39,250 nt of DNA, taken from assembly GCA_031279555.1 (NCBI GenBank), contig JAITIK010000053.1, positions 1 through 39,250 on the forward strand. Direction: 5' to 3'. The position numbers and the translations under genes were made by a program. Positions 1 to 39,250 of the stretch are shown here, piece by piece; position 1 is the first letter of the stretch, and each line of letters starts with the position of its first letter. Under the pieces are notes generated by a model. It did not search any database. It was not told the origin of the DNA and worked only from the letters and a program-made list of their open reading frames with translations. Source of the DNA: Treponema sp. (lineage in GTDB: Bacteria; Spirochaetota; Spirochaetia; Treponematales; Breznakiellaceae).

Positions 1-106
1 TCAGATAGTCCTTATGCCACTCAAGCGACCTCTCCGCATCAGCGTATCGGGCGTCCTGATTCTCTATGTGCGCCTGCTGCTTCGTCAGATAGTCCTTATG
101 CCACTC
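1..106 (-). repeat. 84-bp (28-aa) in-frame tandem repeat, at least 1.25 units, continuing off the window
   Basis: 'tcagatagtccttatgccactc' is identical at 1-22 and 85-106. Encoded unit EWHKDYLTKQQAHIENQDARYADAERSL. Confidence 0.8.
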
Positions 107-889
107 GATACTTTCTTCAAGCCCTGTTAATTTTTCAGAAAATGAAACCGGCGTCTTTCTATGTCTTTGATATGCTTCATACAGAACGATGTTAGCTAGA
201 TCGGCGACGAAATGTTCGAGTAGTACATGACACCATTGCTCCTCATTTTCCTGAAAAACATATTTAATAAATTCATTCTGCGCAATAAAAGCGTCCAAAC
301 CGCCAATAGAGAAATACAATGTAAGAATTAAATTATACTTCACAAAAGCTGCCGGCACGGGAAAATCAAAAAACCATTCATAATCAATAAAACACGGCTT
401 TTGAAAATCGCCGTTTCTGAAAATAATATTCCCCACAGTCGCCTCAAAGTTGACGCATTGCAAGGCGGGCGTATTGTCAGGCGCAAATGAATTTCCAAAA
501 CAGCGCAAAAAATCCGGGGACGCCTCAAACTCACATCTGTTATCCGGACCCCCGCACGCTATTTCTACATGACGCTCGAATACATTAAAAAATTCTTCTT
601 TGCTTTGCTTTTTTATACAGTCGGCGTAAATCGATGCCAATGGTACGCCTTCAACAAATTCTGTATATAGCCTGTCATTTTCCATCCAAGATTTCGCGGC
701 GTCACAATGCGGATAACGCGCCAATATTTTCTTTTGATTCTCGCAAATATTATGAAGATGCGGTATCCCGCATTCATATACGGCTTCTTTTACGACCAAT
801 CGCTTTCCGTCATTATCTTTTACAATAGAGGTGCGAACGCATAACTCTTTTTTTCTGAATGCGCTGATTTTCGTATATAATACTTTCAT
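1..889 (-). CDS. Kinase/phosphotransferase-like protein with C-terminal tandem-repeat coiled coil; partial, runs off the left edge
   Basis: Not in the ORF track because it is open at the edge. Minus-strand translation from ATG at 889: MKVLYTKISAFRKKELCVRTSIVKDNDGKRLVVKEAVYECGIPHLHN...FIDYEWFFDFPVP..., then EWHKDYLTKQQAHIENQDARYADAERSLEWHKDYL. ATGA overlap with the upstream methyltransferase stop. Confidence 0.75.
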   Translation of the reverse strand, partial: MKVLYTKISAFRKKELCVRTSIVKDNDGKRLVVKEAVYECGIPHLHNICENQKKILARYPHCDAAKSWMENDRLYTEFVEGVPLASIYADCIKKQSKEEFFNVFERHVEIACGGPDNRCEFEASPDFLRCFGNSFAPDNTPALQCVNFEATVGNIIFRNGDFQKPCFIDYEWFFDFPVPAAFVKYNLILTLYFSIGGLDAFIAQNEFIKYVFQENEEQWCHVLLEHFVADLANIVLYEAYQRHRKTPVSFSEKLTGLEESIEWHKDYLTKQQAHIENQDARYADAERSLEWHKDYL

Positions 890-1839
890 ATTTTTCTTGC
901 CTCTACAAGAAAAGAATTTGCGAAAACCGTAAATTCTTTGGCGCCATACAAAGTGGCGAACGCTTTCTCATCATCAAACAGCTTCAACCCGGCTGCGGCA
1001 TAATTGCCGCCCACGCCCGCATACACATAATCCCCCGCGTTCGGCAGATGCTCGTCGCTATATATCAAAACAGGCAGCTTATAATCCGGCATAGGATAGT
1101 AAAAAAATAAATCTCCAAATCCACTGTCAGACAACAGCTTTTCAAGCTCTGACTTGCTGAATGTCTTCGCTTTTTCCCGACGCGTATCGTTTATATATCC
1201 TTCAATCCCGGCAAACGGACGCCCACAATGATCTTCATTATCACCGGCAAAATATTTAAGCCCCAATCTGTTTTCTATTCCTATATAAATCCTTCCGGAC
1301 GGCTTAAGCGCATCACGCGCTCTTTTCAAAAACATTTCAAAGGGCTTGTCAGATTTTATATAACGTCGCGCATATTCCAGCGCTCCAATCACAACCGCAA
1401 CGTCATATTGTTTCGATAACGCTATTTCTTCAAAATTTCCTACATATATGCTGACATTCGCGGCCGATTTATTCCGGTATGCGTTTGCCAGAGACCTTCT
1501 TTTTGATAAATCTATACAATCAACTGAACCAGCTTTCTTTGACAGGGCGCATGTTATCGCGCCCGTTCCCGATCCGATTTCCAACACGTGATCAGTTTCC
1601 GTTATATCCATAGGTATGGCTATATTCTGCCGTTGCGGCGCAAGCTGATATAAAATCTGCCAACGGTTGTCATTTCGCAATATTTCAAAAATATCCTTCT
1701 CATCTCTAAACGCCTCAAGAACGGTTTGTTCAGGATCGTCTCCTTCATTGTATACAATAGCGTCGTCGTCATAGAATTCATAATTGATGGTTACGCCGCC
1801 GATTTTTTCCTCAAATATTTCTTTCTCCAATTTATTCAT
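886..1839 (-). CDS. Class I SAM-dependent methyltransferase
   Basis: 317 aa ORF with motif I 'DHVLEIGSGTGAITCALSKKAGSVDCIDLS'. Overlaps both neighbours by 4 bp. Confidence 0.85.
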   Translation of the reverse strand: MNKLEKEIFEEKIGGVTINYEFYDDDAIVYNEGDDPEQTVLEAFRDEKDIFEILRNDNRWQILYQLAPQRQNIAIPMDITETDHVLEIGSGTGAITCALSKKAGSVDCIDLSKRRSLANAYRNKSAANVSIYVGNFEEIALSKQYDVAVVIGALEYARRYIKSDKPFEMFLKRARDALKPSGRIYIGIENRLGLKYFAGDNEDHCGRPFAGIEGYINDTRREKAKTFSKSELEKLLSDSGFGDLFFYYPMPDYKLPVLIYSDEHLPNAGDYVYAGVGGNYAAAGLKLFDDEKAFATLYGAKEFTVFANSFLVEARKI

Positions 1840-2684
1840 CGTTTTCCAGTTCCCATAATTTCGCGTATTTTTGCGTTATCTCCCCATATTTCAGGCGAAT
1901 CATACGGCCTGTCGGGAAATGCGCCATACTTTAATTTAATTTTGTATGCGTGTTCTTTTATAAAGCCTTCCGCTTTTTCCGCAAGACTGACCGCCTCGCC
2001 TGAACAGCAATTTATTATGCCTTTCACTTCTTTTTGCGTTATACACGCCGCCAATTGTCCGGCAAGCTCATCCACTCCTATAAAGTCATATTTGTTTTTT
2101 CCTGTTGTGAAAGGGAAATATTCCTGCCCCGCCTCTTCCGCCGCAACGATTTTGGCAAATATAGAATTATTTCTCTTGTCATCGCCGTAAATATAATACG
2201 CGCGCAGCCATTGAAAAACCACATCTTTGTATTTTGTATCGTTTAATAAAATCGACAAGCTTCTTCTCAGCGCGTCCTTTGCGACACCGTACTGGCTTAT
2301 AGGATTGCATGGCGTATTTTCATCTATCGCCCCTTCATGGTATCCCACTTCATGCATGGTCCCCATAACCGCTAGGCGCTTCAAGCCGCTGTCAAGCATT
2401 TTTTTACAAAATAAATAGTGGCTTGACAAATGCTCCATGTGCGCGTCCGAATTATGGATAAACCCGTTTTTCCAAGCCAGATGAAAACACACGTCAGGCT
2501 CCCCGGATTCTCTGTAAACATCTATATTTTTATTAAAAATATCCAGCGTCAATCCATCCGCTTTTTCATGCATTCCATTAACCGAAAAATCAATTGCGAC
2601 AACTTTCACATTATCCAATGTTAAAAGTTTATCTACAACATGCCGTCCGATGTAGCCATTCGCCCCTGTCACCAAGATACGCAT
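1836..2684 (-). CDS. NAD(P)-dependent epimerase/dehydratase (extended SDR)
   Basis: N-terminal 'MRILVTGANGYIGRHVVDKL' (GxxGxxG). SD AGAGG upstream. Confidence 0.85.
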   Translation of the reverse strand: MRILVTGANGYIGRHVVDKLLTLDNVKVVAIDFSVNGMHEKADGLTLDIFNKNIDVYRESGEPDVCFHLAWKNGFIHNSDAHMEHLSSHYLFCKKMLDSGLKRLAVMGTMHEVGYHEGAIDENTPCNPISQYGVAKDALRRSLSILLNDTKYKDVVFQWLRAYYIYGDDKRNNSIFAKIVAAEEAGQEYFPFTTGKNKYDFIGVDELAGQLAACITQKEVKGIINCCSGEAVSLAEKAEGFIKEHAYKIKLKYGAFPDRPYDSPEIWGDNAKIREIMGTGKR

Positions 2685-2785
2685 TTATATTACCTCTGTT
2701 GTTTTATATTTAAAGAAAAACACCGTACAAACCGGATTGATTGCGGTCAAAACGACTCTGACAAGAAATAAATTTTATACGAACT

Positions 2786-2814
2786 TTTCTCAAAACCAAC
2801 CGGATTTTGAGAAA
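2786..2814. other. Intergenic hairpin, 10-bp perfect stem, 9-nt loop
   Basis: TTTCTCAAAA-CCAACCGGA-TTTTGAGAAA. Confidence 0.7.
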
Positions 2815-2875
2815 GGCTCATAGTTATTACAATTTATAATAATTTATAATGTACAAAAATAATATGCGATTCACT

Positions 2876-3805
2876 TTATGGTGCCCATTCGCTCAAAAAC
2901 TTTCTTAAACTGGCTTTCCATTCCGGCGCCTTCATTCCCAGCGCGTCTTTTATTTTCGTCTTGTCCAGCACGGAATACGCGGGACGCCTCGCCTTCGTCG
3001 GATATTCTTCGGTCGCGCACGGAATCACGGCGCAATCCTTTGTTATTACGCCCAGCCTGCGCCCCTCCTCATATATGGCCTGCGCAAACTCACGCCACGT
3101 CACATCGCCTTCATTCGTGTAGTGGTATACGCCAGGCGACATATTTTTCCCGCTGTCCGCAACCCGTATAAAAGCGGCGATCATTTCCGCGAAATCTTTC
3201 GCCCATGTCGGGCTTCCCCGCTGGTCGTCCACCACGCGGACGCTTTCCCGCTCGTTCATCAGCCGAACCATCGTGTGGACAAAGTTGCTCCCATGCCTCC
3301 CGTAAAGCCATGCAGTCCTCATTACGAAACTGTTTTTACAATTCTTTAGGACTTCCAACTCTCCGTCCCGCTTCGTCCTTCCGTACACGCCCGCCGGATT
3401 TGTCTCGTCGTCCTCTCTATACGGACGCTCTCCATTCCCGTCAAACACATAATCCGTCGAAATGTGTATCAGCCCCGCTCCCATACGCTCAGCCAGCTTC
3501 GCTATTTCAGCCGCCCCCTCCACATTCAGACGCTGGCACAACTCAGGCTCGTCCTCCGCCGTGTACGCGGCGCAGTTCGCCATCCACTTGATCCGTTTGC
3601 CTTCCGCGAAGCCCTCAAGCGCAACTCTGTCCGTTATGTCCACCTCGCGGTCGCTTCCTACATGCCCAAGCCCAGCCTTTTCCAACGCCAAAGACAATTC
3701 CGTCCCCAGCATCCCCTTGTCGCCGATCACCCACACCATACGCGCACCGCCTTTCACCTGTTTTCTCAAGCGAAGCCAAAATTTCTCCAGCTTGGAATCA
3801 CTCAC
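2876..3805 (-). CDS. rmlD: dTDP-4-dehydrorhamnose reductase
   Basis: 'MVWVIGDKGMLGTELSLALEKAG', 'HISTDYVFDGNGERPYREDDETNPAGVYGRTKRDGE'. The true start may be the internal ATG at 3739. In an rmlABCD run. Confidence 0.92.
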   Translation of the reverse strand: MSDSKLEKFWLRLRKQVKGGARMVWVIGDKGMLGTELSLALEKAGLGHVGSDREVDITDRVALEGFAEGKRIKWMANCAAYTAEDEPELCQRLNVEGAAEIAKLAERMGAGLIHISTDYVFDGNGERPYREDDETNPAGVYGRTKRDGELEVLKNCKNSFVMRTAWLYGRHGSNFVHTMVRLMNERESVRVVDDQRGSPTWAKDFAEMIAAFIRVADSGKNMSPGVYHYTNEGDVTWREFAQAIYEEGRRLGVITKDCAVIPCATEEYPTKARRPAYSVLDKTKIKDALGMKAPEWKASLRKFLSEWAP

Positions 3806-3811
3806 ACCGCC

Positions 3812-4369
3812 TCACCCGCAACGCTTGAAGCTTTCCTCCAATCCAAGCCACTTTTTGTCTTTCTCGGACAGCAGGTATTCCATGCCGGCTCCCGGCCATT
3901 CTATCCCTATGTTGCCGTCATTCCAGATTATCCCCCCCTCGTCCTCAGGGTGATAGAACTCCGTGCATTTATACGCGAACACCGCATCTTCGCTCAACAC
4001 CACAAATCCGTGCGCGAACCCTTCCGGCATGTAAAACTGCCTCTTGTTTTCTCCGCTCAGCGTCACTCCATGCCATTTCCCATACGTCGCGCTTCCACGC
4101 CGTATGTCTACGGCCACGTCAAACACTTCTCCGCTCAATACGCGAACCAATTTTCCCTGCGGATGCGTTTTCTGGTAATGCAGCCCTCTCAACACTCCCT
4201 TTACAGACTTCGATTGATTGTCCTGTACAAATTTCACCGGGAGTCCGGCATCCTCAAATTCCCTCTCGTTATATGTCTCAAGAAAATAGCCCCGGCTGTC
4301 CCCAAACACCGTGGTCTCTATCTCATACAACCCTTCTATTCCTGTCTCAATAAACACAAACTTTCCCAT
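3812..4369 (-). CDS. rmlC: dTDP-4-dehydrorhamnose 3,5-epimerase
   Basis: 'DSRGYFLETYNEREFEDAGLPVKFVQDNQSKSVKGVLRGLHYQKTHPQGKLVRVLSGEVFDVAVDIRRGS'. Confidence 0.95.
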   Translation of the reverse strand: MGKFVFIETGIEGLYEIETTVFGDSRGYFLETYNEREFEDAGLPVKFVQDNQSKSVKGVLRGLHYQKTHPQGKLVRVLSGEVFDVAVDIRRGSATYGKWHGVTLSGENKRQFYMPEGFAHGFVVLSEDAVFAYKCTEFYHPEDEGGIIWNDGNIGIEWPGAGMEYLLSEKDKKWLGLEESFKRCG

Positions 4370-4371
4370 TT

Positions 4372-5394
4372 CTACCGCTTCCCATACTGTTTTTCATAGT
4401 AGTTTTTATACTCGCCGTCCAATATGCGCTCCCACCACACCCGGTTCTCTATATACCACCGTATCGTCTTTTTTATTCCGTCAGCAAACGCCGTCTCGGG
4501 GCGCCACCCCAACTCCCGCTCTATTTTCGCGGGGTCTATCGCGTACCGCAAATCGTGTCCCGCCCGGTCGTCCACATGCGTTATCAACCCCTCGCTTTTC
4601 CCCAATTCCCTTACAATCCGCCTCACTATGTCTATATTTCTCATTTCATTGTGTCCGCCTATGTTGTACACCTCGCCTTCCTTGCCTTTGTGTATGATGA
4701 GATCGATGGCGCGGCAGTGATCCTCCACATACAGCCAATCCCGCACGTTCTCTCCTTTCCCGTACACAGGCAACGGCTTGTCACGCAACGCGTTCACTAT
4801 CATCAATGGAATAAGTTTTTCCGGAAAATGGTATGGGCCGTAATTGTTGGAGCATCGCGAAACGCTCACCGGCAGCTTGAACGTCCTAAAATACGCCAGC
4901 GCGAGCAAGTCCGCCCCCGCTTTCGACGCGGAGTACGGGCTTGACGTCCGCAACGGCGTCTCTTCCGTGAAAAGCAGGTCCGGCCTGTCAAGCGGCAAGT
5001 CCCCGTACACCTCATCCGTCGACACTTGATGATACCGCTTGACCCCATGCCTCCGGCTCGCCTCCAGCAACGTCTGCGTCCCGATTATGTTTGTATGCAA
5101 AAACACGCCCGGGTCGTCTATGCTTCGGTCCACATGGCTTTCCGCCGCGAAGTTCACCACTATATCCGGCTTCTCCTCTTCAAACACCCGCTCCACCGCC
5201 GCCCTGTCCGTTATGTCGGCCTTTTCAAACCTAAACGCCGGATTTTCCAGCGCCGAGGCGAGGGTTTCCATGTTCCCCGCGTATGTCAAACTGTCAAGGC
5301 AAATTATTTTGCAGCCGGGATGCTTTTCAAGCGCGTAATGCACAAAATTCCCGCCTATAAACCCGGCTCCGCCGGTCACCACTATTTTCATCAA
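4372..5394 (-). CDS. rmlB: dTDP-glucose 4,6-dehydratase
   Basis: '[22 protein letters not shown]', '[15 protein letters not shown]', 'STDEVYGDL', '[46 protein letters not shown]'. Confidence 0.96.
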
Positions 5395-6278
5395 AACCGC
5401 ACCTTCCCTTCAGCCACTTTCCGCAAGTGTTTTCCATACGACGATTTCCCGTACCGCACCGCTTGCTTCTCCAACTCCTCTGCGCTTATCCACCCTTTTT
5501 GCCACGCTATCTCTTCCACTGCGGATATCACTATCCCCTGCCGTTTCTCCATCATTTCCGCGAAGTTCGCCGCCTCCAACAGGCTGTCCACAGTACCCGT
5601 GTCAAACCATGTGAAGCCTCTCCCCAAAAGTTGCGCGTCCAATTCCCCGCGCTCCAGATAGGTTTTGTTTAGGTCCGTTATCTCCAATTCCCCGCGCGCC
5701 GAAGGTTTTTGCATTTTCGCATATTGAGACGCCCGGTTGTCGTAAAAATACAATCCTGTTACCGCATAACTTGATTTCGGCTCTTTGGGTTTCTCCTCCA
5801 GCGACAGCACTCTTCCGCCGCCGTCAAGCTCCGCCACCCCGAACCGATCGGGGTCATCCACGTAATACCCGAAAACCGTGGCCCGTCCGTTTTTCTCCGC
5901 ATTATCCGCCGCGGCCTGCAATTTCTTTGAAAACCCATTCCCGTAAAAAATGTTGTCTCCCAACGCCATTGCGCATGCGTTTCCCGCGATGAAATCTTCC
6001 CCTATGATAAACGCCTGCGCCAGCCCGTCAGGACTCGCCTGCTCCGCATACGAGAGCCTCACCCCAAAGCCGGACCCGTCGCCCAACAGCTTCCTGAAGC
6101 TCGGCGCGTCTTGCGGCGTCGTGATGATCAGAATCTCCCGTATGCCGGCGAGCATCAGCGTCGAAAGCGGGTAGTAGATCATCGGCTTGTCGTATACGGG
6201 CAACAACTGCTTGCTCGTCGCCAACGTCAGCGGATATAGCCTCGTCCCGCTCCCTCCTGCCAGTATTATCCCTTTCAT
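5391..6278 (-). CDS. rmlA: Glucose-1-phosphate thymidylyltransferase
   Basis: '[57 protein letters not shown]'. Consensus-like SD GAGAGAGGAG. Confidence 0.97.
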
Positions 6279-6359
6279 ACTCCTCTCTCCAAGTCGACAG
6301 AATCCCCATTATCGTTAGTAAAATTCTCTCTTTTATCCCTAAAATCCGCGAGCCTTCAT

Positions 6360-7103
6360 TTACGCATTGCTCATGGAAGCCTCATAAGCGGCGCACACTT
6401 CTTCAACACCGCCCATCATCACTATGCCGCCTTTTTTCAACCAGAGCGCCCTTTCGCACAGATTCCGGACGCTCGTGTCGTCATGGGAAACGTACAACAA
6501 CGTAGTGCCGCCCACAAGCATTTCTTTCATGCGTTTTTCGCACTTTTTCTGAAAGGCCATGTCGCCCACAGCAAGCACTTCGTCAACTATCAAGATGTCA
6601 GGCTTCACCAGTGTTGAGAGCGCAAACGCCAAACGCGCGTACATCCCTGACGAATAGTTTTTAAGGGGCATCTGCATAAACTCGCCAAGCTCGGCGAAAG
6701 CGACAATTTCATCCCGGCGCTCCAGCATAAACTTTTTGCTGTATCCCAAAAGGGCGCCGCCCAACACAATGTTTTCTTCCGCAGTCAACTCGCCGTCCAA
6801 ACCGGCGCCTAATTCAATAAGCGGCGCTATGCTTCCATTTACCGTAATGGACCCAATATCGGGATCGAGTATTCTACAGATTAGTTTTAACAAGGTCGAT
6901 TTGCCGGAACCGTTGGCGCCTATTATCGCCAGAGATTCGCCTTGATTCATCTCAAAACTGATGTCTTGCAACGCCCAAAACTCTTTGAAATAAAGTTCTC
7001 TCTTTACAAGTTTTATAATATATTCTTTCAGGCTGTCCGTTTTTTCAGAGGCTATATTAAAACGGATGCCTACGTTTTCAACGTTAATGATCGGATTACT
7101 CAA
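6360..7103 (-). CDS. Polysaccharide ABC exporter ATP-binding protein (Wzt/TagH-like)
   Basis: Walker A 'GANGSGKSTLL', signature 'YSSGMYARLAFALS', Walker B 'DILIVDEVLAVGD'. Short (247 aa), with no appended C-terminal domain. Confidence 0.92.
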   Translation of the reverse strand: MSNPIINVENVGIRFNIASEKTDSLKEYIIKLVKRELYFKEFWALQDISFEMNQGESLAIIGANGSGKSTLLKLICRILDPDIGSITVNGSIAPLIELGAGLDGELTAEENIVLGGALLGYSKKFMLERRDEIVAFAELGEFMQMPLKNYSSGMYARLAFALSTLVKPDILIVDEVLAVGDMAFQKKCEKRMKEMLVGGTTLLYVSHDDTSVRNLCERALWLKKGGIVMMGGVEEVCAAYEASMSNA

Positions 7104-7112
7104 GAAACAACC

Positions 7113-7904
7113 TCAAATATACAAAACAAACTTTCTTTTTGTGATGGAAAAAGACCATAACCCAATGACAAGCGTTGCAACCGCTATGAAGGCGCCTGAG
7201 GCAATGTTGCCCATGCTCACTGGTTTCGCCCACAACCCAAAGTTGCGGAACATGTCAATGTAGATGAACATAGGGTTAAACTGTTTGACGCCGGACTGGA
7301 GGGGTTCAGGCAACAGAGTCACCGGGTAGAATATCGGGGTAAGATACATCCAAATGGTGCTGAGAACCCCCCACAAATACTGGGTGTCTCTAAAAAACAC
7401 CGCAGATTGGGCCAGCAACAATCCAAGCCCAAGACAAAACACATATAGCTCAACAATCGGTATGATTACCAACACAATGCGCCACGTTAAGGGGCTGCGT
7501 GTTATCATAACGACCAAAACGAGCGCGATTAACGAAAAAAACAGGTTCACCAGTTCGCTCGTAACAGATGAAACGGTGAATATGTATTTTGGCACAAACG
7601 TCTTTTTTAAAAGGGCCGCGTTTCCAACAATCGAAAAGATGGAACGCGACACCGCGTTTGACATAAACGAAAACATCATGTTGCCAATCAGAAGATACAC
7701 CGCAAAGTTGTCAATGTTCCATTTGAACATCTCGGAGAACACTATATACATCACCATCATCGTAAGAAGAGGGTTCAGTACGCTCCACAAATATCCCAAC
7801 ACGCTGCGCCGGTACTTGAGCTTTATATCCCTGACAACAAGCTGCAAAAAAAGTTCTCTATAACTAAAAAAGAAATTAAAACGCGCTATAATTGCTTTTA
7901 ACAA
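7113..7904 (-). CDS. Polysaccharide ABC exporter permease (Wzm/TagG-like, ABC-2 family)
   Basis: 'YRELFLQLVVRDIKLKYRRSVLGYLWSVLNPLLTMMVMYIVFS', multiple hydrophobic helices. Adjacent to the Wzt-like gene. Confidence 0.92.
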   Translation of the reverse strand: MLKAIIARFNFFFSYRELFLQLVVRDIKLKYRRSVLGYLWSVLNPLLTMMVMYIVFSEMFKWNIDNFAVYLLIGNMMFSFMSNAVSRSIFSIVGNAALLKKTFVPKYIFTVSSVTSELVNLFFSLIALVLVVMITRSPLTWRIVLVIIPIVELYVFCLGLGLLLAQSAVFFRDTQYLWGVLSTIWMYLTPIFYPVTLLPEPLQSGVKQFNPMFIYIDMFRNFGLWAKPVSMGNIASGAFIAVATLVIGLWSFSITKRKFVLYI

Positions 7905-7946
7905 ATTCGCATCCTTCGCCTCAAATTAAATTTCATCGCCAACTTG

Positions 7947-8459
7947 TCAACTCTTCACTTCTTCAATAAAATCAAAAGACAGCCATATCGTACACGGTAT
8001 CTTTTCAGATACAATCTGAACTGCGGCGCATTTCTGCCGTTTATTTACTTTTACGATTTTTCCTTCATAGTCCTTTAAGGGTCCGCTTATTATTTTAATC
8101 TTCGTCCCCTCCTGTACAACTTTCGACGTTTCAATGACGCCGTTGCGCCGCTGAAGCCAACGGGCAAACTCCAAATCCCCGCCGCGCAGACGCATATTGC
8201 CGTCTCCGTATCGCAACGGACGGCGGATATACCGAAAATGGATTAAACCATCCCATACAGGCAATTCATCGCTTGCCATGAAGACATATCCCGGCAACAG
8301 AGCGCGGAACTCTTTGCATCGCTTCCCATGTTTTATAACATACCGTTCCGCAATGGCTGAAATCACCTTGTAACCGGATTGTTTAATAAAATCCTCCACC
8401 GTACGCTCATGCCCTGAAAAGCAGGCGAGACAATATACGGACTCCGCAGTACTTTTCAT
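7947..8459 (-). CDS. NusG-family specialised transcription antiterminator (NusG paralogue, RfaH/UpxY/LoaP-like)
   Basis: 170 aa, NGN-like N-terminus 'VYCLACFSGHERTVEDFIKQSGYKVI...KEFRALLPGYVFMAS' and KOW-like 'VQEGTKIKIISGPLKDYEGKIVKVNKRQKCAAVQI'. First gene of a polysaccharide operon. Confidence 0.85.
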   Translation of the reverse strand: MKSTAESVYCLACFSGHERTVEDFIKQSGYKVISAIAERYVIKHGKRCKEFRALLPGYVFMASDELPVWDGLIHFRYIRRPLRYGDGNMRLRGGDLEFARWLQRRNGVIETSKVVQEGTKIKIISGPLKDYEGKIVKVNKRQKCAAVQIVSEKIPCTIWLSFDFIEEVKS

Positions 8460-8515
8460 AATAAACGCTCCCTCAAGCTTTTACGCCATGAAAAACCTGA
8501 GCTGTTATAATTAGA

Positions 8516-8576
8516 TTAGCCGTCCGCCGTTGCGGATCAAGCAATCCGTTTTCAGGGAATCGTACCATACGGCTAA
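8516..8576 (-). promoter_or_regulatory. Structured 5' leader of the NusG-paralogue/polysaccharide operon
   Basis: Perfect inverted repeat TTAGCCGT (8516-8523) / ACGGCTAA (8569-8576) enclosing a hairpin CGGAT-CAAGCA-ATCCG. Confidence 0.5.
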
Positions 8577-8614
8577 CCGTACATACGCCATTTCCCTGCG
8601 TGATAATAGTAAAC

Positions 8615-8643
8615 AGTATATCACATCGTTAAAAAAAGATCAA
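8615..8643 (-). promoter_or_regulatory. Sigma70-type promoter for the polysaccharide operon
   Basis: Minus strand TTGATC-N17-TATACT. The -35 starts 2 nt after the glf stop codon. Confidence 0.65.
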
Positions 8644-8645
8644 TA

Positions 8646-9740
8646 TTACGATTCACTTTTTTCCGCTTCCAACGCTTTTGCGATTACCGTATCCATATCG
8701 TAGTACTGATACCGCCCGAGACGCCCGCCAAAAATGACATCAAGACGCTCGTCCGCCAACTCTTTGTATTTGAGATACAAGGCGTTGTTTTTCGCATTGT
8801 TCACCGGGTAGTACGGTTCAAGCCCTTTTTTCCATACGACTGGGTATTCACGAGTGACAACTGTATTCGGCCGCCTGCCAAATTCAAAGTGTTTGTGTTC
8901 AATGACGCGGGTGTACGGAACCGAACGCTCCGTATAGTTCACAACGGCGACGCCCTGATGGTTCTCTTCGGCAAGCTCATGAGTCTCAAAACGCAGCGAG
9001 CGGTACTCAAGCGTTCCATAACGATAACCGAAGAACTCATCAATAGACCCGGTACACACGATTTTTGCGGCGATACGCTCGTTTTTCTTGCTAAAATCAA
9101 CATAATCCGTATTGAGCCTAACCTCGCCGCCTAAAAGCAGTCTCTCAACTATGCGCGTGTAACCGCCTACGGGGACACCCTGATACCGGTCGTTGAAGTA
9201 GTTGTTGTCATATATAAAACGCAAGGGAAGCCGCTTGATGATGAAGGCGGGAAGCTCCGTACAATCCATGCCCCACTGTTTTTCGGTATACCCTTTTATG
9301 AGCTTCTCGTATATGTCGCGCCCTACGAGAAGCAGCGCCTGCTCCTCAAGGTTCTTTGGTTCTGTAACGCCAGCTTCGGCGCGTTGCTTTTCAATAACAG
9401 CCATCGCTTCCGCCGGGGTCTTGACGCCCCACATTTTGTTGAACGTATTCATATTAAACGGCAGATTGTACAGTTCGTCCTTATAGCGTGCAATGGGCGA
9501 GTTGATGTAGTTGTTAAATTCGGCGAATTTGTTTACATACTCCCACACCGTTTTGTCGTTGGTATGAAAAATGTGCGCTCCGTACCTGTGTACAGTGATG
9601 CCGTTGATGGTTTCGGTGTAAATGTTTCCGGCAATGTGCGGACGTTTGTCAATGACAAGACAGGTTTTGCCTCGCGCAACCGCTTCATGCGCGAACACCG
9701 CGCCGAACAGTCCCGCGCCGACAATCAAATAATCGTACAC
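8646..9740 (-). CDS. glf: UDP-galactopyranose mutase
   Basis: 'YDYLIVGAGLFGAVFAHEAVARGKTCLVIDKRPHIAGNIYTE', 'HRYGAHIFHTNDKTVWEYVNKFAEF', 'RYQYYDMDTVIAKALE'. Confidence 0.97.
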   Translation of the reverse strand: MYDYLIVGAGLFGAVFAHEAVARGKTCLVIDKRPHIAGNIYTETINGITVHRYGAHIFHTNDKTVWEYVNKFAEFNNYINSPIARYKDELYNLPFNMNTFNKMWGVKTPAEAMAVIEKQRAEAGVTEPKNLEEQALLLVGRDIYEKLIKGYTEKQWGMDCTELPAFIIKRLPLRFIYDNNYFNDRYQGVPVGGYTRIVERLLLGGEVRLNTDYVDFSKKNERIAAKIVCTGSIDEFFGYRYGTLEYRSLRFETHELAEENHQGVAVVNYTERSVPYTRVIEHKHFEFGRRPNTVVTREYPVVWKKGLEPYYPVNNAKNNALYLKYKELADERLDVIFGGRLGRYQYYDMDTVIAKALEAEKSES

Positions 9741-11324
9741 CTATTTGTCCTTTAAGCCAAGACAGCCGCGCCAGAAATCTTCGGTGGTGAAGCGGCGATA
9801 ATTCTTGATGTAATCTGCGGCGATTTCCTTAAACTTTGAGCCAAAAACCCACAGCAGCTTCAAGAGCCGCGCCGTATGCGTCATCCCGGCAAGCGGGCTT
9901 TTCTCCATTTTCTTTGCCGCGCGTTGCTGAACATCCTGAAGCAGCGCGGCGGAATCCGCCGCGCCAAGCCACTCTATCCCCCGGCAGTAATCCTCCACCG
10001 CCATCATCATCAAGCCGGCGTCATTAAACCTGAAAAACGCTATCCTATAGAATATCTTGATAAAAAGCATCGCCTGAAAATACAGTCTGCCGCAACCTCG
10101 AAAAGCGGAATCTCTGTGCAACGTCGCTACAATGAGGCGGTTGCGCATGGAATAGTAATCTTTCCAGCCGGTACGCTTCGCGTCAAAGGACTCGTGGCGG
10201 ACACAAACGCCGCTCACCACGACCTTCTCACGCCGCTTGTTTCTCAAACCCCATTCGGTGTCATCATACTGAAAAAAAAGCGGCAAAGCCAAGTTGCCGC
10301 TCAAGGTGTGATCAAGATGGAAACAGCAATACCACCACCCGCAATAATTTAACGGCATTTCAATCTCATTGAAGACTATTGACTTGATTTCAGTAAGGTC
10401 ATAGCCGCGCTTATGCTGTACAATTCCGGTTGGTTTTATAATTTCTCCGGACGCATACTGAATGTGCGGCTTGTCCATCAGGAGCATTGCGCCGCTTATC
10501 ACGATGTCCGCGTGTTCTTTTTTCAGCAGCCGGAGAAACATATAAGTGCGTACCAACACATCATGCGTAAAGAAAATATCATCGTCCATAAGCGTGATAT
10601 GCGTCAGGTTGTACCGGTCTTTGTCGGCGAGCGCTTCAATCATGCACCGCGAAAACCCGCCGGAACCGCCGCTGTTGATATTGGGAAAGACTCTCACCGT
10701 TTCGCTCTCGATTTCCTCTTTTTTCAAGGTTTGTCCGTTGTCAGCAATATACACCCGCACATGGCCGTTCAAGATTGAACGGCTGTTGGAAAAGATCGTC
10801 TTATCCAGCATGGCCATGTTCGTTTTAATATAACGCTCCCGTTTATAAGTGCAAATGGCAAGCGCAAGGTTAATGTCCGGCAGGTCTTCATCAACAACCG
10901 AGCGGTACGCGCCATCGTACAACTCCGAAGCTTCAAGCGCCCTGATCGTAAAGGCAAGCAGATCGCACTCGCAATCGGGATAGACAATCTCACACTCTCC
11001 AGGTTCCCGCAAAGAAAACGTTTTTCTAACCAACGGTTTCTCAACAAACCCGCCTTCCAGTTTGCCTTTTAAGCCGCCGCGAATCTGAAAACCGAGAAGC
11101 GTCGCTTCAAAAGACCCTTTTGCTGTCAACGCCAAAGAAATTTGCCCGACAACTGTATACTTTTTCCATTTTTTTAGAGCAAAGCTATTATAATACGTTG
11201 TAAACGCCGCTTCTCCATGGGCGTTAATGCGCACACTTCTGTTCTGAATCTTTATATCCGCGCCACAAGCGCGTATATAAAGCTGGTTTATTGTTTCAGG
11301 AAACTGGAGGTTCTGTACTACCAC
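9741..11324 (-). CDS. GlfT2-like galactofuranosyltransferase (GT2-type)
   Basis: 'NINSGGSGGFSRCMIEALADKDRYNLTHITLMDDDIFFTHD', 'NYCGWWYCCFHLDH', 'GNLALPLFFQYDDTEWGLRNKRREKVVVSGVCVRHESFDAKR'. N-terminal beta-rich extension. GTG start with SD GAGG. Adjacent to glf. Confidence 0.88.
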   Translation of the reverse strand: MVVQNLQFPETINQLYIRACGADIKIQNRSVRINAHGEAAFTTYYNSFALKKWKKYTVVGQISLALTAKGSFEATLLGFQIRGGLKGKLEGGFVEKPLVRKTFSLREPGECEIVYPDCECDLLAFTIRALEASELYDGAYRSVVDEDLPDINLALAICTYKRERYIKTNMAMLDKTIFSNSRSILNGHVRVYIADNGQTLKKEEIESETVRVFPNINSGGSGGFSRCMIEALADKDRYNLTHITLMDDDIFFTHDVLVRTYMFLRLLKKEHADIVISGAMLLMDKPHIQYASGEIIKPTGIVQHKRGYDLTEIKSIVFNEIEMPLNYCGWWYCCFHLDHTLSGNLALPLFFQYDDTEWGLRNKRREKVVVSGVCVRHESFDAKRTGWKDYYSMRNRLIVATLHRDSAFRGCGRLYFQAMLFIKIFYRIAFFRFNDAGLMMMAVEDYCRGIEWLGAADSAALLQDVQQRAAKKMEKSPLAGMTHTARLLKLLWVFGSKFKEIAADYIKNYRRFTTEDFWRGCLGLKDK

Positions 11325-12465
11325 GATTCACCAATTCCTCACAAAGCTCATACACCCTGTCCATCATCTTCTCAAAACTGTATTCTTCATATACTCGTTG
11401 TCTGGCATTCGCCCCCAAACGGACGCGGAGTTCGTCGTCGTCAATCAAGCGCTGGATAGCGACAGACAAGGCGTCCACATCGTTTACCGGTACGGTCAAC
11501 CCGGTCTTCCCGTCAACGCTCACCAGAGGCACTCCTGTGGACAAGTTGGTGTTGACGACAGGCTTGCCGTAGAACATGGCTTCCATTTGCGCAAGCCCAA
11601 AGGCTTCGACTTTGGCGTTGGACGGAAACACAAATATGTCACAGTCAGCGTAAGCGGCTTTCAGTTCCTCAAAGGGCAGGTAGCCGAGAAAATGAATTTT
11701 TTCTCCCAAGCCTTCCGTTTCGACGCGGGCTTTTAACTCGCCTTCCAAAACGCCGGATCCGATGATGAACAGTTCCGCCCCCCGCACCGCCCGCATCGCC
11801 TGAATGAGGACATCAATGCCTTTGTAATACACCAGCCTGCCTACAAACAACAGCTTTTTATTCTGTTTGTTGAACAACCTGTCCATGAGATAATTAGTGA
11901 TGTTCACCTGTTCATAATCCGAGAATTTCAAGCCAAAAGGGATCACTCTGCACTTGTCTTTATACAGACCCAAAAAATCCGAGTTGTCTATATGCGCCTG
12001 CGTCGCCGTTACAACAACATCCGCCCGGCGCAAAAACCATTTCAAAATTGGTTTTATGACTTTAAGCAGTTTCCGCTGGCTAATAATGTCGCTGTGCCAC
12101 CACACAATAACTTTTCCTTTGTATCCCGAAAATAAGCAGGCTAAATCCGCCAATGGAAAAGGCGTGTGAAACAGCAAAATATCGTACTGTCTTGACAACC
12201 TCCACAATTTGAATATGAAATCAATTGACACCGGCATTGAGTAAAGGATGCCGAGGCTTGAAGAGCGGATTACCCGAATATTGTTCACAGTCGTCTCCTC
12301 GGCTTTACCTTCACTCTGGCACACAAGCACCTTCATATCGCTTTTATCATTGAGACCTTCAGCTATATTTTGGACTACCCTTTCAACACCTCCCACCCAC
12401 GGCGCGTAAAATTTGTTAATTTGAAGCACTTTTATTTTATTTTTAATTTTGCATTCATTGTTCAT
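11296..12465 (-). CDS. Glycosyltransferase family 4 protein
   Basis: 'KLLFVGRLVYYKGIDVLIQAMRAVRGAELFIIGSGVLEGELKARVE', 'DIFVFPSNAKVEAFGLAQMEAMFYGKPVVNTN' (E-x7-E motif). Confidence 0.92.
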   Translation of the reverse strand: MNNECKIKNKIKVLQINKFYAPWVGGVERVVQNIAEGLNDKSDMKVLVCQSEGKAEETTVNNIRVIRSSSLGILYSMPVSIDFIFKLWRLSRQYDILLFHTPFPLADLACLFSGYKGKVIVWWHSDIISQRKLLKVIKPILKWFLRRADVVVTATQAHIDNSDFLGLYKDKCRVIPFGLKFSDYEQVNITNYLMDRLFNKQNKKLLFVGRLVYYKGIDVLIQAMRAVRGAELFIIGSGVLEGELKARVETEGLGEKIHFLGYLPFEELKAAYADCDIFVFPSNAKVEAFGLAQMEAMFYGKPVVNTNLSTGVPLVSVDGKTGLTVPVNDVDALSVAIQRLIDDDELRVRLGANARQRVYEEYSFEKMMDRVYELCEELVNRGSTEPPVS

Positions 12466-14069
12466 TTATAATTATCCCATCTATGGCTTCCGCTGAAAGT
12501 AACTGTCAGCGCAACGCTGAAGGGGCGCTTTTCATCATCTGTAATATGGCGGTAATAGTAACCAGCGTGATCATCTTCGTTACTCTCCGCCCTACTGCCA
12601 AGCGCCATCAGAACGCCTAAAGACACCGCCATATTCGGAAAGGGAACAACACGTATTCCCGGCATAAGCGCCATGGTGTTGTAATCAATGCCGTAAAGGA
12701 ATTTTACGGCAAACCGCAAATCACGCCATCCGGGTTTGAAAGAAAGGTTGAGCGCAAGGTTGTTGCCTTTAATAAGCTCGCGGACTTTGGCCGTCAATCC
12801 TTTCTCAATGTCGGCTTCAGTCATCCACTGAAGGTCTTCCTCCCCATTATAAAAATATTCAGCGCCCACCGTGAGTTTCTTGGAAAAAAAATTCCGCGCA
12901 ACGCCAACGCTGCCGGAGAAAGCAAGCGAATCCCACTTTCTTTCACGGGTAGACGGCACCCATTGATCTTTTTCGGCCAACTTCTTACCAGTACTGTCCA
13001 CCAAAATCTTTTCCCCCTCTACAAACTCGCTGCTTCCGATGGCGGCGAGGCCTTCAGAGTATATTTCGGTGTTCAGGATGGTTGTCTTAACTGAAACTGC
13101 GGCGCGTAAAGGCATAATCTCGCTATACATAAACCCGGCGTTGATATCCACTTTCTTGAAGGCGAGATTGTACTTGCCGCCCCAATAGATCAACTCCTTC
13201 TGAATGTTGGTCTCAACAAAAAAATCGTCACGCGCTATAGCGACAAATTCCAAACCGCCTATCCCAATGGGAATAGACAGGCGCGCAGTATAGGCGTCGT
13301 TTTTTCCGGAGTATGGTGTATAGCGAGCTACTTTCTTGGGGTACCACCCTGCCGGAATATTTTCTTCCCCCTCCTTACCATTCCCCTCATAATAAACATC
13401 CTCCCTATAATACTTCGTGTTGTTTGTCGCATTGCCGCGCTGGAAAGCTGACGGAACGAGCGCTAAAAGATTGGCGAAAACAAAATCTCTTGAAATTCCC
13501 CAGTTGTATGTAAATTTACCCGCCCGTAAAAAAACCTTGTTGTTTATTGAGTAATCAAGGGAAAAAGTCTCCACCGCAATGGCAAACTTGGGAAAAGAAA
13601 ACGTGAACGTCGACCTCACTCCCAACGTATCGGAAAGCTGGTAATTAAGACCCAAAGAGGATGTCATAAGGACGGCCGGCAATGAAGTTTCTTTATAATG
13701 AGGGTGTTCATCCCAATACCACGGCGCCTCATCCCAACCCGGAAAAAAGCCGCCGGTAAAAGAGTAGTTCGCGCTTAAGCTGAAACCTTTTTTCTTGAGG
13801 TTGGAAATCACGGAAGCCGGCTGCGCCGCCGGAGGCTTGGACTGTGGCGCAACGGCCGGTTTGGGTTGCGGCGCCGCAACGGCTGGCTTTGCCGACGTCT
13901 CCGTCTGGTTGGCATGGGCCGGGGGCGTTTTCTCTTCAAATAAAGAATCAATGTCGTCTAATGCGTCAAGATCCAATAGAGTTCCGGAATCCGAGCCTTC
14001 CACCGCCTGAGCGTACAAGAAGCTCGCTTCGCATAAACATAAAAGAAATACATATACAAAACGTCTCAT
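12462..14069 (-). CDS. Predicted outer-membrane beta-barrel protein with signal peptide and Pro/Ala-rich linker
   Basis: Signal peptide 'MRRFVYVFLLCLCEASFLYAQA', low-complexity 'AVAAPQPKPAVAPQSKPPAAQPAS', then alternating amphipathic strands ending 'PFSVALTVTFSG'. Stop/start overlap with the LolA-like gene. Confidence 0.7.
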   Translation of the reverse strand: MRRFVYVFLLCLCEASFLYAQAVEGSDSGTLLDLDALDDIDSLFEEKTPPAHANQTETSAKPAVAAPQPKPAVAPQSKPPAAQPASVISNLKKKGFSLSANYSFTGGFFPGWDEAPWYWDEHPHYKETSLPAVLMTSSLGLNYQLSDTLGVRSTFTFSFPKFAIAVETFSLDYSINNKVFLRAGKFTYNWGISRDFVFANLLALVPSAFQRGNATNNTKYYREDVYYEGNGKEGEENIPAGWYPKKVARYTPYSGKNDAYTARLSIPIGIGGLEFVAIARDDFFVETNIQKELIYWGGKYNLAFKKVDINAGFMYSEIMPLRAAVSVKTTILNTEIYSEGLAAIGSSEFVEGEKILVDSTGKKLAEKDQWVPSTRERKWDSLAFSGSVGVARNFFSKKLTVGAEYFYNGEEDLQWMTEADIEKGLTAKVRELIKGNNLALNLSFKPGWRDLRFAVKFLYGIDYNTMALMPGIRVVPFPNMAVSLGVLMALGSRAESNEDDHAGYYYRHITDDEKRPFSVALTVTFSGSHRWDNYK

Positions 14070-14917
14070 TAATTGTTTACCATCTCCAAATAAGTCTTTG
14101 AGAAAATATAATCGCCAACTCCGGCAAAGGAAGGCTTCGTGATGGTTATCAATGTCCTTTCTTTAACAAACGCGCCGTTTACAACCGCGCCTTTAAGCGC
14201 ATCTTCAAAAAGAATCTGCTTGGGAACGTACCGGTTTCCCATTTTGTAATAATCGGGAATAGCCGAAGTACGCAAAAGCTGGCCTGAAAGGCTGCAATCT
14301 TCACTCTTACGCACTAATCCGTCCTCGCTTATCCACAATCTCATTCTGGGATACTGTACGCCTTTGGATTTGGAAAGCAACGTAAGAAGCCTGCACTTGT
14401 ACTTGCCAAGCGTCGCATCTTCTCCGGAAATCACTTGATAATCCTGAGACAAGGTTGAGCGCGTGAAATCGGAATTGCTGGCGTTGGTGTTTTGAAACCG
14501 GTCGCTGCTGCTCGTCGTATTAAAACGCTTGCTCTCCGGATCGTAAAACCACAGTGTGCCGCCCTGTTTGAGGTAGCCCTGTCCACGGCTTATACTCGGT
14601 TGGAGAATCACAATCACATACGTCTCTTGAGAATCCCGCCTAAATATCGCCGCTACGGTTGTCGTCCGCTCCTGCCCCGGCTTGTCTTCAACAATGGTAT
14701 ATTCCGCGGAAAAATCGGAGTCAAGATAACTGACCAGATCATCCGCCCGTTTCAGCAATTCCGTATCCGTGAGAGCGTTCAGCGAACTTATCATCAAAAC
14801 CGCGAAAAGTGAAGAAAAAACAATCCTCGCTAATATACCACCTTTCATGGTATTATAATATACCACATTATAATACTTTTTCAATTTTTTCTCCTTTTTT
14901 CGTAGAAATTTTCTCAA
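14069..14917 (-). CDS. Outer-membrane lipoprotein-sorting (LolA-like) protein
   Basis: 'ELLKRADDLVSYLDSDFSAEYTIVEDKPGQERTTTVAAIFRRDSQETYVIVILQPSISRGQGYLKQGGTLWFYDPESKRF...GDYIFSKTYLE'. Likely start ATG at 14848, or an upstream TTG preceded by AAGGAG. Confidence 0.8.
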   Translation of the reverse strand: MRKFLRKKEKKLKKYYNVVYYNTMKGGILARIVFSSLFAVLMISSLNALTDTELLKRADDLVSYLDSDFSAEYTIVEDKPGQERTTTVAAIFRRDSQETYVIVILQPSISRGQGYLKQGGTLWFYDPESKRFNTTSSSDRFQNTNASNSDFTRSTLSQDYQVISGEDATLGKYKCRLLTLLSKSKGVQYPRMRLWISEDGLVRKSEDCSLSGQLLRTSAIPDYYKMGNRYVPKQILFEDALKGAVVNGAFVKERTLITITKPSFAGVGDYIFSKTYLEMVNN

Positions 14918-14954
14918 AACTTCAGTTTACGGCGCTGATCTTTGGGATTGCCTG

Positions 14955-14988
14955 TGGGAAAAACCGGATTTCAACCCGCTTTTTCCCA
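14955..14988. other. Intergenic hairpin, 9-bp stem, 16-nt loop
   Basis: TGGGAAAAA-CCGGATTTCAACCCGC-TTTTTCCCA between the LolA-like and FtsX-like genes. Confidence 0.6.
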
Positions 14989-15009
14989 AACGCCGTTTTA
15001 AAACGCGCT

Positions 15010-16329
15010 TTAGTCGCCGTTTCCGCTGAGCATTTTGGGCAGAGAACCGCGTGAAGCGATAAAAGCCGGAATGCCGAGCGCGGGCAACAACGCCGCAAAG
15101 ACAGCCAGCGTATTGAGCAAGAAGGTTTCAAAGCGGTACAGCGCGAAAAGTTTTCCATCTTTCATAAACATTTCAAAGCCCGCGATGTTCGAGAACGGCA
15201 ACATGGAAAGAATGTTCACTAAAACGATGGAGAACAAAAAGCCCACAGCAACGGAAATCAACGCCAAACATGCGGCTTCTATAACCAGCATCCACGTTAT
15301 GTCCCCCTCTTGGAAACCAAGCACGCGCATGGCACCCAATTCCTGCGAACGTTCGTACAGAATCAGCTTATAGGTCACCAAGGCGCTGACAAACACAATA
15401 ATGAGCATCATGACAAACAACAGATACGAAAGGACATCCATCGCTTTCAACAAATCATCAACCTCGGAGAGGTAAATTTCAAGGGTTAGTATAAAAACCC
15501 TAATACCGCTCCACCCGGCAAGTTGCTCCGTTTCAAAATCAGAGCGGTTTTGCAACATGGCGGCGGTATTCACCCCGCTCTCCGCAAGCCCCCATTGAAG
15601 CAGCGTCTTATTCCAGTCAATATCGGTTCTCTTATCATCAAAGAAAAAACCAACGTTTGAACATTCCCCCGCGTTAAACCCCACCAGTTCGTTCAACGCG
15701 GCTCGTGAAATGTAACTTTTAAAGTAGCCAAAAATGGTTTTGTCCTCAATAATGCCGGCGACAATGAAATTGCCCGTGTTTCTCTGCCCCAGGTAGTTTC
15801 TAACCTCAAGAATAAGGCTGTCGCCTTGCCGAATGCCCAAATAATGGGCGACAGGGGAAGAAATCAAAATCTCTTCATCGCCTTCCAAGGGTTTTTTAGG
15901 CTTCGCTTCATAATTGAAGCTGTTGAACAGTTCCGCTTCCACATCCCAATCAACGCCGTTCACGTATTTGAGCCTCGCCATATTCCCGTTGTAATAGAGG
16001 GCTGCTTCGCTCATAAAGTTGGTGCGCATCACGATGCGATCCGGGTTGAGATTATTTTGCTCCGCGACGGCGAGGATCGCATCTATTTCCCTTTGTCCAA
16101 GACGAAGCGTACTTCCAACGCCGTCATGATCCCAGCCCAGCGCAATCAGATCGCCCGCGTAATGGGACTGAGCCGTCTGGTACAGCATCGCGGTCATGCC
16201 CTCTTTTACCGCCATAATCGCGGTGATAACCGCAAAACCGATGGCGAGGGCAAGAAATAGAAAGAAATACCTGCGTTTGTACCGGGAAAGGTACCGGATG
16301 GCAAGCGAAACCAGTTTTATCACTTTCAT
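15010..16329 (-). CDS. ABC transporter permease, FtsX/LolC-E/MacB type
   Basis: N-terminal TM 'YFFLFLALAIGFAVITAIMAVKEGM', large periplasmic domain, C-terminal TM segments with 'SQELGAMRVLGFQEGDITWMLVIEA'. Confidence 0.9.
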   Translation of the reverse strand: MKVIKLVSLAIRYLSRYKRRYFFLFLALAIGFAVITAIMAVKEGMTAMLYQTAQSHYAGDLIALGWDHDGVGSTLRLGQREIDAILAVAEQNNLNPDRIVMRTNFMSEAALYYNGNMARLKYVNGVDWDVEAELFNSFNYEAKPKKPLEGDEEILISSPVAHYLGIRQGDSLILEVRNYLGQRNTGNFIVAGIIEDKTIFGYFKSYISRAALNELVGFNAGECSNVGFFFDDKRTDIDWNKTLLQWGLAESGVNTAAMLQNRSDFETEQLAGWSGIRVFILTLEIYLSEVDDLLKAMDVLSYLLFVMMLIIVFVSALVTYKLILYERSQELGAMRVLGFQEGDITWMLVIEAACLALISVAVGFLFSIVLVNILSMLPFSNIAGFEMFMKDGKLFALYRFETFLLNTLAVFAALLPALGIPAFIASRGSLPKMLSGNGD

Positions 16330-16330
16330 C

Positions 16331-17785
16331 TTACGCCCTCAAATCTCTGAGCGCAACGGCAGGTTCCATACGCGCCGCTTCTTCAACCGGGTAGATTGAA
16401 GCCCCAAATCCCAATCCCACGGCGAGCGCCAAAGCCGCAACGGCGCTCTGCGGAAAAAATTCTATATTCAAAACGCCTCCTCCCAGCAAAGATGCCAGAA
16501 GATCGTTCGAAATCGTTATACGCATAGCGTTGATATATTGAAAGAAAAGGATTCCGGCAAGTACGCCGGCAAGTCCCGATAGACAGGACAGCGCAAGATT
16601 TTCTCCCCAAAAAAGAACCCGGATGAACCGGTCCGCGGCTCCTATTGATCTGAGCGTTCCTATTTCGCGCTTGCGCTTGAAAACCGAAATCAACAGAATG
16701 TTGATGACGGCAATCATGCCCACGATGCTGACCAGGCTTATGCCGCTGTTGAAGAGGGTTTGCAAAATGATCAGCATGACAGCCGACTCGCCCGCCGCAA
16801 TCTGCCAATTTACCGCCGTCACTCCGTAAGAGGAGAGTTTTTTGTTCAAATCGTTTATAAAGGAAGCGGGAAATGAAAAAAGCCCTTTCTTTAAGCGTAC
16901 AATGATGAAATTCCACTCTCCACCCACAGTCTGCGACGGCGCCTTTTCTCTAGCCTCGCTTAAAAACGAAGAAACCGCATCCGGAGACATCTCCTCGTCT
17001 GCTTCCAGAAAATCAACCGAATCCCCTCCAAAAAGATCGTCAATGCCGGACGCCATAAGCGGCGCGACTTCTTCTCCGGCTTCGGCGTCTGTAGACGCGA
17101 CCTGAATTGAGGTAAGCGTACGCGCGGTCTGAACGTCCGTTATAACGATTTCATTCATAAATTGTCCGGCGTTTTTGTATTGATAGATGCCGGTCACCGG
17201 CACTTCCCGAATCTTAAACCCTGCGACTCCGGCTGACGTAAGCAGGATTTTCTCCCCCACGCCCGGGTATTTTCCGGTGTCCCGCTCAATGTCCGCAGCT
17301 TTTTCTTTCGATATCATAGCGCCGAACTCGCCGTTCAGCAGAAACCGCCCTTCAACAATCTCTATAGACGGGAAAAGGGGGAAGTAGGTGTCAGGATCAA
17401 CGCCGCACAACAACGCGGGGCTGCGGTAGCTTTCAAAATCGAGAAGCGCCTGCCCGGACACTTGGCTGGTCATGCCCGCGACATTAGGCTCCGCGGCGAT
17501 GATTTCAACAAGCGCGTCATAGGCGGGAAGTACTGGTATAGAAAAATATTCATTTACAATCGCCATATTCGCGCCGAAAAGGTTCATGGTGACATCGCCT
17601 GACTTTTCTATCACAACATCGCCCGTAACGCCGTTTATGAACGTATCCCTCATGCTTTGAACCGTCCTTCCGATGAGGCTGTTGCCAACAAAGAAAAGAA
17701 AGGTGATGCTGCCTATCAGAAGAATGATGATGCCGTTGCTTTTCCTGTTACGGAGAATGTTCCGCAGGATCAATTGCCATGTCAA
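16331..17785 (-). CDS. ABC transporter permease, FtsX/LolC-E/MacB type
   Basis: 'ILRNILRNRKSNGIIILLIGSITFLFFVGNSLI', 'KRKREIGTLRSIGAADRFIRVLFWGENLALS'. Confidence 0.9.
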   Translation of the reverse strand: MTWQLILRNILRNRKSNGIIILLIGSITFLFFVGNSLIGRTVQSMRDTFINGVTGDVVIEKSGDVTMNLFGANMAIVNEYFSIPVLPAYDALVEIIAAEPNVAGMTSQVSGQALLDFESYRSPALLCGVDPDTYFPLFPSIEIVEGRFLLNGEFGAMISKEKAADIERDTGKYPGVGEKILLTSAGVAGFKIREVPVTGIYQYKNAGQFMNEIVITDVQTARTLTSIQVASTDAEAGEEVAPLMASGIDDLFGGDSVDFLEADEEMSPDAVSSFLSEAREKAPSQTVGGEWNFIIVRLKKGLFSFPASFINDLNKKLSSYGVTAVNWQIAAGESAVMLIILQTLFNSGISLVSIVGMIAVINILLISVFKRKREIGTLRSIGAADRFIRVLFWGENLALSCLSGLAGVLAGILFFQYINAMRITISNDLLASLLGGGVLNIEFFPQSAVAALALAVGLGFGASIYPVEEAARMEPAVALRDLRA

Positions 17786-18468
17786 GGCCGCTCCTCCGAT
17801 GCTATAACGCCGTCGCGGAGATGAACAATCGTCTGCGCTATTTTCCAGATGTCCGGATCGTGCGTGGAAATGATGAGCGTCGTCCCCTCGTCTTTCTGAA
17901 CTTTCTGCAAGAGTTCAAGCACACGCCGTCCATTTTCCGAGTCAAGGTTAGCCGTCGGTTCATCCGCGATGATGATGTGCGGACGGTTGACCAAGGCGCG
18001 GGCTATAGCGACCCGTTGCTGCTCGCCGCCTGAAAGCTCGGCGGGCATGTGGCGCATACGGTCGGCAAGCCCGACCTCTTCCACCAGCGATTCAACCCGC
18101 TTCCGGCGCTCCGCTTTTGAACTGGAGTCCTTGCGGATGATCATAGGCAGTTCAACATTTTCAAAAACATCAAGCACTGGCAACAGGTTGAACGACTGAA
18201 ATATGAAGCCAATCGTTTTCTGCCTCATCCTGACAATTTCTTCCCTGCCCAAAGCGCCGGTTTCCTTATCGTTTATCAGCAAAGCGCCGCTTGTAGGCTT
18301 GTCTATAAGCCCGATGATATTCATAAGCGTCGTTTTCCCCGAACCAGATGCGCCGGCGACAGCGATAAACGCGCCTTTTTCTATATTAAGGCTGATTCCT
18401 TTAAGCGCGTTTACCGTCACCGCTCCCATGGGATATGTTTTACAAATATCTTTCAGTACAATTAACAT
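17782..18468 (-). CDS. ABC transporter ATP-binding protein, LolD/MacB type
   Basis: '[23 protein letters not shown]', '[33 protein letters not shown]'. Confidence 0.95.
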
Positions 18469-18474
18469 AACCTT

Positions 18475-18502
18475 ATTTTAAAAAAAGAGCCTCGCTTGTC
18501 AA
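18475..18502 (-). promoter_or_regulatory. Sigma70-type promoter with -10 six nt upstream of the LolD-like ATG (predicted leaderless)
   Basis: Minus strand TTGACA-N16-TAAAAT-AAGGTT-ATG. Confidence 0.65.
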
Positions 18503-18524
18503 GTATCCCAAAGGATTAAAATGA

Positions 18525-19127
18525 CTATAACTCACTCCTTTTCGTAATAATTCTTGAAATAAGCCCATATTCAATCGCTTCTTCCGCGTTCATCCAAAAA
18601 TCACGATCCGTGTCTTTTTCCACTTTCTCTACGGCGACGCCCGTTTCACCGGCTATGAGCCTGTTGATCTTCGCCCGCAGCTTTTCCAGTTCCCGCGCAT
18701 GTATCTCAATGTCGGTCGCAACGCCCTGGATGCCGGAAAGCGGCTGATGAATGAGATAATGGCTGTTCGGCAGTCCGATACGGCGTTCCTTCGGGCTTGC
18801 AAGCTGAATAATCGCCGCCGCGCTTGCGACAAGCCCCATGCCAACAGTCCACACGTCAGGTTTCACAAACCGGATCATATCAAAAATCGCGTACCCCGCG
18901 TCCGCGTCTCCGCCGGGCGAATCGATGAATATGCGGATAGGGTCATCGCCCATATTTTCCAAAAGCAAAAGCTGCCTGATCGTCTTTTCAGCAAGGTCTT
19001 TGTTTATCTCTCCGGACAGAAGTATTGTCCTTGTTTTTAGCAGCTTTGACACAAGCGGATCAAATTCCTGGGATTTCGCCTCTTTTTTTTCCCGCTCCTC
19101 GTCTTCGTCATCAAGCAAAATGTTCAT
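18525..19127 (-). CDS. clpP: ATP-dependent Clp protease proteolytic subunit
   Basis: Start trimmed to MNILLDDEDEEREKK (SD AGGAGG). 'IFIDSPGGDADAGYAIFDMIRFV', Ser region 'GMGLVASAAAIIQLASPKERRIGLPNSHYLIHQPLSG'. Confidence 0.9.
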   Translation of the reverse strand: MNILLDDEDEEREKKEAKSQEFDPLVSKLLKTRTILLSGEINKDLAEKTIRQLLLLENMGDDPIRIFIDSPGGDADAGYAIFDMIRFVKPDVWTVGMGLVASAAAIIQLASPKERRIGLPNSHYLIHQPLSGIQGVATDIEIHARELEKLRAKINRLIAGETGVAVEKVEKDTDRDFWMNAEEAIEYGLISRIITKRSEL

Positions 19128-19418
19128 CGTGCCTCCTATCTTATATAATAAGAAAATTTCGGGGATAAGGCAAGTATATCGGCGCATATAGAGGCGATAG
19201 TCCCCTTGCGGGACATTCCGGCGCGTCATTCTTTTGAAAACAGCGCAATCAACGGAATATGTTCCCCGCCCTTCTTCAGTGATTTCCATGCCGTTTACAA
19301 GGCGTGTCACTCTGACGGCGCGCCTGTCAGTATGCCATCGTGTACACGGTTGACCAAGCACGGTAAAACCATTCTCCACGCCGCAAAGCCCCTCGCCTTC
19401 CAATTTCTTGTTGAAGGG

Positions 19419-19465
19419 GGCGCATCCTCTACGCCTCCCGCGTTTTCACATCCAACTTTGATGAA
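19419..19465 (-). repeat. Dispersed 47-nt repeat, copy 1
   Basis: ggcgcatcctctacgcctcccgcgttttcacatccaactttgatgaa, 42/47 identical by eye to 21217-21263. Minus strand encodes FIKVGCENAGGVEDAP. Confidence 0.75.
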
Positions 19466-19655
19466 AAATATCCGTACAACGTTTTGTTATGTTGTCCCCA
19501 TAATCCCTTACTTGACTCCCATGAAAAAACTTCATAGGGCGGCATTATATGTACCGTTCCGGCTGTATGTGACATTTGAGCGGCGCTATAAAAACCTGTA
19601 GGATTTCGCGCCGGCCAATGGGCGGCGAAACATACATTCCTATTGCGCCGTTACA

Positions 19656-20523
19656 TTATATCCACATGGATGCATCTCCCAATTTTGAAGAATAGTATTT
19701 ACGGGCCGCCCTATATGAAAGTCCGCGATAATACAGTGAATTTAAGAATGTTTTGATTTCATCAGGATCAAGAACTGTGATTTTTGAAAGGCGTTCAATA
19801 GCCTGCGCCAGATTCTCAATCGCGGCGTCATATTCTTTACCATGGTAATATGCAATTCCAAGATTGCTATACGCTTTAACATATTCGGGATTGAGCGCAA
19901 GCGCCGCTTTATAATCCTCTATTGCTAATGCGTATTCAGCTTTAGCGGCGTGCGCCAGTCCGCGATTGCTATAGGCAATAATAACGTTCGCTGACGAACC
20001 GCCGCTCTCTATTGCTTTTGTAACTTCAGCTAAGCCATTGTTCAGTTGTAAATGGATCAATTTCAAAGGCTTTTTTTAAATCTATTTCAGCCAATCTTTC
20101 TTCACCCAATGCGATATACGCCTTGCGCCGAAACAAATAGACTTCATAATCTGTAGGATCAATCTTGATAGCGCGGCTGAAATCTTCTATCGCCAATTTA
20201 TAATCCTGCATGTCATCATAGACGTTTCCCCGGTTAATATATCCTTGAACTGCACATGGATTAATCTTTACACACATAGAGGCATCGCTGATGGCTAAAT
20301 CATAATTCTTTTCGTGTCTATAAACGCCTCCACGATTACTGTACGCTTCAAAAGAAAACGGATTGAGTTGTATTGCCTTTGTGAAATCATCTTTCGCTTT
20401 ATCAAAATCACCATTGGACTCATAGAGCAGGCCGCGATAAATATAGAGCTTATAGTTATTGGGATCGCCATCGATCATTTTCGTATAGTCGCCAATCGTC
20501 AAATTTTCCCGCCTGATTTCCAT
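19656..20523 (-). pseudogene. TPR-repeat protein split by an apparent frameshift (ORFs 20026..20523 and 19656..20066)
   Basis: First ORF has TPR motifs ('AYSNRGGVYRHEKNYDLAISDA', 'GYINRGNVYDDMQDYKLAIEDFSRAIKIDP') and stops at ...FTTEQWLS. The overlapping ORF resumes TPRs in another frame (LAEVTKAIES...AYSNRGLAHAAKAEYALAIEDYKAALALNP). Confidence 0.7.
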
Positions 20524-20603
20524 AAAACCATTCCTTATTGTATTACTGAAACTAAAGGGGGCCGCTCTTGTTTTTGGACAGCCCTCCGGTGTTCCTCACG
20601 TAT

Positions 20604-21008
20604 TTAATCTACCGCTTTTACTACCGTACCGGTAACGGTAACTGTTCCCGGCATCCATATCCCTCCGGTTATCGCGGTAAGAAACCACTGTATCGGATTC
20701 GAGCCGTATTTGATTTTTACATCTATCGCTCCGTCGCCGCCAAATTTTTTGATGTTTTTTTCAATCGCCTCTCTTACTTCCGGATCGGTTGCGTTTGATG
20801 AAAGGTTGAACAACGTTCCTCCATTGGTTCCCCAGCCGAGGAATTTATTTGTCCACTCTTTTTCGGAGAAATCTCCGACTTTTTCATACTTTTGACCGTT
20901 GAGAACCAGTCCCGATTGAAGTCCCGATGCTTGAAATGTGGTACACCCGGCCAGTTCAAATACCAGCGCCGCCGCCAGCATTCCCAACCAAATTTTTTTG
21001 TTTGCCAT
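20604..21008 (-). CDS. Small predicted lipoprotein
   Basis: Signal peptide with lipobox 'MANKKIWLGMLAAALVFELAGC'. SD AAGGAG. Confidence 0.75.
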   Translation of the reverse strand: MANKKIWLGMLAAALVFELAGCTTFQASGLQSGLVLNGQKYEKVGDFSEKEWTNKFLGWGTNGGTLFNLSSNATDPEVREAIEKNIKKFGGDGAIDVKIKYGSNPIQWFLTAITGGIWMPGTVTVTGTVVKAVD

Positions 21009-21086
21009 TTTTTTCTCCTTACTTTGGCAACAAAGTTTTAGTTATACGTTGAAATTCATAAAACCGTTATTTAAGGGTGTTCCGTA

Positions 21087-21108
21087 GCGGCGGCACGGAT
21101 GCCGCCGC
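21087..21108. other. GC-rich intergenic hairpin, 9-bp perfect stem, 4-nt loop
   Basis: GCGGCGGCA-CGGA-TGCCGCCGC. No U-run follows. Confidence 0.65.
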
Positions 21109-21216
21109 CCCCGTAAATTTCAAATCTTATGGCGCATAACCTTTTTATACGCGATTTCTGTGCGTACACCAACCGTATATCTAACCGCCCATACGGGCAA
21201 GTTCCCTTTTGTTAGA

Positions 21217-21263
21217 GGCGCATCCTCTACGCCCCCTGCGCTTTCACTTCCAACCTTGATGAA
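21217..21263 (-). repeat. Dispersed 47-nt repeat, copy 2
   Basis: ggcgcatcctctacgccccctgcgctttcacttccaaccttgatgaa. Minus strand encodes FIKVGSESAGGVEDAP. Confidence 0.75.
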
Positions 21264-21296
21264 GTCTCGCGCAATTTTTTACTTTTCCTTGCCGGA

Positions 21297-21660
21297 TCAC
21301 GCGCGCGCCACAGGCGTAGACAGAACAAAGGGGCTTTCGATGACACGCAGATTCTTCAGCGGCGTATTGCTCACTCCGCTGTATTGCGTCTTGATCTCAA
21401 CCTTGTTCGCTCCGGCGTCCAACGCGGACGTCACCCTTATCAGCTTTGACACCGAGTTCTCCGCCACCTTTATCTTGGGCTATGCTGAACAGTCAGCCGG
21501 GTGTAAGCGTCTCATTCACCGCTTCCGCGCTTACGTCCACAAACTCGTCAATGTAGCCCTGCGCGTTAGCCACGCCTTCCACTTCCACAACGATACGCTC
21601 CGCGAGAACGCGTAAAGGAGCGCGAGTGCGAAAGCGGAAGGTTACGTTGATGGGCGCCAT
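21297..21660 (-). pseudogene. Degenerate small gene: MAPINVTFRFRTRAPLRVLAERIVVEVEGVANAQGYIDEFVDVSAEAVNETLTP // IKVAENSVSKLIRVTSALDAGANKVEIKTQYSGVSNTPLKNLRVIESPFVLSTPVARA*
   Basis: Two coding-quality segments in different frames, separated by a short stretch with stops in all three frames. SD AAAGGAG before the ATG at 21660. Confidence 0.65.
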
Positions 21661-21712
21661 AAAAGACTCCTTTTAGGACGGCTTGAGACATCCGCTACGC
21701 GGGAACATCTAT

Positions 21713-21752
21713 AAAAAAAGCCGGTTGTCCCGTATTGGGATTCCGGCGTTTT
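21713..21752 (-). terminator. Intrinsic terminator (minus strand; possibly bidirectional)
   Basis: Minus strand GCCGG-AATCCC-AATAC-GGGACAA-CCGGC-TTTTTTT. Plus strand also ends CCGGCGTTTTTC. Confidence 0.75.
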
Positions 21753-21853
21753 TCTTTGAGAATAACTCATGTCCAAAGAATACATAAAGAGAACGGCTTT
21801 TAGTAAGGATACAGGCGGTTTATAATGATTATTTACAGTATATAACTTAAGAC

Positions 21854-21868
21854 GGGGGGGGGGGGGGG
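21854..21868. repeat. 15-nt homopolymer poly(G) (poly(C) on the minus strand)
   Basis: gac-GGGGGGGGGGGGGGG-ctc. Confidence 0.85.
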
Positions 21869-21890
21869 CTCTTGTCGATCCGCAGGCAAT

Positions 21891-21919
21891 CGGATAAAGC
21901 GACACATTCTCTTTATCCG
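21891..21919. other. Hairpin, 9-bp perfect stem, 11-nt loop
   Basis: CGGATAAAG-cgacacattct-CTTTATCCG. Confidence 0.7.
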
Positions 21920-22006
21920 CGTTTTTATTGGAGATTCTACTATAGCCGGATGTCAAGCGATCACTCACTTTTTTATTAAAACTCCCACTCGGATATTTTT
22001 AATGAA

Positions 22007-22035
22007 AGTATATAGGTTTCATAGCCGCTTGTCAA
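22007..22035 (-). promoter_or_regulatory. Strong sigma70-type promoter
   Basis: Minus strand TTGACA-N17-TATACT. Confidence 0.7.
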
Positions 22036-22101
22036 GCCATGCTTTAAAAATTTAGAAAATTAATCCCGCAAAGACTTCTTTATGCGCCGTCCGCCAGGAC
22101 T

Positions 22102-23118
22102 CTATTCTCCTGTTGGTTCGCTCAATTCGCTGAAGTCGTCCCATAATTCGGTGATGGAACGGGCGTCGTTTCTAAACCGGAAGCTATTCGCCTTCACCCA
22201 CTGACGGGCGGACATGAATTCCTTCCACAGCGCAAAGAGACGTCCTTTGGAGCGTTTAAAAAACCCGGGGAAGCGGCGGAACGGGAGATACGCGCTGTCT
22301 CCCCTAAAAACAGGCGCTATGTTCTTAAGGTAGAATCTACGGTAACATTGCTCTGTAGTGCTGTCTTCCGGCGGAATGTCGCCATCATACGAAATCCTGA
22401 TGAGCTGGGTTGAGGCTATCTCCTCCCCCCACAGGCGGGCGCGAAACCCGAAATCCATAAGCTGCCAATAGGTGCGGGTGAGCGCCGCGTCAAAGCCGCC
22501 GATCCGAAGAAAACGCTCCCTGTCATAAATGCCGACCCAATCAAATGGGTACAGCGACGGTTTCCCTTCCGTAACAGGCGTGAAGGACAGGGTTTTCACC
22601 GAATTGCCATACAAAGCCGGCGCTATAAGCGTGGGCAGCGTCTCAAAACGGGAATTTTGGATAAGCGGCACCGTGCAAAGCCGTTTGTATTGACTGGGTT
22701 GCTGACTCAGAGCAAGCTCTTCCGTACTCAGAAGCAGGCGCTCGGTCATACGGAACGCCCCGCCTGAGTGGAGGATACGGAGATCGTTCCATAAAACGAA
22801 AAAGAGCGGGCTTGAAATTTCCAGGGCGGCGACATTTATCTGTTCTCCGATTGAAATCTCGTCTTTCAACAAAATAAAACGGATGTGCGGAAAAGAACCC
22901 GACAGTTCTTCTATGTCGTAGCGTTCATGGGGACCTTCCATAGAAATGATAAAATCAAACCCGATCTTTTCAAGTTCCTGAAAAAGCGTACGGCGCGGGT
23001 AATGCCCGCTTCGGTTGAGCAACACTGCGGAAAGCCCAGTGGACCCTCCGCGCTCCATGCCTCCCACCGCCGTGTAAGAGGAACAGGCGTCGTCATATAT
23101 TGTAGGTGTAATATTCAT
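22102..23118 (-). CDS. Glycosyltransferase-like protein (GT-A/GT2-like) paired with the spiro-SPASM gene
   Basis: Likely start MNITPTIYDDACSSYTAVGG at 23118. 'SAVLLNRSGHYPRRTLFQELEKIGFDFIISMEG...FPHIRFILLKDEISIGEQINVAALEISSPLFFVLWNDLRI...DWVGIYDRERFLRIGGFDAALTRTYWQLMDFGFRARLWG'. Confidence 0.65.
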   Translation of the reverse strand: MNITPTIYDDACSSYTAVGGMERGGSTGLSAVLLNRSGHYPRRTLFQELEKIGFDFIISMEGPHERYDIEELSGSFPHIRFILLKDEISIGEQINVAALEISSPLFFVLWNDLRILHSGGAFRMTERLLLSTEELALSQQPSQYKRLCTVPLIQNSRFETLPTLIAPALYGNSVKTLSFTPVTEGKPSLYPFDWVGIYDRERFLRIGGFDAALTRTYWQLMDFGFRARLWGEEIASTQLIRISYDGDIPPEDSTTEQCYRRFYLKNIAPVFRGDSAYLPFRRFPGFFKRSKGRLFALWKEFMSARQWVKANSFRFRNDARSITELWDDFSELSEPTGE

Positions 23119-24700
23119 CGCAACCTGTACATACGCCTGTATAATTGCAAGCGGCGTGTTCCATATACACGCCGTTCCCTCGCCGCCAAATTGTTTCCAT
23201 ATCCTCGGAAAAGGCGTTTCCGAGCGTTGAACCAGCGTCGCAATCTGCGCCGCCTCCCGCGCTGGCGCAAATTGTCTCTCTGCACAACGGCGCGGCGCCA
23301 TCAAGCAAAATGGGCATGTCCCGCATAAGGTGCCAGCATGGTTGCCTTTCTACAGGCGACAGATCGGACACCCGCAAAAAAGGCAACGCGCCGCAAAAGT
23401 TATCATATTTCTGAATGATCACCTGCAAACCTTCGGCTTTCCAGAAACGGTAAAACCGCTCGATGTCATCTTCGGCGCCGCTTACGCGCACCGCCTGTGC
23501 GTATACATTCCCAGGGAACAGTTTCGCAAGCGCTTTGGCGGTTTCAACCGCTTCGACGCAACCCGCGCCGCGGACTTCCCTGTACCGCTCCGCGTCATAG
23601 GCGTCAAGCGACACGATCCACGAAAGCGGCGGCAACCGGTTCGCCCGTACGCCGCTTTTTGCGGTATGCGCGGCGTTTTCCGATATGTACGCCGCCAGCT
23701 TTTCCAATTCAGCCTTATTCCACCCTACGCCCGATGTCTCAATGATGAGGGACAGCGCCGGTCTTTCAAGCGCCGCGTACATCAAATCCATCTTTTGAGG
23801 ATGAAGGCTCAATTCCCCCCATAGTGAAAGATCGATGACCGCGTCGCCGGAGAAATCAATTATCTTGTCTAAAAGGCGCTCAAAGACGTCAAGGGGCATA
23901 AAATCCTGTGTGTCCATGCGTTCCGGCGTCCCGCGCATTCCGTATTGCGGATACGGGCAGAATTTGCACGATTGAGGACAGGGAAGAGCGACTTGAATCG
24001 GAAAAAAGGCGGGAAGCGTCCTGAAAATTTCCGGCTTTTCAGCAACGAATTTCTCTGAATCTAAAGCGCCGGAAAAACCCGCGTCAAAAAGTCGTTGCAA
24101 CAACAGAAGATTGCGTTTAGAATCAGCGGCGAACGTCAAACGCCGTGAGCGTAGATCGAACGGCGCTATCTCCGTTTCAATGTCAAAAGCGTTGATGTCT
24201 TTTTGCAATACTGAAAAAATTGCGTCCCGTTCAACCGCGCCGTCATCACTATTGATGCCCGCAAGTCTGCGTATACATTCCGGCGAGAGCAGTTCAGGCG
24301 CAAGCCCCAGCGGGTAGCCGTCCGCAAAGGTGTAATCCGCGCGGTACCGCGCATGGCGTCTTGCAAGAGCGCCGGCAAGCTCCACATCAAGAAAAGGAGT
24401 GTCCGCCCACACGAAGTAGACCATTTCAAAACCCGCGCACGCCTGGTCAAGCATCTCCAAAAGCATCTTTTTTGTCCAATGATCTTGTACGATCACCGCG
24501 AGCTTTTCGTTCTTTTTATTTTTTTCAATGGATAAACCGCCACCCCAACTCTCGTTTGCCAAAAGGATCATTTTGACAACATGCGGGAAAGCATCGCTTT
24601 TTTCTACCGCCAGATCAAAGGCGCTTTTTCCAGAGAAGAGGGGTTGGGAAGCCGTCTTTTGCAGATTTCCGCCAAAAAGCGCGACAAGGGCATTATCCAT
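23093..24700 (-). CDS. Spiro-SPASM-like protein: N-terminal nucleotidyltransferase-like domain + radical SAM + SPASM
   Basis: Radical SAM CxxxCxxC in 'LPCPQSCKFCPYPQYG'. C-terminal Cys-rich SPASM-like 'PCWHLMRDMPILLDGAAPLCRETICASAGG...HAACNYTGVCTGCDEYY'. N-terminal 'MVYFVWADTPFLDVELAGALARRHARYRADYTFADGYPLGLAPELLSPE'. Confidence 0.85.
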   Translation of the reverse strand: MDNALVALFGGNLQKTASQPLFSGKSAFDLAVEKSDAFPHVVKMILLANESWGGGLSIEKNKKNEKLAVIVQDHWTKKMLLEMLDQACAGFEMVYFVWADTPFLDVELAGALARRHARYRADYTFADGYPLGLAPELLSPECIRRLAGINSDDGAVERDAIFSVLQKDINAFDIETEIAPFDLRSRRLTFAADSKRNLLLLQRLFDAGFSGALDSEKFVAEKPEIFRTLPAFFPIQVALPCPQSCKFCPYPQYGMRGTPERMDTQDFMPLDVFERLLDKIIDFSGDAVIDLSLWGELSLHPQKMDLMYAALERPALSLIIETSGVGWNKAELEKLAAYISENAAHTAKSGVRANRLPPLSWIVSLDAYDAERYREVRGAGCVEAVETAKALAKLFPGNVYAQAVRVSGAEDDIERFYRFWKAEGLQVIIQKYDNFCGALPFLRVSDLSPVERQPCWHLMRDMPILLDGAAPLCRETICASAGGGADCDAGSTLGNAFSEDMETIWRRGNGVYMEHAACNYTGVCTGCDEYYTYNI

Positions 24701-24732
24701 ATTTTATAATTATCGGCAGGAATAAAAACGCG

Positions 24733-25674
24733 CTAAACTTTTGAAGCGAGGTATTCCAGATAGATTTCCTCTATGGTCCTTTTAGGAGCTTCACTGGCTT
24801 CTTCTATGAAGATGCTCCTGCGGAACAGCGTCTTCTCATACCGCTCAATGAAAAAATCATAAAACCTGCCCGGATCGGCGTTTTTTATGCTGGTGTATGC
24901 GAATTCTATCGCTCCAAAGACTTTTTTTAACTCAATCTCGTTTACAGACTGCATCTTGGCGCGAGACAAACGCTCGCGTTCTCTGACAATATCCTCATAA
25001 GAAAGCCCAAATACAAATTCCAGCAAAGCGTTTATCGTTTCTTTATCATCTCCCTGCTCTTTCAAGAAGTCGTCCCATTCTTTCGGCATTTCCATTGACA
25101 AGCGGATTATTTCGCTGTTGCCATCCATAGTGCCATAGGTAGGCGACGTTTTATCTCTTGCCACCCAAAGTTGTTCCAAATAACCGAAAAAGAAGGCTTT
25201 TTTTATATTCGGACCATTGTCCCATAGAAAAACAAGTTCGTCAGCCAAGCGGTTTTTCACCTCTTTGGAAATAAAATTGTCCCGCAGACAGGAGGAACAC
25301 ACTTTTTCCATTGTAAAAAAAGACGTAATGGTCAGCATGCTGGCCCGAAGCGGAACGCTAAACGCGGAAATATCCTTTACTATCGCAAAAAGAGTCGAAA
25401 AAACATGCAGTTTGGTGACTAAGTAATTACGGAGATTCATCACTCTGGGCGGTATGTGAAGCGTAGTGGACATAAGTATCTTGTTGAGCATGTCAAACGA
25501 TTTGTTTTTTTTCCACCCCCCCTCTATTTCGGGGTGATGCAACATGACCTTTTCCAATGTCTCAAGCCACGCAAGCTCATGTTTTATATGTTCGCTTTCT
25601 TTCAAATGAGTTTCATCAAGATACGCTAAAATTTGAGCGATCAATTCATTTTCATTCTCTTCAGGGACAGGCAT
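24733..25674 (-). CDS. Uncharacterised protein, 313 aa
   Basis: Long ORF with SD GGAG. 'MPVPEENENELIAQILAYLDETHLKESEHIKHELAWLETLEKVMLHHPEIEGGW...'. No family recognised. Confidence 0.8.
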   Translation of the reverse strand: MPVPEENENELIAQILAYLDETHLKESEHIKHELAWLETLEKVMLHHPEIEGGWKKNKSFDMLNKILMSTTLHIPPRVMNLRNYLVTKLHVFSTLFAIVKDISAFSVPLRASMLTITSFFTMEKVCSSCLRDNFISKEVKNRLADELVFLWDNGPNIKKAFFFGYLEQLWVARDKTSPTYGTMDGNSEIIRLSMEMPKEWDDFLKEQGDDKETINALLEFVFGLSYEDIVRERERLSRAKMQSVNEIELKKVFGAIEFAYTSIKNADPGRFYDFFIERYEKTLFRRSIFIEEASEAPKRTIEEIYLEYLASKV

Positions 25675-25832
25675 AATATAACTCCATTATATATTCTATC
25701 ATAAAATTCAGATAAAGCAAGCGTTTTTCACTGTTTTTTGCCGAAATTTAAAAAGTGGGAGTTGGCCGCAAAAAAAGCGCCACTTCGCCCCCAATCTTTC
25801 CAATCCCAGCCTTTAAGCTTCCTATCTCCATC

Positions 25833-25861
25833 TTGATAAAATTCAGCCTTTTTTATAATAT
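25833..25861 (+). promoter_or_regulatory. Promoter for pheT
   Basis: TTGATA-N17-TAATAT; overlapping TATAAT at 25854-25859. Confidence 0.5.
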
Positions 25862-25904
25862 TTGGTACTAAATCTGATCAAAGGAATACTAAGGAAACAA
25901 CTCC

Positions 25905-27662
25905 ATGCCAAAAATCGAAGTGAATGAAGAACTCTTCTGCTCTCTGGCAGGACGCAGATGGAACAACCGCGCTGAATTCGAGGAAGCCCTCACATGCGCG
26001 AAAGCGGAATTGGATGAAGACAGCGACAAAAGCCTAGACGCGGTTGAGCGTACGCTTAAAATAGAATTAAACGATACGAACAGACCCGATCTCTGGGGGA
26101 CCGCCGGTTGCGCCCGTCAGATCCGCATCTATTACGGAAGGGGAAAACGCCCCGAATATCCGTTTTTCTCAACGCCTGGCAATGCCAAGAAGTCAAAATG
26201 GATGGTGAAAGTCGAAAAATCCGTCAAGAACGTACGTCCCTACCTTGCGGGATTCGTCGCAACAGGCAAAGCCGTCACCGACGCTTCGCTCAGGGACATG
26301 ATCCAGACTCAAGAGAAGCTGGCGTGGAATTTCGGGCGCAAGCGCCGCGCCATTTCGATGGGGTTGTATCGCATAGCCATTATCACGTGGCCCATCACTT
26401 ATAAAGGCGTCGATCCCGATTCGGCGTCCTTTACGCCGCTTCAATGGGACTCGCCGCTTACTTTGAGGGAAATCCTCAAACAGCACCCCAAAGGCAAGGA
26501 ATACGCCTTTATTCAGGAGCATGAGCCTATCCACCCGTTGCTCGTTGACGCGAAGGGCGGGATTCTCTCGTATCCGCCCATCATCAATTCGGCTGACATT
26601 GGCGCGGTTCAGGTGGGCGATATGGATCTGTTTGTGGAACTGACCGGCACGGATCAGCCGTCCGTAATTTTGGCGGCTTCCATCATGGCGTGCGACATGG
26701 CGGATCAGGGCTATACCATTGAACCGGTAACTGTCGAATACGGCTATGACACGCCTTTCGGTCGTACGATGACTACGCCCTACTACTTTCAGCAGCCGGT
26801 GTTCTGCTCCCTTGAGCGTATAGAAAAATTTTTGGGTGAAAAACTGAATATGGACGAGTGCATCGCGGCGCTTGAGCGTATGGGTTGCAAGGCTGAAAAG
26901 GCTTGTGATGTTGAGCGCGGCAAAGCTTGCGCGGCTGGCGCCGCCAATGTGGACGGCGTACGGCTCTATCCTCCCGAATACCGCAACGACTTCCTCCACG
27001 CCGCGGATGTCGCCGAAGACGTGATGATAGGACGGGGGCTTGACTCATTCAAGCCTGAACGCCCCAAGGAATTCACAGTGGGGCGGCTTGCTCCCATAAC
27101 GATTTTCAGCAGAAAGGTCAAGGAAATGCTCGTGGGGCTGGGGTATCAGGAGATGATCTACAATTACCTCGGCTCCAGAAAAGATTTTGTGGACAAGGCG
27201 TTGGGCGACGGCAGCCGCATTATTCAAATCGCCAATCCCATGACGGAAAACTACGAGTACGTACGCGATTCGGTTCTCGCGTCCCTTTTGATGAGCGAGT
27301 CCGTGTCGGGCAACGCCGTGTACCCTCATCACATTTTTGAGACCGGCAAGGTGGCGTTCAAAGACCCTTCGGAAAACTACGGTACCGCCACACGGCAGTA
27401 CCTCGGCATGTTGAGCGCGAGCAAAGATGCGAATTTCAACGCCATAGCCGCGCAAATTCAGACGCTTTTCTACTATCTTTCCCGTGAATACACGGTGAAC
27501 GAATCAGCGGACAGCCGCTTTATTTCCGGACGCGCCGCATCGGTCGTGTACCGCGACGAAACCATCGGCGTGTTCGGAGAGATTCACCCGGCTGTACTTG
27601 AAAACTTCGGCGTCATCGTCCCGTGTATCGCCGCGGAAATTGATTTGGACGCGCTGTTGTAA
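25905..27662 (+). CDS. pheT: Phenylalanine--tRNA ligase beta subunit (archaeal/spirochaete-type)
   Basis: 585 aa; 'MPKIEVNEELFCSLAGRRW', 'TLKIELNDTNRPDLWGTAGCARQIRIYYG', 'YPPEYRNDFLHAADVAEDVMIGRGLDSFKPE', C-terminal 'VFGEIHPAVLENFGV'. Confidence 0.94.
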   Translation: MPKIEVNEELFCSLAGRRWNNRAEFEEALTCAKAELDEDSDKSLDAVERTLKIELNDTNRPDLWGTAGCARQIRIYYGRGKRPEYPFFSTPGNAKKSKWMVKVEKSVKNVRPYLAGFVATGKAVTDASLRDMIQTQEKLAWNFGRKRRAISMGLYRIAIITWPITYKGVDPDSASFTPLQWDSPLTLREILKQHPKGKEYAFIQEHEPIHPLLVDAKGGILSYPPIINSADIGAVQVGDMDLFVELTGTDQPSVILAASIMACDMADQGYTIEPVTVEYGYDTPFGRTMTTPYYFQQPVFCSLERIEKFLGEKLNMDECIAALERMGCKAEKACDVERGKACAAGAANVDGVRLYPPEYRNDFLHAADVAEDVMIGRGLDSFKPERPKEFTVGRLAPITIFSRKVKEMLVGLGYQEMIYNYLGSRKDFVDKALGDGSRIIQIANPMTENYEYVRDSVLASLLMSESVSGNAVYPHHIFETGKVAFKDPSENYGTATRQYLGMLSASKDANFNAIAAQIQTLFYYLSREYTVNESADSRFISGRAASVVYRDETIGVFGEIHPAVLENFGVIVPCIAAEIDLDALL

Positions 27663-27689
27663 TCTCTTTCCCGCCCTGTCGCTCCTAGG

Positions 27690-29282
27690 TTACGGGTTCG
27701 GCGTATCCAAACGCGCCGTTCTCCGCCCGATCATCCGCAACAGGGCGTATACTTGTTCGTCCTTCGTAATGACAAGAAGCGCCAAGCCTGCGGAAAAATA
27801 CAGCGTTGCGGTGATGACAAGGGGAACGCCGTAGTGGATAAAGCGGTTGTACCGGGCGAATAGATCGAGGAGCAGGGGATTGAGAAACAGAAGCGGCATT
27901 ATAAGCGCGGCTGAGAAACAGCACATCTTGAAAACATAGAGAAATGTCGTCCAAACCGTCCGCTTAATATTGACAAGAGGATTATTCTTTAGAAATACGA
28001 GAAGCAGAAGAGTGTTGATCGCGCTCGCTATGGTGAGGGCAAGCGCGACGCCGGCTCCGCGCATGGGGCGGACAAGCGCGGCCGCAAACGCCATATTGAC
28101 CGCAAAGGAAATAATTCCCGCAATGGTCGGGGATTTTGAGTCGCTCTGGGCGTAAAACGCGGGCGCAAGAATGCGGTTTAAGGCGATGAAGAGAAGCGCA
28201 GGTATGTGAAACGCGAACGCCGTTTTGGTTAGCGCCACCGACGTTTCGGTGAAACTCCTGCCTTGAAAGAGAAGGCGTATGAGGCTTTCGCCTTGCGCCA
28301 AGGCGAAAAACGTGATGGGAATGGTGATGAACGCGATGATGTGCATGGCGGACTTCAGCCGGTCGTTGTAACAGTCCCAGTTTCCTGATTTCGCGTGTTC
28401 CGAGAGGTCGGGCAACAGTACCGTGCTGATGGACACGGCGAATACGCCGAGGATCAACTCCTGCAAGCGCAACGAGTATTGGAGGCTTGACACCACGCCT
28501 TCCCCCGCGTTGCCGGCAAGGGCTGTGGACACCAAGTCGTTGAGTTGGTACGCCGCCATGCCTATAATAGTTGGTCCCACGAGCTTCAGGACGGTCTTTG
28601 TTCCCGGATGATTGACAGCCTTTTTCAGCCCCGTAAAAAAGAAGGCGAACCCACGTTTGATGACAAAGGGGACTTGCATTGCGGATTCCAAAAAACCGCC
28701 CAGAAGAATTCCCACAGCCATTGCCCGCGCCGGATTGCCAGCGACATCTTTGAGCGCATACGCGCACACGATGACGGCGATATTGAGCAAGATGGGCGCA
28801 AAACCAGAGGGTGTAAAACAGTTGACGCTGTTCAAAATGCCTTGAAACAGGGCCGCTATGGAAACAAACGCCAAAAAAGGAAACATGACGCGGGTGAGCA
28901 GTACGGTTTCATTAAATTCTTCAAGCCCAAAGAGTTTTATGATAAGGGGCGCGGCCAAAATTCCCACCGCAACCGCCAGAGAGACGAAAAAACTCAAAAA
29001 CGTAAGGATACAACAGAGAAATTCCTGTACCTCCGGCTTGCTTTTTTGCAGCAGATATTCCTTGAATGTGGGGATGAACGCGACCGATATGGAGCCTTCC
29101 GCAAAAAGACGGCGGAAAAGATTCGGCACCATGAAAGCCACCGAAAAAGCGTCTGATAGGGCGGATGTTCCAAGCAGACTCGCCTTGGTCATCTCCCGCA
29201 ACAACCCTAAAATTCTTGAAAGGAACGTCAAAAGAGAGAGAGTTGAACCGTGTTTCAACAAAGACCGTGATGTCAAAGCCAT
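27690..29282 (-). CDS. murJ: Lipid II flippase MurJ (MviN family)
   Basis: 'LTFLSRILGLLREMTKASLLGTSALSDAFSVAFMVPNLFRRLFAEGSISVAFIPTFKEYL', many TM segments. Start trimmed to MALTSRS. Confidence 0.94.
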   Translation of the reverse strand: MALTSRSLLKHGSTLSLLTFLSRILGLLREMTKASLLGTSALSDAFSVAFMVPNLFRRLFAEGSISVAFIPTFKEYLLQKSKPEVQEFLCCILTFLSFFVSLAVAVGILAAPLIIKLFGLEEFNETVLLTRVMFPFLAFVSIAALFQGILNSVNCFTPSGFAPILLNIAVIVCAYALKDVAGNPARAMAVGILLGGFLESAMQVPFVIKRGFAFFFTGLKKAVNHPGTKTVLKLVGPTIIGMAAYQLNDLVSTALAGNAGEGVVSSLQYSLRLQELILGVFAVSISTVLLPDLSEHAKSGNWDCYNDRLKSAMHIIAFITIPITFFALAQGESLIRLLFQGRSFTETSVALTKTAFAFHIPALLFIALNRILAPAFYAQSDSKSPTIAGIISFAVNMAFAAALVRPMRGAGVALALTIASAINTLLLLVFLKNNPLVNIKRTVWTTFLYVFKMCCFSAALIMPLLFLNPLLLDLFARYNRFIHYGVPLVITATLYFSAGLALLVITKDEQVYALLRMIGRRTARLDTPNP

Positions 29283-29424
29283 ATTATAACCATAACGCAA
29301 CAGAGTTTTTTTTTCAATGGAAGACGGGATATAAATCGCAGACGCCGCGCCTTACTCGAAACAGGATGTGATATGGAAGTGATATTACCCGTTTTAGCCC
29401 AACAGCCGCAGGCAAACCGTAAGT

Positions 29425-29455
29425 CCGCTCCAAAATCAACTGAATTTTGGAGCGG
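29425..29455. other. Intergenic hairpin, 12-bp perfect stem, 7-nt loop
   Basis: CCGCTCCAAAAT-CAACTGA-ATTTTGGAGCGG. Confidence 0.75.
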
Positions 29456-29480
29456 ATGCATATAATGAAATACAACTCTA

Positions 29481-29554
29481 TGGGCGATACAAGAATCGAA
29501 CTTGTGACCTTCGGCGTGTCATACCGACGCTCTAACCAACTGAGCTAACCGCCC
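29481..29554 (-). tRNA. tRNA-Val (anticodon GAC)
   Basis: Minus strand GGGCGGTTAGCTCAGTTGGTTAGAGCGTCGGTATGACACGCCGAAGGTCACAAGTTCGATTCTTGTATCGCCCA. Full cloverleaf, loop AT-GAC-AC, CCA not encoded. Confidence 0.95.
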
Positions 29555-29571
29555 GACCATAAATGATAAAA

Positions 29572-29600
29572 ATAATACTACATTTTTAATTTAATGTCAA
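29572..29600 (-). promoter_or_regulatory. tRNA-Val promoter
   Basis: Minus strand TTGACA-N17-TATTAT, 17 nt before the tRNA 5' end. Confidence 0.75.
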
Positions 29601-29624
29601 CCTCAAAAGGTTGACATTAAATTA
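29587..29624. terminator. Perfect 17-bp palindrome (4-nt loop) at the cheX stop codon; terminator-like
   Basis: TAATTTAATGTCAACCT-CAAA-AGGTTGACATTAAATTA. The minus-strand TAA stop of cheX is the first triplet of the stem. Confidence 0.7.
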
Positions 29625-30122
29625 TGATCGCTCTCGGATGACAACGTTAATCTCGATCTTTCCCTTTGTTTTTCCATCCGTACCGAATTCCATGGGAACA
29701 ATCAACGCTTCAACATCAAGGTTGTTCGAGATTTCCATGTTTTCACCGGTAAAGAGGGCGGGCGGGGTAAGATCGAACTTGAATCCCAAATCATGTAGCT
29801 TGGTAACAGCCTGTGCGGTGATCATATTTGCAAGCTCGGTAATAGTAGCTTTAACCATCTCATCAATAGCGACGAACTCTTCGCCATTCATATTGCTTGC
29901 GACAAATAAAGCCGTCTTTTTAGACATGTCAAACAACACGCGTCCTTCCACATCGCCTGCCAAGCCTACCAAAGCCGCAACACCCATAATAGACATATTC
30001 GATGATTTCAAGTATAGATCGCCGCGTTTAACACCCACAACCTCTCCTCCCATCAAGTTGAGAACCTCTTTAAGAACATTAAAAGCTGCTTCGACAAAAG
30101 GGTTAATATATTCAACTCTCAT
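29622..30122 (-). CDS. cheX: Chemotaxis phosphatase CheX
   Basis: 'MRVEYINPFVEAAFNVLKEVLNLMGGEV', phosphatase ExxN motif in 'TITELANMITAQAV'. SD AGGAG. Confidence 0.9.
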   Translation of the reverse strand: MRVEYINPFVEAAFNVLKEVLNLMGGEVVGVKRGDLYLKSSNMSIMGVAALVGLAGDVEGRVLFDMSKKTALFVASNMNGEEFVAIDEMVKATITELANMITAQAVTKLHDLGFKFDLTPPALFTGENMEISNNLDVEALIVPMEFGTDGKTKGKIEINVVIRERS

Positions 30123-30226
30123 ACAAACTCCTATTTACAAACGGCAACCGCTCCCCGTCGGCGCCGACGCTTACATTTATCAAACATTAACGCAACGCGC
30201 TCATAAAGATTCCTGCGCGTCGCTCC

Positions 30227-31567
30227 CTATCCGTTATACATAAACACGGAAAGAGGAGATTCACCAATAGAACGCCAATTAGTATCGGCTATAACCTCAT
30301 TTTTACCTATCATGACCACGCCGGTCTTTTTGAGCTTTTCACCAAAAAAGGAAATCAGCTTGCTTTGCTCCGCTACAGGCAGGTACGATAAAAGATCCCG
30401 TATCAATACAATATCCAAATCCGGCAACTGCGACTCATTCAAAATATCATGGTATTCAAACACAATTGAATCCTTGATTACCGGCTTGAAAACATATCCG
30501 CTCTTTCCATTTAACATAAATGAACGGCAGTATTCCGGCGTTTCGTTTAAGTCAAAACTCATATTTGGGGCGTTCGATATCGCTAAAATATCATTGTCAC
30601 TCGCCCAAATCTTGATGCGCGCATCAGGATACCGGATTTTAAGCAAGCAAGCGAATGAATACGTTTCATACCCCTTGCCGCATCCGGGATTCCACACCTG
30701 AATATTGTTTGACGGCATATTGGGCAACAGTTTCTGAACTATGCCGACGTATTCATCATCCCAAAACTTTCCGGTACAGGGAGATGGAAACTCCGCCAGA
30801 AATTCTTCCGCATCAGAACCGTTTTTAAGTTGGATATTCGCTTCCTGATGAGTCGCGCTCCAATCAATGAACCTTTTATGCACCCATGCGTCATTTATAC
30901 CACTTGCGTAAAAATGTTTCAAGGCCGCAAGGCTTTCTTTAATAAACTCAAACGCGGTGTCCGCAGCCGCCCCCTTTTGTTCAGGCCGCTGCGTTGCGGC
31001 GGAGGGCAAAGGCACAAAATTCTCGGTTGTATTTTCCTGTATGGGCATCCGTCCTTTTTGCTTGTCATCTTCATGCTGGCTGAAGATTCGAATGACATCA
31101 AGAATAACATAGAGGTTCCCGCCTTTCTCCACAACGCCGCTGATATACTTGATATTAATATCCCCGAATATGGGATGAGGCGGTTGCACGGAAGATGAAT
31201 TGATACCAATCACCCTATCAATTTTGTCAACAACCGTCCCATATACCCTGTCTCCAATGCGAAGAATGAGCATGTTTTCGAGTCCATCCGCTTTCTTCTC
31301 CTGCGGCAAGTGGAAAAACGAACGCAAATCTATAATCGGAATAATATCGCCCCGAAGATTGTACACGCCTTTGACAAAGGATGCCGCGTTCGGTACATAA
31401 GTAAATTTATCAGCCTTTGCGATTTCCTTGACATTCATAATGTCAACCCCATAATCTTTTCCACCAAGAGAAAAGGTTATGATCTTAAAATCCACCGTTT
31501 CAGCCCGCTCTTTTTGAATCTGTAGGTTGGCGTTTACTTCCGCTAAATCTTTGATTTCTGTTGCCAT
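30227..31567 (-). CDS. CheW domain fused to a CheR-like methyltransferase fold
   Basis: CheW part 'FKIITFSLGGKDYGVDIMNVKEIAKADKFTYVPNAASFVKGVYNLRGDIIPIIDLRSFF'. C-terminal 'VWNPGCGKGYETYSFACLLKIRYPDARIKIWASDND...DIVLIRDLLSYLPVAEQSKLISFFGEKLKKTGVVMIGKNEV'. Confidence 0.9.
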   Translation of the reverse strand: MATEIKDLAEVNANLQIQKERAETVDFKIITFSLGGKDYGVDIMNVKEIAKADKFTYVPNAASFVKGVYNLRGDIIPIIDLRSFFHLPQEKKADGLENMLILRIGDRVYGTVVDKIDRVIGINSSSVQPPHPIFGDINIKYISGVVEKGGNLYVILDVIRIFSQHEDDKQKGRMPIQENTTENFVPLPSAATQRPEQKGAAADTAFEFIKESLAALKHFYASGINDAWVHKRFIDWSATHQEANIQLKNGSDAEEFLAEFPSPCTGKFWDDEYVGIVQKLLPNMPSNNIQVWNPGCGKGYETYSFACLLKIRYPDARIKIWASDNDILAISNAPNMSFDLNETPEYCRSFMLNGKSGYVFKPVIKDSIVFEYHDILNESQLPDLDIVLIRDLLSYLPVAEQSKLISFFGEKLKKTGVVMIGKNEVIADTNWRSIGESPLSVFMYNG

Positions 31568-31582
31568 AACATCCTCTTTCCC

Positions 31583-33988
31583 TTACCTCATTGACGCTTC
31601 GCGTATCTGCCGCTGTTCCAATTCCTTGCGCAATCCAAGCTCCAGAAGTTGGCTGACATCAATGATGAGCGAAACGGAACCGTCTCCCAAAATAGATGCG
31701 CCCGCAATGCCGGGTGAATTGGTAAATTGATCGCGCAATGGCTTGATGACTACGTCTTCCTCACCAATGAGGCTGTCCACCATAAAACCCATTTTCTTTT
31801 CCGCAGTGCCAACAATGACGATGAAGTTGTACTCTTGTTTTTCCTCGGTTTTAATGCCGAAGAGCCGATTCAAACGGAGCAATGACACTACATCGTTACG
31901 GATATTGAACACCTCGTAGTTGTCGATCATCTTGACGTCTTCCGGTTTTATACGCAGGCTTTCGATAACGCTGGCAATGGGAATGGAATAAATTTCCGTG
32001 CCGACGCGCACCAACAACCCTTGAATAATAGCCAACGTAAGCGGCAGTTTGATGATGAACTTGGTGCCTTTGCCGCGGTCGGAACTGACAGTCACGCTGC
32101 CGTTGAGTTTTTCAATGGAGCGGCGCACCACATCAAGACCTACGCCGCGTCCTGATATGGAGGTGATGGATTTCGCCGTAGAGAATCCTGGTTCAAAAAT
32201 CAAATTAAAGGCTTCCACGTCGGTCAGCATCTTGTTCGGATTGATAAGCCCTCTCTCAATAGCTTTCGCCTTAACCCCCTCAACGTCAATGCCTTTTCCA
32301 TCATCGGCAATTTCAATGACAATCATGTTGCCTTCGTTGGTCGCCTTGAGAAGCACCATGCCTTCTTCAGGTTTGCCCGCCGCTATGCGTTCCGCAGGCG
32401 CTTCAATGCCGTGATCTATAGAATTGCGCACCGAGTGCATGATCGGGTCGAGGAGATCCTCAACCACGGACTTGTCAAGCTCGGTCTCTTCGCCCTCAAT
32501 AACCAAGTTTATCTTTTTGTTGAGAGATTTGGAAAGGTCGCGTACAAGACGCGGGAACCGGCTGAATATCTGGCTGATGGGAACCATGCGGATACGCATG
32601 ACGCCTTCCTGCAATTCACCGGTGATGCGTCCGAGATTTTGAGATGTCGAGCGAAATTTGGCGATGTTAGTCTTGACCGAAGCTTCAAAGCTGTCAAACA
32701 ATGTGAAGGTGTCGCCGTATTCTTCGTTGATTTCTTTGCGAATATCTTTAACCGTTTTTCCGCCATCTTGTATGCTTTCGAGATAACCGGGCAGCCTATC
32801 GAAGAGGCTCTTAATCTTGTCGCGGTACGTACTTTCCAAAACGTGCAGTTCCGTGAGGAGTTCATTAAACTGATTGTTGATCTGGTTGAACGTAGCCTTA
32901 GTGATGACTGTTTCGGAAACGAGGTTGAGCAGATCGTCGATACGCTTGGAGTCCACCCGAAGTATCGAACCCGCTTCTTTGCCGGCTTTCTTCGCATCCG
33001 CAGACGCGGCTGACGACTGGGCGGACGCCGCGGAAAGGGCGTCCCCCCCTTGGGGCTGGGATTCCACCGCTACGGAAGCGGCGGCCGCCGGCTGAGGCGC
33101 CGCCTGCGCGGGAATAGGAACGGACGCCGCAGGTTGGGGCGCGAAATCCAGCGGCTCCGACAATACGGCAATATCGTTGATATTGGTAACTTTGGCGTCG
33201 AGCGTTACATCGGGAAGGATGACGTAACGTCTCAAATCTTCAGGTTTTTTATTGGTTGAGACATAGTAATCAACAACCTGAAAGAAATTATCTTCATAAA
33301 GAGCTTCAAAATCAGGAACAGTTTTAAGAATGGTTCCATAACTTTTGAGCACCGCGTATATTTGAATTCCGCCTACGGTGTTCATCACGCTTCTTTCGTC
33401 AAATCTAACGGATACACGGAAAATCGGAAGATTCCCTTCCGCAGATTCCTTGATTTCGTTAAGATCATCTTCTGTAAGCGTGAAAGGTTTCAACCCTACA
33501 ACCGCAGAAGTCGCAACCGGTACGCGCGCGGCGACAGCGCGAGCCGGAAAAGGCGCCGCAATTGGCTTCGGCGCCGCCTCTCCTGTTTTACTCTTGGGTA
33601 TCAGAGCCTCAAGCTTTCCTTCTATAGCTGAAGTGTTTTCCCGATACACAGAGCCATTCATCCGTTGCGCGAGCATCGCCTTGATAACATCAATAGCCGT
33701 AAGGAGCGTATCGACAACTTCTTCCCTGACCTGAAGATGATCTGAGCGAATGGCGTCCAGCACATCTTCAACCATATGGGTAAAGTGCGAAAGCTCCATG
33801 AATTCAACGGTTGCGGAACCGCCCTTCAACGTATGAGCGGCGCGGAAAATTTCGTCAACCGCATCTTTATTGGCGCCTTCATTTTCGATGATTAGAATGT
33901 TTTGCTCTAGTGTATCAACCTGCATTTGAGCTTCACTAAAGAAATCCTTGAGAAGTTCCTCATTATTAGGGTCAAGATAATCACTCAT
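31583..33988 (-). CDS. cheA: Chemotaxis histidine kinase CheA
   Basis: Hpt 'IFRAAHTLKGGSATVEFMELSHFTHMVEDVLDAIR', N-box 'DPIMHSVRNSIDHGIE', G boxes 'DDGKGID', 'GRGVGLDVV', C-terminal CheW-like domain. Confidence 0.96.
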   Translation of the reverse strand: MSDYLDPNNEELLKDFFSEAQMQVDTLEQNILIIENEGANKDAVDEIFRAAHTLKGGSATVEFMELSHFTHMVEDVLDAIRSDHLQVREEVVDTLLTAIDVIKAMLAQRMNGSVYRENTSAIEGKLEALIPKSKTGEAAPKPIAAPFPARAVAARVPVATSAVVGLKPFTLTEDDLNEIKESAEGNLPIFRVSVRFDERSVMNTVGGIQIYAVLKSYGTILKTVPDFEALYEDNFFQVVDYYVSTNKKPEDLRRYVILPDVTLDAKVTNINDIAVLSEPLDFAPQPAASVPIPAQAAPQPAAAASVAVESQPQGGDALSAASAQSSAASADAKKAGKEAGSILRVDSKRIDDLLNLVSETVITKATFNQINNQFNELLTELHVLESTYRDKIKSLFDRLPGYLESIQDGGKTVKDIRKEINEEYGDTFTLFDSFEASVKTNIAKFRSTSQNLGRITGELQEGVMRIRMVPISQIFSRFPRLVRDLSKSLNKKINLVIEGEETELDKSVVEDLLDPIMHSVRNSIDHGIEAPAERIAAGKPEEGMVLLKATNEGNMIVIEIADDGKGIDVEGVKAKAIERGLINPNKMLTDVEAFNLIFEPGFSTAKSITSISGRGVGLDVVRRSIEKLNGSVTVSSDRGKGTKFIIKLPLTLAIIQGLLVRVGTEIYSIPIASVIESLRIKPEDVKMIDNYEVFNIRNDVVSLLRLNRLFGIKTEEKQEYNFIVIVGTAEKKMGFMVDSLIGEEDVVIKPLRDQFTNSPGIAGASILGDGSVSLIIDVSQLLELGLRKELEQRQIREASMR

Positions 33989-33994
33989 ACCACT

Positions 33995-34023
33995 ATTCTT
34001 ATATATAATTCAAAGAACGTCAA
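33995..34023 (-). promoter_or_regulatory. Candidate cheA promoter with -10 six nt from the ATG
   Basis: Minus strand TTGACG-N17-AAGAAT-AGTGGT-ATG; no SD. Confidence 0.4.
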
Positions 34024-34042
34024 GAGGGGAAAATGGGATTTT

Positions 34043-35881
34043 TCATTGATTAAATAAAATTTCTCCCTCCGGCATCTTGACGGATGAAAAAACCAACCGT
34101 ATTTTTTCGTTTGGTTCAAGCTCTGAACGTATGAGCGCCTGCGTTTCTACGCCTAAATCGGGGATTAAGACGACCGATTTGTCGCCTTTCTTCTCCACCA
34201 TCACTCCTTCCCAGACCGACTTTTTCTTATCAAAAAGATACGCCGCTGTCCAATGGACGCGGGAAGCCCGTTCCGCGTGAACCACGGCAAGCGCGGCAGC
34301 CTCTGAGGCCGCAAGTCTAATCAGAACTTCTTCTTCGGAGAGGGGCTTCTCTCCATGCAAAAACAGACGGATTTGCTGGTGCGCCAAAAGATCGGTGTAG
34401 CGGCGCAACGGACTGGTAACCTGCGTATACACGGCAAGTCCAAGCCCGAAATGATCCGCGGACTTTGTGGAAAGGACGCGGGGACGCATACAACGGCGGA
34501 GCTGGTAGGCGCCGGCAAGTCCCGGCAACGGGTTTTTCGGAAGATCGCTCATGCCTTGACTCACAAAAGGAAAGGGGATTTTGCGCTGTAGAGACCACCG
34601 CGCCGCAGATTCGCCTGCAATCAACATACATTCCTGCACCATAGACGCCGCGCGCGAGAGTTTGACTGGCTCTATGGAGATTTTCTTTTCGCAAACCGAG
34701 ATGTGCACTTCAGGAAGGTCTATGGAGACCGCGCCGCTCTGCTGCCTTCGCTTGCAATTTGCTTCCGCAAAGGCGAAAAACGGCGCAAATTCCGGCGAAT
34801 CGGCTTTCTCATCGGCTTTTTCGTATGTCAGGCGGGTGACTTTCACCCATGAAGGAAAAATGTCGGTCTCCACGACAGAAAAATCGCTGTTCAGCGTCAT
34901 CTTGAAGGTGAGCGCAGGCGAAATCCCAGCCGTGTCAGCGCCGTTGCGATAGCCCAGAGCAAAAAGAGAAACGCCTTCTTCGCCGATCATGCGGCTTGCG
35001 CCTTCTGGAAGGTAGAGAGTGGCGCCCCGCCCGCGCGCTTCCTTGTCCGCGGGACCGTCCGGCATGATTGACGCGGCGGGATCCGCGATATGTACAAAGA
35101 GGATGTTTCTTTCTATAGCTATGGCATCGTCCGGATCGGTTGACCATGCGTTGTCGATGGCGAAACTTGAGAGGCGGGTGAGATCAACGCGCTCTTCATC
35201 CGGAGGCGGGGGAACCGGCGTTTTTGCGGAGGCAAGAGCGCAACCGTACCGCTGGGGATGCGGATTTACAAAAATAGTCCACGCCCCTGAATCGAGGAGG
35301 AGTTTATGGGCTTCTTCTGGCGTTTCCGGCTTGCCCATATCTTTTAAGGTGCGGCTTTTGCTGGTTTGTCCATAGGCAAGGGCTTCAACATCTTGCAGGA
35401 ATTTTTTGTCGCCAGGGAATACGAGGGTTTTCGTTCTGAAACGTTCAAGAAACGCATCCCGTTCAATCTGCCCCTTTTGTTTCTCGCCGCGTTTTTTTTC
35501 TTCCGACTCAACTTCCTCAGGCGCGCGAGTTTTGATCTCCACCGCATTTCCTGAAAAGTAAACGCCGTCAAGCAGTTCGGCGTACAAAGCGAAGGCGGTT
35601 TTAGGCGTATATTCGCCATATATAAGTTCCGCCAGTTCATTGAACGCTGTTTTTTCTCCTTCCAAGAGTTCCCATGCGCCGCGCACATCGCCTTTCGGCA
35701 ATTCAGCGAGATCGGATAACGCGCAGGGTCCCGGATGGATGAGTTCTATGTCTTTTTCGCGCACTTTGAATTTATCCCCGCCCACAACGGATATGCTTAT
35801 TTTTTCAGCGATTTCCGTTGCTATGGCGGGTTTGTTCTTGTAGATGACAAGACTTTTTTCTTTTATGGACATCGGAATCAT
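34043..35881 (-). CDS. RNB-family exoribonuclease (RNase II/R-like)
   Basis: 'LSSFAIDNAWSTDPDDAIAIERNILFVHIADPAASI...ARGRGATLYLPEGASRMI', 'YTQVTSPLRRYTDLLAHQQIRLFL'. Confidence 0.92.
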   Translation of the reverse strand: MIPMSIKEKSLVIYKNKPAIATEIAEKISISVVGGDKFKVREKDIELIHPGPCALSDLAELPKGDVRGAWELLEGEKTAFNELAELIYGEYTPKTAFALYAELLDGVYFSGNAVEIKTRAPEEVESEEKKRGEKQKGQIERDAFLERFRTKTLVFPGDKKFLQDVEALAYGQTSKSRTLKDMGKPETPEEAHKLLLDSGAWTIFVNPHPQRYGCALASAKTPVPPPPDEERVDLTRLSSFAIDNAWSTDPDDAIAIERNILFVHIADPAASIMPDGPADKEARGRGATLYLPEGASRMIGEEGVSLFALGYRNGADTAGISPALTFKMTLNSDFSVVETDIFPSWVKVTRLTYEKADEKADSPEFAPFFAFAEANCKRRQQSGAVSIDLPEVHISVCEKKISIEPVKLSRAASMVQECMLIAGESAARWSLQRKIPFPFVSQGMSDLPKNPLPGLAGAYQLRRCMRPRVLSTKSADHFGLGLAVYTQVTSPLRRYTDLLAHQQIRLFLHGEKPLSEEEVLIRLAASEAAALAVVHAERASRVHWTAAYLFDKKKSVWEGVMVEKKGDKSVVLIPDLGVETQALIRSELEPNEKIRLVFSSVKMPEGEILFNQ

Positions 35882-35894
35882 AAGGGTTGGACGC

Positions 35895-38300
35895 TTACTT
35901 TACGCGCTTTTTCTCCATCTTCCTGAACGCTTCGGCGAACGGATTGTACATGGAGCCGTCGTCATTCGGGTCGAAGCGGGGAGAACGCGCCTGCCCTGAT
36001 TTCGCCAGATCCCCGGCGCCGCCTGTCTTTTTCACTACAACGACCCGTTTCTTGCCGCCCACGGCGTTGCCGCCATTTACAGCGCCGCCGTGGGCGGAAG
36101 CGGAGGCTTTCTCAAGGACGCGTCCCGGCGCGGCGCGTCCTTGAGCGGACTGCGCGTTGCGGCGAGAAAGGCTGATGCGCCGCCTGTCCGCGTCCAATTC
36201 GATGATGCGGAACTCGTATACCTCACCGACTTTCACCGTATCCATTGGATCCTGGACAAAATGGTCGCTCAATTCGGAAATGTGAACGAGCGCGGTCTCC
36301 TTTACGCCGACATCGACAAACGCCCCGAAATCAACCACGTTTTTGATTTTGCCGGTAACCATCATGCCTTCGCTGAGATCTTCAAACCCAACCACGCCCT
36401 TGCGCATGATGGGTTTGGGATATTCTTCACGCGGATCGCGCCCGGGCTTTTTAAGCTCGTCAACAATGTCGTTGATAGTGGCGTCTCCAACGCCGAATTT
36501 TTCTTTCAACGACTTCACCGTTTCCGAACCGACGGAACCGGTTGTGGTAATGGTCTTCCGAATCTCGCGGGCAATGGTGTAGTTTTCAGGGTGAACCCAC
36601 GTATTGTCAAGCGGATCCACGCTCTCCGGTATTTTGAGAAAGCCGGCGCACTGCTCAAACGTTTTCGGACCCATGCCCTGAATGCCGTTCAACTCCTCAC
36701 GGCTTGAGATTTTGCCTTTTTCATCACGATATTTCACGATTTTCTTGGCAAGACTTGAGTTTATGCCGGATACGTACTTGAGGAGGGAGGCGCTTGCGGT
36801 ATTCAGATTGACGCCTACGTTGTTCACCACGCTGGAAACCACCTCGTCAAGAGTGTTCGAAAGCTTTTTCTGGTTGACGTCGTGCTGGTACAGCCCGACT
36901 CCAATAGATTTTGGGTCGATCTTCACGAGTTCGGCGAGCGGGTCCTGCAATCGCCTGCCTATGGAGACGGCTCCCCGGATGGTCAGATCAAGGTCTGGAA
37001 ATTCCTCGCGGGCAATGTCGCTCGCCGAGTATACGGAAGCGCCGTCTTCGTCGACCACCGTGTACAGGACGTCAAGGTTATGCTCGGAAATAACCTGCGC
37101 AACCAACTCCTGCGCATCTTTCGTGCCGGTTCCGCCTCCCACCGCCACAAGTTGAATATGGTAATCCTTTAAATTTTTCAGGATCAACTCCTTCGCTCTC
37201 TCGGTCTGGTTGTTCATAAACGTAAAGTAATGGAGAAATTTGCCGGTGTCGTCAAGACACGCGCATTTTGTGCCGGTGCGTATGCCCGGATCAACGCCCA
37301 GTACGCGAGCGCCCTTGATAGGCTGCTGCATGAGCAAGTTCTTGAGGTTCGCGCTGAACACGGAAATGCCATGTCCGTCGGCGGCGTCTCCTTGATCGCC
37401 CCGGATTTCCCGAATCACGGCTGGAGACAGGAGCCGTTTAAGTCCATCTTCTATAGACGTTTTATGGTACTCATTGTGAATGGCGCGCTTCTTTTGCAGC
37501 ATTTCAACTGCGGCGTTCTCGTCAACATCAATTTGCGTTTCAAGCGCCTTTTCCCGTTCCCCCCGGTTTATGGCCAGAATCCGGTGGGGCTTTATCTGGG
37601 AAAGTTTCTCGGTGTAATCCCAATACATTTGATAGGTGGAAGTCTTTTTCGCCTCCTCGCCTCCTACGCCTTTTACGGAGATCACGCCGTCCGCCCTATA
37701 AAACTCCTTGACTAGGGCGCGATTTTCCGGTTCCTGGGACACCCGTTCCGCGATAATGTCCATAGCGCCTTGCAAGGCGTCGTCAACGGACGCCACGCTG
37801 AGTTCGGGATGTTCGACGTCTTCGCGCACAAATTCCGCGGCCTTGGCGACAAGCGGCTCTGTCTCAAGCTCAAGCATCGCGTCCGCAAGGGGTTCAAGCC
37901 CCTTCTCAATGGCCGCCATGCCGCGGGTCTTCTTTTTCTTCTTGTAAGGCGCGTATATGTCTTCCAATTCCGCAAGGGTCGCGGCTTTGACGATGTTGTC
38001 GTAGAGGGGTTCAGTGAGTTTTCCCTGCTCAAAAATGAGCCTGATGATCTCAATGCGCCGTTCTTCAAGGTTTTTTCCCGAATGATACCCATGTTCTATG
38101 TCCCGCACCTGCACCTCGTCAAGGGCGCCGTGCTTTTCTTTGCGGTAACGGGCGATAAACGGTACGGTCGACCCTTCGTTCAAAAGTTCCACAACGGCTA
38201 TGACCTGCCCCTGATTAATCGTCAGGGATTCGGCTATGCGCCTTGTCAGCGCGTTTTCATCAATTTTTAGATTAGCAATAAATTCTTGATCTATCTCCAT
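35895..38300 (-). CDS. tex: Tex-family transcription accessory protein with S1 domain
   Basis: Start trimmed to MEIDQEFIANLKIDENALTRR. 'GSTVPFIARYRKEKHGALDEVQVRDIEH', 'RVLGVDPGIRTGTKCACLD', HhH 'LNTASASLLKYVSGINSSLAKKIVKYRDEKGKISSREELNGIQGMGPKTFEQCAGFL', S1 'GMMVTGKIKNVVDFGAFVDVGVKETALVHISEL'. Confidence 0.95.
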   Translation of the reverse strand: MEIDQEFIANLKIDENALTRRIAESLTINQGQVIAVVELLNEGSTVPFIARYRKEKHGALDEVQVRDIEHGYHSGKNLEERRIEIIRLIFEQGKLTEPLYDNIVKAATLAELEDIYAPYKKKKKTRGMAAIEKGLEPLADAMLELETEPLVAKAAEFVREDVEHPELSVASVDDALQGAMDIIAERVSQEPENRALVKEFYRADGVISVKGVGGEEAKKTSTYQMYWDYTEKLSQIKPHRILAINRGEREKALETQIDVDENAAVEMLQKKRAIHNEYHKTSIEDGLKRLLSPAVIREIRGDQGDAADGHGISVFSANLKNLLMQQPIKGARVLGVDPGIRTGTKCACLDDTGKFLHYFTFMNNQTERAKELILKNLKDYHIQLVAVGGGTGTKDAQELVAQVISEHNLDVLYTVVDEDGASVYSASDIAREEFPDLDLTIRGAVSIGRRLQDPLAELVKIDPKSIGVGLYQHDVNQKKLSNTLDEVVSSVVNNVGVNLNTASASLLKYVSGINSSLAKKIVKYRDEKGKISSREELNGIQGMGPKTFEQCAGFLKIPESVDPLDNTWVHPENYTIAREIRKTITTTGSVGSETVKSLKEKFGVGDATINDIVDELKKPGRDPREEYPKPIMRKGVVGFEDLSEGMMVTGKIKNVVDFGAFVDVGVKETALVHISELSDHFVQDPMDTVKVGEVYEFRIIELDADRRRISLSRRNAQSAQGRAAPGRVLEKASASAHGGAVNGGNAVGGKKRVVVVKKTGGAGDLAKSGQARSPRFDPNDDGSMYNPFAEAFRKMEKKRVK

Positions 38301-38664
38301 GACAAACCTCAATATGAAAGTTGAGAAAATCATAGCGGTTTTTGACGGTTTAGGCAAGGGGCCGAAGCGAGAGTAATGAAAGGCGCGATCCTGTTGGGAA
38401 GAGGCGGGGCGGGACGCGACAGCGACATGAAGTTGTTTAGGCAAACATGTCTTTTGAAATCGAAGCATCCACGTTCTCGCTAGGGGCGGTCAAAGAACCA
38501 TCCCAAAAAGTCCCTTTCAATATCCTTTCAGTTGATGTGGATAATGTCCCGATTCATAGATCGAGCCGCCGTAAGCTGGCCTGTGCGCAAGCGGGCATGT
38601 TAGGAGAAGTTGCCCCGTATTTTATATTCAAAGGCCAAATATTATCGCTTTAGAGGTAAGCGCA

Positions 38665-39026
38665 GTGCAGTCAATGATGAGTTTACGCCAATTATTGGGG
38701 TTCAATGTGAAAGAATTCCGATGGAGATGGGGTTTCAGTCAGAACGAACTGGCGGAAACAACCAATACATCCGCCTTATATTGCCATGATCGAGCTAAAA
38801 AGAAAGCGCCTCCCTCCGGAAATGCTGGAACGGATTGCGGCGGCTCTGGAAATCGACGACTTGGAACTGTTTCCAATGCCCCTCTCCGGCGGGAACCCTA
38901 CAGCAACTTCATAAAGCGATTCTCAAAAATATTGAACAGGCTGTCGGGGATGCGGTCGAACGGACAGTCAAAGAAACGGTCAAAAAGGGGATTTTGGAAC
39001 ACATAAAGGACAGGGAGGTCTCGTAA
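38665..39026 (+). pseudogene. XRE-type HTH regulator disrupted by two apparent frameshifts
   Basis: Segments in three frames: SLRQLLGFNVKEFRWRWGFSQNELAETTNTS / PYIAMIELKRKRLPPEMLERIAAALEIDDLELFPMPLSGG / TLQQLHKAILKNIEQAVGDAVERTVKETVKKGILEHIKDREVS*. Confidence 0.7.
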
Positions 39027-39103
39027 CCCGGCGGAGGCCAAATTCACTGTTTTTTTCTCTGCTCCATCATTACATGACTAACCAATATGATATACTATGA
39101 ACT

Positions 39104-39250
39104 ATGGATACGAGAAAAAGCCTGCCCAGAGCGGCGCTTGCCCGGATTTACTTTATTGACCAGCAGATTGCATCGGGGAAATACCCCAATGTCAATTATT
39201 TGGCAAAGGAATACGAAGTCGGCACGGCGACCATTTACCGCGATATTGAG
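39104..39250 (+). CDS. N-terminus of an HTH regulator (DeoR/WYL-like), truncated by the window edge
   Basis: MDTRKSLPRAALARIYFIDQQIASGKYPNVNYLAKEYEVGTATIYRDIE..., open at the right edge so absent from the ORF track. Confidence 0.7.
   Translation, partial: MDTRKSLPRAALARIYFIDQQIASGKYPNVNYLAKEYEVGTATIYRDIE

What the first reader, a model, noticed from the sequence alone, without database searches (positions are those of the whole stretch)
21713..22035. Promoter - hairpin - poly(C)15 - intrinsic terminator: candidate small RNA or phase-variable attenuated leader
On the minus strand a near-consensus promoter (TTGACA-N17-TATACT) is followed by a 9-bp hairpin (21891-21919), a 15-nt poly(C) tract (21854-21868) and a strong terminator (21713-21752), all before the SD/ATG of the degenerate gene. 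This would make a ~290-nt terminated RNA or a leader with conditional readthrough. Homopolymeric G tracts modulate expression in treponemes (tpr genes), so length variation here could switch RNA structure.
Basis: partly seen in the sequence, partly recalled or inferred. Interest (0 to 1): 0.7.

Follow-up and report, generated by a model that had tools for sequence, protein, structure and literature searches.

The report
Poly-C frame-switched leader attenuator family
A run of 15 C's in a bacterial gene leader sits inside a short translated reading frame, so gaining or losing one C should decide whether ribosomes run through a built-in transcription stop signal and reach the next gene; about 100 related leaders in one spirochete genus suggest a genome-wide random switchboard, mostly for surface proteins.

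Summary
The anatomy is real: promoter, hairpin, C15 and terminator lie where stated. A GTG-started ORF (21968-21642) runs through hairpin, tract and terminator and ends just inside the next gene, but only at C12/15/18. At C13/14/16/17 it stops 4 or 18 nt after the tract, about 90-100 nt before the terminator. This is the layout of the proven Streptococcus gallolyticus pil1 switch (frame-variable leader peptide plus attenuator).

It is one of a family: about 100 matches in all 12 genomes of the genus (70 distinct with a recognisable tract), before different lipoprotein, DUF4469 and unknown genes. In 22 of 42 testable copies the long frame reaches the downstream start (2.95 expected); terminator-like hairpins are enriched (26/66 versus 5.3). 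The genome holds 89 C-tracts of 11 or more, clustered at 14-16; congeners hold 20-174 of 12 or more, other families of the order 0-6. A closed genome of the same family has two leader-like copies (C17, C20).

The window copy precedes a decayed DUF4469 gene, so it may be a relic. The small-RNA reading has no support here. No expression or read-level data were available; slippage and switching are inferred.

The parts
22007..22035 (-). sigma-70-type promoter TTGACA-N17-TATACT
   Evidence: 11/12 match; 52 of 64 family members have a promoter of at least 10/12 in the 230 nt upstream, against 3.6% of random stretches
21966..21986 (-). GGGAG Shine-Dalgarno-like site (21986-21982) and GTG start codon (21968-21966) of the leader ORF
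   Evidence: sequence; the family shows AAAGGAG at similar spacing before ATG/GTG
21642..21968 (-). leader ORF, 108 codons at C15; crosses hairpin, tract and terminator and ends inside the start of the next gene
21945..21957 (-). partial second copy of the promoter unit (CTTGACATCCGGC), a tandem duplication also seen in G005
   Evidence: sequence
21891..21919 (-). 9-bp hairpin upstream of the tract, inside the leader ORF
   Evidence: role unclear
21854..21868 (-). C15 tract, predicted switch; encodes poly-proline in any frame
21812..21867 (-). family signature (end of tract and post-tract sequence) matched by model R1
   Evidence: E = 1.3e-7
21713..21747 (-). intrinsic terminator, predicted attenuator; same layout in G005 and twice in closed genome G082
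   Evidence: z = -3.98; homologues
21339..21660 (-). decayed DUF4469 gene (SD 21674-21667, ATG 21660): premature stop, frame change, no HU domain
19175..22100 (.). segment holding leader, DUF4469 remnant, lipoprotein-like gene (20604-21008) and TPR gene; absent from three congeners, where its flanks are adjacent

Best explanation
This is a phase-variable, translation-dependent attenuator leader, a probably decaying member of a dispersed family. RNA polymerase starts from 22035-22007; ribosomes start at GTG 21968 and translate through the C-tract. When slipped-strand mispairing leaves the tract at 0 mod 3 (C15 as assembled) the ribosome goes on through the terminator at 21747-21713, keeps its hairpin open and ends at the start of the downstream gene, allowing read-through and coupled initiation (ON). 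At other lengths it stops 4 or 18 nt after the tract, the terminator about 90-100 nt further on can form, and transcription ends after about 290 nt (OFF). Shown: anatomy, frame logic, the family, enrichment of read-through frames and of terminator-like hairpins. Inferred: slippage in cells, transcription, termination and the effect on expression.
For: Frame table of the window ORF. Terminator z = -3.98, with the same layout after homologous tracts in G005 and in two loci of closed genome G082, with different stem bases. About 100 leader matches in 12/12 genomes of the genus, 70 distinct with a tract. In 22 of 42 leaders the long frame reaches the downstream gene start, 2.95 expected from dinucleotide shuffles, often with an ATGA overlap. 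Terminator-like hairpins in 26/66 against 5.3 expected. Median open length after the tract is 9, 30 and 253 nt for the three frames. Mixed states, 11 long-frame and 32 not. Two near-identical leaders in G002 have C15 and C16. The same mechanism is proven for S. gallolyticus pil1 (PMC3894217).
Against: No transcript, protein or read-level length data. The downstream gene of this copy is broken. The peptide shows no codon-position signal. In 20 of 42 family members the long frame ends before the called gene. Family members are related, so the chance figures are optimistic. The start is GTG with a long SD spacing.
Confidence: 0.65

Rival explanations
1. Relic: the family works elsewhere, but this copy is a non-functional remnant carried in an inserted segment with a broken DUF4469 gene.
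For: Premature stop, frame change and lost HU domain downstream; G005 homologue also broken; low family score (E = 1.3e-7).
Against: Promoter 11/12, intact C15, open long frame and a strong terminator are all kept; a lipoprotein-like gene with its own SD lies 650 nt further and might be the target.
Confidence: 0.35
2. Free-standing small RNA of about 290 nt whose C15 pairs with poly-G stretches of other mRNAs, as RepG of Helicobacter pylori does with the tlpB leader.
For: Promoter and terminator would give such an RNA in the OFF state; the genome holds many C/G tracts; RepG precedent (PMC8295292).
Against: The C-tract is inside an ORF and not in the terminator loop as in RepG; no Rfam match; other family members are gene leaders.
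Confidence: 0.07
3. The leader ORF itself is the product: a phase-variable small protein.
For: Shared peptide pattern Y-L-x-L-T-S-Y-T-x-x-K-x-N-N-H-Y-T-x-K-P after the poly-proline.
Against: Equal substitution at the three codon positions (0.47, 0.51, 0.49); lengths and C-termini differ widely.
Confidence: 0.07
4. Assembly or sequencing artefact: the C-runs are not real.
For: Some tracts at contig ends lie in G/C-rich junk; contigs often end at tracts.
Against: The window tract is about 17 kb from the nearest contig end; tracts sit at the same point of homologous leaders in separately assembled genomes; a closed single-contig genome has 14 tracts, two of them leader-like.
Confidence: 0.03

Closest known systems
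Streptococcus gallolyticus pil1/pil3 phase-variable leader-peptide attenuator (Danne et al. 2014, PMC3894217)
   Same: Promoter, leader ORF with RBS, simple repeat inside that ORF, stem-loop terminator before the gene; indels change the frame so that the ribosome either stops short of the terminator or covers it.
   Different: Repeat is C15, not GCAGA; different phylum; about 100 dispersed copies in one genus before unrelated genes; the long frame often runs on to the gene start. Not tested experimentally here. No homology claimed.
Treponema pallidum tpr poly-G tracts
   Same: Homopolymeric C/G tract upstream of a gene in a treponeme; proposed phase variation.
   Different: From general knowledge those tracts act close to the promoter; here the tract is 138 nt past the -10 box and inside an ORF.
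Classic homopolymer phase-variable genes (Campylobacter, Helicobacter, Neisseria)
   Same: Frame switching by tract length; other tracts of this genome look like this, e.g. just after lipoprotein signal peptides (L052, L067, L091).
   Different: In the leader family the switched ORF is usually separate from, and upstream of, the gene; a few members are fused in frame (L182, L132).
Helicobacter pylori RepG sRNA and the tlpB poly-G leader (PMC8295292)
   Same: Homopolymer in an mRNA leader affects expression after transcription.
   Different: RepG is a trans-acting sRNA pairing through its terminator loop; here the tract is not in the loop and no target was shown.

Membership tests
pil1-type phase-variable leader attenuator (works like) | Simple repeat inside a leader ORF with its own ribosome binding site | tested here: met
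   C15 inside ORF 21968-21642 behind GGGAG; 43 tract-bearing members have a callable start
pil1-type phase-variable leader attenuator (works like) | Terminator between the repeat and the gene | tested here: met
   z = -3.98 at 21747-21713; enriched in the family
pil1-type phase-variable leader attenuator (works like) | Repeat number decides whether the ribosome reaches the terminator | tested here: met
   in silico only: C12/15/18 cross it, other lengths stop at +4 or +18
pil1-type phase-variable leader attenuator (works like) | Repeat length varies within a population | not testable with these tools
   needs reads; only paralogue evidence, C15 against C16
pil1-type phase-variable leader attenuator (works like) | Gene expression depends on leader translation and on the terminator | not testable with these tools
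   needs reporters
tpr-type promoter poly-G switch | Tract within or next to the promoter | tested here: not met
   tract starts 138 nt downstream of the -10 box
Classic in-gene homopolymer switch | Tract lies inside the coding frame of the main gene | tested here: not met
   separate leader ORF, overlapping the gene start by about 19 nt in another frame
RepG-type sRNA | Homopolymer-pairing C/U-rich terminator loop | tested here: not met
   C15 is about 106 nt upstream of the terminator
Described RNA family (Rfam) | Match at gathering score | tested here: not met
Leader family defined here (model R1) | Match to tract plus post-tract sequence | tested here: met
   window E = 1.3e-7; the window copy was one of the 13 sequences used to build the model, but the independent DNA search links it to G005, G007 and G004

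The most novel reading that the evidence does not exclude
A single phase-variable attenuator leader has been copied in front of dozens of unrelated, mostly surface-protein genes, so that each cell of these spirochetes draws a random ON/OFF pattern over a large array of independently switching operons, with C15 as a maintained set-point length.
Probability: 0.4. Interest if true: 0.82.

Novelty: new variant of a known kind. Interest (0 to 1): 0.63.

Why it matters
Phase variation through a leader peptide and attenuation is described for two pilus loci of one Streptococcus (PMC3894217). Here the same logic appears as a dispersed family across an uncultured spirochete genus that also carries an unusually large set of C-tracts clustered at 14-16 nt. 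If it works, bacteria other than the usual pathogens use massive random switching of surface genes, and a leader module can be spread to new genes. Tract length in metagenome reads would then be a direct readout of switching in nature.

Tried and rejected
Free-standing sRNA: no Rfam match and no strong overall fold. Conserved RNA structure of the post-tract region: RNAalifold gave no consensus structure on the 68-member alignment, which is very gappy, so this is weak evidence. Coding selection on the leader peptide: no third-position excess. Loss of mismatch repair as cause of the tracts: MutS domain I is present in all 12 genomes of the genus; MutL was not checked. Artefact: rejected for internal tracts, suspected for G-rich contig ends. 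Naming the organism through genome contigs: the machine gave no answer three times. Literature on poly-C tracts or phase variation in termite-gut treponemes: nothing found. Matches of the model in G132 and G022 looked unconvincing on inspection.

Full report
OBSERVATION. All elements were found at the stated coordinates on the minus strand: TTGACA-N17-TATACT (22035-22007), a 9-bp hairpin (21919-21891), C15 (21868-21854), a terminator (21747-21713, z = -3.98) and an SD/ATG at 21674-21658. The distance from promoter to terminator fits the claimed RNA of about 290 nt. The leader as a whole is not unusually structured (z = -1.56).

WHAT WAS MISSED. An ORF starts at GTG 21968 behind a GGGAG and passes through hairpin and tract. 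I recomputed it for tract lengths 12-18. At C12, C15 and C18 it is 107-109 aa long, crosses the terminator (5' arm at +106 after the tract) and its stop begins at +209, 16 nt beyond the A of the next gene's ATG (+193). At C13/C16 it stops at +4 and at C14/C17 at +18, leaving about 90-100 nt of untranslated RNA before the terminator. As assembled (C15) the locus is in the long frame.

THE GENE DOWNSTREAM. It matches the DUF4469 protein found downstream of another leader (L077), but has a premature stop, a frame change and no N-terminal HU domain. The homologue in G005 is also broken. The 2.9-kb segment 19175-22100 that holds the leader, this remnant, a 134-aa lipoprotein-like gene and a TPR gene is absent from three congeners, where the flanking genes are adjacent and 87-91% identical. 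So this copy was gained at this site or lost in the others, and it may be decaying.

A FAMILY. A DNA search of relatives found pieces of the same leader elsewhere in the genus. The genome has 89 C-tracts of at least 11. Run lengths in 522 kb around them are bimodal: 12, 2, 2, 4, 4, 3, 5, 20, 41, 12 and 3 for lengths 7 to 17, while A/T runs stop at 9. About eleven tracts in this genome share promoter, SD, start codon, tract and post-tract sequence. A sequence-only model of tract plus post-tract (R1) found about 100 matches in 12 of 12 genomes of the genus and a few in four other genera of the family; of these G135 and G082 look convincing and G132 and G022 do not. Seventy distinct loci keep a recognisable tract.

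WHAT THE FAMILY SHOWS. (a) 52 of 64 have a promoter of at least 10/12 in the 230 nt upstream, median -35 start 131 nt before the tract, against 3.6% of random stretches. (b) After the tract the three frames stay open for a median of 9, 30 and 253 nt. (c) Where a downstream gene could be called (42 leaders), the long frame reaches its start in 22; dinucleotide shuffles of the same spacers give 2.95. The commonest geometry is an ATGA overlap of leader stop and gene start; part of that is expected because ATG is so often followed by AAA. (d) Terminator-like hairpins lie 25-185 nt after the tract in 26 of 66 leaders against 5.3 expected. (e) Current states are mixed, 11 in the long frame and 32 not, not far from what random frames would give. 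(f) Two near-identical leaders in G002 have C15 and C16. The members are related to each other, so all chance values are optimistic, and the gene finder and terminator scorer were simple scripts of my own.

WHAT THE FAMILY DOES NOT SHOW. Substitutions are spread evenly over codon positions (0.47, 0.51, 0.49), so the peptide sequence is not visibly selected; what seems kept is an open frame across the leader and early stops in the other two. In 20 of 42 leaders the long frame ends before the called gene.

REALITY OF THE TRACTS. Some tracts at contig ends lie in G/C-rich junk and are probably artefacts. Internal ones are hard to explain that way: they occupy the same point in homologous leaders of separately assembled genomes, and a closed single-contig genome of the same family (G082, 4,059,867 bp; by its size probably the cultured termite-gut strain Treponema primitia ZAS-2, from memory and unchecked) has 14 tracts of at least 12, including two leader-like loci with C17 and C20, each followed by a terminator of the same layout as in the window but with different stem bases. 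Tract counts (at least 12) are 85 here, 20-174 in the 11 congeners, 0-135 in other genera of the family and 0-6 in the other families searched. MutS is present.

MECHANISM. Best supported is ribosome-dependent attenuation switched by reading frame, with translational coupling in many members. The precedent is S. gallolyticus pil1/pil3, where GCAGA-repeat indels lengthen a leader peptide so that the ribosome opens a premature terminator; there it was proven by mutating the start codon and the terminator and by sequencing variants (PMC3894217). Here anatomy and frame logic are shown; slippage, transcription and termination are inferred.

VERDICT. Observation confirmed; the attenuated-leader reading is supported and extended, the small-RNA reading is not. 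The single locus is probably a decaying copy; the interest lies in the family and the genome-wide set of tracts. I file it as a new variant of a known kind: it works like the pil1 switch, with no claim of descent from it.

Noticed in passing
Genome G000, 89 places; L048-L121: Most C-tracts are outside the leader family: some just after lipoprotein signal peptides (L052, L067, L091), some near start codons (L056, L069, L120), some as G-runs inside long ORFs (L117, L059, L088). Only crude ORF contexts were computed.
   Followed up: partly
window 21183-21202 (-): Motif ACTTGCCCGTATGGGCGGTT, three copies in this genome, all within about 0.7 kb downstream of a leader (C39, C117, C145); found in 10 of 12 genomes of the genus and one other genome. 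Function unknown.
   Followed up: partly
L049, L105, L159, L162, between leader and gene: Spacer hairpins of the form CCAAAGCCGGC...GCCGGCTTTGGAGG that could pair over the gene's Shine-Dalgarno sequence; seen by eye, not tested.
   Followed up: no
L110, L127, L132, L150, L153, L161, L182, downstream genes: A recurring family of about 220-aa proteins (MKGHDFIPQ.D.AF..WSRNF) of unknown function follows many leaders; no Pfam match.
   Followed up: partly
L140, L141, L161, L166, L182, leader ORFs: Several leader ORFs contain degenerate short tandem peptide repeats (e.g. GAIAGAKGAIASADDT) between tract and gene.
   Followed up: no
Contig ends C23, C83, C89, C120, C204 of G000: G/C-homopolymer-rich junk at contig ends that looks like read or assembly artefact; such tracts should be left out of counts.
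   Followed up: no
window 19175-22100: Lineage-specific 2.9-kb segment between a 400-aa ORF and a ClpP-like gene that are adjacent in G002, G003 and G004.
   Followed up: partly
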